The notes under the pieces: generated by a model | The model's database searches: none | Seen by the model: the letters and a program-made list of their open reading frames with translations, nothing else | Told to the model about the DNA's origin: nothing | Program-made: the position numbers and the translations under genes | In this document: positions 1 through 64,000 of the stretch, in pieces | Layout: every line of letters starts with the position of its first letter | Position numbering within the stretch: position 1 is the first letter of the stretch | Assembly (NCBI RefSeq): GCF_009831455.1 | Contig: NZ_WOWO01000002.1 | Coordinates: 310,001 to 374,000, forward strand | Direction: 5' to 3' | Source: Salinirussus salinus | Lineage (GTDB): Archaea; Halobacteriota; Halobacteria; Halobacteriales; Haloarculaceae | DNA: 64,000 nucleotides

Positions 1-2
1 AG

Positions 3-500
3 GAGTTCGGCCTCGACGGGAGCCTGGCCGAACAGGTCGCCTACGGCCGCCGGATGCCGCTGTTCGAGGCGGCCGTCGAGCGCGGCGTCGACCCCAACCT
101 CGCGGCCCGGACCGTCGAGTCCACCGTCACGGAGCTTCGCCGGGACGGCGTCCCCGTCGAGGAACTGACCGACGACCACTTCCGCGGGGTCTTCGCCCTG
201 CTGGCCGACGACGAGGTGGCTTCCGAGGGCGTCCCGGACCTGCTGACCGCGCTGGCCGAGGAGCCTGCCCTCTCCGCCGAAGAGGCTGCCGAACAGGAGG
301 ACCTGGGGAGCGCCAATACGGAGGCGGTCCGCGAAGCGGTCGTGGAGGTCGTCGAGCGCCACGCCGACCAGGTCGAGGAGGAGGGGATGGGTGCCTTCTC
401 CGCGCTGATGGGCGAGTGCATGGGCGCGCTGCGGGGGAAAGCCGAGGGCGACGTCGTGAGCGACGTGCTCCGCGAGGAGATCCAGAAGCGGGCTACCTGA
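3..500 (+). CDS. gatE: Glu-tRNA(Gln) amidotransferase subunit E, C-terminal part
   Basis: The gene is cut by the left window edge; only the last 165 residues are present. GatE works with GatD to convert mischarged Glu-tRNA(Gln) to Gln-tRNA(Gln), the archaeal route to this aminoacyl-tRNA. The visible part is the YqeY-like helical tail: a run of helices followed by a C-terminal block containing GAFSALMGECMG and ending EIQKRAT, which is typical of GatB/GatE tails and contacts the tRNA. The reading frame is open from base 3, so the ATG at 54 is internal and not a start. It is convergent with the DUF35 gene and overlaps its end by 8 bp. Confidence 0.88.
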   Translation, partial: EFGLDGSLAEQVAYGRRMPLFEAAVERGVDPNLAARTVESTVTELRRDGVPVEELTDDHFRGVFALLADDEVASEGVPDLLTALAEEPALSAEEAAEQEDLGSANTEAVREAVVEVVERHADQVEEEGMGAFSALMGECMGALRGKAEGDVVSDVLREEIQKRAT

Positions 501-957
501 GCGCGAACTCGTGGACGGGCCACTCGGCCTCGTAGGAGAGGTGCATCTCGGGGTCGATGCCGACCTCCGCGGGGTCGCGCACCCGGAGTTCGACGGCCGA
601 GCCGATTTCGACCTCTTCCAGGTCCGCGGTCACTCGCCCGGCCAGCCGCGCGCCCGAGTCGAGTTCGACGACTGCGACCGTCACCGGCGCGAGGTCGGCG
701 AACGGTGAGGGCGGCTGGTAGACGGCGGTGTAGCTGACGACCGTCCCGGTCTGTGGCTGCTCCTCGGTCTCGACCGCCCGACTCCCGCAGCCGTAACAGG
801 CCGGCCGCGGCGGCACGAGGTGGGTCCCACAGTCCGTACACCGGCCGGCGACGAGCCGCCCCTCCGCGAGCGCGTCGAAGAAGCCGGGCAGCGTGAAGGG
901 GGAGCCGCTGGTGACGTCTTCGGGCGCAAGCGGCCCCGTCCGCGGTCCCTCCGTCAT
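493..957 (-). CDS. DUF35 zinc-ribbon / OB-fold acyl-CoA-binding protein
   Basis: A 154-residue protein. Near residues 31-53 are two CxxC pairs (CTDC and CYGC) forming a rubredoxin-like zinc ribbon, followed by an OB-fold domain. This is the DUF35 architecture. Family members partner thiolases or HMG-CoA synthases, and in archaea they scaffold transfer of acyl-CoA between such enzymes. I chose the ATG at 957 because it overlaps the thiolase stop codon by 4 bp (ATGA), which implies translational coupling to the upstream thiolase; longer versions of this frame run back into the thiolase and look like shadow. The role as a thiolase partner is inferred from family and context. Confidence 0.87.
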   Translation of the reverse strand: MTEGPRTGPLAPEDVTSGSPFTLPGFFDALAEGRLVAGRCTDCGTHLVPPRPACYGCGSRAVETEEQPQTGTVVSYTAVYQPPSPFADLAPVTVAVVELDSGARLAGRVTADLEEVEIGSAVELRVRDPAEVGIDPEMHLSYEAEWPVHEFALR

Positions 958-2120
958 CTGCCGGCCCTCCGGAGGACGTGTACTGCGGTGTGGGCATCCG
1001 CCAGGCCACCCTCGTTGATCAGCAGCGCGGTATCCGCATCCGGGACCTGACGGTCGCCGGCCCGGCCGGTCAGCTGCTCGTACCCCTCGACGGCCTGGAA
1101 CAGCCCGGTCGCGCCGATGGGGTGACCGCGCGCCTTGAGGCCGCCGCTGGTGTTGACCCGGACGTCGGTCCACCCCGGAGAGCGCTCGCCGGGCTCGCGG
1201 ACCGTCTCGGCGCCCCTCCCCCCGGGGGCGAAGCCGGCCGCCTCCGCGAGCAGCGCCTCGCAGACGGTGAAGGCGTCGTGGACCTCCGCGACGTCCACGT
1301 CGGCCGGTTCGACCCCCGCCTCCTCGTAGGCGCGGCCCGCGGCCACGTCCGCGCCTTCGACGTAGGTGAGGTCGCGCTCGGCGACCGCGAGCGTGTTCGC
1401 CGCGGTCCCGACCCCTGCGACTTCGACGGGCTCGGTGCCCAGGTCGGCCGCAGTTCCGGGCTCAGCGACGAGCACCGCGGCTGCGCCGTCGCTGACGGGC
1501 GCGCAGTCGTACAGCTTCAGCGGCGGCGCCACCGGGTCGGACTCGAGGACCGTCTCGACGTCGACCTCGTGGTCGAACATCGCGCGCGGGTTGGCGGCGG
1601 CGTTGCGGTGGTTCTTGACCGCGATCCGCGCCAGGTCCTCCTCGGTCGCGTCGGTCTCGTGGAGATAGCGCCGGGCCAGCAGCGCGTACTGGCTGGGCGC
1701 GGTGATGCCCGAGCGCTGTTCCAGCGCGCGCTCGAAAGCCGCCGCCAGGGCGTTGGTCGCGCCCTCGGTCCCCCCGGCGGTCATCTTCTCGACCCCGCAG
1801 GCCAGCACCGCGTCGTGGACCCCGGCCCGGACGTCCCGAACGGCGTTTTTCAGCGCGAGCGCGCCCGCAGCAGCGCAGGCCTCCACGCGCTCGGCCGGGC
1901 AGTTGCGCAGCCCGGCCCACTCCGCCAGCAGCGTCCCCTGCATGATCTGGTTCTCGTAGCGCTCGGACTGTGCGCCGACGTAAACGGCGTCGACGACCTC
2001 GGCGGGGTCGGGCAACCCCTCGAAGGCCTCGGCCAGTGCCCGGGAGAACAGGTCCCGGCCGGGCAGGTCCGTCCGGCCGACCGGAGAGGTTCCGACGGTT
2101 GCGATGTGAGCCTGTACCAT
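954..2120 (-). CDS. Thiolase family protein (acetyl-CoA acetyltransferase / SCP-x type)
   Basis: A 388-residue thiolase-fold enzyme for condensing or cleaving acyl-CoA. The nucleophilic cysteine is Cys82 in VEACAAAG, and the histidine-containing blocks HDAFT and GHPIGATG are present. The last canonical block, which carries a second catalytic cysteine in biosynthetic thiolases, reads INEGG and lacks it, as in the SCP-2/archaeal subgroup. The start ATG sits about 26 bp after an AT-rich CGCTTAACC element (2139-2147, minus strand), consistent with a leaderless mRNA. The downstream DUF35 gene overlaps it by 4 bp. No HMG-CoA synthase gene lies beside it here, so the physiological substrate is not fixed. 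Confidence 0.88.
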   Translation of the reverse strand: MVQAHIATVGTSPVGRTDLPGRDLFSRALAEAFEGLPDPAEVVDAVYVGAQSERYENQIMQGTLLAEWAGLRNCPAERVEACAAAGALALKNAVRDVRAGVHDAVLACGVEKMTAGGTEGATNALAAAFERALEQRSGITAPSQYALLARRYLHETDATEEDLARIAVKNHRNAAANPRAMFDHEVDVETVLESDPVAPPLKLYDCAPVSDGAAAVLVAEPGTAADLGTEPVEVAGVGTAANTLAVAERDLTYVEGADVAAGRAYEEAGVEPADVDVAEVHDAFTVCEALLAEAAGFAPGGRGAETVREPGERSPGWTDVRVNTSGGLKARGHPIGATGLFQAVEGYEQLTGRAGDRQVPDADTALLINEGGLADAHTAVHVLRRAGR

Positions 2121-2220
2121 GCTCGGAGTTCCCGCCCGGCCCGCTTAACCGTTCGGTCCGTTCCGGCCGTCGCGTGCGCTCACATACCGGCCGGACTCGG
2201 GTGAGCGTCGCCGGAACGTG

Positions 2221-2236
2221 CGACCAAATATTAATA
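2221..2236 (+). promoter_or_regulatory. TATA-like promoter of the FilR1-like regulator
   Basis: The AT-rich stretch CCAAATATTAATATGA is isolated in GC-rich sequence. Its centre is about 29 bp before the ATG at 2260, the spacing expected for a leaderless haloarchaeal transcript. This placement is what rules out the GTG at 2218 as the start. Confidence 0.6.
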
Positions 2237-2259
2237 TGAGGGTTGACAAGCAGACCCCT

Positions 2260-3114
2260 ATGGGCGAGCGGGAGGACGGAACGATGGAAGACGCGCTCAA
2301 GGAGATCGCCTATCTCACACGGTCGCCGAACCGCGTGAGGATACTCGACTGTCTCGCCGAGGGGCCGCGGACCCGGCGGGAGGCTAAAGAAGCCAGTGGG
2401 GCAACCCGGACGACGGTTGACCGGATCGTGAATGAGCTTGAAGACCGCGGCTGGGTCGAACGCACGACGGACGGCAATTACGCCGCGACCCCTGTCGGCA
2501 GACAGCTCGTGCGGGAGCTGACACCGCTTGTCCGCGCAGTCGAGGCTATCCAGGAACTCGGAAGCGCCGTCGAGTGGCTCCCGCTCGACGAACTCTCGGT
2601 CGGACTCCAGGATTTCGCCGACGCGACGGTCAGGCGTCCGGACCGCGGCGACCCTGTAGACACGATCGACTACATGACTGACCTGGTCCGCGAGGCAAGC
2701 GAGCTCAGGGCCCTGACACACCTAGTTCCGCCGGAGTCGTTCCTCCGCGTCACGCACGATGCCATCGTATCGGGACAGCTCCGCCTGGAGGGTGTCGTCC
2801 CCACCGACCACGTCGAACCGTATATCGAGACACAGAGACGTCGCGAGCGGTGGCAAGCGATCCTCGAGGCGGGCGGTGAACTCCACCTACATGAGGCAGC
2901 TCTCCCCTGCAACATGTGGATCATCGACGAAACGGTCCTGATCAAACGCAGCGACCCCGGTCGGATGGAGGACTCCTACGGTGTGCCGGTCGTGACGACA
3001 GACGGGACCGTTCGGGACGCGGCGCACGACCTGATCGACCGATATCGGGACGCCGGAACTCAGGTCGGCCCCGGTGCGTTCGACGTGCTCGCCGACGAGC
3101 CCGAGACATCCTGA
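2260..3114 (+). CDS. HTH transcriptional regulator, FilR1-like
   Basis: A 284-residue protein. An N-terminal winged helix-turn-helix (about residues 10-75 from ATG 2260) contains a strong recognition-helix region (ATRTTVDRIVNELEDRGWVE). The rest resembles the FilR1 middle domain found in many haloarchaeal and methanogen regulators, ending in a segment with MWIIDETVLIKRSD. I start it at ATG 2260 because a TATA-like element lies at the right distance; a further in-frame ATG is at 2284. The FAD-dependent oxidoreductase gene follows on the same strand after 116 bp, so regulation of that gene is a reasonable guess. The ligand is unknown. Confidence 0.82.
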   Translation: MGEREDGTMEDALKEIAYLTRSPNRVRILDCLAEGPRTRREAKEASGATRTTVDRIVNELEDRGWVERTTDGNYAATPVGRQLVRELTPLVRAVEAIQELGSAVEWLPLDELSVGLQDFADATVRRPDRGDPVDTIDYMTDLVREASELRALTHLVPPESFLRVTHDAIVSGQLRLEGVVPTDHVEPYIETQRRRERWQAILEAGGELHLHEAALPCNMWIIDETVLIKRSDPGRMEDSYGVPVVTTDGTVRDAAHDLIDRYRDAGTQVGPGAFDVLADEPETS

Positions 3115-3230
3115 GCGGGGCTGTTTGCGCGTTCCGGAGACGACTGCGGGTACTCGCACACGGTGTGGGCAATTCCCCACGGGATAATCTGGTATGGGTT
3201 CCCGCGGAACGTGTCGGTAACGGATCGACA

Positions 3231-4586
3231 ATGAGCCTGACTGCAATACCCAAATACGACAGCGAACGAGTCTCGACGGCAGGGGACCACGCAGTCGTGG
3301 TCGGCGGGAGTATGGCTGGCCTGGTGAGCGCCCGCGTTCTTGCGGATGCCTTCGAGTCGGTGACCGTGCTCGAACGCGATTCGCTTCACGACGACCGGGA
3401 ACCCCGTCGTGGCGTCCCCCAGGGACGGCACGTCCACGCACTCCAGACGGCCGGACGGGAGGTGCTCGAAACGCTGTTTCCGGGCTATCAGCAGGATCTG
3501 GCCGCAGCCGGTGCTGAAGTGATCGACGTGGCCACGGATTTCAGTTTCTACGACGAGGGGGGCTTCGTGGCCGATGGCGACGACCGACAGCCGATGTACT
3601 GTGGGACTCGACCGCTCTTCGAGGTGGTGACGCGACGCCACCTCACCGCCCGTGACGATGTCGCGCTCCGGGACAACTGTCAGTTCACGGGCTACCGTAC
3701 GGACGACCGTGACACGACGGTCACCGGCGTCACACTCCGTAACGAGCAGGCGCGATCCGAGCGGCTTACCGCTGACGTGGTCGTCGACGCGACCGGCCGG
3801 ACGTCACGAACGCCCGACTGGCTGGAGGCTCACGGCTACAGCGTGCCGCCTCTGGAGGAGGTCCACGTCGACCTGGCCTACAGCACGGCCTTCCTCTGCC
3901 GACCGCCGGACGACCGGCGCGCGTTTCACGTCATGCCGTCCCCGCCGCGGAAACGCGGGGTCGTGGTCCTGCCGGTCGAGGGCGACCGGTGGGTCGTGAC
4001 GCTGTTCGGCGTCCACGGTGACCACCCACCGTCGACCATCGACGGGCTGCGAGACTTCGCCGCCGAACTCCCGGCCGAGCCGGTCCAGAGACTCCTCGAC
4101 ACCCACGAGCCAGCCTCGACGGAAGTCGCACAGTATCCGGTCCCCTCGAGCCGGCGCCGGAGGTACTGGGACCTGGAGCGCTTCCCGGACGGGCTGGTCG
4201 TCGCCGGTGACGCGGTCGCGAGTTTCAATCCGGTCTACGGGCAAGGGATGTCCGTCGCAGCGCTGCAAGCGTTACAGCTCCATCACACGCTTGCAGAAAC
4301 GGGAGCCGAAGACATCGGAGTTCAGTTTTTCGACCGGGTCGAACCGGTCATCGAGGACGCGTGGAACGTCGCCGTGGGCACCGATTTCCGGTTCGAGGAA
4401 ACCGAGGGACCGAAGCCGACCGGGACGGACCTTCTGAACCGGTATCTGTCCAGGCTGACTCGCAAGGCTCACCGGGACGCGACTTTGGCAGACGCGTACG
4501 CCCGGGTCATCTCGCTGGAGCGGCGGCCGACGTCGCTCCTCCGTCCGACAGTCGCCTGGCGTGTGCTCAAACCATCTCCGCTCTAA
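3231..4586 (+). CDS. FAD-dependent monooxygenase/oxidoreductase
   Basis: A 451-residue flavoprotein. After about 20 residues comes the dinucleotide-binding motif VVGGSMAGLVSARVL ending in an acidic LERD strand, so FAD binding at the N terminus is clear. The second FAD motif (VVAGDAVASFNP followed by YGQGM) lies about three quarters along. This is the layout of p-hydroxybenzoate hydroxylase / geranylgeranyl reductase-like flavoproteins. The conserved segment RRGVPQGRHVHALQ resembles a subgroup of such enzymes in actinobacteria and haloarchaea whose substrate is unknown. A TATA-like TATGGG is near 3193. It sits next to a regulator gene and its sequence looks slightly less GC-biased than its neighbours, which would fit acquisition by transfer. 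Confidence 0.83.
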   Translation: MSLTAIPKYDSERVSTAGDHAVVVGGSMAGLVSARVLADAFESVTVLERDSLHDDREPRRGVPQGRHVHALQTAGREVLETLFPGYQQDLAAAGAEVIDVATDFSFYDEGGFVADGDDRQPMYCGTRPLFEVVTRRHLTARDDVALRDNCQFTGYRTDDRDTTVTGVTLRNEQARSERLTADVVVDATGRTSRTPDWLEAHGYSVPPLEEVHVDLAYSTAFLCRPPDDRRAFHVMPSPPRKRGVVVLPVEGDRWVVTLFGVHGDHPPSTIDGLRDFAAELPAEPVQRLLDTHEPASTEVAQYPVPSSRRRRYWDLERFPDGLVVAGDAVASFNPVYGQGMSVAALQALQLHHTLAETGAEDIGVQFFDRVEPVIEDAWNVAVGTDFRFEETEGPKPTGTDLLNRYLSRLTRKAHRDATLADAYARVISLERRPTSLLRPTVAWRVLKPSPL

Positions 4587-4603
4587 CCGCCCGGGTAGGT
4601 CTC

Positions 4604-4613
4604 GGGGTTATCC
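4604..4613 (+). promoter_or_regulatory. TATA-like element for the 108-residue protein gene
   Basis: GGGGTTATCC is centred about 28 bp before ATG 4636 and supports that start for a leaderless mRNA. Confidence 0.4.
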
Positions 4614-4635
4614 GCCCTGGGCCCGTACTGGGGGT

Positions 4636-4962
4636 ATGAAGACGCTCGTGACTGAACGGGACGAGTGCATGCTTGCCCGGTTCGAGAGCGACGACCGGGT
4701 GTTCGAGGTGAGTTTCGACTCGGTCGAACCGACTGATGTGACCCTCCGATTCTACCGGGACGGCGACCGCGTCGGGAGTATCTACAACGATGACGGCACC
4801 GACCGGACGATGGCGCGGTTGACAACGGGTCGCGACGGGACCGACTTCATCGGCGTCGAGGTGCCCAAAGAGTTCGTCGCCGAACTGCTCGACGCCGCGG
4901 GCGAAGCCGGCCGGCTGACCGACGACACCGCGGCTGAAGGGTACCGACTCCGGGTGTTGTGA
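4636..4962 (+). CDS. Hypothetical protein, 108 residues
   Basis: I do not recognise a family. The protein is a small soluble alpha/beta-looking polypeptide with alternating beta strands in its first half (cysteine at position 11, then MLARFES, FEVSFDS, VTLRFYRDGDRVGSIY) and a helical end (FVAELLDAAGEAG). No signal peptide or membrane segment is visible, and the composition is acidic like other haloarchaeal proteins. ATG 4636 is preferred over an upstream GTG at 4561 because a TATA-like element lies between them. The gene lies 49 bp after the FAD oxidoreductase gene. Confidence 0.68.
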   Translation: MKTLVTERDECMLARFESDDRVFEVSFDSVEPTDVTLRFYRDGDRVGSIYNDDGTDRTMARLTTGRDGTDFIGVEVPKEFVAELLDAAGEAGRLTDDTAAEGYRLRVL

Positions 4963-5058
4963 GGGCGCCGCCCGGGCCGGTTTTGCCAGCTTCCGTGTGG
5001 TCCCCGCACCGGGTGGCAACGTGCGGTGAAACGCCCCGCCCAGGGTTTCAAGTGGCGG

Positions 5059-5322
5059 TTACTCGAACAGCCCCTCTTCGCGAAACCCGTGCATCAGGTC
5101 GTCGACCAACTCGTCGGCCGTCTCGTAGGGGTAGTCCTGATAGTCGGCGTACGTCATCCCGAGGTCCATCACCTTGATCGACACGTCACCCGCTTCGAAG
5201 GTCGTGCCCGGGCCATCCGGAAGGGCCGGAACCAGTTCCATCGGGCCGTCGACCGGGAAGTCCGCGCCGCCGAACACCTCTTCTAGCTCCTGTCTGAGTC
5301 GTTCTGCGGTATCAGAAGTCAC
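5059..5322 (-). CDS. MTH865-like small protein
   Basis: An 87-residue protein resembling Methanothermobacter MTH865 and its relatives: a helix, the motif GGADFPVDGPMELVPALP, then GPGTTFEAGDVSIK and a C-terminal helix after YPYETADELVDDL. The family has a solved small helical fold but no known function. The frame also offers a GTG at 5346. I prefer the GTG at 5322 because the resulting N terminus matches the family length and a T-rich TATA-like tract (about 5348-5355, minus strand) then lies about 28 bp upstream. It is transcribed from the strand opposite the preceding gene and lies beside the TrmJ-like gene. Confidence 0.7.
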   Translation of the reverse strand: MTSDTAERLRQELEEVFGGADFPVDGPMELVPALPDGPGTTFEAGDVSIKVMDLGMTYADYQDYPYETADELVDDLMHGFREEGLFE

Positions 5323-5364
5323 GGTGTGGAGTTCGGCAGCGATCACAAAAACTCTTCCCGCAGG

Positions 5365-6126
5365 TCACTCCTCCCGCAGCCGCTGGCTCGCTTTCCTGAA
5401 CACGCCCCGAAGCGTCCGGACTTCCCGTCCGGTCGGGTGCGCGCGCCCGAGCAGCCGGCGCCAGAGCCGGCCAGCCTTCGGCCGTTTCTCCTCGGGGTGG
5501 CCGACTGCCTCCAGGAAGTCGGCGAACTGGTCGTGCAGCCCCTCGATGGCCCGCTCATCGGCGCGGTCGGTCCGCTCGGGGAGCTGGCTCTCCTCAAGAC
5601 TCAGCTCCCGGAGTTCGTACAGTGCCACCGTCGCAGCCTGGCCGAGGTTCAGCACCGGGTAGTCGGCGCTGGCGGGGATCGAAGCCACCTGGTCGAGTCT
5701 GGCGAGTTCGTCGTTGGTGAGCCCGACCCGCTCGCGGCCGAAGACCAGACAGGTCGCCGCGTCGACTCCCCGGAGGTCCTCTGCCAGTTCGGCCGGTGTC
5801 GCGAACGGGTAGCGGACGTGTTTGGTCGCGTCCTCGTTGGTGACGGCGGTGAAGCCCACAGTGTGAAACTGCTCGACAAGGAAGTCAAAGGAGACCTCGC
5901 GGGCGCCGGGGAGCACGTCCTCGCGGGCGGCGCCGGCGAAGCCGTAGGCCTCCCCCTCGGGGTCCAGCTCGGGCGGGTCGACGAGGTACAGGTCCGCGAG
6001 CCCGAAGTTCTTCATCGCGCGGGCGATGGTACCGACGTTCCCGGGGGTCTCGGCGTCGACGACCGCGACCGAGAGCCCCGGGCTCCCGTCCGCGTCCGTG
6101 CGCCGGCCCGCCTCGTCGTCGCTCAT
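5365..6126 (-). CDS. trmJ: TrmH/TrmJ-family RNA 2'-O-methyltransferase
   Basis: A 253-residue SPOUT methyltransferase. The three signature blocks are visible: motif 1 [13 protein letters not shown], motif 2 [13 protein letters not shown] and motif 3 [14 protein letters not shown], which build the trefoil knot that binds S-adenosylmethionine. Archaeal TrmJ methylates the ribose of C32 in tRNA, and this is the closest functional match; an rRNA target cannot be excluded. A C-terminal extension of about 80 residues (helical, ending QRLREE) matches TrmJ. The ATG at 6126 overlaps the TGA of the upstream 174-residue gene by 4 bp, so the two are translationally coupled. Confidence 0.86.
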
Positions 6127-6647
6127 ACGTCCAGATCGTCGAGGTCGAGGTCCAGCGCCTCCTGTTCTTCCTCCTCGAGTTCGGCGGCCTGCTCGGCCAC
6201 CTCGTCGAGGCTCTCGGCCTGCATCGGGTCGGGGAGGTCGTCGGGGGCCTCGTCGACGTGCTCGACCGGGCCGAACGACTCGGGGGCACGGTTGCCCTCG
6301 GCGAACCACTCGAAGAACTCGTCCTGGAGGGTGGCGGTGCCGGCGTACTCCGAGCCGCCTTCCTCCTGGAACCAGTAGACGAAATCCGGCTCGTGTTCGG
6401 TACAGAGCAACACCTCCGCGAGCGGCTCGCCGTAGACCACGTCGCCCATGTTACACTGCTCGACGTTCTCCTGACCGTGGACCAGCCAGCAGGCGCTGCA
6501 GGGTTCGCCCAGCAGCGCCTGAAGCCGTATCAGCCGGTTGCGGGTGTCTTCGGGCATCTCCGCGATGTCCCGGACGGTGCCGTCCTCGTCGAAGACGAGG
6601 TCCTCGTCGAAGCGCCAGCCGCGCAGACCGATGGAGACTTTCGCCAT
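6123..6647 (-). CDS. Conserved haloarchaeal protein with CxxC...C...C cluster
   Basis: A 174-residue protein of unknown function. Cys50-S-A-Cys53, Cys65 and Cys82 (followed by His85) could bind a metal. The C-terminal 60 residues are highly acidic, ending in a DLDLDDLDV tail. There is no signal or membrane segment. ATG 6647 is chosen because a TATA-like GACTTTTGC (6672-6680, minus strand) sits about 28 bp upstream; the open frame before it is shadow. The stop overlaps the start of the TrmJ-like gene by 4 bp, which suggests a job linked to RNA modification, though only by position. Confidence 0.72.
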
Positions 6648-6759
6648 ACCCGGCGGTACGCCCCTGGCGGGCAAAAGTCGTCTGAAGCAGCCCGGGGGTG
6701 ACGGTAGGAAAAGCGTACGGCGGAACCCGGTCACGGCAGACTAGTCTCTGTCGAGGGGC

Positions 6760-7842
6760 TCAGCAGCCGATCCCGTCGGCGACCGAGAGCAGCGTCGACT
6801 TCTCGAGGTTGCCGAAGACCACGTACTCGGTGCCGTTACACGACCAGACCACGTTCCCGGTCGAGTCGCCCACGGAGCGGTAGGTCGCGTCGTGACCGTC
6901 GACGGTGACCTGCTCGTCACCCTCCATTTCGACCTGCATCGCGTCGGTGGCCTCCGAGAGCGAGACCGTCACGTCGTGCTCGCCGTCGCTGTAATCGACC
7001 ATCACCGACCGCGGCTCACCGCTCTCGCTCTCGAAGACGGTCGCGTCCTCGAAGGAGAAGCCCTCGGGGAGCTCCGCGGGCGGCACGTCCAGGTCGACCG
7101 CCGAGGCGAGTTCGTCGCGGTCCTCGTAGGTCTCCGTCTCGGTCTCGACGACGTTGTCCTCGTAGGTCGCGTCAGCCGGCGGGTCGAACTCGAAGGTGCC
7201 CGCCTCGAACTCGGGGTTCAGTTCGACGTCCGAGAAGGTGACCGTCGTGGTCAGGTTAGCCATCGCCGAGGACTCCATCTCCATCTTCACGGGGACCATC
7301 CGGTCGGTCTCGACCCACAGCGTCACCGAGTCGACGAAGCCGTCCGACTCGTTCGTGGGAACGAGCGTGGCCTTGTGGGCCTCCGTGCCCTCGACCGTCT
7401 CGGTCCCGTTGTAGATGACGTCCGTCTGTTCGACGAGCTGGTCGAACTGCGCGCTCAGGTTCGAGCCCATCGCGGGACCGTCCATCTCGACGTCGAAGGT
7501 GTGGTAGACGTTCTCGCTTTCGTCGTAGCTGATCATCGCCGAGCCGTTGTAGACTGTCACGTCACCGGCGTTTTGCTCCGGCTGGAGCGTCTCCATCCGA
7601 TACTCGCCGGTCCGGAGGTCGACAGCCACGTCGGCCTTCGACGTCACGGACCGGTCACCCGTCTCTACTTCGGTCGTCATGGTCGCTTCGAAACCGTCCA
7701 GTTCCTCGAGCCTGTCCGCGAGGCGGTCGGCCACCTGCTGTTGCTGGTCGTCGTCGAGCTGTCCGGCGAAGCCGGCACAGCCCGCGAGCACCAGCAGCGC
7801 GGCGACCGCGAGCGCGGGGAGGGCTTTGCGTTTCGGGGACAT
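6760..7842 (-). CDS. Lipoprotein with LolA-like fold (outer-membrane-lipoprotein-sorting protein homologue)
   Basis: A 360-residue exported lipoprotein. The N terminus has basic residues (SPKRK), a hydrophobic stretch and the lipobox LVLAGC, so it should be anchored to the outer face of the membrane by the cysteine. The body is beta-rich with repeated TMTTEVET, VDLRTGEYRM, and TLWVETDRMVPVKMEME blocks, as in the LolA-like domain of haloarchaeal surface proteins, followed by a C-terminal DUF4367-like segment (PEGFSFEDATVF). Two cysteines near the C terminus (WSCNGTEY, DGIGC) could form a disulfide. Archaea have no outer membrane, so the LolA name describes fold only. Confidence 0.78.
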   Translation of the reverse strand: MSPKRKALPALAVAALLVLAGCAGFAGQLDDDQQQQVADRLADRLEELDGFEATMTTEVETGDRSVTSKADVAVDLRTGEYRMETLQPEQNAGDVTVYNGSAMISYDESENVYHTFDVEMDGPAMGSNLSAQFDQLVEQTDVIYNGTETVEGTEAHKATLVPTNESDGFVDSVTLWVETDRMVPVKMEMESSAMANLTTTVTFSDVELNPEFEAGTFEFDPPADATYEDNVVETETETYEDRDELASAVDLDVPPAELPEGFSFEDATVFESESGEPRSVMVDYSDGEHDVTVSLSEATDAMQVEMEGDEQVTVDGHDATYRSVGDSTGNVVWSCNGTEYVVFGNLEKSTLLSVADGIGC

Positions 7843-8000
7843 TGCATTCGTGGATTCACCCGGCATCCACTTCAAACGGTGTCGGAGCCTGCCCGGGTGG
7901 AAAACGAGGAAAAGGTACTTATACCACCCCCCGCCCCGGAAGGCGCGCCGGACGGGATTCCCGCCGGGTCGACGCCGCGCAAGCTACCCGTGACCGACCG

Positions 8001-8008
8001 GCTTAACA
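8001..8008 (+). promoter_or_regulatory. TATA-like element for folP
   Basis: GCTTAACA lies 25-30 bp before ATG 8031. The same 188 bp intergenic region also contains CTTATACC near 7917-7924. Confidence 0.45.
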
Positions 8009-8030
8009 GGCTCGCAGCCCACATGTGGGT

Positions 8031-9158
8031 ATGCGAACTGTCGACGCCGCCGGGCTGGAGATCGGCGACGACCACCCCCCGCGGGTCATGGGCGTTCTCA
8101 ATGTCAGCGAGGAGTCACCCTACGACCCGTCGGTCTACGACGACCCCGCCGAAGCCGCCGCCTACGTCGACGAGGACCTCATCGGCGAGGGTGCGGACAT
8201 CGTGGACGTCGGCCTCGAGTCGGCGAACAAGAAGTTCGACGTACTCTCCGCCGAGGGGGAACTCGACCGGCTGGAGACGGCCGTCCAGACCATCGAATCC
8301 GTCTCGGGCGACGCGGTGTTCTCCATCGAGACCCGCTACCACGAGGTCGCCGAGGAGGCCCTGGACCGGGGCTTCGACATGGTCAACGACATCTGTGGCT
8401 TCGCGGACCCGGAGATGCCCCGGGTCTGCGAGGAGTACGATGTGGCCGTCGGAAAGATGGCCAGCCCGCCGGACCTGGAGCGACCCGGAGCCATCGAGGA
8501 CGTTGACGAGATCTACGATGCGCTCTTTCGAAATGGCGTGACCGAGAAGACCATCGTCGACCCGGCCTTCGGCGGCTGGAGCGAGGAGAAGACCACCGAC
8601 GACGACCGCGAGACCTTCCGCCGCCTCCGGGAGTTCCGCGCGGTCGGCCAGCCGATCCTGGTCTCGATCAACCGGAAGAACTTCCTGCGGGAGCTTGCCG
8701 GGCGCTCGACCGACGAGTCGCTACCGGTCTCGCTTGCCGCCACCGCGATGGCCGTCGAGCGCGGCGCCCACGTCGTCCGGACCCACGACGTGAAAGAGAC
8801 CGTCGACGCCGCCCTCGTCGGCGACGCCTTCGCCCGCGAACGGGTCCGGAACCCCGAAACGGGCGTCGAGGAACTGGACGTGACGGCCGTCGGCGAGGCC
8901 CGGCGGCAGTTCGAGGCCGTCGACGGCGATGCCGACCCCGGCCGGGCGGTCGCCCGGTCGTTCACCCTCGCGCTGCCCGCGGAGTCACGCGAGCGCCTGC
9001 GGACGGCTGCCGAGGGCCACGACGTCGTCGTCACCGGGACTGGCGACCGCGTGGTCCTCGCGGGGACCGTCGCGGCACTCCGGAGCCTGGCCGACAGCGT
9101 TACCGAGCCGCCGGCGCTTGTAGCCGCGCTGGACCGCGTTCGCGAGGCGTCCCGGTAA
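8031..9158 (+). CDS. folP: Dihydropteroate synthase, archaeal type with C-terminal extension
   Basis: A 375-residue TIM-barrel enzyme that joins a pterin pyrophosphate to an aminobenzoate-type acceptor in folate (or methanopterin-like) synthesis. The first loop VMGVLNVSEESPYD is a diverged form of the family GILNVTPDSFSDGG signature; GADIVDVGLES, VNDICGF, VDPAFGGW and VRTHDVKET correspond to later pterin-binding and phosphate-binding blocks. About 100 residues at the C terminus (ending DRVREASR) go beyond the bacterial enzyme. mptE follows 136 bp downstream on the same strand, so the two genes supply successive steps of one pathway. The diverged first loop leaves the exact acceptor open. Confidence 0.84.
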   Translation: MRTVDAAGLEIGDDHPPRVMGVLNVSEESPYDPSVYDDPAEAAAYVDEDLIGEGADIVDVGLESANKKFDVLSAEGELDRLETAVQTIESVSGDAVFSIETRYHEVAEEALDRGFDMVNDICGFADPEMPRVCEEYDVAVGKMASPPDLERPGAIEDVDEIYDALFRNGVTEKTIVDPAFGGWSEEKTTDDDRETFRRLREFRAVGQPILVSINRKNFLRELAGRSTDESLPVSLAATAMAVERGAHVVRTHDVKETVDAALVGDAFARERVRNPETGVEELDVTAVGEARRQFEAVDGDADPGRAVARSFTLALPAESRERLRTAAEGHDVVVTGTGDRVVLAGTVAALRSLADSVTEPPALVAALDRVREASR

Positions 9159-9294
9159 GAAAACTTATGCCGGATGCGCCGCAAGCGCCGCGTGAAGGCC
9201 GAAAGGGCACGCGGGCAGGGGTGTCTCGTGCCACTTCGGCTCAACCCGGATTATCTGGCGCACCGCCCACCAGCACCAGCTACTACAGCTACCG
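9159..9294 (+). other. folP-mptE intergenic region with possible RNA structure
   Basis: The 136 bp gap starts with an AT-rich AAAACTTAT (9161-9168) right after the folP stop. It contains a 7 bp pairing GCCGGAT (9169-9175) with ATCTGGC (9253-9259, one G-U pair) and a local GGCACG/CGTGCC pair around 9206-9232. The 91 nt span resembles the size of a long-arm tRNA, but the T-loop and D-loop consensus bases are absent, so it is not called a tRNA. GATTATCT near 9249-9256 may be the mptE promoter. Confidence 0.25.
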
Positions 9295-9990
9295 ATGAAC
9301 TTCGAGACCTGGGAGCCCGTCTACGAAGTCATCCTCGCGGACTTCGGCTTCGACCGGGCGGCCGACGAGCGCGCCCGGGACCGCCTTGCCGACATCGTGG
9401 GCGACCGCGAGCCCTACGACCTCCGCCGGCTGGGGATCGCTGGCGGGACCGTCGCGATAGCCGGCGGCGCCGCCACGCTGTCCGACGAACTCGACGCCGT
9501 CGAGGGCGCCGACGCCGTCTTCGCCGCGGGTGCCGCGTTCTCGCGGCTCCGCGAGGCCGGTCTCGCCGTCGACTGTGTGGTGACGGACCTCGATTCCGCG
9601 CCGGAACGGGCCGTCGACCTCGCACGGGCGGGGACTCCAGTGGTCGCCCACGCCCACGGCGACAACGTCCCCGCAGTCGAGGCGTACGGCCCTCGCCTCG
9701 CCCGGGAGGCGGTCGTCCCGACGACACAGGCCGCGCCCGTCGACGGAGTCCGGAACTTCGGCGGCTTCACGGACGGCGACCGCGCGGCCTTCCTCGCCGA
9801 CCACCTCGGCGCCGACGAGCTCGTCTTCCCGGGCTGGGACTTCGAGGACTCCTCCGTCGATGAGATGAAAGCCCGCAAGCTCGTCTGGGCCGAGCGGCTG
9901 CTCCACTGGCTGGAACGTCGCCGGGACGAGCGGTTCGCGGTGCTGGACGAGCGCCGGGGCGGGATCGACGTCAAGGCGCTCCCGGTGTGA
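9295..9990 (+). CDS. mptE: 6-hydroxymethyl-7,8-dihydropterin pyrophosphokinase (MptE family)
   Basis: A 231-residue protein of the archaeal MptE (DUF115) family, which activates 6-hydroxymethyl-dihydropterin with ATP. This replaces bacterial FolK. Family features seen are the N-terminal MNFETWEPVYEVILADFGF, the glycine-rich GIAGGTVAIAGG, the acidic motif CVVTDLDS, AHAHGDN and NFGGFTDGDRA near residue 155, and the late block VFPGWDFED followed by KLVWAERLL. The gene follows folP, the next enzyme of the pathway, which supports the assignment. ATG 9295 matches the family N terminus. Confidence 0.87.
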   Translation: MNFETWEPVYEVILADFGFDRAADERARDRLADIVGDREPYDLRRLGIAGGTVAIAGGAATLSDELDAVEGADAVFAAGAAFSRLREAGLAVDCVVTDLDSAPERAVDLARAGTPVVAHAHGDNVPAVEAYGPRLAREAVVPTTQAAPVDGVRNFGGFTDGDRAAFLADHLGADELVFPGWDFEDSSVDEMKARKLVWAERLLHWLERRRDERFAVLDERRGGIDVKALPV

Positions 9991-10062
9991 GGCTCTCTCG
10001 TGGCACGAGGGCCACACAGCCCCGCCCGCAGTCTCTTGGTCCCACCGGGTTTACCTTCGCCC

Positions 10063-10452
10063 ATGGGCTATCACGCACTCGACCCTGCCGACCTCCCGCC
10101 CTCGCAAGACCACCCCTGTGACCGCCGGTCGCTGACCGACGCTGCCGACCTCGCGACCCTCGCGGCGGCCGTCTACACGCTGGAGCCCGGCGAGGATCTC
10201 GCCCAGGAGTACCACTACCACGACCAGCGCGAGGAGCTATTCTATGTGCTCTCGGGCACGCTACACGTCGAGACGCCCGAGGAGGGGTACGAGGTGCCCG
10301 CCGGCGAGACGTTCGTCGTCGAACCCAAGAGTCCGATCCGGCCGCACAACCCCGACCGGGCGGACGAGCCGGTCCGCGTGCTCGGCGTCGGCGCACCGAA
10401 ATTCGATATCGGCAAGCCCTACGACCCCGACACGGAGGGGGCACCCGGGTAG
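10063..10452 (+). CDS. Cupin domain protein
   Basis: A 129-residue single-domain cupin. The first cupin motif is YHYHDQREELFYVLSG, giving the two metal-binding histidines and a glutamate, and the second is the PHNPDR region about 45 residues later. Such proteins range from small dioxygenases to sugar-binding proteins; the substrate cannot be read here. The start ATG 10063 (MGYHALD) is chosen over an upstream in-frame ATG at 10000, which begins in a basic, shadow-like stretch. Its stop (10450-10452) abuts the stop of elp3 with no base between. Confidence 0.78.
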   Translation: MGYHALDPADLPPSQDHPCDRRSLTDAADLATLAAAVYTLEPGEDLAQEYHYHDQREELFYVLSGTLHVETPEEGYEVPAGETFVVEPKSPIRPHNPDRADEPVRVLGVGAPKFDIGKPYDPDTEGAPG

Positions 10453-12102
10453 TCAGAGCCGCTTCGAGACGTAGGGGCCGTCCTGGTGGTAGCCGAGCTT
10501 CTCGCGGTAGTACTCCCGGACGCCGACCCCGCTGAGCACGGCCAGCTTGTCGTAGCCGGCGTCCGCGGCCAGCCGCTCGGCCTCCCGGAGGAGCCGCCGG
10601 CCATACCCCTGGTGTTGCTGGCTGTCGTCGCCGCCAGTCTCGCCCACCCCGACCTCGCTCCCGTAGACGTGGAGTTCGCGGACGACCGCTGCGTCCTTGA
10701 GCTCCCGCCTGACGGGGTCGTTCGGGAACCGGAGCCGGCAAAAGCCCACCAGGATGTCGCAGTCCCGGTCCTCGAAGCTGATGAAGTGTTCCCGGCCGCC
10801 AGCGACCTCGTACTCCGTGGTGTCGAGCGTCACCTCCCCGGGCTCCTCCTCGTGGTGCCCGACCTCCCGACACCGGATGCAGTCACACGTCCAGCCGTGC
10901 TCGTCCATCCGCTGCCGGGCGAGCTGCCGGAGGTTCGACTTCCAGACCCCGCCCTCGATGAAGTCCGCGGGGATGTCCCGCTGGACGCGCTGGAGCCGGG
11001 TGTACTCGGGGATCATCGACTTGACCTCGGCGACGAGTTCGGCGGCCTCCTCGTTGTCCAGCGGCTCGAACTCCCCGCGGTGCCACCAGTCGTAGGTGGC
11101 GGTGCCTTCGACGACGAGGGTGGGGTAGATCTTCAGGTAGTCCGGGCGCCACTCCGGGCGCTCGAAGATCCGCCGGAAGTCCTCCAGGCACATCTCTTTG
11201 GACATGCCGGGCTGGCCGGGCATCATGTGGAAGCCGACCTTGAAGCCGGCGTCGCGCAGCCGGCGGTTGGCGTCGATCGAGGCCTGGACGCCGTGCCCGC
11301 GGTGCATCTCCCGGTTGACCCGCTCGTAGGTGGTCTGGACGCCCACCTCGACCTTGGTCCCTCCGAGGTCGAGCATCCGGTCGACCTGCTCGGGGCCACA
11401 CCAGTCGGGCTTGGTCTCGAAGGTGGTGGCGACGTTGCGCACGTCGGCGGTCTCGTTTTCCGTGATGACGTCCTCCAGGTACCGGAACTCGTACTCCTCG
11501 GGGTCCTGGGCGAAGCTGACCCCCTCGGCGGGCTGGGGCTCGCCCGTCGGGTCGTAGTCGTTCATCGCCTCCAGCGCCCGCTTGACGAAGTGTTCCTGGT
11601 AGTCGTGGCTCCGGGCGGTCATCGTCCCGCCCATCAGGATCAGCTCGACCTTGTCGACGGGGTGGCCGATCTGGCGCAACTGTTCGAGGCGTAGCCGGAC
11701 CTGCCCGTACGGGTCGTAGTCGTTTTGCTCCCCGCGGGCGGCGGCTGGCTCGTGGCCGGTGTAGCTCTGGGCGCTCGAGAATTCCGAGTCCGGGCCGCCG
11801 GGACAGTAGAGACACTTGCCGTGGGGACACCGGTGGGGCGAGGTCATGATCGCGACCGGCGAGACCCCCGAGGCCGTCCGGACAGGCTTGCGCTGGACCA
11901 CCTCCGCGACCGCGTCGCGGTGTTGCTCGGGCGCGTGGTCGATCAGATCGGAGTTCTGTGGGACTTTCGACGCAGAGTACTCCCCGCAGACTTCCTTCTT
12001 GGCGGTCTCGAGGCCGTCGCTGTCGACCTCGCCGGCGAGGATCCGGTCGACCAGCTCCTCGCAGACCCGCTCGAAGGTGTCGACGGCCGCGTCGCTGCTC
12101 AT
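10453..12102 (-). CDS. elp3: tRNA uridine(34) carboxymethyl synthase Elp3 (radical SAM / GNAT)
   Basis: A 549-residue enzyme that modifies wobble uridine 34 of tRNA. The radical-SAM cluster is Cys92, Cys97 and Cys100 in RCPHGKCLYCPGG, followed by the SAM-binding GGTMTAR region and VEVGVQT. Near the middle is a CDCIRC zinc-like motif, and the C-terminal third is a GNAT acetyl-CoA fold with QHQGYGRRLLREAERLA. The length equals that of archaeal Elp3, which acts without the other Elongator subunits. A TATA-like CCTTAGG lies about 28 bp before the ATG. Its 3' end abuts that of the convergent cupin gene. Confidence 0.93.
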   Translation of the reverse strand: MSSDAAVDTFERVCEELVDRILAGEVDSDGLETAKKEVCGEYSASKVPQNSDLIDHAPEQHRDAVAEVVQRKPVRTASGVSPVAIMTSPHRCPHGKCLYCPGGPDSEFSSAQSYTGHEPAAARGEQNDYDPYGQVRLRLEQLRQIGHPVDKVELILMGGTMTARSHDYQEHFVKRALEAMNDYDPTGEPQPAEGVSFAQDPEEYEFRYLEDVITENETADVRNVATTFETKPDWCGPEQVDRMLDLGGTKVEVGVQTTYERVNREMHRGHGVQASIDANRRLRDAGFKVGFHMMPGQPGMSKEMCLEDFRRIFERPEWRPDYLKIYPTLVVEGTATYDWWHRGEFEPLDNEEAAELVAEVKSMIPEYTRLQRVQRDIPADFIEGGVWKSNLRQLARQRMDEHGWTCDCIRCREVGHHEEEPGEVTLDTTEYEVAGGREHFISFEDRDCDILVGFCRLRFPNDPVRRELKDAAVVRELHVYGSEVGVGETGGDDSQQHQGYGRRLLREAERLAADAGYDKLAVLSGVGVREYYREKLGYHQDGPYVSKRL

Positions 12103-12179
12103 CGGCGTTCGGTAATCGAGGTAGCTGCCTAAGGGTGTCGCTCCGAGGTCCGGGCGCGCTACTGTGCGCTACTGGCCGG

Positions 12180-14396
12180 CTACAGCGACTCCGCCAGCGC
12201 CGCCAGCAGCGCTTCCTGGGCGGCCTCGCGCTCGCCGGCGAGGAACTCGACGCGCCCCTCGCGGGCGCCGCGGGCGTCCAGGCCCGCTTCCGGGGCGTCC
12301 TCCTGTGCCCGCTCGACCAGCGTTCGCACGTCGACGTCGCCGCGGACGAAGGCCTCGTCGGTGCCGACCCCGAAGAGGGCGGCGGCCTCCTCGCGGTGGC
12401 GGCGGTAGAGTTCGTCCAGCAGGAGCCGGTCCGGCGGGAACTCGTAGCGGTGGGTGTAGGCGTCGGTGTCCAGAACGAGGACGGTCTCGCCGCCGACCTC
12501 GCGGGTGCCGATGTTCGCTTCGGCGGTCTCGACCTCCGCGCTCATCCGCTCGCGGAACTGCTCGCTGACGTGTTCGACGAGGTCGCCTTCCCCGTAGAGC
12601 AGGTCCGCGACCAGCTCGCGCTTGTCCTCGTAGGACTGGTAGTACGCCTCCAGCGCGACGGCCTCGCGCATCCGGGTGGTCTCCTCGGCGCCGGACCCTG
12701 CCTCCTCGGCGAGGTCGACGTACTCCTCGGGCGTCTCCTCCCAGAAGCTCACCGCCGGGAGGTGGCGGAGTTCCTCGCGGGCGTCGCCGTTGACGTGGGC
12801 CGCGAGCGTCGCGGCCAGCGCGGTCGCCGTCGTCTCGCCCTCATCGGGCGTGGCGAGCACGTCGACGGTCTCCGCGATGTCGGCGTCCACCTCCTGCTCG
12901 TCGACGAGGACGCGGCGGGCGCCGTAGACGCCAAGCAGGTCCAGGGCGTCCTGGGATTCGGCGGTGCCGCCCGCGGCCAGGAAGACGAACAGCGGGAACT
13001 GCTCGTCGTGGCGGGCCCGGTTCGAGAGCATGTCCGTCACGTCGCCCGTGGCGTCGTCCATGTCGTAGACCGAGCCCTCTAGGGGCCGCCGGTCGAAGTA
13101 GTGGTACTCGGCGTCGGCGCCGGTGTTGTGCTCGCGGACCAGCGGGAGCGTCGCCCGCTCCAGCGCCACGCCCGCCAGATAGCCGTCGGCGGTTGCGCTG
13201 TGCCGGACGATGACCGGCCGCCCCTCCAGCACCGCGCGCCGGACGGCGGTCGCGGCGTCGCGGACCCCCTCGAGGGCGGACTCGACGGCCGGGTCTGCCG
13301 CCAGCGGGTCGACCTCGTCCGGTCGGGCGCGCTGGAGCATCGCCTCGTCCATCCGCTGGGTGACCGTGTCCCGCTCCTCGTCTTCGAGGACGACCAGCCC
13401 CTCGGTCTCGACCTGGAGCTCGCCGCGGCGGCGCTCGACCTCGCCCTCGAGGCGGACGATGTCGCCCTCGCCGGCCTCGGGGTACGCGCGGACGCCGGCC
13501 TCCTCGAAGGCCGCACAGTCGACGGTTCCGGTCTCGTCTCGCAACTCGAACACCGTCGGGCCCGAGGTCTGTCTGGCGGTGACGACCTCGCCCTCGACCC
13601 GGACGCGCTCGCCCACGCGGTCGGCGAGCGAGTCGATGGTCACCTGCTCGAAGGTCGGCGTCCCGTCGACGGACTCGGCGTCGTCGCCGTCCTCGGCCGC
13701 CGGTGTCTCCCCGGCCTCCGCCTCGCCTGCCGCAGCCCCGGCACCTTCCGACCGGTCGTCGACGCTTCCGGCCCGGGCCGGGCGGTCCTCCGTCTGCGCG
13801 GCGACGGCGCCCGCACGCGGGGCGGACTCCTCGGCCTTCTCCGACTCACCGGACTCGGTCGCGTTTCCGGCGCCGACTCCAGTCTCAGCGGGTTCGGCGG
13901 ACTCGGTCGCTCCGTCGTCCCCGGCCTCGTCGTCGGTTCCCTCCTCCCTCTCTGCGGACGCGGGGGACGACCCGTCAGTCGCCCCCCCGTGCGCGTTTCC
14001 CGCTTCGTCCTCCTCGGCGAGGTACTCCGCGTCGGCTTCGGGGTCGTCGACGAGCGTGCCGCGGAACGACGACTCGTCCTGTCGGATCGACCAGCCCAGG
14101 TCGATGTTCCCGTTGTCGCGGACGCCTTTGACCTGAACGAAGACCGTGTCGCCGGCGTCCCAGTCGAGGCTGTCCAGCCGCTGGTCCAGCTCGCTCTTGT
14201 GGAGGAGCCCGGTCACGTGGTCGCCGATGTCGACGAACACGCCGAACTCCGCGTAGCCGTCGACCGTGCCGCGGTAGTACCGACCCGGTGTCAGCTCGTC
14301 CGGCTGCGTCCCGCGGAACTCGAAGACGACGTCCTCTTCATGCAACTCACAGATGCGGCCGTCGACAGACGTGCCGCAGATGATACACGAACCCAT
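12180..14396 (-). CDS. Zn-finger / S1 / OB / DHH-like protein with degenerate phosphoesterase motifs
   Basis: A 738-residue protein in four parts: an N-terminal CIIC...C..H zinc knuckle (residues 4-19), an S1 RNA-binding domain (about 35-105), a long low-complexity linker rich in Glu, Asp, Ala and Gly (about 115-250), an OB fold of the tRNA-anticodon type (about 255-345), and a C-terminal RecJ/DHH-like region. This matches the haloarchaeal RecJ-like family. The DHH region is unusual: the first metal motif reads HSATADGYLAG where active enzymes have HxDxDG, and the place of the DHH triad reads VLVDEQEVDAD. It may therefore bind nucleic acid without cleaving it. A TATA-like GTTTTAGG sits about 29 bp before ATG 14396. 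Confidence 0.8.
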   Translation of the reverse strand: MGSCIICGTSVDGRICELHEEDVVFEFRGTQPDELTPGRYYRGTVDGYAEFGVFVDIGDHVTGLLHKSELDQRLDSLDWDAGDTVFVQVKGVRDNGNIDLGWSIRQDESSFRGTLVDDPEADAEYLAEEDEAGNAHGGATDGSSPASAEREEGTDDEAGDDGATESAEPAETGVGAGNATESGESEKAEESAPRAGAVAAQTEDRPARAGSVDDRSEGAGAAAGEAEAGETPAAEDGDDAESVDGTPTFEQVTIDSLADRVGERVRVEGEVVTARQTSGPTVFELRDETGTVDCAAFEEAGVRAYPEAGEGDIVRLEGEVERRRGELQVETEGLVVLEDEERDTVTQRMDEAMLQRARPDEVDPLAADPAVESALEGVRDAATAVRRAVLEGRPVIVRHSATADGYLAGVALERATLPLVREHNTGADAEYHYFDRRPLEGSVYDMDDATGDVTDMLSNRARHDEQFPLFVFLAAGGTAESQDALDLLGVYGARRVLVDEQEVDADIAETVDVLATPDEGETTATALAATLAAHVNGDAREELRHLPAVSFWEETPEEYVDLAEEAGSGAEETTRMREAVALEAYYQSYEDKRELVADLLYGEGDLVEHVSEQFRERMSAEVETAEANIGTREVGGETVLVLDTDAYTHRYEFPPDRLLLDELYRRHREEAAALFGVGTDEAFVRGDVDVRTLVERAQEDAPEAGLDARGAREGRVEFLAGEREAAQEALLAALAESL

Positions 14397-14477
14397 TGGC
14401 AGTGACAAGCGCCCCCGGCCTAAAACGGTTGTCGAATCCGTTCGCTCCAGTGTGAGGGCCGGTGGCGTACCCCTCGG

Positions 14478-14555
14478 TCAGCCGAACAGGTCGTCTCCTC
14501 GCGGGCCGGCCGCGTCTCCCCGGCCGGTGCTCGTGAGCCCGGCTCCCTCGCTGGC
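14478..14555 (-). other. Open in-frame tail after the stop of the 87-residue gene
   Basis: Beyond the TGA at 14556-14558 the same frame stays open for 25 codons and then ends GDDLFG before another TGA. Acidic ends of the form DDLFG are common on haloarchaeal proteins. This could be the remnant of a longer C terminus cut by a new stop codon, or a chance reading frame. Confidence 0.25.
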
Positions 14556-14819
14556 TCAGTCGCCGCCCTCGCTCCCCTCGGCCAGTTCTTCCAGCCCGGC
14601 CCGCAACTCGGCCGCCTCCTCGGGGAACAGTGCCACCTCGACCTCGTTGCCCTCGTCATCCTCGAAGGCGAGTTTCACCCGCTTGTCGCCGAACTCGCGG
14701 CTCCCGACGTCCGTAACGTCGTACAGCTTCGCGGTCGCTGCGGCGTTCGAGGCGCCGACGTGCTTGACGGTCCCCTCCTTGAGTTCGAACATGAACGAGT
14801 CCATATCCAGCGTGAACAT
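14556..14819 (-). CDS. Conserved haloarchaeal small protein, 87 residues
   Basis: A small acidic protein beginning MFTLDMDSFMFEL. The middle (VKHVGASNAAATAKLYDV then DKRVKLAFEDDEGNEVEVALF) reads as a compact beta-rich domain ending in a helix (PEEAAELRAGLEELAEG). The function is unknown. ATG 14819 is supported by a TATA-like GCTTTTGTCC centred about 27 bp upstream on the same strand; an alternative ATG is at 14804. An open in-frame tail follows the stop codon. Confidence 0.68.
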   Translation of the reverse strand: MFTLDMDSFMFELKEGTVKHVGASNAAATAKLYDVTDVGSREFGDKRVKLAFEDDEGNEVEVALFPEEAAELRAGLEELAEGSEGGD

Positions 14820-14860
14820 GTCCGGACCGAGAGCGGGGACGGACAAAAGCCCGCCGGGAG

Positions 14861-15475
14861 TCAGGCCTGGCCCGCGAGGAGTCTCGCCTGCTCGGCGACG
14901 GCCGCGAGCGCCTCGAGTCCGCCGAACCCGTAGCCGAAGGCGAGAGCGGCTGGCACGGCGGCCACGGCGAGCGCCGTCGCCAGGGGAACGCTGTGGACCT
15001 CGCTGACGCCGACGACGAAGAGGACAGTCCCCCAGACGGTGACGGCGCCGGTCACCCAGGGGTTCGCGAGCCCGACGAGCACGCAGGGCGCGGTCGCGTA
15101 ACAGAGCACCTGCACGGTCTCGCTGACGCCGGCGCGGTCCTCGACGGTCCCGATCAGGATGACGGTCTGGAGCGCTGCGGTGAGGTGGACGCCCGCGGGC
15201 GCGACCAGCACGACGACGAAGAGCACCCACAGCACGGCCGAGGCGGCCGGCTGGCCGCCGATGACCGGGTAGGCGTTGTCCACGACCGCGAGCCGGACGG
15301 TCTCGGAGACCAGGACGACCGCCGCCACGAAGGTCAGCCCCGGGGCCTGGTCGCCCGGCGCGACCTTCCCCCGGAAGAACCGGCGGGGGGAAACGAGCAC
15401 CTCCACCCACGCGCGCAGGACCGCGACGGGGCCGCGCTCGCGCCCGAGGTCGGTGTTCTCGGCCCACTGAGTCAC
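14861..15475 (-). CDS. YIP1-family integral membrane protein
   Basis: A 204-residue membrane protein starting at a GTG (MTQWAENTDLG). After a basic amphipathic segment (VSPRRFFRG) there are about five hydrophobic helices of the YIP1 type, with the family signature PGVS/SETVQVLCYATAP seen here as VSETVQVLCYATAP and an FVVGVSEVHSVP segment before the last helices. YIP1-like proteins of prokaryotes have no settled function. The gene is 37 bp downstream of the FMN reductase gene on the same strand with no clear promoter between, so they may share a transcript. Confidence 0.78.
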   Translation of the reverse strand: MTQWAENTDLGRERGPVAVLRAWVEVLVSPRRFFRGKVAPGDQAPGLTFVAAVVLVSETVRLAVVDNAYPVIGGQPAASAVLWVLFVVVLVAPAGVHLTAALQTVILIGTVEDRAGVSETVQVLCYATAPCVLVGLANPWVTGAVTVWGTVLFVVGVSEVHSVPLATALAVAAVPAALAFGYGFGGLEALAAVAEQARLLAGQA

Positions 15476-15512
15476 ACCCCGGAGTAGGGTCCGCCGCCGT
15501 ATGACGGTTGCG

Positions 15513-16088
15513 TTAGCCGCCCGCGCCGACGTTCTGGTCGCCCTCGAAGGAACCCGGGTCGGGGCTGATGTCGGCGTACTCGACGGCACGCTCGCCCAGT
15601 ACCGCGACCCGCTCGGCCAGCGACTCGTCGACGAACTCGCCGTCCTGGAACTGGCTGCCCGCCCGCGGGACGGCTGCCTGGTGGGGCAACACCCAGGCGT
15701 TCAGTGCCCGGCAGACCGACCGCAAGTGCTCCAGCGTCGTCACCGGGAAGCTCCCGCCCGAGACGCCGAGCAGGCCGACGGTCCGGTCCTCGAACTCCTC
15801 GAACCCGCAGTAGTCGAGCGCGTTCTTCAGTGGCGCGCTGTAGGAGCCGTGGTACATCGGCGAGCCCAGCAGTACCGAGTCGGCCGCGCGGACGGCCGAC
15901 CGGAACGCCGGGGCGTCGCCGGCGTCGTCGCGGTCGGCGTCGTAAACCGGGAGGTCGTACGTCCGCAGGTCGAGTAGTTCGGTCTCTGCACCCCGGTCAC
16001 CCGCCGCGTCCAGCGCGTGACCGAGCGCAGTCCGGGTGTGGCTTGCGTCCCGCAGACTCCCGCAGACGGCGACGATTCTGGGTGGCAT
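15513..16088 (-). CDS. NADPH-dependent FMN reductase family protein
   Basis: A 191-residue flavodoxin-fold protein. The N terminus IVAVCGSLRDASHTRTAL is the FMN phosphate-binding loop of the family, SPMYHGSYSAPLKNALD forms the isoalloxazine-contact loop, and GLLGVSGGSF follows a third strand. These enzymes reduce FMN, azo dyes, chromate or quinones with NAD(P)H; the real substrate is not deducible. ATG 16088 is placed by a TATA-like GCATTTTGCC about 27 bp upstream, which excludes the in-frame start at 16115. Confidence 0.85.
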   Translation of the reverse strand: MPPRIVAVCGSLRDASHTRTALGHALDAAGDRGAETELLDLRTYDLPVYDADRDDAGDAPAFRSAVRAADSVLLGSPMYHGSYSAPLKNALDYCGFEEFEDRTVGLLGVSGGSFPVTTLEHLRSVCRALNAWVLPHQAAVPRAGSQFQDGEFVDESLAERVAVLGERAVEYADISPDPGSFEGDQNVGAGG

Positions 16089-16165
16089 GCGAACACGTGC
16101 GCAAGCGAGCGGCAAAATGCTTCGGTGGCGGGGGGCCGGTCACCGCAGACCCGGCTCGCTCGGGT

Positions 16166-17437
16166 TCAGCCGGCGCCGCTGCCGACCAGACGGCGGAGGC
16201 CGGTGACCCGGTCTTTGACCCAGCCGACGACGGCGTCACGCGCCCAGGTGACGTGTCCGACGACGGTCTCCCTGACGAACTGGCCGACGCCGGCGGCGCC
16301 GTCCTCCCGGAACCGGTCCGCGGCCTCGCTCAGCCAGGCCCGCCCGCGGTTGACCCCACCGGAGACGCCGTTGCTGAAGAACATCACCACGATGAGCAGG
16401 AGTAGCCCGAAGCTGGCCTCCCAGTGGGCCTCGAGCACCGGGAACTGCCGGATGAACCACCGGAGATACTCGTAGGTGAACGCGCCGATCGCCGGCCCGA
16501 AGAATGAGTAGGGGCCGCCGATGACGGTCATGATGACCGGGTCGGCCGAGGCCGTCCAGAACGCGTGGCTCTCCGGGTTGACGTTCGTCGCCAGCGGGAT
16601 GAGCAACGCCCCCGCGAGCCCGGAGAAGGCACCGGAGACGATGAAGGTCATCCACTGGTGGAAGGTCACGTCGATCCCCAGCGCGCGCGCACGGTCCGGG
16701 TTCTCGCGGATCGCCTTACAGACCAGCCCGAATGGCGACCGGACGACCCGCCAGATCGCGTACATTCCCAGCGACACCACCAGCAGCGTCAGGAAGTAGT
16801 AGCCGAACGGATTGACGATGTCGACCAGCTGGAACTCGATCACCCCGAACAGGTCCACGTCCCCCATGATGAAGGTGAGCCCGTCGGACCTGTTGGTGAA
16901 GTTCCCGTCACCGATGCCCAGGGCCTGGAGTATCGTGCCGGGGGTGTCCTGGTTGGCCATCACGAAAATGGCCATGCTAAAGGCCAGGGTGATCAGCGCG
17001 AAGTAGATCTCCTCGAGCTGGACCGAGAGATAGCCGACGAAGACTGCGAGCAGGGTGGCCATGAGCATCCCGAGCACGAGCGCGAGCACCCAGGTCACGA
17101 GCCACCCTGTGCCACCGAAGGTCTCGATCAGGCCCAGCGCAGGTGCGACCTGGCTGACGGTCTTCGCGACCGTGTAGCCGGCCACCGCGATGAACATCGC
17201 GTGCCCGAACGAGAGCAGCCCCGTGTAGCCGTACAGCAGGTTGAACGCCGTTGCGAACAGGACGAAGATCAGCGTCCGGGTCAGAAGCGACATCTGGAAG
17301 CCGCCGAGCCCGCCGGGGAGGAGAAACGGGATACCGTACGGTAACCCGACCAGCAACAGCGCCGCCAGGATGGCGGCGATGGTGAACTGGGTCCTGCTCC
17401 GCCCTCCGCTCAGCCGGTCCGGGAATCCGTAGGCCAT
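16166..17437 (-). CDS. livM: Branched-chain amino-acid ABC transporter permease LivM
   Basis: A 423-residue membrane permease with about ten hydrophobic segments. Typical LivM blocks are NLLYGYTGLLSFGHAMF near the first third, ALITLAFS, the cytoplasmic coupling loop with ENPDRARALGID and FIVSGAFSGLAGAL, then VIGGPYSFFGPAIGA. A basic and acidic C-terminal tail of about 60 residues extends past the last helix. It follows the binding-protein gene with 18 bp between them and shares its promoter; the other permease and both ATPases are on the opposite strand. Confidence 0.9.
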   Translation of the reverse strand: MAYGFPDRLSGGRSRTQFTIAAILAALLLVGLPYGIPFLLPGGLGGFQMSLLTRTLIFVLFATAFNLLYGYTGLLSFGHAMFIAVAGYTVAKTVSQVAPALGLIETFGGTGWLVTWVLALVLGMLMATLLAVFVGYLSVQLEEIYFALITLAFSMAIFVMANQDTPGTILQALGIGDGNFTNRSDGLTFIMGDVDLFGVIEFQLVDIVNPFGYYFLTLLVVSLGMYAIWRVVRSPFGLVCKAIRENPDRARALGIDVTFHQWMTFIVSGAFSGLAGALLIPLATNVNPESHAFWTASADPVIMTVIGGPYSFFGPAIGAFTYEYLRWFIRQFPVLEAHWEASFGLLLLIVVMFFSNGVSGGVNRGRAWLSEAADRFREDGAAGVGQFVRETVVGHVTWARDAVVGWVKDRVTGLRRLVGSGAG

Positions 17438-17455
17438 CGATACTGTCCCCGGTCG

Positions 17456-18844
17456 TCACATACCCGGCGGGAGGTCGTTCTGGCCGCCGAGCAGTCCCTC
17501 GCTGCCCTCCAGCAGGTCCTGGGCCTCCGACCGCTCGATGCTGTAGGTCTGTATGTTGGTCTGGCCCGGGCCGTCGTAGGGGACGTCCGCGTCCTGTGAG
17601 GACTCGCCGATGACCACGGAGGCGTTGGCCTGGTGGCTGGTCTCGTCGAGGGTGATCGTCCCCCTGGGGTCGTTCTCGAAGGTGTACCCCTCCATCTCCG
17701 CGATGATGTCCTCGGCGTTGGTTCCACCCGCGGCCTCGATGGCGTCCTTGTAGATCTGGACCGCAGCCCACGTGCTCCCGCCGGTGAAGGTCGGGTAGGC
17801 GAGGATCTCGTCGTCGTCCTCGTAGGCGTCGACGAATGTGTCGATGAAGTTCTGGTCGGCATCCGTTCCGTAGGCGCCGGGCCAGTACCATCCGGAGTAG
17901 TGGAGCCCATCGGGCATGGTGTCGCCCAGCGAGTTGAAGTTCACCGGGTCGGCGCCGATGGTGTCGAAGCAGTCCTCGATGTCCTCGAACAGCCCCTGCT
18001 CGGCCGCCTGGCTGGTGAAGGTGACGGTGTCGCCGGCCCAGAAGCTGGTGAACACGATGTCCGGGTCCGCGTTCTGGACCGTGGTGATCTGAGGGGTCAT
18101 GTCCCCGGCACCCAGCGACGGGAACTCCGAGGCGACGACCTCGTAGTCGAAGCCGAGCCCGTCGAGGTAGGCCTGGTAGTAGGCCCAGCACTGCTGGCCG
18201 TAGGCGTAGTCCGGCCCCATGTTCGCGATCCGGAGCCCGCCGTCGAAGTTGTCGGCGGTGTACTGGGCGATGCCGTAGGTCATGTGGGCGGTCATCGAGT
18301 TCGTCCGGAACAGGTTCGGGAGACCGGCCGCCCTGCCGTCCTCGTCGTAGTAGTCACCGTAGGTGTCGGTGTCGTGTTCGGTGATGAACGGCGTCCCGAT
18401 GTCGGTGAGGGTGAAGGGTACTCCAAGCTGCTCGATGGTCGGCCCGGAGTTCAGCGTCACCCCCGAGGAAGTCAGCCCGATCATTACGTCGGCCCCGAAC
18501 TCCTGGACCAGGCTCCGCATCTGGGCCTGCGGGTCGTCGCCGTGGTCGCGGACCTGGATCTCGACCTCGCGGTCGTTGATCCCGCCCTCCTCGTTGATCG
18601 CTTCCACGGCAACCTCGGCGGCCGCCGCGGACCCGGCCCCCAGCTGTTCGGCCAGCCCCGAGAGCAGGTAGACCCCGCCGATCCGGATCGGCTCGCCGCC
18701 CCCGTTACCGCCGCCGTTGCCCGAACAGCCAGCCAGCGCGGCCGTCGCGCCGGCCCCAGCCACAGTCAGGAACTTGCGTCGGTCCACCGTACCCAGCCCA
18801 CCGGTGTCCGATCCGTCCTCCGCATGCCTGTTACTATCCCGCAT
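17456..18844 (-). CDS. livJ: Branched-chain amino-acid-type ABC transporter substrate-binding lipoprotein
   Basis: A 462-residue periplasmic-binding-fold protein of the LivJ/peripla_BP_6 family. The N terminus has a Tat-like DRRKFL motif, a hydrophobic stretch and the lipobox ALAGC, then a Gly/Asn linker. The ligand domains follow: IRIGGVYLLSG at the first strand, VMIGLTSSGVT in the N-lobe and the hinge region around GLRIANMG. Ligands may be amino acids, amides or urea; the sequence does not decide. ATG 18844 is preferred because a TTTTTATT element (about 18871-18880) lies 27-30 bp upstream and would be inside any longer form. It faces livH across 142 bp. Confidence 0.88.
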   Translation of the reverse strand: MRDSNRHAEDGSDTGGLGTVDRRKFLTVAGAGATAALAGCSGNGGGNGGGEPIRIGGVYLLSGLAEQLGAGSAAAAEVAVEAINEEGGINDREVEIQVRDHGDDPQAQMRSLVQEFGADVMIGLTSSGVTLNSGPTIEQLGVPFTLTDIGTPFITEHDTDTYGDYYDEDGRAAGLPNLFRTNSMTAHMTYGIAQYTADNFDGGLRIANMGPDYAYGQQCWAYYQAYLDGLGFDYEVVASEFPSLGAGDMTPQITTVQNADPDIVFTSFWAGDTVTFTSQAAEQGLFEDIEDCFDTIGADPVNFNSLGDTMPDGLHYSGWYWPGAYGTDADQNFIDTFVDAYEDDDEILAYPTFTGGSTWAAVQIYKDAIEAAGGTNAEDIIAEMEGYTFENDPRGTITLDETSHQANASVVIGESSQDADVPYDGPGQTNIQTYSIERSEAQDLLEGSEGLLGGQNDLPPGM

Positions 18845-18986
18845 GGGTACCTCCTTGATCATCCTGGGGTAATAAAAATTCACATTCTACCCCCCGCTGG
18901 CACGTCCGTGATTGCTGTGGTGTATGCTATCACAGAGCGACCGGCCGTCAAAAGATTTAATCTCTAGGTCCATGACGTGTTGTTCC
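18845..18986. promoter_or_regulatory. Divergent liv promoter region with dyad
   Basis: On the minus strand a TATA-like AATTTTTATT (18871-18880) serves livJ at 18844. On the plus strand AGATTTAATC (18953-18962) sits about 29 bp before the livH ATG at 18987. Between them TGTGGT (18916-18921) and ATCACA (18929-18934) form an imperfect dyad with a 7 bp spacer, a possible operator for both directions. Confidence 0.55.
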
Positions 18987-19883
18987 ATGTCATGGATGCC
19001 GATGGTATCGGCGGGACTCATAATTGACCAGGTGATCATCGGGTTCAGTATCGGGGGCTGGCTGTTCCTTCTGGCATCCGGTCTCACGCTCATCTTCGGC
19101 GTCATGGAGGTGTTGAACTTCGCACACGGCGCGCTGTTCATGGTCGGCGCCTACGCCTCCATCGAGGTGGCCCGGGCCGTCCCGGGTGGCTTCTGGACCG
19201 GGGCGCTCGCGGCGGCGCTCGTCGTCGGTGTGCTGGGCGTCATCATCGAGATGGGCTTTCTCAGACGGATCTACGACCGCGACGAACTCGACCAGCTCCT
19301 TCTGACCTTCGCGTTCGTGCTGTTGATCACTGAGGGGATCCGGTTCGTCTTCGGCTCCCAGTCCCGGCTCACTCCGCCGCCGGATATCTTTCAGGGCACC
19401 ATCGTGATCACTGAAGGCGTCAGGCTGGGGGCCTACCGCGGATTTCTCATCCTCGCCTCCGTTCTCGTACTGGGCGGGATCCTGCTTGCCCTCCGGACGA
19501 CGAACTTCGGCCGGCTCGTCCGGGCGACGTCGAGTGACCGGGACATGGCCCTGCTTCTGGGGATCAACGTCCCGCGACTGTACACTGCAGTGTTTCTGAT
19601 CGGCACGGCGCTTGCCGGGCTCGGCGGGGCGCTGTATGCTCCGATCACCTCCGTGACGCCCGCGCTCGGGAACAGCGTCATCATCAACGCGTTCGTGGTC
19701 GTAGTCATCGGCGGGCTCGGCTCCTTCACCGGAGCGTTTGTCGGTGCCTACGTGATCGGACTCTCGATCGCGGTCGGGAGTGTGTTCGCGGCCGGGGCCG
19801 GACAGCTGTTCCCGTTCCTGGCGCTGATCGTCGTGCTGTTGCTCAAACCCGAGGGGCTGGTGGGAGGTGTTGCGGACGCATGA
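18987..19883 (+). CDS. livH: Branched-chain amino-acid ABC transporter permease LivH
   Basis: A 298-residue membrane permease with about eight hydrophobic helices. LivH signatures include ASGLTLIFGVMEVLNFAHGA near the N terminus, the coupling loop LVRATSSDRDMALLLGIN, and VVVIGGLGSFTGAFVGA near the end. Several in-frame ATGs exist (18972, 18987, 18996, 19002); 18987 is the one that matches the TATA spacing for a leaderless mRNA. The last codons overlap the livG ATG by 4 bp. Confidence 0.9.
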   Translation: MSWMPMVSAGLIIDQVIIGFSIGGWLFLLASGLTLIFGVMEVLNFAHGALFMVGAYASIEVARAVPGGFWTGALAAALVVGVLGVIIEMGFLRRIYDRDELDQLLLTFAFVLLITEGIRFVFGSQSRLTPPPDIFQGTIVITEGVRLGAYRGFLILASVLVLGGILLALRTTNFGRLVRATSSDRDMALLLGINVPRLYTAVFLIGTALAGLGGALYAPITSVTPALGNSVIINAFVVVVIGGLGSFTGAFVGAYVIGLSIAVGSVFAAGAGQLFPFLALIVVLLLKPEGLVGGVADA

Positions 19884-20656
19884 CCACGGTTCTGGAGACC
19901 GAAGGCCTCGAACGACGGTTCGGCCGGCTCGTGGCGGTCGATGACGTGACCGTCGAGATCGACAGCGACGAGGTCACCAGCATCATCGGCCCGAACGGGG
20001 CCGGGAAGACCACCTTCTACAACCTTCTGAGCGGGCGACTGAAACCGACCGCTGGGACCGCGAAGCTGCTCCCCAGAGGCGAGGACGAGATGGTCACCAT
20101 CTCCGGCCGCGAGCCCTACGAGATCAACAAACTCGGGCTCTCGCGAGCCTTCCAGATCAACAACGTCTTCGAGGGGCTGACCGTCTCCGAAAACATCCGG
20201 GTCGCCCGGATCAGCAGGAACGACCGGACCCGCGACCTGCGGGCTATCGCCCGCAAGGACGCCGAACTTTCCGACGAATCCCGGGAAGTCATCGACCTGG
20301 TCGACCTCGGCGGCGTCGCCGATACGGTCTGTGAGAACCTCTCGCACGGCGACAAGCGGAAAGTCGAGATCGCGCTGGCGCTGGGGACCGACCCGTCGGT
20401 CGTGTTGCTGGACGAACCGACCGCCGGCATGAACGCCTCCGAGACCGACAACATGGTCGACCTGATCCGGGACCTCGACGAGGAGACCGACACGACCTTC
20501 GTCCTCACCGAGCACGACATGGACGTCGTGCTGGGTATCTCCGACCGGATCCTCGTGCTGGACAACGGCGAGCTCATCGCCAGCGGAACCCCCGACGAGG
20601 TCATGGCAAACGAGCGTGTACAGGAGGCGTACCTGGGGGGTGACGCGGGAGCATGA
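19880..20656 (+). CDS. livG: Branched-chain amino-acid ABC transporter ATP-binding protein LivG
   Basis: A 258-residue ABC ATPase. The Walker A motif is GPNGAGKTTF, the ABC signature is LSHGDKRKVEIA and the Walker B is VVLLDEPTAGM, with H-loop EHDMD. It overlaps livH by 4 bp at its start and livF by 4 bp at its end, so the three form one coupled transcript. LivG and LivF form the heterodimeric motor of the transporter. Confidence 0.92.
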   Translation: MTTVLETEGLERRFGRLVAVDDVTVEIDSDEVTSIIGPNGAGKTTFYNLLSGRLKPTAGTAKLLPRGEDEMVTISGREPYEINKLGLSRAFQINNVFEGLTVSENIRVARISRNDRTRDLRAIARKDAELSDESREVIDLVDLGGVADTVCENLSHGDKRKVEIALALGTDPSVVLLDEPTAGMNASETDNMVDLIRDLDEETDTTFVLTEHDMDVVLGISDRILVLDNGELIASGTPDEVMANERVQEAYLGGDAGA

Positions 20657-21375
20657 GCCTCCTCGAACTCGAGGACGTCGACGGCTACTACGGGAACAGC
20701 CACGTCCTCTTCGACCTCTCGCTGTCGATCGACACGAACGAGGTGGTCGCGTTACTCGGCCGAAACGGGGCGGGCAAGACATCGACGCTGCGGACGATCA
20801 CCGGCGTCATCCCCCGCCGGGAAGGCCACATCCGGTTCCGCGGGCGCGACATCTCCCGGCTGTCGGTCGACAAGATCAGCAACATGGGGATCAAGCTCGT
20901 CCCAGAGGAACGGCGGATCTTCCCGACGCTGACGGTCCAGGAGAACCTCCAGGTCGCGCGTGACTCGGCCGGCGGGTCCGACCCCCGGCCGATCGAGGAG
21001 ATGTACGAGATCTTCCCGATCCTGGACGACCTCCGCGAGAGCAGAGGACAGAATCTCAGCGGCGGCGAACAGCAGATGCTGTCTGTCGCCCGGGCCCTGG
21101 TCCAGAACCCCGACGTCCTCCTGCTGGACGAACCGACCGAGGGGCTCGCTCCCGTCATCGTCGAGGACCTCTCCGAGACGCTTGAGGAGGTGGTCGAACG
21201 CGACGTCACCGTCCTGATCACCGAACAGAACGTCGAGTTCGCGCTTGACCTCTCCGAGCGGGCCTACATCATCGAGAGCGGCGAGAACGCCTGGGACGGC
21301 TCGATCGAGGAACTGCGACAGCGCGAAGACCTGCTCGAACAGTACCTCTCGGTGGGGGCCGCCGAGAGCGACTGA
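20653..21375 (+). CDS. livF: Branched-chain amino-acid ABC transporter ATP-binding protein LivF
   Basis: A 240-residue ABC ATPase with Walker A GRNGAGKTST, the LivF-specific LVPEERRIFPTLTV segment, signature LSGGEQQML and Walker B VLLLDEPTEGL. Its H-loop position reads ITEQNVE, the glutamine form normal for LivF. It ends 2 bp before the following lipoprotein gene, which is therefore probably cotranscribed. Confidence 0.92.
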   Translation: MSLLELEDVDGYYGNSHVLFDLSLSIDTNEVVALLGRNGAGKTSTLRTITGVIPRREGHIRFRGRDISRLSVDKISNMGIKLVPEERRIFPTLTVQENLQVARDSAGGSDPRPIEEMYEIFPILDDLRESRGQNLSGGEQQMLSVARALVQNPDVLLLDEPTEGLAPVIVEDLSETLEEVVERDVTVLITEQNVEFALDLSERAYIIESGENAWDGSIEELRQREDLLEQYLSVGAAESD

Positions 21376-21377
21376 CC

Positions 21378-22196
21378 ATGCCACCCGCAGCCAGGCAGAC
21401 CTGGCTGCTCGTGCTCGTGTTCGCTGTCGGGCTGTCCGGCTGTAACGCGGTAGCGCCCGACCCGGGGACGACAGTGACGCCGGCACCGGTGCCGGAGGCC
21501 CCCGACTCGCCCGGCGACGTCGCACCTGGTGTTCCATCAAACGCCACGACTGCCGCCGGCGTCGACGGACAGTACGTCGCCAGGGTCCACACCCAGACCC
21601 TACAGAACACGTCGTACTCGGTGACCCAGTCTGTGGTCCAGCGGTTCCCGAACGGGACGGTCGTGGCCCGGTACGTCACCCGGGGGAAGTTTGGCGACGG
21701 TGACCGGGCGACTGTGACCCTCAGCCAGTTCGACCGCAGTTCCGACGGGACGACCCTCCGGACAGTCAAGCGATTTCAGGAGCGGGACAAGCGGTACCGG
21801 CTCGTCATCGAGAACGGGACACGCGAGGCAACCGTGACCAGCGAGTCCGGCTACGGCGCGGCCGACTACCGCAGAGTCCTCGCCAACGGCGGGGCCGTGG
21901 CGCGCGTGTTCGGGTTCGTCTCGACAAGAGTCGCTGGCACCGAGACCGTCGACGGCACCGAGTTCGTGACTCTCGAAACCGTCGAACCCGCATCCGTTCC
22001 ACCGCTCGAGAACGTCACGCTGACAGCCAGGATCTCCGAGCGGAACGTCATCCGTTCGTACCGGGTGACCTATAACGTCGAACGACAGGGCCAGCGGCTC
22101 AACACGACCGTCTCACTGGAGTACACTGACGTCGGCACGACGAGGGTCGACCCCCCCTCGTGGGTCGGGAACGTGACGGCCCGACAGGCGACGTAG
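21378..22196 (+). CDS. Haloarchaeal lipoprotein of unknown function
   Basis: A 272-residue exported protein. The signal has a hydrophobic core (WLLVLVFAVGL) and lipobox LSGC, followed by a Pro/Ala/Thr linker and a beta-rich body of repeated strands (TSYSVTQSVVQRFPNGTVV, TVKRFQERDKRYRLVIENG). Several NxT/NxS sequons suggest N-glycosylation. The fold resembles the DUF7537/LppX-like lipoprotein group in haloarchaea, but I am not certain. It starts 2 bp after the livF stop with no promoter of its own, an unusual partner for a Liv operon. Confidence 0.72.
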   Translation: MPPAARQTWLLVLVFAVGLSGCNAVAPDPGTTVTPAPVPEAPDSPGDVAPGVPSNATTAAGVDGQYVARVHTQTLQNTSYSVTQSVVQRFPNGTVVARYVTRGKFGDGDRATVTLSQFDRSSDGTTLRTVKRFQERDKRYRLVIENGTREATVTSESGYGAADYRRVLANGGAVARVFGFVSTRVAGTETVDGTEFVTLETVEPASVPPLENVTLTARISERNVIRSYRVTYNVERQGQRLNTTVSLEYTDVGTTRVDPPSWVGNVTARQAT

Positions 22197-22246
22197 GAAT
22201 TCACCGGTAGGGCACACGATTCTCACCGTCATCCACGTGCAGACCG

Positions 22247-23170
22247 TTAGCGCCGGAGTCTGGCAACCGTACTCGTCTTGCGCTCCTCGAGACTGACCAG
22301 CCCGTCGTCCGCGAGGTCCTCGACGAGTTCCCGGAGCCACTCGCGGCCGTAGGTTCCGTCGGGGACGTAATCGACGCGAACCAGCGGCCCGAGGTCGTCG
22401 AGTTCGAGCTCGCCGTGCTCCCGCAGCGCCCCGAGCACGCGCCCGCGCATCTGCCGGCGCGACCCCTCGAAGGCCGGCTGCTCCGGCACGTCGGGTGCCG
22501 TGAAATCGCCCGTGGCGTACGCCTGACACCACTCGCGCCAGGGACAGCCCGCCTCGTCACACCGGGGTGTCTGTCCACACGCCACACCTCCGAGTTCCAT
22601 GACCGCGTTGTTCCAGTCCCGCGACTCCCCGGTGGGCATGAGCCGGTTGGCTGCCGTCTCGAACGCGGTGTCGCTGTCAGGAACGCCGAAGGCCCGATAG
22701 AGGACGCGCTTGACGTTCGTGTCCACGACCGCTTCCCCGTTGTTGAACGCGAAGGAGGCGACCGCGTTGGCGGTGTACGGGCCGACGCCCATCAGCTCCT
22801 GGAGAGCCGCGGGCTCGCTCGGAAACTGGCCGTCGAACTCCTCGGTGACCTGACGGGCTGCCTCGTGGAGGTACTTCGCCCGGTTGTTGTAGCCGAGGCT
22901 GTGGTCTGTCCAGAAGCCGACCACCGCAGCGCGGTCGGCGTCGGCCAGGTCTGCGGCGGTCGGCCACCGCTCGATGAACTCCCTCCAGGCTTCGACCACT
23001 CGCGAGAGCTGCGTCTGCTGGCTCATGACCTCCGAGACGAGCACCTCGTAGGGGTCGGTGGTCTCCCGCCAGGGAAACGAGCGGTGGTCCTCACGGTACC
23101 ACGACAGCAGCGCCACGCGGGCCCCCTCCAGACTGGCCTCCGGGAGGTGGTCGGTCTCCGGCTCGTCCAC
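22247..23170 (-). CDS. mutY: A/G-specific adenine DNA glycosylase MutY
   Basis: A 307-residue HhH-GPD glycosylase that removes adenine opposite 8-oxoguanine. The catalytic glutamate is in VSEVMSQQTQLSRV, the helix-hairpin-helix is LMGVGPYTANAVASF and the catalytic aspartate is in VVDTNVKRVLYR. An iron-sulfur loop follows with four cysteines spaced C-X5-C-X4-C-X5-C, slightly different from the C-X6-C-X2-C-X5-C of E. coli MutY. The bacterial NUDIX-like C-terminal domain is missing; a winged-helix-like segment (VLGALREHGELELDDLG) takes its place. GTG 23170 is supported by a TATA-like CATTTTTACT about 27 bp upstream. Confidence 0.9.
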   Translation of the reverse strand: MDEPETDHLPEASLEGARVALLSWYREDHRSFPWRETTDPYEVLVSEVMSQQTQLSRVVEAWREFIERWPTAADLADADRAAVVGFWTDHSLGYNNRAKYLHEAARQVTEEFDGQFPSEPAALQELMGVGPYTANAVASFAFNNGEAVVDTNVKRVLYRAFGVPDSDTAFETAANRLMPTGESRDWNNAVMELGGVACGQTPRCDEAGCPWREWCQAYATGDFTAPDVPEQPAFEGSRRQMRGRVLGALREHGELELDDLGPLVRVDYVPDGTYGREWLRELVEDLADDGLVSLEERKTSTVARLRR

Positions 23171-23191
23171 GCACCCGTGTATCCACTCACG

Positions 23192-23201
23192 GAGTAAAAA
23201 T
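23192..23201 (-). promoter_or_regulatory. mutY TATA-like element
   Basis: CATTTTTACT (minus strand) centred about 27 bp before the GTG start at 23170; it decides the start against the in-frame start at 23260. Confidence 0.5.
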
Positions 23202-23331
23202 GGGGCGAACAGGCGACACCCGGCTGCGGCGACGTGCTGTGTCGCACGACCGCGGAACACGCCGCCGTCGCTGGTCAGGTCACGGGGGCGGTGGTCCGGT
23301 CATCGTATAAAAACCGTCCCTGCCCCCGCGC

Positions 23332-24030
23332 TCAGACGACCGCGAACAGCAAGGAGGACACCGCACTGACGACCTCCTCCCACACCGAATATCCCGTCGT
23401 GATACTGAGGACGGTGTCGGTGGCGAAAAACAGGAAGACTCCGGCTCCGACGAAATGTGCCTTTCGCAGGTCGAAACGGTGGGAGAACCGGTAGAAAAAC
23501 AGCGCGTTGGCCAGGCTGACGGGGATGATCGCCGCCATCTCCCCGGCCCAGATGGCCGCCCCGGCGGTGTACTGGGTCGCGAGCGTGATGGTGATCAGCT
23601 GGGTTTTGTCTCCGAACTCGCCGACGGCCATCATCGCGAAGATCCCGAGAAAGGTCGCCGCCCGCTCGGGGAGGTCGACCCCGAACACCGATAGCTCCCG
23701 GTCTATGGAGTCGAACCCGCCGTCGGTCTCGGTCGTCCGGGGGTCTGAATCCGGTGCTGGCGCTGACCGGAGCAACAGCAGGCCGAAGAGCAGAAAGAAC
23801 CCCGCGGCGATGAGGTCCAGAGCAACCGGCGGGAGTGCGCCCTGGAGCGCCTGCCCGAACACGATCTCCAGGGCCGTCCACCCGGCGAACGCGCTGCCCG
23901 CAGCCGCGACCACGACGAACGGGTTGTACCGGGTCGATAGCCCCGAAATGATGAGCTGGACTTTCTCCCCGGGCAACACCGCGAGCTGCGCCGTGGCCGC
24001 GATGACGAACACTTCGGCGAAGCTGGCCAC
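23332..24030 (-). CDS. GDT1/TMEM165 (UPF0016) family cation transporter
   Basis: A 232-residue membrane protein with six to seven helices in two halves joined by an acidic loop (residues about 90-115). The family mark is an E-x-G-D-K-S/T motif in each half. The second half has a perfect GEFGDKTQL, but the first reads LPGEKVQL, so one of the two conserved acid pairs is altered. Relatives move manganese or calcium, generally outward or into acidic compartments in exchange for protons. The start is a GTG at 24030. A perfect 14 bp dyad and an 8-codon upstream ORF lie in the promoter, so control by metal is plausible. Confidence 0.85.
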   Translation of the reverse strand: MASFAEVFVIAATAQLAVLPGEKVQLIISGLSTRYNPFVVVAAAGSAFAGWTALEIVFGQALQGALPPVALDLIAAGFFLLFGLLLLRSAPAPDSDPRTTETDGGFDSIDRELSVFGVDLPERAATFLGIFAMMAVGEFGDKTQLITITLATQYTAGAAIWAGEMAAIIPVSLANALFFYRFSHRFDLRKAHFVGAGVFLFFATDTVLSITTGYSVWEEVVSAVSSLLFAVV

Positions 24031-24031
24031 G

Positions 24032-24058
24032 TTAGACCACCTCGGCGTCGTCGGTCAT
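24032..24058 (-). CDS. Possible 8-codon leader ORF upstream of the GDT1 gene
   Basis: ATG at 24058 opens an ORF of eight codons (MTDDAEVV) that ends TAA at 24032-24034, one base before the GTG of the transporter at 24030. The TATA-like element (24082-24091) predicts transcription to begin near 24058, so this tiny ORF would be the first thing translated. It could set translation of the GTG-started transporter gene or simply be chance. Confidence 0.3.
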   Translation of the reverse strand: MTDDAEVV

Positions 24059-24067
24059 TCGAGTGTT

Positions 24068-24081
24068 TTAGACGGGTCTAA
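24068..24081 (-). promoter_or_regulatory. Perfect 14 bp dyad in the GDT1 promoter
   Basis: TTAGAC-GG-GTCTAA is a perfect inverted repeat with 6 bp arms. It lies between the TATA-like TTATTAAT (about 24082-24090, minus strand) and the predicted transcription start near 24058. A protein bound here would block initiation. The arms resemble dyads of DtxR/MntR-type metal regulators, which is inference from shape and context. Confidence 0.55.
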
Positions 24082-24108
24082 TTAATAACCCCGGCGGTTA
24101 AAAATCCA

Positions 24109-24735
24109 TCACCCGGGGCGGGCCACCACGGCGAGGTGGTCCTCGTGCCGCGGGTCGAGCCGCCGACGCGCCAGCAGTTCGTACCCCTCGGCGAGCTCCG
24201 CGGTGACGTCCTCGAAAACCGCCTCGGGGTCGCGGGTGACGTCCTCGCTGCGAGCCTTCACCGCGAGCAGCAGGCGGCCACCGTCCTTGAGGAACTGCCG
24301 GTTCTCGAGCGCGACCGCGGCCTGTCCCCGCGTCGCGACGTCCTGGACGATGACGTCGACCGGCTCCACGACGTGTGCGTAGGTCTCGGGGCGGCGTGCG
24401 TCTTTCAACAGCGGAAACAGCCGGTCGCGGTTCCGCGCGACGGCCACCAGGTCCCTGACCGGTCGGGGAGCGAACTCGACGGCGTAGGTCGGTCCGGCGA
24501 AGTCCGCGACGTGACTCGCCGTCGTTCCGGCCGCTGCCCCCAGGTAGAGCACCGTCTCTCCGCCCGCCAGCCCGGTCTCCATCCCCGCGTCGAGCATCGC
24601 GCCGAGCTTCGACCGGGCGGGGTCCCAGGCCCGCCACTCGCCGTCTGTGGCCTCCTCGGAGACCTGCGGCCCGCGAGTCGCGAGCGTCCGCTCGCCGCCG
24701 ACGGTCCGGTACTGGACGCCTTCGGGCAAGCTCAT
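24109..24735 (-). CDS. flpA: Fibrillarin-like rRNA/tRNA 2'-O-methyltransferase
   Basis: A 208-residue S-adenosylmethionine enzyme, the catalytic part of the box C/D guide-RNA complex that methylates ribose in rRNA and tRNA. The N terminus (VQYRTVGGERTLATRG) forms the small beta domain; the SAM-binding loop is VLYLGAAAGTTASHVADF, followed by AVEFAPRPVRDLV and VIVQDVATRGQ. The start ATG overlaps the nop5 stop by 4 bp, giving coupled synthesis with its structural partner. Confidence 0.93.
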   Translation of the reverse strand: MSLPEGVQYRTVGGERTLATRGPQVSEEATDGEWRAWDPARSKLGAMLDAGMETGLAGGETVLYLGAAAGTTASHVADFAGPTYAVEFAPRPVRDLVAVARNRDRLFPLLKDARRPETYAHVVEPVDVIVQDVATRGQAAVALENRQFLKDGGRLLLAVKARSEDVTRDPEAVFEDVTAELAEGYELLARRRLDPRHEDHLAVVARPG

Positions 24736-25559
24736 GCGTCCTCACGAGCGCGGATGCGCTCGATCCGTCCTTCGAGCTCCCGGTCCAGGTCGGGTCGCCT
24801 GTCCCCGCTGTAGTGGTCGACCCGGGCCGCGATGGTCAGCTTGCCGGCCAGCGCCCTGGCGGCCGACCCGCGCTGCTCGGGGTCGGTCCCCCGGACGTAC
24901 TCGTGGGTGTAGATGACGCCGTGTTTCGGCGACGGCGCCCCACCCTGAAGATGTGCGAAGAGCGCGTCCTCGGCTCCGAGCACCTGGAGGGTCCCGCTGG
25001 GCTTCTTCGCCAGCGCCTCCAGCCCGCCCGCGAGCGAGACGAGACGGGCGGCGAGGACGGGCCCCGCCAGCGCCGACAGGTTCGGAGCCACCGACGGCGC
25101 GGTCCGCTCGACGTGCCCCCGGAGCGTCGCTGCGTCCTCCTCCAGGGCCCGGACGCGCTCTGCGAGGGAGACGAGTCGCCGCTCGCCGGGGGTCTCGGGC
25201 TCGCGGTCGGCCACATCCGCGGCGTCGTCGGGCCACCCGAGGCTGCCGGCCCACTCCGCGACGCGCTCCGCGAGTTCGTTCGCAGTCCGGCTCGCGTCGT
25301 CCATCGCCCGGAGGCTGTGCACGAGCTGCCTGTCGTCCGCCCGTTCGCGTTCCCGGCTCGCCTCCGCTGCCGCGCTGACGGTCGCGTCGTGGAGCAGGCC
25401 GTAGTACTCGTCCTCGTCGGCCGCGAAGCCGGCGCCGACTGCCAGCGCGGGCCAGTCCGCCGGTCCGGCGGCACTCCCTCCCTCGATCGCCTCCCGGGCC
25501 CCGTCTAGGTCTCCCGGGTCCACGTCCTGAAACCACCCGTCGGCGGTGTCTCCGGTCAT
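24732..25559 (-). CDS. nop5: Nop5/Nop56/58 box C/D RNP core protein
   Basis: A 275-residue protein that bridges fibrillarin and the L7Ae-bound guide RNA. The N-terminal part (ending about residue 60) should bind fibrillarin, a long charged coiled-coil region follows, and the C-terminal Nop domain is recognisable from APNLSALAGPVLAARLVSLAGGLEALAKKPSGTLQVLG through SPKHGVIYTHEYV (written here as separate blocks). It is short for the family and lacks the lysine-rich tail of some archaeal versions. ATG 25559 is about 27 bp after the TATA-like CATTTACA; an in-frame ATG is also at 25568. flpA follows with a 4 bp overlap. Confidence 0.78.
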   Translation of the reverse strand: MTGDTADGWFQDVDPGDLDGAREAIEGGSAAGPADWPALAVGAGFAADEDEYYGLLHDATVSAAAEASRERERADDRQLVHSLRAMDDASRTANELAERVAEWAGSLGWPDDAADVADREPETPGERRLVSLAERVRALEEDAATLRGHVERTAPSVAPNLSALAGPVLAARLVSLAGGLEALAKKPSGTLQVLGAEDALFAHLQGGAPSPKHGVIYTHEYVRGTDPEQRGSAARALAGKLTIAARVDHYSGDRRPDLDRELEGRIERIRAREDA

Positions 25560-25579
25560 GGCCGCCATAGACGCCCCGC

Positions 25580-25590
25580 CTGTAAATGGA
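25580..25590 (-). promoter_or_regulatory. nop5-flpA TATA-like element
   Basis: CATTTACA on the minus strand, centred about 27 bp before ATG 25559, in the 185 bp gap shared with the acyl-CoA synthetase promoter. Confidence 0.45.
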
Positions 25591-25710
25591 CTTTCGGTAG
25601 CGCGAGACCCGCGACGCGGAGCGCCTCGACCGCGGACTCCACCGGCCGGCCGCCCCTGCCTGGCCGGGTACGATCCGGCTACCGGACCGGAGAAGGCCGC
25701 CTGCTGCCGG

Positions 25711-25723
25711 TGATTTTTATATT
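25711..25723 (+). promoter_or_regulatory. TATA box of the long-chain acyl-CoA synthetase
   Basis: GATTTTTATATTC is the clearest TATA box in the window. It is 23-33 bp before ATG 25745, giving a leaderless transcript. Confidence 0.65.
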
Positions 25724-25744
25724 CCGGTCCCGTCGTGAGACGGT

Positions 25745-27715
25745 ATGGCACAGACAGAGCCGGCGTGGCTCCGGGCCGAGCGGGAGTACCGCGACGAGCT
25801 TCCCGACAGGTGTACGGTCCCCGAGCTGTTCGAGGACAGCGCGGCGCGCCACCTCGACCGGCCGGCACAGCACTACAAGGGCGGCGTCTACGACCGCTCG
25901 CTCGCCGCCGAGGGCGTCGTGCAGGCGGCCGACACCGGGGAGTTCGCCAGCCTCTCCTACGGCGAGATGCGGGACGTCGTCCGGAAGCTGGCGACCGGCT
26001 TTCGCGAACTCGGCCTCGAGGCCGACGACCGGGTCGGGATCTACGCGAACACGCGCATGGAGTGGGCACAGACCGACTTCTCGGCGCTGGCGGCCGGCTG
26101 TGTCGTCACCACCGTCTACACCGAGTCCTCGCCCGCCCAGCTGCGTTACCTGCTCGCGGATCCGGAAGCGAAGGCGGTCGTCGTCGAGAACGAGAGTCTG
26201 CTCGACACCCTGCTGGAGGTCGAGGAGGACCTCGACCTTGACCACATCGTCCTGGTCGACGAGCCCGCACGCGGGTACGACCGCGAGGACGTCCACACCC
26301 TCGGCGAGGTCCACGAGCTGGGTGCGGCGGCTTACGACGCGGAGACCTACCGGGAGTGGGTCGACGAGCGGGACCCCGAAGACCTCGCGAGCCTGGTCTA
26401 CACCTCGGGGACGACCGGCGACCCGAAGGGGGTGAAACTCTCCCATCACAACTTCCGGACCAACGTCCGGCAGGTCCACCGCCGGTTCTGCCCCCGGCCG
26501 GACAAGCCGCCGGAGATGCCCACGCTCGACGAGGAGACACGCGCCATCTCCTTTCTGCCGCTGGCGCACGTCTTCGAGCGCCTCTCCGGGCACTTCGCGC
26601 TCTTCTCCGTGGGAGCGAGCGTCGGCTACGCCGAGAATCCGGACACGCTCACCGAGGACTTCCCGAAGCTCGCGCCGACGACCGCGGGCAGCGTCCCCCG
26701 GGTCTACGAGCGGATCTACGAGGCGATCCGCGAGCAAGCCGGCGAGTCCGACGCGAAAGCGCGCATCTTCGAGTGGGCGGCCGGCGTCGCCCGCCAGTAC
26801 GCGGACGCCGACTCGCCCGGCCCGCTGTTGCGCCTGAAACACGGGGTCGCCGACCGGCTGGTCTACAGCACCGTCCGCGAACGCCTCGGCGGCAACATCG
26901 ACTTTCTCGTCTCCGGCGGCGGGAGCCTCAGCCCCGACCTCATCCGGCTGTTTCTCGGCATGGGCATCACCGTCGTCGAGGGGTACGGCCTCACCGAAAC
27001 CTCGCCAGTGGTCTCGACGAACCCCCTCGAGGACATCCGCCCGGGGACGCTCGGCCCGCCGGTCGTCGGCGTCGAGACCCGCATCGACGAGTCGGTCGTC
27101 CCACAGGAGGAGTTCGAGGCCGCGGGACAGGTCGGGGAACTGCTCGTGCGCGGCGACAACGTCACCGAGGGGTACTGGGAGAAACCCGGCGCGACCGAGC
27201 AGGCCTTCACCGACGGCTGGTTCCGGACGGGCGACATCGTCGCGGAGTCGCCCGACGGCTACCTGACCTTCCGGGAGCGCCTCAAGCAGCTGCTCGTGCT
27301 CTCGACGGGCAAAAACGTCGCGCCGGGCCCCATCGAGGACCGCTTTGCAACCAGCGAGCGCATCGACCAGATCATGCTCGTCGGCGACGGCCGGAAGTAC
27401 GTGGCCGCCCTCATCGTCCCCAACTTCGGACAGCTCCGCGCGTGGGCCGCCGAGGAGGGCGTCTCGCTCCCGGACGACGAGGAAGCGCTCTGCGAGGACG
27501 ACCGCGTCCGCGAGTGGGTCCGGGAGGCGCTCGCGGCGGTCAACGCGGACCTGTCTCCCCACGAGTCCGTCGAACGGTTCGAACTCGTCACCGAGGAGTG
27601 GACCGCCGAGAACGGGCTGCTCACACCGTCGATGAAGAAGAAACGTCGTGAAATTACCGACGCCTACGAGGAGAAAGTCGACCAACTCTACGCCGAGGAA
27701 GCCGCCGCGGACTGA
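25745..27715 (+). CDS. Long-chain fatty-acyl-CoA synthetase (AMP-forming)
   Basis: A 656-residue ANL-superfamily ligase that adenylates a fatty acid and transfers it to coenzyme A. The phosphate-binding loop VYTSGTTGDPKGVKLSH is near residue 220; VSGGGSLSPDL, VVEGYGLTETSPV and WFRTGDIV (the hinge Asp) follow. The length and the RLKQLLVLSTGKNVAP block place it with long-chain (ACSL/FadD15-like) enzymes and not acetate ligases. Haloarchaea have few fatty acids, so the substrate may be a branched or exogenous acid. It is monocistronic, convergent with yjbQ. Confidence 0.88.
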   Translation: MAQTEPAWLRAEREYRDELPDRCTVPELFEDSAARHLDRPAQHYKGGVYDRSLAAEGVVQAADTGEFASLSYGEMRDVVRKLATGFRELGLEADDRVGIYANTRMEWAQTDFSALAAGCVVTTVYTESSPAQLRYLLADPEAKAVVVENESLLDTLLEVEEDLDLDHIVLVDEPARGYDREDVHTLGEVHELGAAAYDAETYREWVDERDPEDLASLVYTSGTTGDPKGVKLSHHNFRTNVRQVHRRFCPRPDKPPEMPTLDEETRAISFLPLAHVFERLSGHFALFSVGASVGYAENPDTLTEDFPKLAPTTAGSVPRVYERIYEAIREQAGESDAKARIFEWAAGVARQYADADSPGPLLRLKHGVADRLVYSTVRERLGGNIDFLVSGGGSLSPDLIRLFLGMGITVVEGYGLTETSPVVSTNPLEDIRPGTLGPPVVGVETRIDESVVPQEEFEAAGQVGELLVRGDNVTEGYWEKPGATEQAFTDGWFRTGDIVAESPDGYLTFRERLKQLLVLSTGKNVAPGPIEDRFATSERIDQIMLVGDGRKYVAALIVPNFGQLRAWAAEEGVSLPDDEEALCEDDRVREWVREALAAVNADLSPHESVERFELVTEEWTAENGLLTPSMKKKRREITDAYEEKVDQLYAEEAAAD

Positions 27716-27755
27716 CGGGCGGGTTCCGTGTTCCCGCGGCCTGTCGCCGGGCCCG

Positions 27756-28139
27756 TCAGTCCGCGAGCACGCGGACCGTCCGCGTGCGGGGCCCGTCACA
27801 CTCCACCAGCAGGACGGACTGCCAGGTCCCCAGGTCCGGCCCCCCGTCGCGCACCGGGACCGTCACACTCGGGCCCACCAGCATCGCCCGGACGTGCGCG
27901 TCGGCGTTGCCGTCCAGCGCGTCGTGGTCCCACCCCTCGTCGGGGACCAGGTCGGAGAGGGCGGTCTCGAAGTCACCCAGCAGGCGCGGTTCGGCCTCGT
28001 TGACCGTGACAGCGGCGGTGGTGTGGTCGACGTGGACGGTCGCGACCCCCTCGGCGTCGTCGGGAAGCGCCTCCCGGACCCGGTCGGTCACGTCGACGAC
28101 GCTCAGCCGCGCGCCGGTGCTGACTGAAAAGTCGGCCAT
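27756..28139 (-). CDS. yjbQ: YjbQ-family (UPF0047) protein
   Basis: A 127-residue protein with the full family pattern: VHVDHTTAAVTVNEAEPRLLGDF (given as family block), DEGWDHDALDGNADAHV, and GTWQSVLLVECDGPRTR near the end. The conserved histidines and the ESD/NE residues form the trimeric active site. YjbQ proteins have a minor thiamine-phosphate synthase activity when overexpressed, and their true role is unsettled. It is 39 bp downstream of spoVR on the same strand and could be read through from that operon. Confidence 0.85.
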   Translation of the reverse strand: MADFSVSTGARLSVVDVTDRVREALPDDAEGVATVHVDHTTAAVTVNEAEPRLLGDFETALSDLVPDEGWDHDALDGNADAHVRAMLVGPSVTVPVRDGGPDLGTWQSVLLVECDGPRTRTVRVLAD

Positions 28140-28178
28140 ACCGGACGGACGGCGGGACAGGGGAAGTACGCTACGCCG

Positions 28179-30176
28179 TCAGGCGAGCCACTCCTCGGGT
28201 TTGGTGTCGTAGTCGACGTCGGTGGCCGCGAGGTGTTCGACGGTCTCCCGGTCGAGCTCTTCCTCCGAGAAGTCCATGCCATCGTACCGGATCTCCAGCC
28301 CCTTCTCCTCGGGAGTGGGCTCGCTGTCACGCCGGCGGGCGACTTCCACGTCGTGTTCGTCGTAGCGTTTGACGACGGTCCGGAGGTTGACCGGCCGACC
28401 CCAGAGTTCGAACACCCGCTCGAGGGTGTCCTTGGCCTGCTCGATGTCGAGGGCGACGCCGTTGTACTGGTGCTCCAGCAACAGCTCGTTGCGGTTGTCG
28501 TAGTTGCCGTCGGCGACGACGATGGTGGGCTTCCCGAAGTTGGTGAACTGGAGCATCAGCTTCTTTTTGACGTCCGCGGCGTCGGTCGAGGTCGCCCGGT
28601 AGTCGTCCGAGGCGTGCATGTACTCGTAGGTGAAGTAGTCGTGCTCGTCGACGAACTCCTGGGAGAGAAACTCGTCGAGGAAGGTCACGTCGTTGTGGCT
28701 CTCCCGGACCTCCCGCATCCGGTCCCAGCCGACGGTGTAGTCGACCTCCGCGAGTGCCTCCTCGATACCCTCGTACCGGTCGCGCTCGAACATGTACCGG
28801 GAAACCCGCTCGAGTTCCTCCTGGCCGACCCGCGAGAGGAAGCCGCGGTTCTGTGGCTTGGTCAGCGAGTAGTGCCGCTCCGCGAGCCCCTCGTAAGTCA
28901 GCAGCTTCCAGGGATACGCCTCCAGGTCCAGTTCGCCGGCTCGCGCGGCCTCGAGTGCCTCGGCGTCGACCCGGGGATCGTCGGGGTCGACCGTCGAGAG
29001 GTCGAATTCGGTGGGTGCGGCCACCAGGTCGTCCGGCTCGAGCAGGTCCTGGACCGCCTCGAAGTCGACGATGTCGTGGAAGTTCCGCCAGGTGACTCCC
29101 TCCACGCGGAGCAGGTGCTCGACGACGTGGCGGCGGTTGGTGGTGTTCTCGACGTACTGCCACAGCTCCAGCCCCAGCTTGTAGGGGTTCAGCCCCGGAG
29201 ACCCCAGCACCTGGCTCATGTGGTCGGCGTAGGTGAGGAACTCGTCTGCGCCCGCGAAGTTCTCGTCGGCCATCATCAGCGACTCCCAGTAGCTGGCCCA
29301 CCCCTCGTTCATCACCTTCGTCATCTTCTGGGGCGCGAAGTAGTACGCCTCCGCTCGGAGGATCTCGAGGACCTCCCGCTGCCACTCCTCCATCTCGACG
29401 GCCTTGCCGGCCTCGGCGTCGTACTGACGGCCGTGCTTGCGGAGGAAGGCGAGGATGTCGGGCTCGGGTTCGGCCGGGAAGCTGGCACCCTCCTCGTCGT
29501 CAGCCTGCGCGTCGAGCCACTCGTCGTCGAAGACCTGCCGGCGGACCTCCTCGGAGATGTTCAGCTCCTCGAGTTGCTCGTCGATCTCCTCGGGCTCGAA
29601 CTCCGAGGCTTCCTGGTGGGTGTCGACCGGCTCGTAGGGGCGGTGCTGGTCGATGTTGTCCTCCAGACAGAGGGCGTGGTCGACCCACTTCTCGACCTCC
29701 GCGCGCTCGATGTCGGGGTCCTGCATGTACTCCCGGATGGTGTCGGCGTGGCGCGCGAGCATCGCGGTGGCGTCGGGGTCCTCGGCGAAGAGGCCGAACC
29801 ACTGGTTGTTCGCGAAGAAATCACTGTGGGCCTCGACGTGAGTGATCACGGCCTTCTGGTCGGCCAGGGAGTTCGACACCTGCAGGAAGGCGTGGGCGGG
29901 GTTGTCGTTGTTGACGATCTCGAAGGCCTTCCCGCCGAGGAACTGCCCCTGCTTCTGCTGGCGGTCGTACTGCATCCCCCACCGCCAGTGGGGGTACCGC
30001 GTCTGGAACCCGCCGTAGGCGATGAGTTCGTTCATGTCGTCGTAGTCGACGACCCAGTAGTTCACCGGGAACGGGTCCAGCCCCAGCTTCCCGGCCAGGG
30101 TGGCGGCCTCCTCGACGGCCTCCTCTAACTTTTCGGCCTCGCGTTGCATCTCGATCTCCGATTGTCGGTCTCTCAT
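28179..30176 (-). CDS. spoVR: SpoVR family protein
   Basis: A 665-residue member of the SpoVR family (E. coli YcgB). Diagnostic blocks seen are the N-terminal [21 protein letters not shown], the [18 protein letters not shown] segment (likely metal site with histidine and glutamate neighbours) and [23 protein letters not shown] near the C terminus, each shorter in this note than in the protein. The function is unknown in any organism. In bacteria it is regularly encoded with PrkA and YeaH; the same partnership holds here, since its ATG overlaps the DUF444 stop by 4 bp. Confidence 0.9.
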
Positions 30177-31489
30177 TCGTCTGCCTCCTCCTCGGTGCTG
30201 AGGATCTCGTAGATCGCCGTTGTCACGTCCTCCGGCCCGGAGACGTACGCCACGGCGACGTTGTCCGAGCCCCGGAAGTGGCGCTCGACCTCCTCGGCGT
30301 GGGTCGCGTTGATCGCGTTGCCGCTGGGCTGGGTCTCGACGTAGGCGTGCAGGTTCGCGGGGATCTCCTCCATCATCGGGATCACCCGCTCCTCGGTGTC
30401 ATTCGAGGAGTTCTCGGAGTCCCCCGCCGCGAAGACGTAGCGGTTCCACTCGCTCCAGGGGTACTCCTCCTCCAGGACCTCGGCGGCCAGGTCGTAGGCG
30501 CTGGAGATCCGGGTTCCCCCGCCGGAACGGATCCCGAAGAAGTCCTCGCGCTCGACCTCCCAGGCCTCGGCGTCGTGGGCGATGTAGACGAACTCGGCGT
30601 TGTCGTACTTGCCCTGCAGATACCAGTCCAGGGGGGTGAAGGTCCGCTCGACCAGCTCCCGCTTTTTCTGCCGCATCGACCCGGAGACGTCGCGGATGTT
30701 GACCACGACGACGTTCTTCTCGCGCTCCTCGACGATCTCGGGGTACCGGAACCGTTCGTCCTCCCGGCGGAAGGGGATCTGGTCGACCCCCTCCCGGCGG
30801 ATCCGCTGGGCGGTGTCGACGCGCTCGACGTTCGCCTCCATCTCCTCCAGGCTGGCCCACTTGGTCTTCTCGTCGTCGGGGATCTCGGCGTAGGCCTCCT
30901 CGACCCAGGGCCGGGAGACCGGGAGGTTCTCGTCGGTGCGTGCCCACTCGAAGACCGTCTCGGGGCCCCACCCGTCGACCTTCAGCGCCTCCCGGACGTA
31001 GCCGCGGTCGAAGTCCATCGCGAGCTTGCGCTTGAGTCCCTGCTTGAACAGCCGCTCGAAGTCCAGCGTCGAGGTGGGGCCGGTCCGGGTGATATCCGTG
31101 AAGTCACCCTCCGTCTCCTCGACGACCTGCTTGCCCTTCGGGTCCAAATCGAGTCCCAGCTCCTCGTCGAGTTCCTCGGCGAACTCCTCGGGGTCCATCT
31201 CGTAGTACTCGTGCTCCCCACCCTCCTCGCCGGGGTCGCCGTCCTCGTCGCCGTCCTCGGGCTCGCCGACGGGCTCGCCGGGCTGGGGCGTGTCGCCGTC
31301 GCCCTGACCGACCCCGCCCATATCCCGCTGGTCGTACTCGAACTCCGGGAGGTCGACGATCTTGATCGGGATCCGGACCGAGTCCTGCCGGCTCCCGCCC
31401 ATGTCGCCGTACTGGATGAACTCCGCCAGGTCCTGGCGGCGGTTCTCCCCCACCTCCCGGTAGCGCTCGAGGTCGTCTCTCAGTCCCAT
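30173..31489 (-). CDS. YeaH/YhbH family protein (DUF444)
   Basis: A 438-residue protein. The N terminus ([19 protein letters not shown]) and a long acidic Gly/Glu/Asp-rich stretch about residues 55-110 precede the DUF444 core. The C-terminal half contains a von Willebrand A-like fold with the metal-ion site [10 protein letters not shown] followed by [13 protein letters not shown]. Family members are partners of the PrkA kinase in stress responses of bacteria. It lies 13 bp after prkA2 and overlaps spoVR by 4 bp, so it is the third gene of the operon. Confidence 0.89.
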
Positions 31490-31502
31490 TCGCTCTCACC
31501 TG

Positions 31503-33779
31503 TCAGTCCCATTTGTAGCTCACCTGGCTCATGACGTGTCTGCTCGTCAGCTCCGCGGAGGCCTCGCTGTAGTCGTACATCTCCTGGAGGTTCCGGAGCG
31601 TCGACTCCTTGAGGTCGGCCGTCTGGGTGCCCGCCGGGGGATTGTCCCACTGGCGGGGGTCGAAGTCCTCGAAGGTCCGCCGGACGTCGTCCCAGTCGTG
31701 GCTCCCGAGCACCGTGCGGATGACGGGGATCTCCTTGGGGTTGACGTCGCCGACCGCGAAGTCCTCGTCGCGGTTGTACCACGCGTGGCGGTTCAGCGCC
31801 GTGATCACCTTCTCGGTCCGGAACGCCCTGACCGGGTCGGTGGGCTCGTTGCCCTCGTAGTCGCCCTCGTCGAACCGGCCGAGGTGTTCGACCTCGAAGA
31901 CCTTCATCTTCAGCGGGTCCGGGTCGACGTACTCCCCACGGTCGTTCTCGATCTGCTCGCCCTCGGCCCACGCGTAGACGTGCTCGACGTACTCCTCGAC
32001 GGTCCCCTCGTCGACCCGCTTTTCGCGCATCATCGCGTCCAGCACGTCCTCCTCCTGGCGGCCGAAGATGTAGTTTTTGACCGGCACCACCCGCTCCTCG
32101 AACTCCGCGGCCTCGGTGTTCGAGAACACCGGCGCGGTCGTCAGGTCGTCGGCCATCGTGTTCAGCACGTCCCGGGGCATGATGACCCGTTCGACGGCGA
32201 GCTCGTCGTGGAACCGGTCGGATTCCCTGTTGAGCAGGTCGGCGACCACGTCCCGGGTGAACGTGACGGGGATCCCGCCCTCGCCGTCGCTCCCGCCCTC
32301 GCCGAAGTCGAAGTCGTCGATGTCGACGCGCTCGTCGCCCTCCTGGAGGTACCCCCGGTCGAACAACAGCGCCTTGTCGACAAGGTCCAGCCCGCCGGGG
32401 ACGTCCCCGGCGTCCAGCCGGGTGACGACGCTGTACAGCGCCGCCGCCTCGATGGCGTGGGGCGCGAGTTCGCGCTCGGTCACGACGTTGTCGTCGCCGC
32501 GGACGTCGACCCGCAACGGCTCGCGGATCCACGTCTCGAGCTGGTCCCAGGAGTCGGCCTTCCAGACGGCGGTCTCGTTTGTCAGCTCCCGGCGGAGGAG
32601 TTCGGCCTCCAGCGAGAGGTTCGTCAGGTAGCGGAACTCCCACTTGTCGAGCCGACGCTTGAGCGCCTTCAGCGGGTCCTGGCCCTCCCGGTCGGCGTGC
32701 TGGTTCAGCGTCGCCTCCAGGTCCGGGTTCGAGATGATCACCAGCTGGGTGTCGACGTCCATCCCGATCCCCTTGTCGAGCTTGACGTGGCCCTCGTCGG
32801 GGACGTTCAGCAGCTTCTGGAGCAGGTCGGCGTGCTGGGCGGCGTCCTCGACGATAGTCAGCAGACCGTTGCCCTGCGAGAGCACGCCGTCATACGAGAA
32901 CGCCTGGGGGTTCTTCCGGCCCCGCGACCCCAGCTCGCGGAGCATCCCGTTCATCCACGACCCGACCAGACGCTCCTTGGGGGGGCCCTCGTCCTCGCTG
33001 TGGAGCACGCCGATCCCGCGGCCGATGTCGACGACGAAGTTCTTCACGCGGAGGTGTTTCGGGTCCGTCACCGCCGAGAACAGGTCCTCGACGCCCTGCC
33101 GGCGGTACTGCTCCTCGAGGTGCTCGTAGGCCTCCCGGGAGAACGGGTCCAGGTCGGCCTCCAGGCGCACCGGGATGTGGTCGCCCGAGGCCGCATTGAG
33201 CTCGGCGAGGACCTGCTCGCGGACCTCCTGGGGGAACACCGACAGTGGGTGTGACTGGACCGGGCTCTCGTACCAGTCGTCCTCGTCGGGTGCGGCGTCG
33301 CCTCCGTAGGTCAGGCCGGGCGAGTCACCCGCGCCGGCGACGTTCCACTCGACGGTGTACCGCCGACCCTGGTCGGTCTTGGAGTACTCCCGAAGCCCGT
33401 TTATCAGGCAGCGCTTGAGCTCCGACTTCCCGGTGGCGGTGGGGCCGTCGACCCAGATGATCTTCTCCTCCTTGCCGCGGCCGGCGGCGATAGAGCGCAG
33501 GTCGTCGACCAGCCCGTTGAGCACGTCCGTGTTGCCGAGGATTGCGTGCTCCCCGTCGTTGTGGGGGTCGTCGAAAAAGCGGTAGCGGGTCTTCTCCTCG
33601 CCTTCCTCGATGACGGTCCGGGTGCCGGCGTCCTCGATGGCCTCCAGCAGGTACTTCGAGGCGTGGGCTGCGAGTTCGGGCTGCTCGAAGAGGGCGTCGA
33701 CGTAGGCCGCGAGACTCATCGGCTCCTCGTAGGCTCCCTCGAGCGCGCGGTCGGCCGCTTCGATGAAATCCTCGGTCAT
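31503..33779 (-). CDS. prkA2: PrkA-type AAA+ ATPase / Ser protein kinase, second copy
   Basis: A 758-residue relative of PrkA. The Walker A motif is GPTATGKSEL near residue 110, Walker B lies near LLTIVEDAAQHADLLQ (the ENAAD-like loop), and IISNPDLEATLNQHADREGQ fits the sensor region. The C-terminal third should be the PrkA kinase-like domain. It is somewhat longer and more diverged than the first copy. ATG 33779 starts 5 bp after the stop of prkA; the longer open frame upstream runs into that gene and is shadow. The two copies could form a mixed oligomer or act in series. Confidence 0.85.
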   Translation of the reverse strand: MTEDFIEAADRALEGAYEEPMSLAAYVDALFEQPELAAHASKYLLEAIEDAGTRTVIEEGEEKTRYRFFDDPHNDGEHAILGNTDVLNGLVDDLRSIAAGRGKEEKIIWVDGPTATGKSELKRCLINGLREYSKTDQGRRYTVEWNVAGAGDSPGLTYGGDAAPDEDDWYESPVQSHPLSVFPQEVREQVLAELNAASGDHIPVRLEADLDPFSREAYEHLEEQYRRQGVEDLFSAVTDPKHLRVKNFVVDIGRGIGVLHSEDEGPPKERLVGSWMNGMLRELGSRGRKNPQAFSYDGVLSQGNGLLTIVEDAAQHADLLQKLLNVPDEGHVKLDKGIGMDVDTQLVIISNPDLEATLNQHADREGQDPLKALKRRLDKWEFRYLTNLSLEAELLRRELTNETAVWKADSWDQLETWIREPLRVDVRGDDNVVTERELAPHAIEAAALYSVVTRLDAGDVPGGLDLVDKALLFDRGYLQEGDERVDIDDFDFGEGGSDGEGGIPVTFTRDVVADLLNRESDRFHDELAVERVIMPRDVLNTMADDLTTAPVFSNTEAAEFEERVVPVKNYIFGRQEEDVLDAMMREKRVDEGTVEEYVEHVYAWAEGEQIENDRGEYVDPDPLKMKVFEVEHLGRFDEGDYEGNEPTDPVRAFRTEKVITALNRHAWYNRDEDFAVGDVNPKEIPVIRTVLGSHDWDDVRRTFEDFDPRQWDNPPAGTQTADLKESTLRNLQEMYDYSEASAELTSRHVMSQVSYKWD

Positions 33780-33784
33780 CGCGG

Positions 33785-35854
33785 TCAGTCTTCGATCTCG
33801 CTTTTGGCGACCTCGGCGCCCGCGAACTCGAGCACTTCCTTCGCGCCGCCCTCGGAGTAGCCCTGCTCGATGAGGGCGTCGATCCACTGGCTGCGCTCCT
33901 CGTCGTCCATGTCGCCGCTGGAGACCAGCGCCGAGAAGTTGATGTTGTGTTTCTTGTCCTCCCAGAGCTTGCGCTCCAGCGCGCGGCGCAGGCGGTCGTT
34001 GTCCTGGGGGTCGAAGGACACGCCCTCCCGGGCCCGGCGGGAGACCCAGTTGGCGACCTCCTGGCGGAAGTCGTCTTTCCGGTCCTCGGGCAGGTCGAGC
34101 TTCTCCTCGACGCTGCGGAGGAACTGCTCGTCGGGCTCCTGCTCGCGGCCGGTGATCTCGTCCTCGACGGTGTCGTCGTCGATGTAGGCCATCACGTGGT
34201 CCATGTACTTCTCGCCCTGGCGCTGGATCTCGTCGATGTCGTAGGCCAGCGCGTGGCGGACGTCCTCGATGGCCCGCTCCTTGTACTCCTCGCGGACGAG
34301 TTCGAGATACCGGTAGTAGGTCTCGAACATGTCCGCGGAGATGGAGCCGTGGTTCTCGAGGTTCCCCTCCAGGTGGTTGAACGTCGTCAGCGGCGAGAGA
34401 AAGCCCCGGTCCCGGTGCATCGAGTCCATGATCGCCTCGGCGATCTCGTCGCCGACAAAGCGGGCGGAGACCCCCTCCATCCCCTCGCCGATGTCGGCTT
34501 TCGCTTCGGCCTCCTCGCGGAGTTTCTTGACGTCGGCGTCGTCGGTCTCGTCGATCTCCCCGTTGTAGGCTTTGGCCTTCTGGACGAGGTCGATACTCGA
34601 CTCGTCGGGCTCCTCGATCCGGGTGAGCACGCCGAACAGACCCGCCATCTCCAGGGTGTGGGGCTCGATGGAGATGTCGGGCAGGTCGGCGTTCCGGAGC
34701 ATCTTCCGGTAGATGTCGGCCTCCTCCTCGTACTCGAGGACGTACGGGAAGTCGATCCGCTTTGTCCGGTCGTTGAACGCCTCCATCTTCTCGTCGCCTT
34801 TCTTGTCCCGGTACTCGGGCATGTTCGTCCGCCCGACGATCACCTGGTCGATGTCGATCCGGGGGTTGTTCTTCGGCTTGATCGTCTGCTCCTGGGTCGC
34901 GTGCAGGAAGTCGTACAGGAACTCCCGCTGGAGCTTCAGCAGCTCCTCGCCGGAGAAGATGCCGCGGTTGGCGTTACAGAACGCGCCGGCGTAGTCGAAC
35001 GCGCGGGGGTCCGACTCGCCGTAGATGGCGATCTTCGAGTAGTTGACGTCACCCGTCAGCTCGGTCTCGTCCTGGTTTTTCTTGTCCTTGGGCTCGAAGG
35101 TCTCGATGGCCTGGCGCTTGTTCTCGTTCGCGAGCAGCCGGACGATCTCGACGTGGTTCTCCAGGACGGCCTGGAGGTCGTCGCCGTAGTGGGCGAGCAG
35201 TTCGTCGAGGTAGAACTCGCTGGCGGGGTCCAGTGTCTGCTCGTTGCGGACCGTGTACGGCGCCTCCAGCGCCTCGTTGACGTCTTCGAGGATGCGCTTG
35301 CGCTGCTCGCGGGGCAGGAGCACCAGCGGGTCCTGGTTCATCGGCGACCGGACCACGTCGTCGGCGGGGTCCTGGTCGGGGATGATGTCACAGAGGTTCG
35401 TCCACCGGAAGGTGTACATCCGCCCCTCGTCACGGCGGGTGTAGTCCTCGAAGTAAGCCCGGACCTGGGAGTCGAAGTCGGACTTGCCCGAGCCCACCGG
35501 CCCCAGAAGCAGGAGAATGCGGCGTTCGGGACCGAGCCCGCGGGCTCCCGACTTCACCTTGTTGACGAACTCGTGGATCGCCTCGTGGATCTCCCGCCCG
35601 TAGAAGGTGTTCTCACCGTCGTGCAGCGGGTCCTCCGCGGCCAGTTTGTACTCGACGATCCCGCGGTCCTCGTCGTATTCGGTGCCGTAGAAGTCGAACA
35701 TGTCGGCCACCCGCTGGTGGGCCGACCGGGCGACCTTCGGGTCGGTGATGACCTCCGAGAGATACCAGTCGAACGAGTGTGTCGTGCGGAGGTCCTCGGG
35801 GATGGTGTCGCGGTACTCCTTGCTGAGGGTTTCGAGCGTGTGTTCGCTTGTCAT
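33785..35854 (-). CDS. prkA: PrkA-type AAA+ ATPase / Ser protein kinase, first copy
   Basis: A 689-residue protein close to bacterial PrkA/YeaG. The Walker A is LLGPVGSGKSDF near residue 120; IGRT-like VIVGRTNMPEYRDKKGDEKM marks the AAA+ sensor and YEEEADIYRKMLRNADLPDI the following helical part. The C-terminal PrkA domain includes EEKLDLPEDRKDDFRQEV and REGVSFDPQDNDRLRRALE. In E. coli the homologue responds to nutrient stress. It heads the four-gene operon prkA-prkA2-DUF444-spoVR and has a leader of about 200 nt. Confidence 0.93.
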   Translation of the reverse strand: MTSEHTLETLSKEYRDTIPEDLRTTHSFDWYLSEVITDPKVARSAHQRVADMFDFYGTEYDEDRGIVEYKLAAEDPLHDGENTFYGREIHEAIHEFVNKVKSGARGLGPERRILLLLGPVGSGKSDFDSQVRAYFEDYTRRDEGRMYTFRWTNLCDIIPDQDPADDVVRSPMNQDPLVLLPREQRKRILEDVNEALEAPYTVRNEQTLDPASEFYLDELLAHYGDDLQAVLENHVEIVRLLANENKRQAIETFEPKDKKNQDETELTGDVNYSKIAIYGESDPRAFDYAGAFCNANRGIFSGEELLKLQREFLYDFLHATQEQTIKPKNNPRIDIDQVIVGRTNMPEYRDKKGDEKMEAFNDRTKRIDFPYVLEYEEEADIYRKMLRNADLPDISIEPHTLEMAGLFGVLTRIEEPDESSIDLVQKAKAYNGEIDETDDADVKKLREEAEAKADIGEGMEGVSARFVGDEIAEAIMDSMHRDRGFLSPLTTFNHLEGNLENHGSISADMFETYYRYLELVREEYKERAIEDVRHALAYDIDEIQRQGEKYMDHVMAYIDDDTVEDEITGREQEPDEQFLRSVEEKLDLPEDRKDDFRQEVANWVSRRAREGVSFDPQDNDRLRRALERKLWEDKKHNINFSALVSSGDMDDEERSQWIDALIEQGYSEGGAKEVLEFAGAEVAKSEIED

Positions 35855-36264
35855 GCTTTGTGGGCGTGACCGGCGGCCACCGCGCGACGGCGGCCGTGCG
35901 GGACGCTACCGGGGGACCGACGGCTCCGGGCGGCCACGTGGGTCCCTCGTGTCGGCGGCGTCGGCGCAGGTCCTGTCATGTGTTTCCATACCAAGGTACG
36001 TCGTCCCCCGGCCGGTCGCGAGTGGTGGAGCGGCCGACGGAACGGTACCGGTACTGTTTATTGTAAGAGAACTTCGGAAATATAAGTCTTCTTGCGGTGA
36101 CGGGTCCCTCGGTTCCGAGAGACCGTCGATCGGCACGCAGACCCGGGGACGGCGACGGCAAGATTTACGACGCGAGTTCGATGCCGGCTCGCTTTCCGCC
36201 CCCATTTAAATAGTCTCACCTCGCCGACCGGGGCACTGAAGCGGTGCCGGCCACAACAACGGGC
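35855..36264. promoter_or_regulatory. 410 bp intergenic region: prkA operon leader and divergent promoter
   Basis: No gene is supported in this gap. Toward prkA, the TATA-like CTTATATTT (36079-36087, minus strand) predicts a start near 36056 and therefore a leader of about 200 nt. An AATAAACAG tract is also near 36053-36062. Toward the plus-strand gene at 36265, CATTTAAATAG (36203-36213) is a good TATA-like element with a start near 36238. The first 190 bp next to prkA are GC-rich and could fold, but no riboswitch family is recognised. Confidence 0.5.
36041..36058. promoter_or_regulatory. 18 bp near-perfect palindrome at the prkA operon transcription start
   Basis: AACGGTACCGGTACTGTT pairs with its own reverse complement at 16 of 18 positions around the core GTACCGGTAC. 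It lies where the TATA-like element predicts transcription toward prkA to begin, which is the usual place for a repressor site in archaea. Confidence 0.5.
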
Positions 36265-36666
36265 ATGGCACTGGAGGACGTCCCGGAGGGGTGGGTGGTC
36301 TGGCACGAGGAGCCGACGAAGCTCGTGCTCGCGTACCGTCCGGACGTCTTCGACTCGACGGCCTTCCCCGCTCCCTGCCTGCCGACGGTCTACGCGACGA
36401 AGGGCAAGCGGGACCGCCGGCCGGGTCGGAACGTCCCCGACCCCGACGACCCCTGGTACGTGACCCTGTACCTCGAACCCGACGTCGCCCGCGAGACCGA
36501 GTCGTTCGACACCCGCGAGGCTGCCGCTGCCGGCGCCCGCGACCTCGCGCGGGCGTTCCACGCCGGGGAGCTCGACTACCGCGCCCTCTACCAGGTCCCC
36601 CGCGAGGCGTATCTCGACCGGCTGGACGAGCTGACCGGCGGCGGGACGACGGGAAGCGGGGACTGA
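36265..36666 (+). CDS. Conserved haloarchaeal protein (DUF5820-like), 133 residues
   Basis: A small soluble protein with the segment LEDVPEGWVVWHEEPTKLVLAYRPD at its start, followed by a PAPCLPTVYATKG block and a helical end (REAAAAGARDLARAFHAGELD). This resembles the haloarchaeal family DUF5820, function unknown; I am fairly but not fully sure of that family. ATG 36265 gives a normal acidic N terminus, and the frame before it looks non-coding. The last residues are low-complexity Gly/Thr/Ser. Confidence 0.74.
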   Translation: MALEDVPEGWVVWHEEPTKLVLAYRPDVFDSTAFPAPCLPTVYATKGKRDRRPGRNVPDPDDPWYVTLYLEPDVARETESFDTREAAAAGARDLARAFHAGELDYRALYQVPREAYLDRLDELTGGGTTGSGD

Positions 36667-36720
36667 GGACGGGGCGGCCGGCCCCGGGGGATTGAAGCCC
36701 ACGGGTCACCCAGAGCGGGT

Positions 36721-37170
36721 ATGGCGACGCTGACGCTGATCGGGACCCGGCTGGCCCAGGAGGGCGAGGAGTTCGTCTACCGCGGCGAGGCGCCGGGCTG
36801 TGAGGGCTGTCCCTACCGCGACCAGTGTTTGAATCTCGTCGAGGGGCGCAAGTACCGCGTCGAGAGCGTCCGCGAGGGCGCGAGCACGCTGGAGTGTGCC
36901 GTCCACGACGCCGGCGTGACCGCCGTCGAGGTCGAGCCCGCTCCCGTCCGGGCCAACGTCGCCTCCAACGCCGCCTACGCCGGCAGCAAGGCGTCCCTCG
37001 AGGGTCCATGTCCGCACACGGAGTGTCCGAGTCACGAGTTCTGCGAGCCCGCCGGCGCCGACTTCGACCGGGAGTACCGGATCGACGAGGTGCTTGGCGA
37101 GCCGCCCCACGACTACTGCATGCTCGACCGGGAGCTGACGCTCGTGGAGTTCGCTCCCCCCGACCAGTGA
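36721..37170 (+). CDS. UPF0179 family cysteine-rich protein
   Basis: A 149-residue archaeal protein. Eight cysteines occur in clusters: GCEGCPYRDQC near residue 27, LEC, PCPHTECPSHEFC near residue 100, and DYC. This matches UPF0179, a small archaeal family with conserved cysteines that suggest an iron-sulfur or zinc site. The function is unknown. A weak TATA-like ATTGAAG lies about 27 bp upstream of ATG 36721. Confidence 0.87.
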   Translation: MATLTLIGTRLAQEGEEFVYRGEAPGCEGCPYRDQCLNLVEGRKYRVESVREGASTLECAVHDAGVTAVEVEPAPVRANVASNAAYAGSKASLEGPCPHTECPSHEFCEPAGADFDREYRIDEVLGEPPHDYCMLDRELTLVEFAPPDQ

Positions 37171-37201
37171 GAGTCGGCCTGCCCGGGCCGTGGACCGGCT
37201 G

Positions 37202-37609
37202 TTACTCCTGGATCTTGATACCGGTCCTGTTCAGGTAGGCCTCGAAGGTCTGGTCCTCGCCGGTGATGATCCGGCCAAGCGTCGCCTGGTAGGGCGTGAT
37301 CGTGTACGGCTCGTTGGGTCCCTGTGGCTGCTGGGGCATCGGGATGTGCGCCCGGAAGTTGTCGACGCTGGCGATGGTGTGAACCTCGACGGGGGAGTTG
37401 CCGTAGTAGACGGTGTAGCTGAAGCTCTGGCTCCCGGCCTGGAGGTTGCGGGTCCAGGGGGCCTGGATGTTGGGACTGACCTGGTTCTCCCGCTGGATGC
37501 GCAGCGACACGTCCTCCCGGAACGTCCACGTCCCCCGGTCGGTGAACGGGATCCACCCCTGGTGACCCGATCCCTCGATGCGCCCCTGAATGTCCTGCAG
37601 CGACGTCAT
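37202..37609 (-). CDS. Hypothetical protein, Gln/Asn-rich, 135 residues
   Basis: I do not recognise a family. The protein is beta-rich in appearance (WIPFTDRGTWTFREDVSLRI, SFSYTVYYGNSPVEV) with a high content of Gln, Asn and Thr and nearly balanced charge (about 13 acidic and 10 basic), unlike the strongly acidic proteins around it. It has no signal or membrane segment. ATG 37609 is supported by GTTTATGT (minus strand, near 37634-37641) about 28 bp upstream. A cell-surface or virus-derived origin is possible but not shown. Confidence 0.62.
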   Translation of the reverse strand: MTSLQDIQGRIEGSGHQGWIPFTDRGTWTFREDVSLRIQRENQVSPNIQAPWTRNLQAGSQSFSYTVYYGNSPVEVHTIASVDNFRAHIPMPQQPQGPNEPYTITPYQATLGRIITGEDQTFEAYLNRTGIKIQE

Positions 37610-37707
37610 GCGACTGCAGCGTCGGCACGGGCCGACATAAACACACGGGGAGTTCACACGGCGAGTTCCGCGCTCTGTCCCGGTTTCCGGCCCCGGAGCG
37701 GCCAGGC

Positions 37708-38496
37708 TCAGGGGAGTGTCCCGACCCGGTCGGCCGTGTACCCGAAGACGTGTTCGTACCCCTCCGGGGACATCAACACCGGGTAGAACCCCTCCTCGGC
37801 GACGACGTCGACGCCGTCCGCGGCGGCGAAGGCCGTCCCCTCCGGGACCTCGGTGAAGTTGTCGGCGTACACCTCGTACTCGCTTGCGGCCTCCTTGGGG
37901 ACGGGGTCGCGCAGCCGGAACACCGGAAGCCCGTCGGCCGGCGGTCGCTCCGCCTCGGGGAGCACGCCGACCGCACCCAGAAACGCGCGAGCGACGCGGG
38001 TGGCGTTCGCGGCTGCGGTCTCCGAGCCCTGGTAGCCACACTCCACCTCGATGGTCCGCGGGATCGACTCGAACAACCGGCCGTCGGTTTCGGTCCCGGC
38101 GTCGACGACCGCGTCCACGCCCAGCCGCGGGCAGATGTGACGGGCGTAGTCGGTGATCCTGTCGACGATCGCGAACGGTTCGCCGTAGGACTGTGTGGAG
38201 TGCATCGAGAGTGCGGTGCAGTCGCCGAAGCGCTCGCCGATCTCGGCGGCGAGTCTCGACTCGTGAGTGTCGCCGCCGGGGTCGCCGGGAAACGCCCGGT
38301 TCAGGTCCTCCTCGAGGTACCGTTCGCCCGCCGCGAGTGCCTCCTCGTTGGCGACCACCAGCGCCACCGGCTTCTCGACGTCGGGGTCCTCCGCGAGCAG
38401 GTTCTCGACCGCCCGCATTCCGCAGGGCTCGTCGCCGTGGATGCTCCCGATGACGACGTACTCGGGGTCCCCATCACCGAGCTGTTCGACACGCAT
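37708..38496 (-). CDS. Succinylglutamate desuccinylase / aspartoacylase family protein
   Basis: A 262-residue zinc carboxypeptidase-fold protein. GSIHGDEPCG carries the first zinc ligands (His and Glu of HGxE), MHSTQSYGEP supplies the third histidine and IEVECGYQG the likely catalytic glutamate. A final beta-barrel domain ends with the FGYTADRVGTLP tail. Family members deacylate N-acyl amino acids or related amides; the substrate is not predictable. ATG 38496 is chosen because ACTAATAC (about 38520-38527, minus strand) lies at TATA distance; a GTG at 38511 would be the longer option. Confidence 0.86.
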   Translation of the reverse strand: MRVEQLGDGDPEYVVIGSIHGDEPCGMRAVENLLAEDPDVEKPVALVVANEEALAAGERYLEEDLNRAFPGDPGGDTHESRLAAEIGERFGDCTALSMHSTQSYGEPFAIVDRITDYARHICPRLGVDAVVDAGTETDGRLFESIPRTIEVECGYQGSETAAANATRVARAFLGAVGVLPEAERPPADGLPVFRLRDPVPKEAASEYEVYADNFTEVPEGTAFAAADGVDVVAEEGFYPVLMSPEGYEHVFGYTADRVGTLP

Positions 38497-38563
38497 CTGC
38501 GGGGCCTTCACGCCGGAGGAGTATTAGTGGGACGATCCGGAACCGTCTGACTCTCCGCGGCCG

Positions 38564-39556
38564 TCACTCCCCGCCCAGCGGGAGCTGGGTGATGTTCTCC
38601 AGAAAGCCCGCTCCCGGAACGTCGCCGTCCCGGGTCTGTCGGGCGGCGGCGCGGTTCAGCACCGCCCGCTGGTCGCGCTCCTCGTCGACCCAGTCCAGCG
38701 GCGTCGTCACAAACGGGCGCACCTCGATCGTCGTCGCCCCGCCCTCCCAGACGAGTTCGAGCTCCATGTCCGGGCTCGTCTCGCCTCTCATCCACTCCCG
38801 GGCGGTCTCGGGACCGAACGCGGGGGTCTCCGTCACTGTCGACCCGGTCAACGGAACTGCCCGCTCGCCGTCGTACCAGAACCCGTTGACCATCCGCTCT
38901 TCGGGGTGTTCTGCGAGCCAGAACGACAGGTGGTTGTAGGCGGTCCCGTCCTCGAAGGCTCCCGAAATCCAGAGCCACTCGGCGTCGCCGGCCCACTTCC
39001 GTCTCCCCCAGGAGTGGTCACGTTCCCCGACGCCAGCGAACGCGCGCTCGCGGCCGTCGACCGTAACCGTCCCCTCGACGTGTGTCGCCACCTCGTAGCG
39101 GTCGTTTCTGGGTTCGTCGGGAAACGTCTCCCCGTCGGAGTAGTAGAACGGGTCGTGGCGGCTGGTGAGCGTGCAGTCGACCGACAGTGTCGCCGGGTCA
39201 CCCTCGCCGGCGAGTAGCGCCGCAGGCTCGTCGGCCGGCGTGGCAGTCACCGTCCCCTCGACGCGTGCATTCCACTCGGCCGGCAGGTCAACGGGCAGGA
39301 GTTCGACCGTCCAGTCCTCGCCCCGGACGAGGAGGCCGTGGGTGTCACCGGGCGAAACGGCTCGCTCGCGGAGCCAGTAGACGGTCCCGTCCGCGATGAG
39401 ATAGAAGAACACGTTCGCCTGCTTTCGGTTCGGATAGAACCCGACCCGACCGTGCAGGGCGACGTCCTCCTCGGCGCCGATGGCGTCGAAGTAGTGACTC
39501 TCGCTCCAGTACGTCTCCGCTCCCGGTGCGTGGAAGAACTCGTCGGCCTCGCGCAT
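38564..39556 (-). CDS. AttH/DUF7064-like lipocalin-fold protein
   Basis: A 330-residue protein with mostly beta structure and a conserved GERDHSWGRRKWAGD motif in its centre, as in AttH / hydroxyneurosporene-synthase-like proteins and the actinobacterial DUF7064/7065 group. Those relatives are often encoded beside phosphotransferase-family genes, exactly as here. They are suspected to bind or act on hydrophobic ligands. ATG 39556 is favoured by a CTATCAATG element on the minus strand about 28 bp upstream; ATG 39580 is the longer alternative. The exact family name is uncertain. Confidence 0.68.
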   Translation of the reverse strand: MREADEFFHAPGAETYWSESHYFDAIGAEEDVALHGRVGFYPNRKQANVFFYLIADGTVYWLRERAVSPGDTHGLLVRGEDWTVELLPVDLPAEWNARVEGTVTATPADEPAALLAGEGDPATLSVDCTLTSRHDPFYYSDGETFPDEPRNDRYEVATHVEGTVTVDGRERAFAGVGERDHSWGRRKWAGDAEWLWISGAFEDGTAYNHLSFWLAEHPEERMVNGFWYDGERAVPLTGSTVTETPAFGPETAREWMRGETSPDMELELVWEGGATTIEVRPFVTTPLDWVDEERDQRAVLNRAAARQTRDGDVPGAGFLENITQLPLGGE

Positions 39557-39579
39557 ACGGTGTCCAACCGGTGCATACA

Positions 39580-39591
39580 TTGATAGGTATT
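39580..39591. promoter_or_regulatory. Overlapping back-to-back TATA elements
   Basis: The short AT-rich segment TTGATAGGTATT reads CTATCAATG on one strand (for ATG 39556) and GATAGGTATT on the other (for ATG 39614). The two predicted leaderless starts are only 58 bp apart, so the two promoters share bases. Confidence 0.45.
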
Positions 39592-39613
39592 GCGTCGTTC
39601 GTTCTCACACATC

Positions 39614-40732
39614 ATGACAACAGATAGCATGGCTGTCGACGAGCACGCGCTTCGCTCGTCGCTCTCCAGCGAGCTGGGCGCTGCGGATTCTTGCTCGCTC
39701 GAGCCCCTGGAGGGTGGAAACGCCAACGAGACCAGTCTGCTCCAGTGGGACGAACAGGAGTTCGTCGTCCGCCGGGTGCCGCCGGCGGAGCCCGCCCCGG
39801 AACTACTCCACGACCTGGACCGGGAGTACCGGGTCCTGGACGCCCTCGAGGAGACGTGGGTCCCCACACCGGACGTCGTGACGTACTGTGACGACGAGAC
39901 CGTTCTGGGCGAGGAGTTCTACGTGATGGAGCGGCTGGAGGGGGAGGTCTTCGACACGCAGCCCCCGGCCCGGTTCCGTTCGCCGGAGACGCGACAGACG
40001 GTCGGGGAACAGACTGTCGACAGACTGGCGCAGATCCACCACATCGATGCCGACCGGGTCGGCCTGAGTGACCTGGGGGACCCGGCAGGCCACACGGAGC
40101 AGCTGGTCGAGAAACTCACGGCTCAACTGGAGTGGGCACAGCAGCGGACGGGCGAGACGCGGGAGCTGCCCGTCTGTTTCGAGGTGGCTGACTGGCTCGC
40201 CGACAACGTTCCGCCAGCACCGCACGCGACGCTCGTCCACGGCGACTACAAGCTGGACAACCTCCTGTTCGGTATTCCCGACGCTCCCCGGATCACCGGC
40301 GTACTGGACTGGGAGATGGCGACCCGCGGCGACCCCCTGACCGACCTCGGGTGGGTGCTTTCCTACTGGGCGGAGGCAGAGGACCCGTCGCCGATCACCG
40401 ACGGCATCGAGGCGGCCTACGGCGACCACGAGCAGTTCCCGGTCCTGGAGGTGTTCGTCGAGGAGTACTCGGCGTTCATGACTCACCCGGAGTATCACAG
40501 CCGACAGGAGTTGGTCGACCGCTACGAGAGACAGACCGGCATCGAATACGACCACGACCGGTTCTACCGCGCCCTCGGCGCGTTCAAGCTCGCGGCACTT
40601 TGCGAGGGGTTCTATCGCATGTATCTGGAGGACGCGCCAAACGTGAAGGAGTCGTACCCTGCGATGGAGCTCATCGTCCCGGCGCTGGGCCGAAAGGCGC
40701 GCCAGATCATCGAGGGCGAGGTCCCGCTCTGA
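39614..40732 (+). CDS. Aminoglycoside-phosphotransferase-fold (APH family) protein
   Basis: A 372-residue kinase-like protein of the phosphotransferase family that includes ACAD10/11-type N domains. The Brenner motif VHGDYKLDNLLF supplies the catalytic Asp, the metal-binding ITGVLDWEMATRGDPLTDLGW follows, and NANETSLLQW lies at the nucleotide loop. Such proteins phosphorylate hydroxyacyl-CoA, sugars or antibiotics; resistance should not be assumed. It is divergent from the AttH-like gene, a pairing also known in actinobacteria. ATG 39614 fits the TATA spacing; ATG 39629 is possible. Confidence 0.83.
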   Translation: MTTDSMAVDEHALRSSLSSELGAADSCSLEPLEGGNANETSLLQWDEQEFVVRRVPPAEPAPELLHDLDREYRVLDALEETWVPTPDVVTYCDDETVLGEEFYVMERLEGEVFDTQPPARFRSPETRQTVGEQTVDRLAQIHHIDADRVGLSDLGDPAGHTEQLVEKLTAQLEWAQQRTGETRELPVCFEVADWLADNVPPAPHATLVHGDYKLDNLLFGIPDAPRITGVLDWEMATRGDPLTDLGWVLSYWAEAEDPSPITDGIEAAYGDHEQFPVLEVFVEEYSAFMTHPEYHSRQELVDRYERQTGIEYDHDRFYRALGAFKLAALCEGFYRMYLEDAPNVKESYPAMELIVPALGRKARQIIEGEVPL

Positions 40733-40742
40733 GGGCGTCGAC

Positions 40743-41414
40743 TCACGCCAGCTCCCTCAGCGTCTCCAGCTCTCCCTCGTAGGATTCGGGGTAGTGGGGG
40801 CCGTTCAACCGCGAGTCGACCTCGCCGTCGAGTACGAACAGCGTAGTCGGTGCCCCCGCCACGTCGAACTCCTCGTAGAGCAGTTCGGCCCAGGCCGGGC
40901 CGTAGACCGCGAACAGCGCGATGTCCTCCGGAGCATCGAGGAGGTCCTCGAGAGTCTCGCGAACGAGGTCACACGGCTCGCAGTCCTCCTGCCAGACGTA
41001 CACCACAGCCCGGCGGGTCAGCCCCAGCAGCGTGGGAAGCTGTTCGCCCCCGACCGGGAGAAACGGGTCGGGAACCCCCGCCGACCTCGGCGGCGTCCCC
41101 TGGAACTGTGCGAGGACGGCAACCGTCCGGACGAGGTCGTCGTGTGAGAGCGACTCTACCCGCTCGGCGAGCGCACAGTACTGGGCGACAAAGCGGAGGT
41201 CATCCTCGCCGAGTGCCGCGAGCGCGTCGAGAGCGTCGGGGTCGTCAAACCGCGCCTCGAGCTCCTCACGGAGAGACTCCCGACGCTCCAGGGTCGTCTC
41301 CGTTTCCTCCACCAACTCCTGGAACTCCGCAGTGACGGCGACTGACTCGCCGCCGGCTGTCGGCTCCAGCACGCCGGTCCCGACCAGCGTGTCCAGTAGC
41401 TCGTCTGGCTGCAT
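40743..41414 (-). CDS. Thioredoxin-fold protein with CEPC motif
   Basis: A 223-residue protein. The first 120 residues are an acidic helical domain; the thioredoxin-like half begins RRAVVYVWQEDCEPCDLV, giving a CxxC redox pair, with the cis-proline loop VAGAPTTLFVLDG further on. It is soluble and has no signal. It may be a cytoplasmic disulfide reductant. GTATTTATACA, a clear TATA box, lies about 28 bp before ATG 41414. It is convergent with the APH-family gene, separated by 10 bp. Confidence 0.83.
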   Translation of the reverse strand: MQPDELLDTLVGTGVLEPTAGGESVAVTAEFQELVEETETTLERRESLREELEARFDDPDALDALAALGEDDLRFVAQYCALAERVESLSHDDLVRTVAVLAQFQGTPPRSAGVPDPFLPVGGEQLPTLLGLTRRAVVYVWQEDCEPCDLVRETLEDLLDAPEDIALFAVYGPAWAELLYEEFDVAGAPTTLFVLDGEVDSRLNGPHYPESYEGELETLRELA

Positions 41415-41437
41415 TTACCGTAGTCACTCGGCGATCG

Positions 41438-41449
41438 TGTATAAATACT
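41438..41449 (-). promoter_or_regulatory. TATA box of the thioredoxin-fold gene
   Basis: AGTATTTATACA on the minus strand, centred 29 bp before the ATG at 41414. Confidence 0.6.
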
Positions 41450-41496
41450 GTGCGGCGGGTCCCGTACCTGTGCGCCATCAGCGGGGGCGGGGAGTC

Positions 41497-42483
41497 TCAG
41501 TCCTCCCCGACGGTGATCCGGGGGTCAACCACACTGTAGAAGATGTCGACCGCGAAGTTGGCCACCACGACCAGCGCCGCGATGACGAAGAAGACGAACT
41601 GGATGACCGGGAAGTCCCGCGCCCGGATCGCCTCGATGATCGTGAGCCCGAGTCCCGGCCAGTTGAACACGAGTTCGATGAGCACGAGGCCGCTCACCGC
41701 CTGCACGATCGAGATCGGGAACAGCGTCATCAGCGGGAGGACGGCGTGTCGGCCCAGGTGTCTGACTCGCCTGACGTAGGGCAGGCCGGTCACCTTCTGG
41801 TAGTACGCGAAGTCTTGGCCCATGACTTCCACGTAGCTGGTCCGCATGATCAGCGTCGGCCCGTACATGTACCGGATCGCGACGACGGAGACCGGCAGGA
41901 TCCAGTGATAGAGGAAGTCGAGTGTCAGGTACTTGCGCCACCAGACGTCGAACCGGAGTTGCGTCGCTGTCGAAACCATGTCTCCCGTCGGGAAGATCCC
42001 CAGCCAGACCGACAGGACGACGATCGCGAGGATGGCGGTGAAAAAGCCCGGGAACGACCCGACCAGCGTGACCAGCGTCACCGCCGACCGCTCCAGACGC
42101 GAGCCCCGTTTGTCCCCGATGAAGCTCCCGACGACGCCGCCGAGCACGTAGGCGAGGAGCAGGCCCGGCAGTGCCAGGATCAGCGTGTTGACCATCCGGG
42201 GCCTGACGTAGTCCCAGACGGGGAGTCGCGTCTGGAGGGACGTTCCCACGTCCAGCATCAGGAAGTTCGTGAGGTAGTTCCAGTACTGGACGTAGAGCGG
42301 GTCGTTGAGCCCCCAGCTCTCCCGCAGCTCGGCCACGGCCTCGGGAGACGCCCCCTGATTGAGCATCAGTGTCGTGTAGTCACCGGGCATGAGCCGGAAG
42401 AAGAAAAACAGGAACGTGAGGATCACCCACAGCAGGAAGACGGTCCTGAGGCTCCGCATCAGCAGGTATCGAACTCTGCTCAT
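41497..42483 (-). CDS. Dipeptide/oligopeptide-type ABC transporter permease (DppB-like)
   Basis: A 328-residue membrane protein with six helices. After the first helix (RTVFLLWVILTFLFFFFRL) and a large extracytoplasmic loop come the permease core and the coupling loop with a YQKVTGLPYVRRVRHLGRHAVLPL block, then the typical end VDIFYSVVDPRITVG. It is the last gene of the transcript binding protein - DppC - DppB. ATG 42483 is supported by the MSRVRYLLMRSL start typical of the family. Confidence 0.88.
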   Translation of the reverse strand: MSRVRYLLMRSLRTVFLLWVILTFLFFFFRLMPGDYTTLMLNQGASPEAVAELRESWGLNDPLYVQYWNYLTNFLMLDVGTSLQTRLPVWDYVRPRMVNTLILALPGLLLAYVLGGVVGSFIGDKRGSRLERSAVTLVTLVGSFPGFFTAILAIVVLSVWLGIFPTGDMVSTATQLRFDVWWRKYLTLDFLYHWILPVSVVAIRYMYGPTLIMRTSYVEVMGQDFAYYQKVTGLPYVRRVRHLGRHAVLPLMTLFPISIVQAVSGLVLIELVFNWPGLGLTIIEAIRARDFPVIQFVFFVIAALVVVANFAVDIFYSVVDPRITVGED

Positions 42484-42573
42484 TGGCTCCGAGTCACCTC
42501 TCCGAGATGGAACTCCCCGTAGCAACTGGCCGTTCCACCGGACCCGGCGTGGCGCGGATGTCGTCCAGCCACG

Positions 42574-43488
42574 TCAGACACCCCCGGTGGCCTGGTCCGC
42601 ACTCTCGAACGACCGGCCGATCAGGTACGTCGACAGCACGGTGAAGGCGATCATGAACCCGGGGACCAGCGCCCACGCCCAGGCCTGTCGGAGATACCCC
42701 GAGAAGTACGCGTTCCGGATCATGACACCCCACGAGGGCGTCTGTGCGTCGGCGACTCCGACGAACGCGAGCGACGCCTGGGCGATGATGGCCACGCCGA
42801 TCCCCAGTGCGAAGTAGAGGATCGCCATCGGGGCGACGTTCGGGAGGATGTGTTTCAAGACGATCCGTCTGGAACTCGCGCCCGACGCTTTCGAAGCCTG
42901 GATGTACGGCCGTTCCTTGATCTGGAGGACCTGTGCGCGTATCACGCGGGCGTTCGAGCGCCACAGCAAGATCCCGATGATGAAGATGGCGATCCAGAAG
43001 CCGGCCCCGAAGAACGCGACGACGACGAGCGCGAACGGGATGAACGGGATCGCGAAAAACAGGTCGGTGATGCGCATCAGCGTCTCGTCGACGACTCCGC
43101 CCAGGTAACCGGACAGGAGGGCGACTGTCAGTCCGATGGAGACGATCATCGTCCCGCCGACCACGCCGGCGATCGCGGTGGGACGGGCGCCGACGATGAT
43201 GCGCGACAGAACGTCGTACCCGTCGCCGGTGGTCCCCAGCGGATGGGCCACGCTGGGTGGTTCGGCCAGCATGATCCCACCGTCGGGGGCGATGAGCCGT
43301 TCGTCGTACCCGTACGGGGCCAGCGACTCGCCAAACAGCGCGAGGATCGCGACGAGCGTGAGAAAGAACAGGGGGATCCGCGTGATGTTCTGTGAGAGCA
43401 ACCCCCGGATCCCGGCGACCGTGTTCCGGACGACGATGTTGTTCTTCCGAAGCGACTTGATCCGATTCAGGGGACGTTGGAATGACAT
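42574..43488 (-). CDS. Dipeptide/oligopeptide-type ABC transporter permease (DppC-like)
   Basis: A 304-residue membrane protein. It has an N-terminal helix (IPLFFLTLVAILALFG), the HPLGTTGDGYDVLSRIIVGA signature of DppC/OppC, about five further helices, and the coupling loop with YIQASKASGASSRRIVLKHILPN. It is 113 bp after the binding-protein gene and 90 bp before the DppB-like gene with no promoter visible in either gap, so all three should share an mRNA. Confidence 0.89.
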   Translation of the reverse strand: MSFQRPLNRIKSLRKNNIVVRNTVAGIRGLLSQNITRIPLFFLTLVAILALFGESLAPYGYDERLIAPDGGIMLAEPPSVAHPLGTTGDGYDVLSRIIVGARPTAIAGVVGGTMIVSIGLTVALLSGYLGGVVDETLMRITDLFFAIPFIPFALVVVAFFGAGFWIAIFIIGILLWRSNARVIRAQVLQIKERPYIQASKASGASSRRIVLKHILPNVAPMAILYFALGIGVAIIAQASLAFVGVADAQTPSWGVMIRNAYFSGYLRQAWAWALVPGFMIAFTVLSTYLIGRSFESADQATGGV

Positions 43489-43601
43489 GGCGGGAGTGTT
43501 GACGGGTGTGGTGTCAGACGCCGGCGGGTGTGTACCCTCCCCGGCGCGGTTCCGGAGCCCCGGCCGGGCTCGGTGGCCCGTGCCCCGACAGCAGCGGCCG
43601 G

Positions 43602-45461
43602 TCACGCGGTGTACTCATCGATGTCGATGGGGAGGTCCACCTCGTCGTCCGGCGGCCGGGTGTAGTTGCCCTCGCTGTCGAGACAGGGGTAGTTGTCGGG
43701 GTCGGGAGTCCCCTCGGCCTCCCAGCGCGGCGAGAGGTCCGCGTCCTGGGGGTAGTGGAGGTTCCCGTCGTTGTCCCATCCCCACCCCTCCTCGCGCAGC
43801 CGCTCCCTGGCTGCCTCCATGTCGCCGCTCACGCTCCCGTTGCCCTGTTCGTAGAGCATCTCGTTCGGTGCGCGTCGCGGGTGAGACGGCGAGGTCGTCT
43901 CCGCGTAGATGTCGGGCTCCCGCTCGCCGAGCGTGGTCAGCGCCTCGATCTCCTGGTAGTTGATCGCCATCGCCACGGCCTCGCGGAACTCGAAGAACTT
44001 CGTCGGCGCCATCGGCCACTGTGGGATGAGGATCAGTGCCACGGTGCTCTCCCCGGGTGCGATGCTCAGCTGGTCGCTGAACTGCTCTCTGATCTGTTCG
44101 CGCTGTGGCGGTGACGTGATGCCCGCGTGGATGTCGCCGGACCGGAGCGCGGAGAACAGCGACGTCTGGTCGGTAAAGACGTTGAACGAGAGGTTTGCGT
44201 CCGGATGCGGGTCGAACTCGTGGTGGTCGGTGTACGGCTCGGCCGTGAGTCCCTCGCCGGAGGTGAAGCTAGTGAGCTGGAACGGGCCGCTCCCGACCAT
44301 GTCCTCGGGGGCCGGCCGGGCGTTCTCGGCGTCTTCCGGCGCGCCGGCGTCGACCCACGTGTCGCGGTGGAGGATCCCCCAGGTGTGGAAATCCCGGGTA
44401 ACGAGCGGTGCGAACGGCTCGTCGAGCTGGAAGCGGGCGGTGGTGTCGTCGACGGCCTCGACTGTCATCCCGACGTTGGGTGCGTCGAGGAAGACATCCG
44501 TGTTGCCGGCGAGGTACTCGAAGGAGAATTTGACGTCCTCGGCGGTGACCTGGTCGCCGTTGTGGAACGTGGCGTCGTCGACCAGATTGACGGTGTACTC
44601 GAGCCCGTCGTCGCTGGCCTCGACTGACTCCGCCAGGTCGCTGTTCATGAACCCGGATTCCTCGTTGTTGACGTCCACGTAGAACAGCTTCGAGTGGATC
44701 AGATTGTTCCAGGGACCGACCTGGTCCTGGTTGGAGTAGATGTTGGTGTCGTTGTAGTAGTGGGTCTGGTTGTCGGCGATCTCGATGAACTCGCTGTCGC
44801 CGACCGGCTCCATCGTCTCGTAGAGCCGGACGTTCTGCGGAAAGAACGTCCCGGTACCGATCTGGTTCTCGTCTATCTGTACGTCACTGGGTCTGTACGC
44901 CCACGTGTTGTCGAAGGGTAAGCCGAGATTGATGACCGCGAGGTCGTTGCTCCGGATGCTCTGTGCTTCGTGGAGCACCTCCGTCCGGCGTTCCTGGTCG
45001 GGGATCTTCCGCTGTTCGCGCATCAACACGCTGTAGGCGCAGTTGGGCCACTGACTGACGTTCCCGCCGGGGTTACCCGCCAGGTCGATGGTGTACCGCT
45101 CCCAGGCGACCGTCCCGTCCTGGGTGTTGCTGATGTAGTAGATCGGCATACTCGAGAACCGGTTGTCGCTGAAGACGTTCCCGACGGCGGTCGCGACATC
45201 CAGGGCGGCTATCTCGACGTCGACACCGAGGCGTTCCGGCATCTGCTGACTGAGCGCCTCGGCAGCACTCTCCATCTGGTACCACCCGGTGTAGTGTTGC
45301 ATCGTCTGTGTCGGGACGCGCTCACCGAGGTCTTCCGCCCCGCCTCCTCCACCGTCGCTGCCGAGGATCCCACAGCCTGCGAGTCCCATGGCACCGGCTG
45401 CACTCAGGCTACTGAGCAACGTTCGTCGGTTGATACCATGGCTCTCGTCACTCTGTGACAT
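43602..45461 (-). CDS. Peptide/nickel-type ABC transporter substrate-binding lipoprotein, apparently circularly permuted
   Basis: A 619-residue lipoprotein of the SBP_bac_5 family. A Tat-like INRRTLL motif and lipobox GLAGC (Cys30) open it. The order of the ligand-binding parts is not normal. Residues 50-192 match what is usually the C-terminal end (LGVDVEIAALDVATAV, then the EAQSIRSNDLAVINL block and AYRP). Residues 214-317 match the usual N terminus (DLAESVEASDDGLEYTV, FHNGDQVTAEDVKFSFEYL), and the protein finishes with the usual middle (FREAVAMAINYQEI, EEGWGWDNDGNLHYP). ATG 45461 fits a minus-strand ACCATTATCC element about 29 bp upstream. Confidence 0.84.
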   Translation of the reverse strand: MSQSDESHGINRRTLLSSLSAAGAMGLAGCGILGSDGGGGGAEDLGERVPTQTMQHYTGWYQMESAAEALSQQMPERLGVDVEIAALDVATAVGNVFSDNRFSSMPIYYISNTQDGTVAWERYTIDLAGNPGGNVSQWPNCAYSVLMREQRKIPDQERRTEVLHEAQSIRSNDLAVINLGLPFDNTWAYRPSDVQIDENQIGTGTFFPQNVRLYETMEPVGDSEFIEIADNQTHYYNDTNIYSNQDQVGPWNNLIHSKLFYVDVNNEESGFMNSDLAESVEASDDGLEYTVNLVDDATFHNGDQVTAEDVKFSFEYLAGNTDVFLDAPNVGMTVEAVDDTTARFQLDEPFAPLVTRDFHTWGILHRDTWVDAGAPEDAENARPAPEDMVGSGPFQLTSFTSGEGLTAEPYTDHHEFDPHPDANLSFNVFTDQTSLFSALRSGDIHAGITSPPQREQIREQFSDQLSIAPGESTVALILIPQWPMAPTKFFEFREAVAMAINYQEIEALTTLGEREPDIYAETTSPSHPRRAPNEMLYEQGNGSVSGDMEAARERLREEGWGWDNDGNLHYPQDADLSPRWEAEGTPDPDNYPCLDSEGNYTRPPDDEVDLPIDIDEYTA

Positions 45462-45932
45462 GATACACAACACCATGCAGTTGATGGATAATGGTTGAGA
45501 TACCGGATTTATTCTCCGCCTTCGTGTACCGCAGACGGCCCGGGAAGGGAAGGGTGCCGCAGGGCTACCGAACATGTCCACTTCGACCGTCACACCCCAC
45601 ACGTCTGTGACTCCACCAGCCCGTGGGAGACCTATGTTAACTACCCACAAAGCTTAATTCACTCACCTAAGAATGGGGTGTCATGTTACCCCACCAGCGA
45701 TGGAGTCGCCGTGGTCTGCCGTTTTCACGCGAGCGCGACCCTCCGAACGGCCGGACCTGGGATAGACAACACGCCCGCGGAGGGCCGAGCACGGACCGGA
45801 CGGCGTCGTGTTCGGGCGACATGTCTCGGGAGATGTCGGCGCCGGCCCCGATTCTCCGGCTCCTGTCCACCGTCTCGTCCCTGTTCGTCCGGACGGGTGG
45901 CCCCGAAGAGCGGGCCGGAGGGAGCGTCTGAG
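45462..45932. promoter_or_regulatory. 471 bp divergent region between the two halves of the peptide transporter
   Basis: No established gene lies here. Toward the binding protein, ACCATTATCC (near 45486-45495) is the likely TATA element. Toward the ATPases, CTTAATT (45654-45660) predicts a start near 45683, and GGATTTATT (about 45504-45512) is a weaker option. A hairpin TGGGGT(45674-45679)/ACCCCA(45688-45693) covers that start. The leader to the first ATPase is then about 250 nt. A frame at 45683-45931 (82 codons) exists but is basic and not called. Confidence 0.45.
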
Positions 45933-46967
45933 ATGGCTGAACCCGTACTCGAGGTCGAGGACCTCACGATCAAGTACCGCGTCGACGGCGGCTCGATCTC
46001 GGCGGTGACGGACGCGTCGTTCACCGTCGAAGAGGGAGACTACAACGGGCTGGTCGGTGAATCCGGGTGCGGAAAGTCGACGATCGCGAAGGCCATCGTC
46101 GGCGGGCTCGACGACAACGGGGAGGTCACCTCGGGGACGATCCGTTACAAGGGCACGGAGATCCAGGATATGTCCCAGCGGGAGCTCAACCGGGAGATCC
46201 GGTGGGACGAGATATCGCTGATCCCCCAGAGCGCGATGAACAGCCTCGACCCGGTCCGGAGGATCAGCACGCAGGCCGTCGAGCTCGCGCAGGTTCACAC
46301 GGACATGACCGAGGAGGAGGCACTCGACCGCCTGCGCGAGCTGTTCGGGATCGTCGGGCTCCAGGAGGAACGGGTCACGGACTACCCCTTCGAGTTCTCC
46401 GGCGGCATGCAACAGCGGGCAATCATCGCCTTCGCGTTGCTTCTGGACCCAGCGCTGATCATCGCCGACGAGCCGACCACGGCGCTCGACGTCATCATGC
46501 AGGACCAGGTGTTCGCGTACCTCGACAAGGTGCGTGAGGAGCTCTCGACGAGCATGCTGTTGATCACCCACGACATCAGCGTGGTACTCGAGAGCTGTGA
46601 CAACCTCGCCGTGATGCACGCCGGGCAGGTGGCTGAGACGGGGACGTCGGTCGACCTCTACGAGAACCCACACCATCCGTACTTCATCCTCCTGAAAGAC
46701 GCGTTTCCGGACATCCAGGCGCCCGACGAGCCGCTGTCTATCATCGAGGGGGACCCGCCCCAGCTACGGGGCGACGTCGACTACTGTACCTTCGTCGACC
46801 GGTGTCCGTGGGCCGTCGAAGAGTGTCGACAGGGGATGCCCGACCTCGAACCTGTCGACGCGAACTCCCCCGACCACCTGGCCTCCTGTATCCGGAAGGA
46901 CGAGGACCTGAACGCGGAGTATCTCGCCGACGACGTCGGTGCTGTCAGGGGTGAGGGCGATGACTGA
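45933..46967 (+). CDS. Oligopeptide ABC transporter ATP-binding protein (DppD-like)
   Basis: A 344-residue ABC ATPase. Walker A is GESGCGKSTI, the Q-loop is SLIPQSAMNSLDP, the signature is FSGGMQQRAIIA and Walker B is LIIADEPTTALD. The C-terminal oligopeptide-transporter domain has the usual Cys-rich end (YCTFVDRCPWAVEEC ... ASC). The ATG at 45933 starts the family's MAEPVLEVEDLTIKY; the open frame before it lacks coding character. The following ATPase overlaps it by 8 bp. Confidence 0.91.
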   Translation: MAEPVLEVEDLTIKYRVDGGSISAVTDASFTVEEGDYNGLVGESGCGKSTIAKAIVGGLDDNGEVTSGTIRYKGTEIQDMSQRELNREIRWDEISLIPQSAMNSLDPVRRISTQAVELAQVHTDMTEEEALDRLRELFGIVGLQEERVTDYPFEFSGGMQQRAIIAFALLLDPALIIADEPTTALDVIMQDQVFAYLDKVREELSTSMLLITHDISVVLESCDNLAVMHAGQVAETGTSVDLYENPHHPYFILLKDAFPDIQAPDEPLSIIEGDPPQLRGDVDYCTFVDRCPWAVEECRQGMPDLEPVDANSPDHLASCIRKDEDLNAEYLADDVGAVRGEGDD

Positions 46968-48009
46968 GGGCGAGCCCCTGCTTGAAGTGGAGAACCTGGA
47001 GAAGTACTTCGAGCAGACCGGGGGGATCCTCGACAGGCTTCGGGGGAACGTCGACCACGTCCAGGCTGTCGACGGCGTCTCGATGACACTGCGCGAGAAC
47101 GAGTCACAGGCCGTGATCGGGGAGAGCGGCTGCGGGAAGACCACGCTCATCAAGACCCTGATGGGGCTGCAGGACCACACCGGTGGCACCATCCGGTTCA
47201 GAGGCACCGAGTTCTCGTCGTTCACCAAGTCGGACTGGCGGGAGTTCAGGCGCAACGTCCAGATCATCTTCCAGGACCCGTTCAACTCCCTGGACCCGAA
47301 GTTCACCGTCCGGGAGACGGTCCGTGAGCCCCTCGAGATCCACGACTTCGACGACAAGGAAGAGCGGGTCAAGCAGATGCTTCGCGAGGTGCAGCTCAAC
47401 CCTCCCGAACGGTACCTCGACCAGCTCCCGGACCAGCTCAGCGGCGGGGAGAAACAGCGAGTGTCGATCGCGCGCGCACTCATCGTCGAGCCGGACATCG
47501 TCATGGCCGACGAGCCGGTCTCGATGCTCGACGTCTCGACGCAGGCGTCGATCCTCCAGTTGCTCAACGAACTTATCGACGAGATGGGCGTGTCGATGGT
47601 CTACATCTCACACGACCTCTCGACGGTGTCGTACGTCTCCGACTACGTCAACGTGATGTACCTCGGCCGCATCGTGGAGCGGGCGCCCACACTCCAGCTG
47701 ATCGAGGAACCGAAACACCCCTACACGGAGGCGCTCGTCCGGGCCATCCCCCGCCCGGACCCCTACTTCGACCGGGGCCGCGTCGACCTCGCGGGGAGCC
47801 CCGGAGACCCGGTCAACATCGGCCCGGGGTGTCGGTTCAGGGACCGGTGCCCGGAGCGCATGGACGTCTGCGAGAAGACGCCCCGATTTCTTGAGGTCGA
47901 AGACGACCACGCGACCGCGTGTCACCTCTACTACGACCACGAGGAGGGGGCGCCCGCGCCGGACACCTCGGACGCCCCGACGCAGGCGGCCACCGACCGG
48001 ATGGACTGA
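46960..48009 (+). CDS. Oligopeptide ABC transporter ATP-binding protein (DppF-like)
   Basis: A 349-residue ABC ATPase, the second subunit of the heterodimer. Walker A is GESGCGKTTL, the Q-loop is IIFQDPFNSLDP, the signature is LSGGEKQRVSIA and Walker B is IVMADEPVSMLD. The C-terminal Cys motif is GCRFRDRCPERMDVC ... ACH. ATG 46960 sits 8 bp inside the end of the DppD-like gene. The four membrane and binding subunits are encoded on the opposite strand across 471 bp. Confidence 0.91.
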   Translation: MTEGEPLLEVENLEKYFEQTGGILDRLRGNVDHVQAVDGVSMTLRENESQAVIGESGCGKTTLIKTLMGLQDHTGGTIRFRGTEFSSFTKSDWREFRRNVQIIFQDPFNSLDPKFTVRETVREPLEIHDFDDKEERVKQMLREVQLNPPERYLDQLPDQLSGGEKQRVSIARALIVEPDIVMADEPVSMLDVSTQASILQLLNELIDEMGVSMVYISHDLSTVSYVSDYVNVMYLGRIVERAPTLQLIEEPKHPYTEALVRAIPRPDPYFDRGRVDLAGSPGDPVNIGPGCRFRDRCPERMDVCEKTPRFLEVEDDHATACHLYYDHEEGAPAPDTSDAPTQAATDRMD

Positions 48010-48030
48010 CCCCCGTAGGCTTGGGGCCCC

Positions 48031-49701
48031 TCACTCCTCGACGAGCCCCTCGCGCTTCCGGAGGTCCCTGCGCCGGACTTTCTCGGTGCTCGTGCGCGGG
48101 AGGTCGTCGAGGAACTCGATCTCGCGGGGGTACTCGTAGTTGGCCAGCCGGTCGCGGACGTACTCTTGCAGCCGCTCGCGCAGGTCCGCCGGGTCGTGGT
48201 TCCCGGCGGTGACGACGAAGGCTTTCGGGACCTGGCCGCGCTCGTCGTCGGGGACGCCGATGACGCCGACGTCGGCGACGGCGTCGTGGCCGGCCAGCGT
48301 CTCCTCGACCTCCTCGGGGCCGATCTTGTACCCCGAGGAGATGATCACGTCGTCGGTCCGCCCGACGAACTCGAAGTAGCCGTCCTCGTCGACGGTACCC
48401 AGGTCCTCCGTGAGCAGCCAGCCGTCCTGGACTTTCCGGGCGGTCTTCTCCGGACGCTCCCAGTACTCCTTGAAGCAGACGGGGTTGTCCTCGTAGCGGA
48501 CGGCGATCTCGCCGACTTCCCCCGGCTCCAGCCGCTCCCGGGTCCGCTCGTCGAGGATGGCTACCTCGTGGCCCGGCGCCGCAGGTCCCATCTTCCCATC
48601 TCTGTGCTCGATGAGTTCGGACCGCTCGGACACGAGCAGGTTCGCCTCCGTCTGCCCGTAGGCCTCCTCGACGGCGTCGATCCCGAACGTCTCGGCGGCC
48701 CAGGTCCGGATGCCCTCCCCCACGGACTCGCCGCCGGAGCCGATGGTTCGCAACTCGCCGAAGTCGTAGTCGGGGTTTTCGACCTGCATCATCATCCTGA
48801 GCGCCGTCGGCGGCGCGGAGAAGGAGGTGACGCCGTACTTCTCGAGAATGCGAAAGGCCTCGTGGGGGTCGAACTGGCCGCCGGCGTAGGCGACGACCGG
48901 CTGGCCGTAGTACAGCGTCGGCATCACCGCGGAGAACAGCGAGCCGATCCAGGACCACTCCACGGGCGTCCACGTGACTCGGTCCTCGGTGGTCCCGGTC
49001 CCGATGAATCCCGCGGCGGTGACCGGAAGGTGGCCGAGCAGGAAGCGGTGGACGTGGCGGACGCCCTTGGGCGGGCCGGTCGTCCCCGAGGTGTAGATGA
49101 TGATGGCGTCGTCCTCGGCGTGCGTGTCGAGGGTCTCGAACTCGCGGGAGGACTCCGCCATGGCCTCGTGGAGGTCCATCTCGCCGGGCTGCCGGTCGAC
49201 GTCGCCGAGCGTGAGGACCGTCTCCAGCGCCGGCAGGTCCGCCTCCCGGAGGGCGTCGATGTTCGCCTCCTCGACGACGCAGGCAACGGCGTCGCAGTCC
49301 CCGAGGCGGTGCTCGATCGCTTCGGGGCCGAACAAAAGCGACAGCGGCACCGACACCGCGCCCATCTTCCAGCAGGCGATGTGGGCCACGAGCGTTTCGG
49401 GTCGCTGATTGAGGTTCACGCCGACCCGGTCGCCGCGCTCGACGCCCGCCTCGGAGAGGTAGTTCGCCAGCCTGTTCGCTTCCTGCTGGAGCCGCCAGAA
49501 GGTGTACACTTCCTCGTTTCCGGCGGCATCCTCGGCGAAGACGGCTACCCGGCCCCGCTCGCTGGCCCACCGGTCGCAGGTGTAGGCGGCGATGTTGAAC
49601 CGCTCGGGAACCTCCCACTCGAAGGCCTCCCGCAGTTGCTCGTGGCTGTCCCAGTCCTGTTCGTAGAAGTGGTACGCGTCGAGGCGTTCCGTGGGAGCCA
49701 T
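48031..49701 (-). CDS. AMP-dependent acyl-CoA synthetase (acetate/medium-chain type)
   Basis: A 556-residue ANL ligase. The phosphate loop is IIYTSGTTGPPKGVRHVH, followed by TIGSGGESVG, EEAYGQTEANL, the hinge GRTDDVIISSGYKIGP and the catalytic-lysine end RTSTEKVRRRDLR. It belongs with the medium-chain or acetyl-CoA synthetase-like group, separate from the long-chain enzyme at 25.7 kb. The lysine before RRRD near the C terminus should be the acetylation-controlled catalytic residue. CTGTTAAGT (minus strand) lies about 28 bp before ATG 49701. It is convergent with the DppF-like gene. Confidence 0.88.
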   Translation of the reverse strand: MAPTERLDAYHFYEQDWDSHEQLREAFEWEVPERFNIAAYTCDRWASERGRVAVFAEDAAGNEEVYTFWRLQQEANRLANYLSEAGVERGDRVGVNLNQRPETLVAHIACWKMGAVSVPLSLLFGPEAIEHRLGDCDAVACVVEEANIDALREADLPALETVLTLGDVDRQPGEMDLHEAMAESSREFETLDTHAEDDAIIIYTSGTTGPPKGVRHVHRFLLGHLPVTAAGFIGTGTTEDRVTWTPVEWSWIGSLFSAVMPTLYYGQPVVAYAGGQFDPHEAFRILEKYGVTSFSAPPTALRMMMQVENPDYDFGELRTIGSGGESVGEGIRTWAAETFGIDAVEEAYGQTEANLLVSERSELIEHRDGKMGPAAPGHEVAILDERTRERLEPGEVGEIAVRYEDNPVCFKEYWERPEKTARKVQDGWLLTEDLGTVDEDGYFEFVGRTDDVIISSGYKIGPEEVEETLAGHDAVADVGVIGVPDDERGQVPKAFVVTAGNHDPADLRERLQEYVRDRLANYEYPREIEFLDDLPRTSTEKVRRRDLRKREGLVEE

Positions 49702-49856
49702 GCGCACACCATCTCCAACGGCCCACTTAACAGTTCATGCCCACCTTGGACCGGCGAGTGGGACCCTCCGGCGCGGCGACGGGGGAGGCGGTGTCAGTTC
49801 CCGGGTGTTCCGGCCGACCCGCAACACTGGTACACCCTCCGGTCCTACGGCCGGGT

Positions 49857-50486
49857 ATGCCGACCGCCGAGCCGTTCGAGACACACACCGAGCGGTACGA
49901 CCAGTGGTTCGAGGACCACGACGACGCCTACCGCTCCGAGCTGGCGGCGCTCCGTCAGCTCGTCTCGGAGGCCGGGCGCGGCCTCGCAGTCGGGGTCGGC
50001 ACCGGCCGCTTCGCCGCACCGCTGGGCGTCGAGGTCGGCCTCGACCCGGCCCGGGCGCCGCTCGAGCGCGCCCGCGAGCGCGGCGTCGAGGTGACCCGAG
50101 GTGTCGCCGAGCACCTCCCCTTCCGGGACGGCGCCTTCGAAACCGTGCTGGTCGTGACGACGGTCTGTTTCGTCGACGACATCCCCCGGATGCTGGCCGA
50201 GGCCGACCGGGTGCTCTCGGCGTCCGGCAGCCTCGTCGTGGGATACGTCGACAGGGAGAGCCCGCTCGGGCGCGTCTACCAGGAGCACAAGGAGGACAAC
50301 CCCTTCTACCGGGAGGCGACGTTCGTCACGACCGACGAGCTCCGCGAAGAGCTCGCGGCCGCCGGCTTCACCGACACGGAGTTCGTCCAGACCATCTACC
50401 GCCCGCTCGGGGAGGTCGACGGCCCGGAGCCCGTCGAGGAGGGATACGGCGACGGTTCCTTCGTCGCGGTCAGGGCCCGCCGGTGA
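49857..50486 (+). CDS. Class I SAM-dependent methyltransferase
   Basis: A 209-residue methyltransferase with the SAM-binding loop LAVGVGTGRFAAPLGVEVGLDPA, motif II/III region GVAEHLPFRDGAFETVL and VLSASGSLVVGYVDRES. The family includes small-molecule methylases; the substrate is unknown. The start ATG 49857 has an ACTGGTACA element about 28 bp upstream. The next gene is convergent, ending 43 bp away. Confidence 0.84.
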   Translation: MPTAEPFETHTERYDQWFEDHDDAYRSELAALRQLVSEAGRGLAVGVGTGRFAAPLGVEVGLDPARAPLERARERGVEVTRGVAEHLPFRDGAFETVLVVTTVCFVDDIPRMLAEADRVLSASGSLVVGYVDRESPLGRVYQEHKEDNPFYREATFVTTDELREELAAAGFTDTEFVQTIYRPLGEVDGPEPVEEGYGDGSFVAVRARR

Positions 50487-50528
50487 CCGCTCGCCGGGAC
50501 ACGAGCCCTCGTCGCCCCAGCGTGTCGC

Positions 50529-51023
50529 TCACTCGAGCGTCTCCGCGTACTCGAAGTCGACCGACCTCGCAGTCGGGTGCGTCCCGTCCAGTTCGATCTG
50601 CCAGCCGTCCAGCGCCGCCGGGTCCTCGAGCGCGTTCGCGACCACGGTCCGCACGTCCAGCAGGTCGACCCCGTAGAAGTCGTCGGGAACGCCCTCGAAG
50701 TACTGCAGTGCCGTCCGGAAGAGGCTGCGCATCCCGTCGTCGTTCTGGAAGTCGTAGTGTTTGTAGGCGCCCGCGGCGACCTGGACCATCCCGTGCAGAA
50801 ATTTGCTCTCGGTGCTCCCGCTGCCGTAGTTGTACCACTCCGCCTCGAAGCAGTCGTGGGACTCGTGGTACTCCCCGGCGTTGTACAGCCGGACGCCGTG
50901 GACCACGGCCTTGCGCAGCGTCCCGTGTTCCCACCCGTTCGATTCGGCCTGCCCGGCCCGCCAGCCCGTCGGGTTCCCCGAGACCGGCGGCCCGACGGTG
51001 TCGTCACGGGTGTGGTCGTCCAT
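50529..51023 (-). CDS. DUF309 family protein
   Basis: A 164-residue helical protein. The DUF309 signature [19 protein letters not shown] is near residue 45, followed by [20 protein letters not shown] and [17 protein letters not shown]. The conserved His, Glu and Asp may form a metal or ligand pocket. The function is unknown in all organisms. ATG 51023 (MDDHTRDD) is preferred over the GTG at 51032. Confidence 0.86.
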
Positions 51024-51113
51024 CGTCGACACTTGGACGGCGGGGGGCCTGAATCCGTCGGTGTCAGCGGTGCCCCGGATGCCGGGGAAAACCGGGCCCG
51101 GGCCCGTACCACC

Positions 51114-52658
51114 TCACTCCATGTACCCCAGCTGCTGGAGGCGCTCGCTGACCTCCTCGGACGCGCGCCGGTCCCCCTCGCCCGGTTCCGGCAGCGGCTC
51201 GCGGCGCCGTACCTCGGGGTCGCCGGCGAGGACCGGAAGCACCTCGCCGGTCATGTCCTCCGGCACCGCGCAGCCGTGGGCCGCGAGGACGGTGGGTGCG
51301 AGGTCGAGGATCGACACCCGGTCGAGCTCGCCCCGGGCGGCGAAGTCGGGGCCGCTGGCGACGAAGATGCCGTGGCGGGTGTTCTCGGCGGCCCACCGGT
51401 CCGGCCCGGTCGTCACCTCGCCGCCGCCGACCCCGTCGTTGACGTGGACGCCAGGGCGCATGTCGACGACGACCTCCGGCCCCTCCTCGACGTAGGGGCC
51501 GGAGTAGACCTCCCTGCCGCGGTAGACGCCGTCGAACAGCGGCCCCTGCTCGTCCTCGACGGCCCGCAGGTCCGCGACGAGTTCGTCGGCGACGCTGTCG
51601 ACGTCGAAGGCGGGGTTGACGTAGATGGGACCCTGCCCGCTCGCGACGGCCTTCGTCCGCGGGAGGTCGACGGCGTCGAGCTTGCGGTCCCGCTTGAGCC
51701 CGTCGCTCTGTGGCACGAGCTTCTGGACGCGCTCGGGGACGACGCGGGCCAGCGTGTCGACGAGCCCGAACCGTTTCGCGACCCGGAGGACGTTCTCGCG
51801 GTCCAGCCCAGCCCGCGCGAGATAGTCGTCGACGGTCCGCGTCCGGGCCTGGTAGCCGTGCTCGGCGAGCCACTCGTTGACGTAGAATTCGGTGGTGGTG
51901 GGGGCGCTGCCGTGGTCGGACATCAGGACGAGATTGACCTCCTCCAGTTCCCGCAGCCGCCCGAGCCACTCGTCGACGAGCTCCCACGCCCGCTTCGTGG
52001 GCTCCTCGTCCCAGAAGAAGTGCTGGAGGACGTTCAGATAAAAGAGGGTCACGTGGACGAAGTCGAGGTCGCGCTCCTCGAAGAGGGTCAGCGCGACCTC
52101 GAAGCGGGTATCCAGCAGGTCGAGGATGGCGTCGACTTCGGCGCCGCGCTCGTCGTTGCCCGACAGCAGCGGGTCGGGGTGGACGTGGTAGTCGAACCGC
52201 TCCTCGAGGTCGGTGGCGAGTCCCTCGGGGTGGGTGTAGCCGGAATCGATGCTGCGGTACTCCCCCTCGACGGCGTCGGGCCCGCCCGCGACGACCACGT
52301 CGTCGATGGCCCGCGGCGGGTACATGGTGGGCATGTTGACCACGCCCGCAGACTGCCCCTCGTCGTTGAGGTAGTCCCAGAGTTCGGCGGTCCGGAAGTC
52401 CCCGCCCTCCGCGACATCGATGCGGCCCTCGGCGAGGTCGACGTGCTCGAACCAGAAGACGCCGAGCCCGCCGGGGTCCTTGCCCGCCGAGTAGCACTTC
52501 CAGTTCGGGAACGTGACCGGAGGCAGACAGCTCCGGGTTCCGGCCCACGAGCCCGCCTCGCGCAGGGCGGCCAGGTTGGGCAGGTCGCCGGCGGCCAGCC
52601 ACGGGTCCAGCAGCCGCCAGCTGGCCCCGTCCAGCCCCACCACGAACGTCCGTGTCAT
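51114..52658 (-). CDS. Alkaline-phosphatase-superfamily phosphodiesterase / nucleotide pyrophosphatase-type enzyme
   Basis: A 514-residue enzyme of the type I phosphodiesterase / nucleotide pyrophosphatase family. The N-terminal VVGLDGASWRLL supplies the first metal-binding Asp, PPVTFPNWKCYSAGKDPG contains the probable Thr nucleophile, VLMSDHGSAPTT the Asp-His pair and TRHGIFVASGPDF with ILDLAPTVLAAHG the last ligands. No signal peptide is seen, so it is probably cytoplasmic. It could cleave a sugar- or lipid-linked phosphodiester; it is divergent from the GT2 gene, which hints at glycoconjugate metabolism. Confidence 0.85.
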   Translation of the reverse strand: MTRTFVVGLDGASWRLLDPWLAAGDLPNLAALREAGSWAGTRSCLPPVTFPNWKCYSAGKDPGGLGVFWFEHVDLAEGRIDVAEGGDFRTAELWDYLNDEGQSAGVVNMPTMYPPRAIDDVVVAGGPDAVEGEYRSIDSGYTHPEGLATDLEERFDYHVHPDPLLSGNDERGAEVDAILDLLDTRFEVALTLFEERDLDFVHVTLFYLNVLQHFFWDEEPTKRAWELVDEWLGRLRELEEVNLVLMSDHGSAPTTTEFYVNEWLAEHGYQARTRTVDDYLARAGLDRENVLRVAKRFGLVDTLARVVPERVQKLVPQSDGLKRDRKLDAVDLPRTKAVASGQGPIYVNPAFDVDSVADELVADLRAVEDEQGPLFDGVYRGREVYSGPYVEEGPEVVVDMRPGVHVNDGVGGGEVTTGPDRWAAENTRHGIFVASGPDFAARGELDRVSILDLAPTVLAAHGCAVPEDMTGEVLPVLAGDPEVRRREPLPEPGEGDRRASEEVSERLQQLGYME

Positions 52659-52741
52659 CGGCCGGAGGGAGGTATGGGAGTCACTAGTCCCTTTCGAACC
52701 CTTCGATAGCTCTAAGTGTCGACAGGGGCGTGACTCCGGTA

Positions 52742-53416
52742 GTGCGAACAGTCGCCGTCATCCCCGCGTACAACGAGGCGGACACGGTCGGCTCCGTCAT
52801 CGACGGGACCGCCGGCCACGTCGACGAGGTGGTCGTCGTCGACGACGGCTCCACGGACGGTACCCCGGCAGTCGCCCGCGACCACGGCGCCACCGTCGTC
52901 GAGCACACGTTCAACACCGGCGTCGGCGGCGCCGTCCGGACGGGCTACCGGTACGCCATCGAGCACGGCTACGACTTCGTCGTTCAGGTCGACGCCGACG
53001 GCCAGCACGACCCCGGCCAGATCCCCGACCTGCTGGCCGCCGCCGAGGACTGCGACATGGTGGTCGGCAGCCGGTACCGCAACGAGAGCATCGAGGAGTA
53101 CCCCTTCGTCCGGCGGGCAGGCATCCGGTTTTTTACCGGCGTGGTGAACGCGCTCGGTGGCGTCGACGTGACCGACGTCACCAGCGGCTTCCGGGTCTAC
53201 CGGGTGTCGATGCTCCGAAACATCCTCCACAAGCGCGACGCCCACTGGGCGGTCGAACAGACCCTCGACGCCGCCCGCCAGGGCTACCGGATCCGGGAGG
53301 TCTCGGTGGAGATGCCGACCCGCGACACCGGGGAGTCGCAGTTCGACCTCGGCACCTTCCTGCTGTACCCGCTCCGGATGACAGACGTCGTGCTCCGCGT
53401 GGTCCTGTTCAGGTGA
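52742..53416 (+). CDS. Family 2 glycosyltransferase (dolichyl-phosphate sugar synthase-like)
   Basis: A 224-residue GT-A fold enzyme. The start VAVIPAYNEADTV, the acidic nucleotide-sugar site VVVDDGSTDG and the metal site VQVDADGQHDP are the classic motifs; SGFRVYRVS follows the acceptor loop. Relatives attach sugars to dolichyl or polyprenyl phosphate. There is no C-terminal membrane domain. GTG 52742 is chosen over GTG 52730 because of a CTCTAAG element about 28 bp upstream. The DUF2304 gene follows 2 bp after its stop and is a frequent partner. Confidence 0.87.
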   Translation: MRTVAVIPAYNEADTVGSVIDGTAGHVDEVVVVDDGSTDGTPAVARDHGATVVEHTFNTGVGGAVRTGYRYAIEHGYDFVVQVDADGQHDPGQIPDLLAAAEDCDMVVGSRYRNESIEEYPFVRRAGIRFFTGVVNALGGVDVTDVTSGFRVYRVSMLRNILHKRDAHWAVEQTLDAARQGYRIREVSVEMPTRDTGESQFDLGTFLLYPLRMTDVVLRVVLFR

Positions 53417-53418
53417 CC

Positions 53419-53772
53419 ATGGCCGAGTACACCGCCGTCAACCTCGTCGCCGGGGTCGTCGGGATGGGCTTTCTCGCGACCGGATACGTCCTCGTGCGCC
53501 GCGAGCGCGAGGCGCTCGGCCTGTTCGCCCTCTCGGTCGCTGTGGGCGCCGGCCTGCTCTTCGTCGCGGTCACCCCCGACTCCTTCGACTACATCGCGAC
53601 CTTCCTCGGGCTGGAGTTCAAGACCCACGCCATCCTCGTCGTCGCGAACCTCGTCCTCTTCGCGCTGGTCACGTATCTCCTGTACCGCATCGGCCGGCTC
53701 TACGACCGCCTCTCACGGCTCAACGAGGAGGTCGGCCTCCTCAAGGCCGAATTCGAGGACGGGGAGGAGTGA
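53419..53772 (+). CDS. DUF2304 membrane protein
   Basis: A 117-residue protein with three hydrophobic helices (VNLVAGVVGMGFLATGYVLV, LFALSVAVGAGLLFVAV, ILVVANLVLFALVTYLLY) and a basic-acidic tail predicted to be a short coiled coil (LYDRLSRLNEEVGLLKAEFED). DUF2304 proteins usually follow GT2 glycosyltransferase genes and may anchor them to the membrane. It starts 2 bp after the GT2 stop and overlaps the deacetylase start by 4 bp. Confidence 0.84.
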   Translation: MAEYTAVNLVAGVVGMGFLATGYVLVRREREALGLFALSVAVGAGLLFVAVTPDSFDYIATFLGLEFKTHAILVVANLVLFALVTYLLYRIGRLYDRLSRLNEEVGLLKAEFEDGEE

Positions 53773-54635
53773 GCCGGAGCGACCCGGCAGCCGTGCTCTC
53801 GGTCGACGTCGAGCTGTTCGACCAGACCCCGGCCTACCGCTCGGCCCGCGGAACGACCGACCGTGAAGGGGTCGGGCTCGAGGGGCTGGAGTACCTCCTC
53901 GACGCGCTGGACCGCCACGGCGCGACGGCGACCGGCTTCGTCGTCTCGAGCGCGGCCGAGCGCTACCCGGACGCCGTTCGGCGCATATCCGACGCCGGCC
54001 ACGAGGTCGGCTCCCACTCCCACAGCCACCGCCTGCTCACCGAGCTCTCTACGGCGGCCCGCCGCGAGGAGTACGCCCGCTCCCGGGAGCTGTTGCGGGA
54101 GCTGACCGGCCAGCCCATCCGGGGGTTCCGGGCGCCGGCGTTCGACGTCCCGCCGGGCCACTTCGAGGGGCTGGAACGGGCGGGCTACGGCTACGACTCC
54201 AGTGTCGTCGCCAGTCGCGCCGTCCCCGGGTGGTACGGCGGCGAGTACGACCTGGAGACTCCCGCGCCCGCCAGCGAGGTCGACCCCGGGGCGCCGGCAG
54301 GGATAACCGAAGTCCCCGCGAGCGTGATGCCCGGACTCAGACTCCCGCTGACGGGCACCTGGCTGCGGTTTTTCGGCCCCCGGTACACCATCCTGGGCAT
54401 GCGCCTGCTCGCGCGCCGCGGGGTCGCGCCGGTGCTGTACGTCCACCCCTGGGAGCTGGTCGACCTGCCCGCCGTCGACGGCGTCCCCAAGCGGGTCTAC
54501 TGGCACACCGGCGAGTGGATGCGCCGGGCCGTCGACCGGATCCTCGCACAGCCGTTCGACTTTACGACCGCGGCGGCGCTCGCGGGCGAAGCGGAGGGAG
54601 CCGGCGCGCCCAGCGATCCACCCCGGGGTGGATAG
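53769..54635 (+). CDS. Polysaccharide deacetylase family protein
   Basis: A 288-residue NodB-homology enzyme. LSVDVEL gives the catalytic Asp, GHEVGSHSHSH the two zinc histidines, RGFRAPAFD the third motif and LYVHPWELVD the distal motif. The absence of a signal peptide suggests that it works on a lipid-linked sugar inside the cell. The start is a GTG overlapping the DUF2304 stop (GTGA). The C terminus overlaps the UPF0104 gene by 8 bp. Confidence 0.86.
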   Translation: MSRSDPAAVLSVDVELFDQTPAYRSARGTTDREGVGLEGLEYLLDALDRHGATATGFVVSSAAERYPDAVRRISDAGHEVGSHSHSHRLLTELSTAARREEYARSRELLRELTGQPIRGFRAPAFDVPPGHFEGLERAGYGYDSSVVASRAVPGWYGGEYDLETPAPASEVDPGAPAGITEVPASVMPGLRLPLTGTWLRFFGPRYTILGMRLLARRGVAPVLYVHPWELVDLPAVDGVPKRVYWHTGEWMRRAVDRILAQPFDFTTAAALAGEAEGAGAPSDPPRGG

Positions 54636-55671
54636 CGTGCCCCGACGGAGCCCCCGTGCACTCGCGCTCACCGCACTCCAGTACGGAGTGGCCGTCGCCG
54701 CGCTCGCGTGGGTCGTCCTGCAGGTCGACCCGGGGGCGACCCTGGCCCGCCTCGGCCGGGTCGACGCGCCGACCCTTCTGGCGCTGCTCGCGGTCACGCT
54801 CGTCGGACTCGGGGCCCGCTTTTCCACCTGGCAGGCGGTCATGGCGCCCGTCCACCCCGTGGGCTTCCGGACGGCCGCGAGCACCGACCTCATCGTCAAC
54901 TTCGTGAACCAGTTGCTCCCCTCGCGGCTCTCCGGCCGGGTGGCCGCACCCTTCGTTCTCCGGAGCCAGACGGGGATGGCCTACGCCGACGCCGCGGCGG
55001 TCTCGGGCGTCCACACCGGGGTCTATGCCGTCTACTACGGGCTGACGGCCGCTGCCGGGCTCGCGGTTGCGGTCGCACTGACCGGCCTGTCGGCCGGGCT
55101 GGTCCTGCTGCTCGGGCTCTCGACAGGGCTGTATCTCGCGGCGGGGTCGGTCGTCCTGCTCGCTGGAACGAACCTCAAACTGCTGGACCCGCTGGTGGCG
55201 TGGCTGGCCGGGACTGTCGCCAGACTCCCCCGGGTCGGGGACCGCGCCGCCGAGCGAGTCCGTGGGCTCCTTGCCTTCACAGAGGCCTCCACGGAGTCGT
55301 TCCGCCGGCTGGTGGCCGACCCCGGCGTCTGGGGCAGGTACGCCCTCGGGTGGGCCGTCGCGCTCGTGCTCGCGCCCGGGCTGCGGGTGCTCCTGTTGTT
55401 CGGGGCGCTTGGGGTCGCCTTCGAACCCGCCGCCCTCCTGCCGCTGTATCTGGTGACGGCCTACAGCGTGACGCTGCTGCCGCTGACCCCGGGGGGGATC
55501 GGCGTCACGGAGGCGACCGCCACAGCCGTCTTCGTCGCGCTCGGCGTGCCGGGCGAGGTCGCCGTCCCCGTCGTCGTCATCGACCGGACGCTCGGCGTGT
55601 ACCTGCCCGCCGTCGCCGGCTGGTACCCCTCGCTGGGGCTGGACCTGTCGGACCTCTCACCGGGTCAGTAA
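54628..55671 (+). CDS. UPF0104 / lysylphosphatidylglycerol-synthase-TM flippase-like membrane protein
   Basis: A 347-residue protein with about eight to nine hydrophobic helices. Family blocks include STDLIVNFVNQLLPSRLSGRV, FVLRSQTGMAY and, late, LLPLTPGGIGVTEATATAVF with YLVTAYSV. Members flip or transport lipid-linked sugars or aminoacylated lipids. It starts at GTG 54628 (8 bp inside the deacetylase gene) or GTG 54637. Its end overlaps the end of the convergent GT39-like gene by 7 bp. Confidence 0.85.
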   Translation: MDSVPRRSPRALALTALQYGVAVAALAWVVLQVDPGATLARLGRVDAPTLLALLAVTLVGLGARFSTWQAVMAPVHPVGFRTAASTDLIVNFVNQLLPSRLSGRVAAPFVLRSQTGMAYADAAAVSGVHTGVYAVYYGLTAAAGLAVAVALTGLSAGLVLLLGLSTGLYLAAGSVVLLAGTNLKLLDPLVAWLAGTVARLPRVGDRAAERVRGLLAFTEASTESFRRLVADPGVWGRYALGWAVALVLAPGLRVLLLFGALGVAFEPAALLPLYLVTAYSVTLLPLTPGGIGVTEATATAVFVALGVPGEVAVPVVVIDRTLGVYLPAVAGWYPSLGLDLSDLSPGQ

Positions 55672-57452
55672 GGCGAATCGCGGAGCCGGGAGCCGTCGCA
55701 CTCCCCCGTTCGCTCCAAGACGAGCGTGTACTGGTTCGCGGCGAGTTCCTGCTCGTCGGCGTACTGGTCGGTCTGTGGGACCACGCCGTTCCGGAGCAGG
55801 TCGACGAAAGACCCCGGCGTCGGCCGTCGGGGGACAAAGCCCGGCGGGCGGGTCCCGAACTCCGCGGCTATCTCGTAGTTGTACTCGCCCGCGAGCAGCC
55901 CTCTGATGTAGCTGAACCGGGCGTCGTCGTTCCGGTAGTACGTGTCCCGGTCGAGATACAGCAGGTCACGGTACCCGAGCTGGATGAACTCGGGACAGGG
56001 GTCGACCTCCTCACCACCCCCCTCCCGCCCGTAGACGTGGTTGACGTCCACCCCGTGAGGGACCGCGGTGTCCTGGATGTGCCGGCGGTAGACCTCGACC
56101 GTGTCGCCGTCCTCGGCGTTGGCATCGAGCCAGGCAGCCGCGTCGTCCCGGGGCATCGCGGCGTAGCCCCCGACGCCGACGGCCGCGTACAGCCCGCTGG
56201 TCACGAGCAACGCGGCCACGGCCGGCCGGGCGAGGGAGGGTCGCCGCCCGTGAAACCGGACCAGCGTGCCCGCGAGCAACAGCGCCAGCAGCGGGAACGT
56301 CGGCAGGAGGTGGTGCACCCGGAAGTCGTGCCAGCCGGCGAACAGTCCCACCCACAGGGCGAGCCCGGTGACCACGAGGAGCGTTCCCGGAGCCGCCCGA
56401 CGGCGCCCGACCCGGAGGAGGGTCGCCCCGACGCCGGCCACCGCACCCAGGAACAGGGGCAGACTCATCCCGCTGAAGTAACCCCGCAGGAACCACCACC
56501 AGACCGGGGCATCCGGCCCGGTCGGGTGAGAGGCCCGCGCCCCGGGGTTCTCCAGGAGCCGCCAGGCGACGGCGTCGACCCCCCCGACCAGAAGCGTCGG
56601 GAACCCGACAGCGATGGCGACAGCACCCAGTAGCGCCCCCGGGACGAGCAGCGTGGGGCGGGCCAGCGCCCGCCAGGGGTCGTCGGCCCGCCTGGCTCGC
56701 AGAACGTGGGCCGCGAGCACGAGCGCGACGACCGGCGCGGCCGTGAGTTTGAACGCGATGGCGGCGCCGCCGGCGGCGCTCGCGGCGAAAAACCGCCACC
56801 GCCTGCCCGCCTGGACGTACCTGACCAGCAGGTACAGCGCGAGCAGGACGAAAAAGAGGGCGGGCATGTCCTCGCCGCCCTCGTGAGCGATGGTGAGAAA
56901 GCCGAATGTAAGCGTCAGGAGCAGCCCCGCCAGGTGACCGGCGGTCCGGCCCCACACCACGCGCCCGACCCGGTAGGTGAGATAGACGCAGCCGACGGCG
57001 AGCAGGACGTTTACCAGCCGGACCATCACGAGCGCACCCGTCCAGAACCACGCCGGCGTCGCCTGCCACGAGGGGAAGTACCCGAACTCGGCGCTCGGGG
57101 CGGCGAAGGTGGTCAGGACATCGAGCTGCCCGAGGAGGACGGCGAGCAGGACGACCGGGAGCACGGCGAGCCCGAACAGATAGAAGGTCGCGCCGAAGGG
57201 GACCCGTCCCCAGGCCACACCCTGCTGGAGGCTCTCGATACTCGGGTCGGCGGCGACCGAGCCGTAGGCCACGAGGACGTCGAGCAGCCGGCTGTGTTCG
57301 TCACGGGTCGCGAAGTTCGGGACCCGGTGCCAGAACCAGAACCCACAGAGCAGGGCCGCGCCCACGAGCAGGTAGCGGAGCCGACGGTCCTCGCGGAGGT
57401 CGGTGGCGACGGTCCCGACCCCGCGGGCGAGGAGGGTTCGGAGGGCACCCAT
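55665..57452 (-). CDS. GT39-like membrane glycosyltransferase
   Basis: A 595-residue polytopic protein with about eleven hydrophobic segments, beginning with TM1 (YLLVGAALLCGFWFWH) and an RDEHSRLLDVL loop, where an acidic Asp-Glu pair typical of the PMT/ArnT superfamily is seen. The last 150 residues form a soluble domain (AWLDANAEDGDTVEVYRRH ... RTGECDGSRLRDSPY). Such enzymes transfer sugar from a dolichyl-phosphate donor to proteins or lipids. It may use the product of the GT2 enzyme across the convergent gap. ATG 57452 is preceded by an ACAAAAAGC element (read on the other strand) about 28 bp away. Confidence 0.8.
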   Translation of the reverse strand: MGALRTLLARGVGTVATDLREDRRLRYLLVGAALLCGFWFWHRVPNFATRDEHSRLLDVLVAYGSVAADPSIESLQQGVAWGRVPFGATFYLFGLAVLPVVLLAVLLGQLDVLTTFAAPSAEFGYFPSWQATPAWFWTGALVMVRLVNVLLAVGCVYLTYRVGRVVWGRTAGHLAGLLLTLTFGFLTIAHEGGEDMPALFFVLLALYLLVRYVQAGRRWRFFAASAAGGAAIAFKLTAAPVVALVLAAHVLRARRADDPWRALARPTLLVPGALLGAVAIAVGFPTLLVGGVDAVAWRLLENPGARASHPTGPDAPVWWWFLRGYFSGMSLPLFLGAVAGVGATLLRVGRRRAAPGTLLVVTGLALWVGLFAGWHDFRVHHLLPTFPLLALLLAGTLVRFHGRRPSLARPAVAALLVTSGLYAAVGVGGYAAMPRDDAAAWLDANAEDGDTVEVYRRHIQDTAVPHGVDVNHVYGREGGGEEVDPCPEFIQLGYRDLLYLDRDTYYRNDDARFSYIRGLLAGEYNYEIAAEFGTRPPGFVPRRPTPGSFVDLLRNGVVPQTDQYADEQELAANQYTLVLERTGECDGSRLRDSPY

Positions 57453-57543
57453 CACAGGGCCTTGCGGGAACGACCGACAAAAAGCGTCCGGTCACGCGCG
57501 ACCGACGGGCCGGACCGCTGCCCCGGGGTCGGCGTCCGGGTGG

Positions 57544-59232
57544 TCACTCAGAGAGGCGGCTGTTGTCGTTGAGCTTCCGGATGACCTCGTCGTGGATGTG
57601 GCCGTTGGTCCCGACCATCGGCGAGCGCTCCTCCTCGCCGGGCAGTTCGAAGCGGTCGCCGCGGGTGTCGGTGATCGTCGCGCCGGCTGCCTCGGCGATG
57701 ACCATCCCCGCCGCCACGTCCCAGGGGTAGGTGTCGTACTCCCAGACCGCGTCGGCGCTCCCGCTGGCGAGATAACAGAGATGCAGCGCGGCCGAACCCA
57801 GCCGGCGGACGCCGCGGGCGTCCTGGTAGAAGTGGGTGAGGAAGGCTCCGTCGGGGTCGTACCCCGACATCAGCATGCTCTTGGCGAGCTCGCTCCGGTC
57901 GGTGACGCCGATGGGTTGGCCGTTGCGCATCGCCTGCTCGCCTTTGATCGCCGTCCAGAGCTCGTCGGTCTCCGGGGCGTAGACGACCCCGAGGACGGGC
58001 TCGCCGTCCCGGAGGAGTCCGACCGACACGGAGTAGTTGGGGTTGCCGTTGGCGTAGTTGCCCGTCCCGTCGAGCGGGTCGATGAGCCAGGTGAAGGCGC
58101 TGCCGCCCTCGACGTAAGTGTCCTCCTCCGAGCGGATGCCGTGGGCGGGGAACTCGTTTTCCAGCGCCGTGGTGATGATGTTCTCCGAGAGGTAGTCGGC
58201 CTCGGTGACGATGTCGGACTTGTCGGTCTTGAAGGTGACCGACTCGACGCGGCCGTGCAGCTCCCTGAGCGGTTCCTGGACGCTCTTGACGGCCTCGGTC
58301 GCGACCCGCAGCGCGTGTTCGAGTTCGGTCTCCTCCTCGGTCCCCGTGGTCTGGAGGCGCTCCGGGAGCTCCTTGCCGACCGAGCCCCGGGCACCCCACC
58401 CGAGCAGCTCGCTGATCGCGGTGTAGAAGTCGTCGTCGTAGCTGGTCCGGACGATGTTCGCCGAGGTGTCGGCGCCCGTGATCCGGACCGAATCGCCCTC
58501 GTCGAGGTGGACGTGGTGGCGGCCGCCGTCGACCAGGAGGTCCGCGGCCTCCTGGGCCACGACGTCGATCTTCGTGTCGTTGCTGACGATGAGCGGCCGG
58601 ACGCCCATCTTGTGGGTCTGCAGCGGGACGATCTGCAGCGAGGAGTTGTTCTGCGGGTTGTGGATCGGCCCGCCGGCCGACAGCGAGACGCCGGTCGACC
58701 CCGTCGGCGTCGAGACCGCCAGCCCGGTCCCGTCGTACTCGCCGACGTACTCCCCGTCCGCGAAGGCGTCGAGTTTGGTGATCTTCCGCTCGACGGGGTC
58801 CTCGGGCATCGGGTGCTGGATCATCACGTCGTTGATCCCCGTCGCGTCCAGCTCCGCCCCCGAGACGTGCAGTTGCTGGCGGCGGTCGACCTCCGCCCGG
58901 CCCTGGATGGTCTCGGTGAGCGCCTCCTCCAGGTCCTCGACGTCGACCCTGACGAGGAAGGCCAGCGTCCCCGTGTTGATCCCCAGGATCGGGATCCCCC
59001 GCGGGGCGAACTGTTTTATCCCCTCCAGGAATGTCCCGTCGCCCCCGATGGTGATGCCGAGCGTCTCCATCTCCTCGTCCCAGGGGGTCTCGATGTCGTT
59101 GCCCACGTCGACGGTGGAGAACTCGAGGCCGTTGTCGGTGGTCCACCGGTCGAGCCGCTCGACGACCTCCTCGCTACCCGGACTCACTATCGCGATGATG
59201 TGTTCGATCGTCGCCAGTCGTCGTCCTCTCAT
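57544..59232 (-). CDS. NAD kinase fused to inositol-monophosphatase-type (NADP phosphatase) domain
   Basis: A 562-residue bifunctional protein. The N-terminal half is an NAD kinase: IGGDGTFLEG is the GGDGT motif, NTGTLAFLV the NE/D-type neighbour, STPTGSTGVSLSAGGP the substrate loop and VRPLIV the end. After residue 300 comes an IMPase-fold domain with DKSDIVTEADYLSEN, SEEDTYVEGG, LIDPLDGTGNYANGNP (metal site) and YDTYPWDVAAGMVIAEAAG. Such fusions can control the NAD/NADP ratio by making and removing the phosphate. ATG 59232 fits a TTATTTTG TATA element 27 bp upstream. Confidence 0.87.
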   Translation of the reverse strand: MRGRRLATIEHIIAIVSPGSEEVVERLDRWTTDNGLEFSTVDVGNDIETPWDEEMETLGITIGGDGTFLEGIKQFAPRGIPILGINTGTLAFLVRVDVEDLEEALTETIQGRAEVDRRQQLHVSGAELDATGINDVMIQHPMPEDPVERKITKLDAFADGEYVGEYDGTGLAVSTPTGSTGVSLSAGGPIHNPQNNSSLQIVPLQTHKMGVRPLIVSNDTKIDVVAQEAADLLVDGGRHHVHLDEGDSVRITGADTSANIVRTSYDDDFYTAISELLGWGARGSVGKELPERLQTTGTEEETELEHALRVATEAVKSVQEPLRELHGRVESVTFKTDKSDIVTEADYLSENIITTALENEFPAHGIRSEEDTYVEGGSAFTWLIDPLDGTGNYANGNPNYSVSVGLLRDGEPVLGVVYAPETDELWTAIKGEQAMRNGQPIGVTDRSELAKSMLMSGYDPDGAFLTHFYQDARGVRRLGSAALHLCYLASGSADAVWEYDTYPWDVAAGMVIAEAAGATITDTRGDRFELPGEEERSPMVGTNGHIHDEVIRKLNDNSRLSE

Positions 59233-59254
59233 ACAGGTGATTGTGGCGGCACGG

Positions 59255-59264
59255 GCAAAATAAC
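59255..59264 (-). promoter_or_regulatory. TATA element of the NAD kinase fusion gene
   Basis: GTTATTTTGC on the minus strand is centred 27 bp before ATG 59232 and would lie inside the longer frame that starts at 59319. Confidence 0.5.
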
Positions 59265-59353
59265 CACATGATGTTCTACACGAATCCGGACTATCCACGC
59301 GGCGTGCCCGGCTCGGCACCCGGTTTTTTCACCCGGACGGTCGAACCCGGAGT

Positions 59354-59749
59354 ATGGAGTACGAAGTACTCGACACGGAGGACGTGGACGTGACCGACCT
59401 CTCGGACGTAGAGGAGGTGCCGCCGGACCTGGACATCCGGCCGGTCGGCGACCTGCTCGGGCTCGAGGAGATGAACCTCGCCATCTGGTACTTCGAACCG
59501 GGCGAAGGGATCGGTTACCACGCCCACTCGGAGCAGGAGGAGCTGTACTACGTCCTCGAAGGGGAGTTCTCGCTGAAGCTGGGCCGCTCGGGCGAGACCG
59601 AGACCCGCGAGGTCGGGCCGGGAGCCTTCTGGGCCGCGGGCCCGGAGGTCGGCCACGGTCACCGCTACCTCGGTGACGACCGCGGGGCCGTCCTCGCCAT
59701 CGGCGCCCCGCCGGTCGAGGACCCGGGGCTGGACCCGCACGACCTCTGA
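59354..59749 (+). CDS. Cupin domain protein
   Basis: A 131-residue single cupin. The first motif GYHAHSEQEELYYVLEGEF has two histidines and a glutamate; the second motif region is GPGAFWAAGPEVGHGHRYLGD with another histidine. A metal-binding small dioxygenase, isomerase or sensor are options. A CGGTTTTTTC element is about 28 bp before ATG 59354. It faces the NAD kinase fusion gene across 121 bp. Confidence 0.82.
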   Translation: MEYEVLDTEDVDVTDLSDVEEVPPDLDIRPVGDLLGLEEMNLAIWYFEPGEGIGYHAHSEQEELYYVLEGEFSLKLGRSGETETREVGPGAFWAAGPEVGHGHRYLGDDRGAVLAIGAPPVEDPGLDPHDL

Positions 59750-59794
59750 GTCGCGGCGCGCTCCGGCGCGGCTCGCCCCGGCGTCGTCCCTCGC

Positions 59795-60034
59795 TCAGGC
59801 GTAGCTTTCCTCGAGGTACTCGAGGATCCGGGCGGACTCGGCCATCGTGATCCCCCGTTCCTCGTCGACGAGGACCGGGACCTGGCGCTGCCCGGAGACG
59901 CGTTTCACCTCGTTTCGCTTGGAGTGGAGTCCCTCCACCCAGACGCTCTCGTAATCGACGCCCAGCTCGTCGAGCTCGTCGACGACTTTCTCGCACCACG
60001 GACAGCCCTCCAGCCTGTAGAGTGTTGCTGTCAT
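59795..60034 (-). CDS. Glutaredoxin-family protein
   Basis: A 79-residue thioredoxin-fold protein with the CPWC redox motif at residues 11-14 and the cis-proline loop RQVPVLVDEE; GITMAESARILEYLEESYA ends it. It reduces disulfides or glutathione-like (gamma-glutamylcysteine) mixed disulfides in the cytoplasm. ATG 60034 has an ACTTTAGAC element about 28 bp upstream. It is divergent from the redoxin gene with 101 bp between. Confidence 0.88.
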   Translation of the reverse strand: MTATLYRLEGCPWCEKVVDELDELGVDYESVWVEGLHSKRNEVKRVSGQRQVPVLVDEERGITMAESARILEYLEESYA

Positions 60035-60135
60035 ACCCCAGGGTACGGCCCGCCCCGTCTAAAGTGTGCTGGGCGCCGACGGTCGGCGGCCGGCCCGTGC
60101 CACACGCTTTTCACGCGGCGGCGTGACCCACGGGT

Positions 60136-60609
60136 ATGCCACCGACACAGGGAGATGTCGTTCCCGACTTCGAGGCGGTCTGCTGTGACGGGGAGACGTT
60201 CCGCTCGCGGGCGCTGTCGGAGACGCTCGGTTCGGACGGCGGGCTGCTGGTCTCGACGGGCTTTGTCTTCAGCGCCATCGCGGAGAACTGGTACAAGCGC
60301 TTCGAGGGGTACGGCTGGGGCTCGGAGTCGGTCCCCCTCGTGGGCATCAGCCGGGACGGCCCCTACGCACAGAACGAGTTCCTCCGGGGGAACGACCTCC
60401 CGTTCAGACTGTTCGCGGACGTGAGCGGCGGGGTCTCGGAGACGCTCGGGCTGCTGACCGACCGCCACCACATGGCCAACGTCACGACGCCGCGACGCTC
60501 GGTGTTCGTCCTCGACGCCGACCGCGAGGTCCAGTACGCCCACGTCGCCGACGACTGGACCAGCCCGCTGCCACGGGAGGAGATCGGGGAGGCACTCGAG
60601 GAGCTCTGA
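60136..60609 (+). CDS. Redoxin/peroxiredoxin-fold protein lacking the usual peroxidatic Cys
   Basis: A 157-residue AhpC/TSA-fold protein. The strand order and the block VVPDFEAVCCDGETFRSRAL match the family start, and SRDGPYAQNEFLRGNDLPFRLFAD is the later core. The peroxidatic site, normally PxxxT/SxxC, reads STGFVFSAIAENW here with no cysteine, so peroxidase activity of the normal kind is not expected. The paired Cys16-Cys17 near the N terminus is the only visible thiol. CGCTTTTCAC is about 28 bp before ATG 60136. Confidence 0.75.
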   Translation: MPPTQGDVVPDFEAVCCDGETFRSRALSETLGSDGGLLVSTGFVFSAIAENWYKRFEGYGWGSESVPLVGISRDGPYAQNEFLRGNDLPFRLFADVSGGVSETLGLLTDRHHMANVTTPRRSVFVLDADREVQYAHVADDWTSPLPREEIGEALEEL

Positions 60610-60659
60610 GCGGGTCGCCCGTCCGGCGACCGTCGGCGTCCGGCAGCCGGCGCGCGGGC

Positions 60660-63647
60660 CTACGAGACGCCGGTGAACTCGAAGCGGGCCCCACCGTCGC
60701 CGCCCTCGGTGACCTCGACCGCCCAGCCGTGGGCGTGGGCGATCTCTTCGACGATGTTGAGGCCGAGCCCGGTCCCGCCCTCGGCCGTGGAGTAGCCGAG
60801 TTCGAAGACGTGTTCCCGGTGGTCGGGGGGGATCCCGGGGCCGTCGTCCTCGACGTAGAAGCCGTCCGGGAGGTCGCCGACCCGGACAGTTACCGGTCCG
60901 TCCCCGGCGTGTTCGACGCTGTTGCGGACGAGGTTCTCGAGGAGCTGCCGGAGCCGCGTCCCCTCGGCACTGACGGTCCGGTCCGTCTCGACGACCAGCG
61001 TCGCCTCGCCGGTGTCGACGTGTGCCCAGCACTGCTCGGCGACGTCTTCAAGCGAGAGCTCCTCGACGCTCTCGGGGACTTCCCCCTCGCGGGCCAGCGA
61101 GAGCAGGGCCTCGATCAGCCGGTTCATCCGCCCGTGAGCGCGCTCGACGTCGTCGAGGTGGGGGCTGTCACAGTCCTCCCTCGCCAGTTCGAGCCGGGCG
61201 CTGGCGACGTTCAGCGGGTTCCGGAGGTCGTGGGAGACGACGCTCGCGAACTTCTCCAGCCGGTCGTTCTGCCGGCGGAGCTCGCGTTCGTGTCGCTTGC
61301 GGTCGGCGATGTTCCGTAACACTCCGACAGTCCCTCTGAATCCGCCGCTCTCGGCCGGCAGCAGGGCGATGTGGTTCTCGTTGGGGATCCGCTCGCCGTC
61401 CCTGGTGACGGTGTGCATCTCGAAGGACACCGTCCGCGCGGAGTCCGACGCCAGCAGCTCGCGGATCCGCTCCTCGGCCCGCTCGATGTCCTCCTCGGGC
61501 ATGACTGTCGAGACGTGTCGACCCACGAGCTCCTCGGGGTCGTACCCCGTCGTCGTCGTCTCCGAGCCGGCCGGCGGGATGACCGACGTCAGGTGCCCCT
61601 CGGTGTCGAGCGTGTACACCTCGTCGGGGAAGGCGCGGACGATTGTCTCGTACCGCTCCAGTTCCTGCTCGCGTTCCCGCCGCTCGGTGATGTCGCGGAT
61701 GACGCCGACGGTGCCGCGGTATCCACCCTCCTCCGCCGGGAGCAGGGTCAGATTCGCCTCGACGGGAACGGTGTGGCCGTCGGCGGTGTGGAGGTCGGTT
61801 TCGACGGTCTCGATACCTCGTCCCTCCTGGAGGAGTCGCCGGATCGCGTCCTCGAACTGCCCGATCCCCTCGTCGTCGAGGACGAGTTCCGGCCCCTCCG
61901 CCAGTAGCCGGTCGGCTTCGTAGCCCGTCAGCTGCTCGAACGTCTCGTTGACGCGGATGTACTCCCCGTCGAGGTCGATGGAGTAGACGCTGTCGCCCAT
62001 CGTCTCGACGAGGCGCTCGTACTCCTCGAGTTCGCGGGCCCGGTCGACCTGCGTGAACGCCGCCCTCAGGTTCGCGGCGAGGATCTCGGCGAGGCTGACC
62101 GTCTGGTCGTCGAACTCCCGGCGGGTCGTCGACCCGGCGGCCAGCACGCCGTACTCCCCCAGCGGAACGAGCAGTTCGCTCTCGACCGGGAAGTCGGGGG
62201 CGTAGGCTTCCCGGCGCCACTCGCCGCTCTCGAGCACGGCCGTCTCTCCCGTCTCGTAGACCCGCCAGGCGACGCCCTCGCTGCGCTCCAGTTCGGGGAC
62301 CTCCGCGTCGAGTGTCCCGTCTTCGACCCGCGCGGCCGCTGGCACGAGCGCGTCGCGGTCCTCGTCGTAGCGGAAGACGACAGCCTGGGTCAGCCCGAGA
62401 ATGTCCTCGGTCGCCTCCACCGCGGTCTCGGCGACGGCGTCGTGGGTCCCTGCCACGACCATCTCGCGGGTGACGTCGTGTAGCGCCTCGAGCCGGGTGG
62501 CCCGACGCCGCCGGTCGGTGACGTCCCGCGTGGTGCCCAGGACGACGTCGTCCCCGCCCGGCGAGGGCAGCGGGCGGAGGTGGAGTTCGACGGCCTCCGT
62601 CTCGTCCGGGTAGGCGGGTCCGACCTCCAGCCGGACCTCCTCGCGCTCGCCGGCGATGACCTCGTCGATCCCGTCCTCGATCGCGGCGACGTCGTCCTCG
62701 GAGAGCACGCCCGTCTCCGCCAGGTACGACACCGGGCGGCCGACCCAGTCCTCGGCCGAGGGCGGGACGCCGTCGACCCGGTGGCTGGCGAACTGCAGCC
62801 GGTAGTCGGCGTCGTGGACGTAGACGCCTTCCCCGAGGTTCTCGAGGATCGCCCGGTGCCAGTCCGCCGTCGCCTGGCTCTCCCGGCGGTCGGTGACGTC
62901 CCTGGCGTTGGCGACGATCCCCTCGATGTCGGGGTCTTCGAGGAGGTTCCGGGCCCGGACCTCCACCCACCGCCACTCGCCGCCGGCGTGCCGGACGCGT
63001 ATTTCGACGGTCGCCTCGGCGCCCGGCTCGGCGAGGACCTCGTCGAGGCTCCCGGTGACTCTTCCCCGGTCGTCGGTGTGGACGTACTCCAGGGCGTTCT
63101 CGCCGAGTACCTCCGCGGGCTCGTACCCGAGCACGCGCTCGACGGCCGGGGAGACGTACGTGATAGTCCCGTCCGGCTCGAGGATGTGGACGTAGTCCGC
63201 CGACCCCTCCAGGAGCTTCCTGAACCGGCGGTGGGTCTCGTGGACCTCGCGCTCGGCGGCGTACTTCTCGGCCGCGTTGGTCACCCGGTTGGCCAGCAGG
63301 GCGTACTGGTCGGTTCCGGAGCTCTTCTGGAGGTAGTCGGTCGCCCCGGCCCGCACCGCCTCCGCCGCGATCTCCTCGCTTCCCTTCCCCGTGAAGAGGA
63401 TGAAGGGGAGGTCCGGATGCTCCTCGCGGACCGTCTCCAGGAACTCGATACCGTCCAGCCCGGGCATGTCGTAGTCGGAGACGACGCAGTCGACCGGCCG
63501 CTCGGCCAGCCGGTCGAGCCCCTCCGCGGCAGCCGTCGCCGTCGTCACCTCGAGCCGCTCGTTCTCCCGTTCGAGGTACTCCGCCGCCAGCTCCGCGAAG
63601 TCCGGTTCGTCGTCCACGTGCAGAACCCGGACTGGGTCGGTGCTCAT
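60660..63647 (-). CDS. Hybrid PAS/GAF sensor histidine kinase with N-terminal receiver domain
   Basis: A 995-residue soluble sensor. Domains in order: receiver (1-125; phosphoacceptor Asp58 in SDYDMPG), PAS (about 140-265), a second PAS (about 270-390), GAF (about 395-545), PAS (about 550-670), PAS (about 675-795), HisKA with phosphorylated His806 in FASVVSHDLRNPLN, and HATPase_c (LVRNSVEHAG, EDDGPGIP, GGTGLGLNIVEEI). It has no membrane segments, so it senses an internal signal such as redox state or small molecules. Haloarchaea often have this layout. ATG 63647 follows a TATA-like TTTATTATAAG about 30-40 bp upstream and a GTGAGG possible ribosome-binding site. No partner regulator is adjacent. 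Confidence 0.91.
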   Translation of the reverse strand: MSTDPVRVLHVDDEPDFAELAAEYLERENERLEVTTATAAAEGLDRLAERPVDCVVSDYDMPGLDGIEFLETVREEHPDLPFILFTGKGSEEIAAEAVRAGATDYLQKSSGTDQYALLANRVTNAAEKYAAEREVHETHRRFRKLLEGSADYVHILEPDGTITYVSPAVERVLGYEPAEVLGENALEYVHTDDRGRVTGSLDEVLAEPGAEATVEIRVRHAGGEWRWVEVRARNLLEDPDIEGIVANARDVTDRRESQATADWHRAILENLGEGVYVHDADYRLQFASHRVDGVPPSAEDWVGRPVSYLAETGVLSEDDVAAIEDGIDEVIAGEREEVRLEVGPAYPDETEAVELHLRPLPSPGGDDVVLGTTRDVTDRRRRATRLEALHDVTREMVVAGTHDAVAETAVEATEDILGLTQAVVFRYDEDRDALVPAAARVEDGTLDAEVPELERSEGVAWRVYETGETAVLESGEWRREAYAPDFPVESELLVPLGEYGVLAAGSTTRREFDDQTVSLAEILAANLRAAFTQVDRARELEEYERLVETMGDSVYSIDLDGEYIRVNETFEQLTGYEADRLLAEGPELVLDDEGIGQFEDAIRRLLQEGRGIETVETDLHTADGHTVPVEANLTLLPAEEGGYRGTVGVIRDITERREREQELERYETIVRAFPDEVYTLDTEGHLTSVIPPAGSETTTTGYDPEELVGRHVSTVMPEEDIERAEERIRELLASDSARTVSFEMHTVTRDGERIPNENHIALLPAESGGFRGTVGVLRNIADRKRHERELRRQNDRLEKFASVVSHDLRNPLNVASARLELAREDCDSPHLDDVERAHGRMNRLIEALLSLAREGEVPESVEELSLEDVAEQCWAHVDTGEATLVVETDRTVSAEGTRLRQLLENLVRNSVEHAGDGPVTVRVGDLPDGFYVEDDGPGIPPDHREHVFELGYSTAEGGTGLGLNIVEEIAHAHGWAVEVTEGGDGGARFEFTGVS

Positions 63648-63675
63648 GTGGCTGTTCCTCACGTGTATGGCGCCC

Positions 63676-63691
63676 TCACTTATAATAAACC
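63676..63691 (-). promoter_or_regulatory. TATA-like element of the histidine kinase gene
   Basis: GTTTATTATAAGTGA on the minus strand predicts a start near 63657, leaving a short leader of about 10 nt before ATG 63647. Confidence 0.5.
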
Positions 63692-63789
63692 GTGTGCGAT
63701 TATGGAGCCTGAAAATCACAGGCTGTCGGGGCCGGACAGTGTTCTTCCCTGCCGGCTGACTGCTCGCACCGCCCGCCGGGGCCCGACTC

Positions 63790-63999
63790 TCACTCCGTAA
63801 CTGCGTCGATAGCCCGCCGCTCTTCAGCCGGGTCGGGCACGCCATCGGCCGGCTCCGGCCCGCGCTCGAGAGTCGCCCCGACGGTCTCCCGGATGGCCGT
63901 CGCGGCCTCGACGGGCGTCCAGCCTAACGACGCCAGACGCCCGGTGTCCAGGACGTGGGGGTACCGGCGGTAGTAGGGGATCGTGTCGGGGTCGACGGC
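63790..63999 (-). CDS. SDR-type NAD-dependent epimerase/dehydratase, C-terminal fragment
   Basis: The gene enters from the right window edge; only the last 69 residues are present, ending TGA at 63790-63792. The visible part includes YYRRYPHVLDTGRLASLGWTP and VEAATAIRETV, the end pattern of nucleotide-sugar epimerases and related extended SDRs, where the LGW block closes the substrate domain. The N-terminal cofactor motif lies outside the window. It is the last minus-strand gene and lies 142 bp upstream of the histidine kinase. Confidence 0.6.
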   Translation of the reverse strand, partial: AVDPDTIPYYRRYPHVLDTGRLASLGWTPVEAATAIRETVGATLERGPEPADGVPDPAEERRAIDAVTE

Positions 64000-64000
64000 C

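Follow-up and report, generated by a model that had tools for sequence, protein, structure and literature searches.

The window, a 64,000-nucleotide stretch of the Salinirussus salinus genome (NZ_WOWO01000002.1, positions 310,001 to 374,000), carries on its minus strand a gene of the GDT1 family with the following features at and upstream of its start:

23332-24030, minus strand: GDT1/UPF0016-family cation transporter gene with a GTG start (PF01169, E 4.1e-26)
24058-24032, minus strand: leader mini-ORF of eight codons (MTDDAEVV, then TAA), with a predicted leaderless start
24043-24038, minus strand: Shine-Dalgarno-like GAGGTG within the mini-ORF, 7 nt ahead of the GDT1 start
24081-24068, palindromic: operator-like dyad TTAGACCCGTCTAA, TTAGAC-CC-GTCTAA on the minus strand (from sequence and from conservation ahead of GDT1 and mntR)
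24088-24081, minus strand: TATA-like box TTATTAAT, ∼27 nt ahead of the mini-ORF ATG (from sequence)
24109-24735, minus strand: fibrillarin-like gene (PF01269), the end of a nop5-fibrillarin pair; upstream neighbor, outside the leader

Both the dyad (24068-24081) and the eight-codon ORF (24058-24032) were verified ahead of the GDT1-family gene on the minus strand. A sequence-only reading of the window had described a perfect TTAGAC/GTCTAA repeat centered on GG, a TATA-like element ahead of it, and an eight-codon ORF opening at ATG 24058 and stopping one base before the GTG of the transporter. The repeat, the TATA-like element, and the ORF are all present in the sequence; the GG center is correct as plus-strand letters, but on the gene strand the center reads CC. 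The codons of the mini-ORF are ATG ACC GAC GAC GCC GAG GTG GTC TAA, with the stop at 24034-24032, and a single C (24031) separates this stop from the GTG at 24030. The TATA-like box and the dyad touch. New beyond the earlier reading are the GAGGTG within the mini-ORF and the location of the mini-ORF at the position of a repressor gene (see below). A mini-ORF of the same place and length, encoding another peptide (MTDAVGGV), occurs in Salinirussus locus L033, which is probably from the same genome as G392/L274. A TTAGACC half-site (24032-24038) was also observed, which overlaps the mini-ORF stop codon and faces the dyad. Identification of the downstream gene as GDT1, likewise proposed from the letters of the window, was borne out by profile search: the 232-codon ORF from GTG 24030 matches PF01169 over two stretches at 91.6 bits (cut-off 27), and the family motif E-x-G-D-(R/K)-(S/T), as defined in a review of UPF0016 proteins, is present in the translation as GEFGDKT.

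Judged from the window alone, the dyad is unremarkable; when the 78-nt intergenic stretch was shuffled 1000 times, 140 of the products held a perfect 6-bp inverted repeat with a spacer of 0-10. It stands above chance because it is conserved in related promoters. A search of 392 genomes from the order found GDT1 in 281, and 123 haloarchaeal GDT1 loci (116 distinct) were compared, of which 30 came from the search output, 13 from named genomes, and 80 were hand-picked for genus spread. Loci were classed mechanically, class A (58 loci) having a reading frame of at least 200 codons abutting GDT1 and class B comprising the other 65, and gene starts were also set by rule (nearest ATG, otherwise GTG). 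Class B holds G005, despite an MntR match ∼330 nt upstream of GDT1, and the Halorhabdus locus, despite a preceding mntR and relay ORFs; both lie outside the 56 leaders considered below. The upstream frames of class A mostly start MLSDVMEDYLK or similar, and one that was run against Pfam is a DtxR-family regulator with a FeoA domain. In 55 of the 58 loci, the class A regulator overlaps GDT1 by 4 nt. The same contig is represented twice in several pairs (L034/L010, L035/L162, L037/L139, L038/L145, L039/L124, L040/L151, and L042/L118). Removal of the second copies, counted by hand, leaves 56 class A loci (4-nt overlap in 53), 60 class B loci (dyad exact in 31 and within two mismatches in 56), and 46 of 52 in the test of leader ends described below.

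Exact copies of TTAGAYNNRTCTAA are present at 33 of 65 class B loci, copies with one mismatch at 21, and copies with two at 6. The conservation in orthologous promoters on which the sequence-only reading had made its proposed switch depend is therefore present within two mismatches at 60 of 65 loci, compared with 14 of 1300 shuffled class B stretches. The reversed pattern was within two mismatches at 0 of 65 and never came nearer than three. The dyad also lies, within two mismatches, ahead of mntR in 47 of 58 class A loci. Exact dyad sites number 154 in 96 of 116 family genomes, and reversed-pattern sites, by hand count, 21 in 19 of 116. Further sites are located ahead of ZnuA-type ABC operons, ArsP_2 proteins (PF11449), and multicopper-oxidase genes, the last being followed by a gene for a weakly ZIP-like protein; a small number are near other genes. 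In the window's own genome (G000; 3.37 Mb), the exact TTAGACNNGTCTAA occurs once. One other place matches with a single mismatch, 35 nt ahead of the first codon of a gene for a ZnuA-like substrate-binding protein, with ATPase and permease genes next in line (all three named from resemblance to L086 proteins). Upstream of the dyad-marked ZnuA-like operon is a ribonucleotide-reductase R2-type protein (PF00268; L085:2430-3383); some members of this family use Mn. Another recurrent element, of TTnG type and ∼22 nt ahead of the dyad, upstream of the TATA box, was observed in both classes; it may represent either a further half-site or some feature of the promoter, and it is not obvious in the window.

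Taken as a set, the dyad sites appear to outline a metal regulon, probably for Mn, with the identity of the metal suggested by the best models of the regulator. The connection to MntR/DtxR-like proteins that had been guessed from the window is favored as well, in that MntR/DtxR regulator genes and operons for metal transporters apparently carry the dyad in front. The window's genome encodes a full DtxR-family regulator (PF01325, PF02742, and FeoA; L084 4770-5453; MntR at C2:126769-127452) for which the best NCBIfam model is MntR (NF047407; 217.8 bits, below the cut-off of 350) and whose matches among solved chains include ScaR, SloR, and MntR, plus IdeR and DtxR. ScaR and SloR are Mn regulators. 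No dyad was found ahead of the genome's own MntR gene (L084:4770-5453), just a GTCTA half-site; most relatives differ in this respect, and autoregulation of the gene may have been lost. This missing dyad, the presence of several DtxR-like proteins in the genome, and the predicted status of binding between dyad and regulator would each suit an explanation in which the dyad is the site of some other regulator, or a mere element of the promoter, and the mini-ORF an incidental feature. We consider that explanation very improbable, given the sites ahead of mntR and metal transporters in many genera and a leader frame and end conserved far above shuffles.

Across 60 class B promoters, the dyad is directly preceded in the consensus by TTATa and, before that, by a BRE-like stretch of CGAAA type; a haloarchaeal BRE/TATA consensus is given in the available part of PMC4983044. 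With the dyad abutting the TATA box and the start codon ∼27 nt off, a leaderless transcript and a promoter-blocking repressor are predicted; transcription would probably start at the mini-ORF ATG or no more than a few bases away. In all 47 class A loci having the dyad, the mntR start codon lies 22 to 31 nt after the dyad start. Class B loci exhibit a start codon 17 to 31 nt after the dyad start in 56 of 60 cases (ATG or GTG at 20-28 nt in 49 of the 56), and ATG is found at 21 to 31 nt in 45 of 60 (7.3 expected).

Leaders opened by these start codons also end at a characteristic place. At 50 of 56 loci, their stop falls between −10 and +8 relative to the GDT1 start, as compared to 13.5 expected from shuffled leaders and frame; by this comparison, the tiny ORF that the sequence-only reading had proposed as a translational leader appears to be a conserved one. 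The loci are related and some are duplicated, and the safest figure is therefore that for one locus per genus, 14 of 19 versus 3.6 expected (P 8e-8). Overlaps of 4 nt (37 leaders), 8 nt (4), and 1 nt (1) together account for 42 of the 56 ends, and the gaps are of one base (4) or otherwise short (4). The six leaders that miss the −10 to +8 interval consist of five 16- to 22-nt overlaps and one far miss. Leader lengths range over 5 to 50 codons, with 83 in g78/g79. Shine-Dalgarno-like 5-mers precede GDT1 at 35 of 65 class B loci (7.2 expected) and are absent at 13 of 13 g23 loci. A hold-out set was drawn from 36 further family genomes, 27 of which had a match, and gave 24 loci (1 class A and 23 class B). 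The dyad was present within two mismatches at 20 of the 23 class B loci, and the leader ended inside the −10 to +8 interval in 14 of these 20 and missed it in 6, with L291 scored as a miss though its second ATG would yield a 1-nt overlap; when two repeats (L274 = L033 and L294 = L045) are left out, the count is 12 of 18. Over both sets, misses are mostly 16- to 22-nt overlaps. The arrangement of dyad and leader is far more frequent than chance would give. The two elements are separable, as three g4 loci with no dyad ahead of GDT1 (L004, L008, and L006) have short upstream ORFs: 14 codons with a 4-nt overlap in L004 and L008, and in L006 a 12-codon ORF ending 7 nt before GDT1 plus a 6-codon ORF with a 4-nt overlap.

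Conservation of the leader extends to its frame and end, and apparently not to its peptide. Equal-length leaders of genus g33 differ by 0.50/0.41/0.48 per codon position, i.e., without third-position excess, and the first 28 codons of GDT1 in the same loci differ by 0.08/0.04/0.31. Leaders of g23 and g79 resemble those of g33 in this pattern, those of g5 and g47 have too few differences for it to be read, and those of g8 (three loci) show higher third-position change (0.24/0.08/0.40). Leaders of at least 12 codons contain 3 stops in the leader frame and 20 and 21 in the other frames, a count that illustrates rather than tests, since the set was selected for an open frame. The leader thus seems to act via being translated, not via its peptide. 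On the codon-position counts, a leader peptide of conserved sequence was rejected. An N-terminal extension of GDT1 or a programmed frameshift was rejected, with leaders in frame 1 at 44 of 56 loci and in frame 2 at 10; such varied frames, together with several stop overlaps, fit coupling but not a single shift rule. A hairpin or riboswitch in the leader RNA was likewise rejected, on the grounds that the dyad is upstream of the predicted start and that no Rfam family, yybP-ykoY and the metal riboswitches included, was matched in 22000-26000 at E up to 1. Were the leader a peptide or attenuator that regulates by sensing metal as it is translated, the presence of a short leader with conserved architecture ahead of a metal-transporter gene would be explained. 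Peptides that are unconserved within genera, larger leader sets free of third-position excess, and the same Rfam result make this proposal scarcely credible.

The mini-ORF occupies the position that the repressor gene holds in other genomes. When an MntR profile built from the 58 class A regulators was run against the leaders, the 83-codon leader of L128 (G291) matched it at E 7e-5, in register from residue 3 and at the N terminus. L130 gave a weak match (E 0.033) and L127, also of 83 codons, E 1.4; the best value among 20 shuffles of every leader was 0.56. No other leader, short ones included, displayed a convincing MntR resemblance by profile, a comparison to which only the longer ones lend themselves. 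An MLS start is seen in 5 of 10 g33 leaders and could be due to chance. Both states of the locus occur within g33. In G161 and G074, the gene order is a LysE-type gene, GDT1, mntR, and a threonine-synthase-like gene (neighbors that we take to be such from their translations). In G114, G124, and G130, mntR adjoins the LysE-type gene with no GDT1 between, the threonine-synthase-like neighbor is seen at the mntR locus in G114 and G130, and GDT1 is elsewhere, behind a dyad and a 22- to 23-codon leader. Two histories fit this synteny: relocation of GDT1, or joint duplication of GDT1 and mntR followed by a partial loss in each copy. An MntR-like gene is retained in 44 of 45 class B genomes checked, the exception being an 88%-complete assembly. 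In a quickly built tree of GDT1 (90 rows, of which one, L030, is an incorrect ORF on a very long branch), the state must have switched 12 times, with starred branches forcing no fewer than 3 of the switches; the tree is unrooted and weak and thus does not indicate which state is older.

The best reading, to which we give a probability of roughly 0.7, is that an MntR operator is followed here by the collapsed remnant of an mntR ORF, maintained as a leader for termination-reinitiation. The ancestral operon would have been dyad-mntR-GDT1, with mntR as first gene and a 4-nt overlap; mntR would then have been lost ahead of GDT1, with the protein gone but the operator, the start codon, the site of coupling, and the frame preserved. 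That the mntR-GDT1 operon came first is presumed in this scheme, and descent of the window's eight codons from mntR is suggested by position and relatives rather than by similarity. An alternative, which we regard as unlikely, is that the mini-ORF was never mntR and that such ORFs arise de novo at leaderless GDT1 promoters with a short spacer, operator and coupling being unchanged; in haloarchaea, which would lack Shine-Dalgarno-led initiation at 5′-UTRs, any ribosome-delivering ORF would be selected. Consistent with de novo origin, most leaders lack MntR resemblance, leader lengths vary widely, and chance alone would supply ∼13.5 suitable stops per 56, making raw material common. It fits poorly, however, with the spacing between dyad and start codon that leaders and mntR genes share, with the in-register resemblance of L128 and L130 to the MntR N terminus, and with the g33 synteny. 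Genes sharing the dyad are also at odds with it: ABC-transporter genes have no coupled leader, and multicopper-oxidase genes, which are also found behind a DtxR-like frame, have one.

Collapse of mntR into a leader may be one instance of a broader pattern, for which the chances seem to us about even, whereby genes coupled to a departed upstream regulator keep its frame as a mini-ORF selected for frame and end only. Cited for this general reading are the two states of the multicopper-oxidase/ZIP operon and a relay in Halorhabdus. At the multicopper-oxidase genes, leaders of 15 to 26 codons with a 4-nt overlap are found in L078-L080 and L233 (dyads at 1501, 1501, 1501, and 6088); a DtxR-like frame takes the leader's place in L098 and L099. 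Halorhabdus L037 has two mini-ORFs (11 and 22 codons) between mntR and GDT1 (0-based 1898-2004), the relay being joined by 4-, 1-, and 4-nt overlaps. ABC-transporter genes with the same dyad (eight loci) start directly or without a coupled leader. The ArsP_2 genes of L100 (dyad 2803) and L096 (dyad 2878, minus) were observed to have upstream ORFs of 27 and 29 codons, which overlap the gene start by 4 nt by coordinates and begin 69 to 75 nt after the dyad.

In the proposed mechanism, ribosomes would translate the eight codons, terminate, and reinitiate at the GDT1 GTG one base on, with the GAGGTG in the mini-ORF aiding reinitiation; translation of GDT1 would depend on that of the leader. We infer repressor binding, leaderless start, metal identity, and translational coupling alike. 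Given the site in the repressor position before GDT1, metal-loaded MntR is predicted to shut GDT1 off. The predicted repression is opposite to the behavior of bacterial Mn-exporting relatives of GDT1, which are induced by Mn. The same kind of site was observed ahead of both uptake and presumed efflux genes. If correct, the reading joins an apparent haloarchaeal Mn-type regulon (repressor, uptake system, and GDT1) to an unusual kind of gene loss, one that spared nothing but translation itself. It makes testable the idea that archaeal leader ORFs deliver ribosomes rather than peptides, and it provides gene finders with a rationale for very small ORFs at promoters of leaderless transcripts.

Several known systems are reminiscent of parts of this arrangement. 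DtxR-type control of haloarchaeal GDT1/UPF0016 genes was, reportedly, probably predicted by Leyn and Rodionov in 2015. A review, in its available part, places four halobacterial UPF0016 genes under Mn-linked control, for which it cites Leyn and Rodionov beside another source, and names ManSR. The accessible text of PMC3600143 describes Halobacterium SirR as a Mn(II)-dependent autorepressor whose deletion raises zurM, zurA, and ycdH; as in the haloarchaeal MntR/SirR/DtxR regulons so described, a DtxR-family repressor gene, a palindromic operator, and ABC uptake genes occur together here. Metal-linked control of the UPF0016 family is shared with the bacterial genes under yybP-ykoY Mn riboswitches, at least in the sources as available; unlike that system, there is no riboswitch match here, and control apparently relies on an operator and a translated leader. 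Short ORFs upstream of genes have a parallel in the uORFs of 15 to 31 codons found by dRNA-seq in Haloferax volcanii, which lie in 150- to 250-nt 5′-UTRs and are thought, in the portion of PMC4983044 at hand, to be genes. Unlike these uORFs, the ORF here runs from the predicted transcript start to the gene start. In titles and abstract starts of the open-licence literature, no report of such a leader was found.

The closest precedent is termination-reinitiation in H. volcanii. As far as the available text of Huber et al. (2019, PMC6728339) goes, overlapping gene pairs of this species are strictly coupled, and its Shine-Dalgarno motifs are inactive at 5′-UTRs and aid reinitiation to a varying degree. 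The corresponding part of a 2023 follow-up (PMC10666635) reports coupling in a native pair separated by a single base, near loss of coupling at a distance of ∼20 nt, and sufficiency of the final 15 nt of the upstream gene. By analogy, the leader in the window (27 nt, with a one-base gap and a GAGGTG) would be suited to coupling under the circumstances described in H. volcanii. Like those pairs, as reported in the sections available, the haloarchaeal leaders use 4-, 1-, and 8-nt overlaps and a Shine-Dalgarno motif inside the upstream ORF. In contrast to the same pairs, in which the upstream member is a normal gene, a mini-ORF with no conserved peptide stands here in the place of the regulator.

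Follow-up and report, generated by a model that had tools for sequence, protein, structure and literature searches.

Does the binding protein encoded at positions 43602–45461 of this haloarchaeal DNA carry the two halves of its chain in the ordinary order? The window, by which we mean the whole stretch of 64,000 nucleotides that was analyzed, had been described in an earlier note as coding for a peptide-binding protein of an ABC transporter that looks circularly permuted. All the tests we ran support the permutation. The best overall explanation, to which we assign a probability of roughly 0.93, is that the gene encodes a permuted substrate-binding protein (SBP) of an importer, that the permutation had one main origin and a second elsewhere, and that a new C-terminal tail is probably held by a disulfide clasp.

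Results

The two halves of the chain are in reversed order

The gene is an unbroken reading frame on the minus strand, with its ATG at 45461 and its stop codon at 43602–43604 (Table 1). Pfam profile PF00496 matches the protein in two stretches, with 162 bits (E 2.9e-47) for the whole protein against a gathering cut-off of 32.4 bits. The best stretch, the only one that Pfam shows, places residues 274–568 on profile positions 4–286 of 368. A full-length profile was built from 19 ordinary SBP_bac_5 proteins. The window protein gives no single collinear N-to-C match to it; two blocks appear in reverse, profile positions 379–491 at residues 63–179 and then 85–366 at residues 264–563, which is the pattern by which the earlier note proposed to recognize a permutation. 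Each of the 19 ordinary proteins, which are also the profile's training set, gives one collinear match from end to end. The window protein shares with 13 homologues a succession of three profile blocks: the signal (about 3–45), about 366–520 and about 46–366. The signal of the window protein aligns with the profile's own at positions 3–42. The first of the two reversed blocks defines the B half, which starts with LGERVP; the second, together with the PF00496 stretch, defines the A half. The motifs quoted in the earlier note were all found in the order given: LGVDVEIAALD and HEAQSIRSNDLAVINL, then DLAESVEASDDGLEY and VTAEDVKFSFEYL, then FREAVAMAINYQEI and EEGWGWDNDGNLHYP. Residues 480–571 do not, as had been thought, close the protein; beyond residue 571 it continues in a conserved tail some 44 residues long.

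Table 1. Features of the binding-protein gene and its surroundings, in positions of the window
Feature	Position	Strand	Remarks
Permuted SBP_bac_5 binding protein gene, entire	43602..45461	-	619 aa plus stop
Tat-type (RR) signal peptide and lipobox LAGC, lipid-anchor Cys30	45372..45461	-	From sequence
B half (residues 45–224), equivalent to the C-terminal half in ordinary SBP_bac_5 proteins, here N-terminal	44790..45329	-	
A half (residues 225–575), equivalent to the N-terminal and middle regions in ordinary SBP_bac_5 proteins, here in second place	43737..44789	-	
C-terminal tail past the cut (residues 576–619), motif DLxPxWPxxxxPxxFPCL	43605..43736	-	From alignment
Cys141	45039..45041	-	Present in 28/28 subclade members
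Cys593, in the new tail	43683..43685	-	Candidate disulfide partner of Cys141
OppC/DppC-type permease, directly downstream	42574..43488	-	PF00528 E 2.2e-23; best NCBIfam match Opp4C, below cut-off
OppB/DppB-type permease	41497..42483	-	PF00528 E 2.4e-30, PF19300
OppD/DppD-type ATPase, divergent, start approximate	45930..46967	+	PF00005, PF08352
OppF/DppF-type ATPase	46960..48009	+	PF00005, PF08352; best NCBIfam match PRK11308, below cut-off
Thioredoxin-like protein, CEPC motif	40743..41414	-	33–44% identical proteins beside other subclade transporters

When the halves of the window protein are put back into the ordinary order, PF00496 matches in one stretch instead of two; it spans profile positions 4–339 and scores 172 bits. 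Rotation to the predicted junction raises the scores of two other proteins of the family, L014 and L072, by about 70 bits, and two ordinary proteins score highest when unrotated. The single-domain score of the window protein is almost unchanged by rotation, probably because the protein's extra tail blocks the join. A profile of the family also aligns with DppA in two reversed blocks, family positions 239–561 on DppA 9–339, which correspond to the A half, and 63–202 on DppA 354–487, which correspond to the B half. Among the 60 best matches listed when solved structures were searched with this profile, none has the permuted order.

An ordinary-order SBP might give a similar picture if an N-terminal extension resembled a C-half by chance or convergence, or if the true C-half had been lost. 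Taken alone, the window protein indeed gives a weak match to the C-half (20.5 bits against the ordinary profile), and Pfam does not detect the isolated C-half. The match becomes convincing through the family, however, as the block at the corresponding place scores 45–72 bits in relatives. In addition, the A half stops at ordinary profile position 364–366 with no C-half after it, and the swapped halves form one continuous PF00496 match. The profile matches in the family and the rotation test refute a chance resemblance or a lost C-half, and we consider either scarcely credible.

Homologues align collinearly with the entire chain. They have the two segments in the order opposite to that of ordinary members, with both termini re-sited, as in a circular permutation. 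As read from its sequence, the mature chain runs from signal to C-half to N-half, and the protein is a member of cluster C (the DppA/OppA/NikA type) that belongs to SBP_bac_5 by homology and not by topology. A single-sequence AlphaFold2 model of residues 45–601 had a pLDDT of 36, too low to show the fold.

The permuted family is widespread in haloarchaea

After removal of duplicates we collected 68 distinct permuted proteins with a common cut near profile position 365; the A half ends at position 363–368 in 63 of them. Homologues that are full-length and collinear, with 30–36% identity, are found in further genomes of the window organism's family, across many families of its order and on named plasmids of haloarchaea. 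An error of assembly, a frameshift or a mistake of gene calling could in principle mimic a permutation, and we found no point in support of one. The window reading frame is uninterrupted, and the architecture is common to the 68 proteins from independent genomes and plasmids; these independent genomes refute an artefact, the probability of which is negligible.

A survey of haloarchaeal homologues, proposed alongside the permutation claim, bears it out. We used a junction-crossing profile (A3), which permuted proteins match through the junction and ordinary ones on one side only, with at most about 90 bits. At E ≤ 1e-32, permuted proteins with the same reversed order are present in 149 of 293 Halobacteriales genomes and in 61 of 87 genera, and even the weakest of these matches, near E 1e-32, extend through the junction. 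None was found elsewhere in the phylum, outside Halobacteriales. In Alphaproteobacteria, about 10 of 289 genomes encode a permuted protein (match through the junction, E ≤ 7e-53), and four plasmid examples, from Roseomonas, Nitratireductor, Ketogulonicigenium and Maritalea, were checked by profile. A phylum-wide sample of Pseudomonadota contained no permuted protein, because the trait is sparse there.

Other matches were more distant. L093, from the alphaproteobacterial genome G859, is a divergent member: an open frame of 707 codons that matches the junction profile from end to end and has a C-half undetected by the ordinary profile. A match in the window organism's own genome (L003) was rejected as a relative, as it covers the signal peptide only. 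A search of genome contigs yielded nothing beyond distant half-matches; the ones that were checked by profile proved to be partial or of ordinary order. Searches of viral contigs found at most one distant ordinary relative.

The cut lies within lobe II

Residues 339 and 354 of DppA bracket the break, which lies inside domain III, a domain that spans roughly residues 261–478. Residue D408 of DppA, past the cut, belongs to domain III (PMC8566422), and domain III of EppA is one contiguous block flanked by two hinge strands (PMC7312458); the cut is thus placed inside lobe II/domain III. It is not at the natural lobe junction, where the earlier note had put it. A linker would join the former N and C termini, which both belong to lobe I, and the new termini would open in a lobe II loop that follows the helix ending ...LLxxAGY and precedes the first strand of the C-terminal half. 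The lipid anchor would in consequence sit on lobe II and no longer on lobe I. No evident lipobox is present in the alphaproteobacterial permuted members that were checked, so anchoring cannot be a general reason for the permutation.

The permutation arose at least twice

For tree building, all proteins were rewritten into the ordinary order. All permuted proteins but one, 67 of 68, fall into a single clade (SH-aLRT 99) in which haloarchaea and Alphaproteobacteria stand together, and transfer between the two groups is likely. The 68th, L083 (L148:8052-9722), comes from a Chloroflexota genome (G737). It has close relatives in its class, with 41–64% identity in each of the two halves; the 14 that were checked all have the ordinary order. 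Its operon is intact, on a contig of 1.85 Mb, and continues with two permeases and two ATPases (named from sequence). Around the cut, ordinary relatives of L083 read ...AKQLLADAGYPNGVGMPELKFQYADTA..., while L083 ends ...AKQLLAEGGYKV and its C-half starts PALKFQFSDTA. The cut of the window family lies in this loop too.

The identical cut point might suggest that the two origins are really one, with the Chloroflexota gene acquired from the main permuted clade or sharing its ancestry, and an earlier test that lacked the close relatives of L083 did not reject a single clade (p 0.60). Once these ordinary-order relatives are in the tree, however, L083 nests among them, the other permuted proteins group together with support of 99, and the AU test rejects a single origin (p 4.4e-36). 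L083 also keeps the ADYPDP motif of ordinary relatives (L079, for example), which the main clade does not have. Short of a misassembled contig, we regard a common origin as very unlikely; L083 is an independent and recent second event at the same loop. The permutation would have occurred once in the ancestor of the haloarchaeal and alphaproteobacterial family and again, independently, in a Chloroflexota lineage. Tandem duplication followed by loss of both ends is a plausible mutational route; no remnants or intermediates of such a duplication were found around the window gene or L083.

The permuted protein is encoded with a complete importer

Genes for a complete Opp/Dpp-type importer surround the gene, which itself specifies an RR signal and the LAGC lipobox: OppB- and OppC-like permeases lie downstream, and upstream, in divergent orientation, are OppD- and OppF-like ATPases. 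A permease and ATPase set accompanies nearly all annotated permuted relatives, the sole exception being an SBP that adjoins transposases. Based on this setting, the window protein would be the lipid-anchored SBP of a complete OppBCDF/DppBCDF-type ABC importer. The two-lobed clamp of the ordinary fold is expected; with the usual Venus-flytrap closing it would pass its ligand on to the permease. One could instead suppose that the permuted protein has turned into a sensor, as a partner of a haloarchaeal chemoreceptor, or into a scavenging lipoprotein, and is no transporter subunit; the permuted protein TpMglB-2 is treated as a likely chemoreceptor (Brautigam et al., PMC4990184). Yet the full permease and ATPase set adjoins the gene here and in almost every annotated relative, and there is no transducer gene among the annotated neighbors, which makes a sensor or scavenger improbable.

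The ligand is probably not a peptide

In DppA, D408 binds the amino group of the peptide (PMC8566422). Throughout the permuted clade the equivalent Asp has given way, in most proteins to an xxRxDP motif or a deletion; the window protein has NTQDG at this site. Loss of the D408-type Asp argues against peptides with a free amine. The label "peptide-binding" in the earlier note therefore does not hold up well, and, going by this site, the ligand is probably not a peptide.

Transporters of the window subclade have fumarylacetoacetate hydrolases, amidases, CoA-transferases and IclR regulators as neighbors, and our guess for their ligand is organic acids or amides. The bacterial permuted members lie beside M28/M20 peptidases and hydantoinase/oxoprolinases, and here we would guess cyclic or N-substituted amino acids. 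Within the window, an acyl-CoA synthetase (48031–49707, minus strand), an APH-type kinase (39590–40732, plus), an AstE/AspA-type hydrolase (37708–38511, minus) and a DUF7065 protein (38564–39580, minus) make up a catabolic-looking neighborhood. Four alphaproteobacterial members (L071, L072, L073 and L132) lie in conserved clusters with M28 and in some cases M20 peptidases and with hydantoinase/oxoprolinase genes; these clusters suggest a common cyclic-amide or N-substituted amino acid substrate.

A conserved cysteine pair in the window subclade

The window protein belongs to a subclade of 28 proteins, itself included, whose chains continue beyond the cut in a conserved tail (DLxPxWP...FPCL) that no other permuted subclade has. 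A cysteine in this tail and one at an NCEY motif in the C-half are both present in every subclade member (28/28), and neither occurs in any of the other 40 permuted proteins. Apart from the lipidated Cys30, the mature chain of the window protein has no cysteines besides Cys141 and Cys593. This co-occurrence suggests a Cys141–Cys593 disulfide clasp that would tie the new C terminus to the C-half.

The thioredoxin-like protein encoded nearby has no match in Pfam or NCBIfam and apparently represents an undescribed family. Counterparts at the identity given in Table 1 adjoin subclade transporters in 11 loci besides the window, and none was found in the loci of the other permuted groups that were examined, although many of the flanks examined were short. 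It has no evident signal peptide, and its first cysteine is lost in a relative, L128; a role in forming the disulfide is for both reasons only a lead.

Taken further, these observations lead to a tentative picture that we think is on balance unlikely to be right in full. The lobe II loop of cluster C SBPs would be a recurrent natural permutation site, cut at least twice; with anchor and termini on lobe II, the SBP would be shown to the permease from the other side; and in the window subclade the opened lobe would be closed again by the disulfide-clasped tail, possibly with the help of the thioredoxin-like neighbor.

Discussion

The permutation described here is widespread (in about half of the sampled haloarchaeal genomes), old, and repeated at one point of the chain. 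It can serve as a natural experiment that shows the influence of chain topology on fold, anchoring and docking, and the recurrent cut point is a candidate site for permuted or split cluster C biosensors. Databases label the permuted proteins plainly as substrate-binding, so that alignments and structure-based ligand predictions built on the usual order will mislead.

Compared with the SBP_bac_5/cluster C proteins DppA, OppA, NikA and EppA, the permuted proteins are homologous in both halves over almost the entire chain, have the same transporter partners, and carry a Tat/lipobox signal as in ordinary haloarchaeal members. They differ in that the halves are reversed, the termini lie in lobe II and not in lobe I, and the D408-type Asp is replaced; the window subclade also adds the cysteine-bearing C-terminal tail. 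L083 has the identical half order and loop cut, but it is of independent origin, is about 60% identical to ordinary-order SBPs and lacks the cysteine tail.

In the literature searched, largely without subscription papers, there was no precedent for a natural permutation in cluster C, and the only natural precedent found among ABC-transporter SBPs was TpMglB-2 (Tp0684) of Treponema pallidum, in cluster B. TpMglB-2 is a natural circular permutation termed 'Type Ic/Cluster Bc'; it binds ligand, changes conformation and is tethered at its N terminus, and the permutation has spread over its family (PMC4990184). The window protein resembles it as a naturally permuted SBP with an N-terminal tether and family-wide occurrence. 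In contrast, TpMglB-2 is bacterial, has the cluster B (sugar) fold, to which the window protein does not conform, being cluster C by PF00496, and is cut elsewhere, with three N-lobe strands moved.
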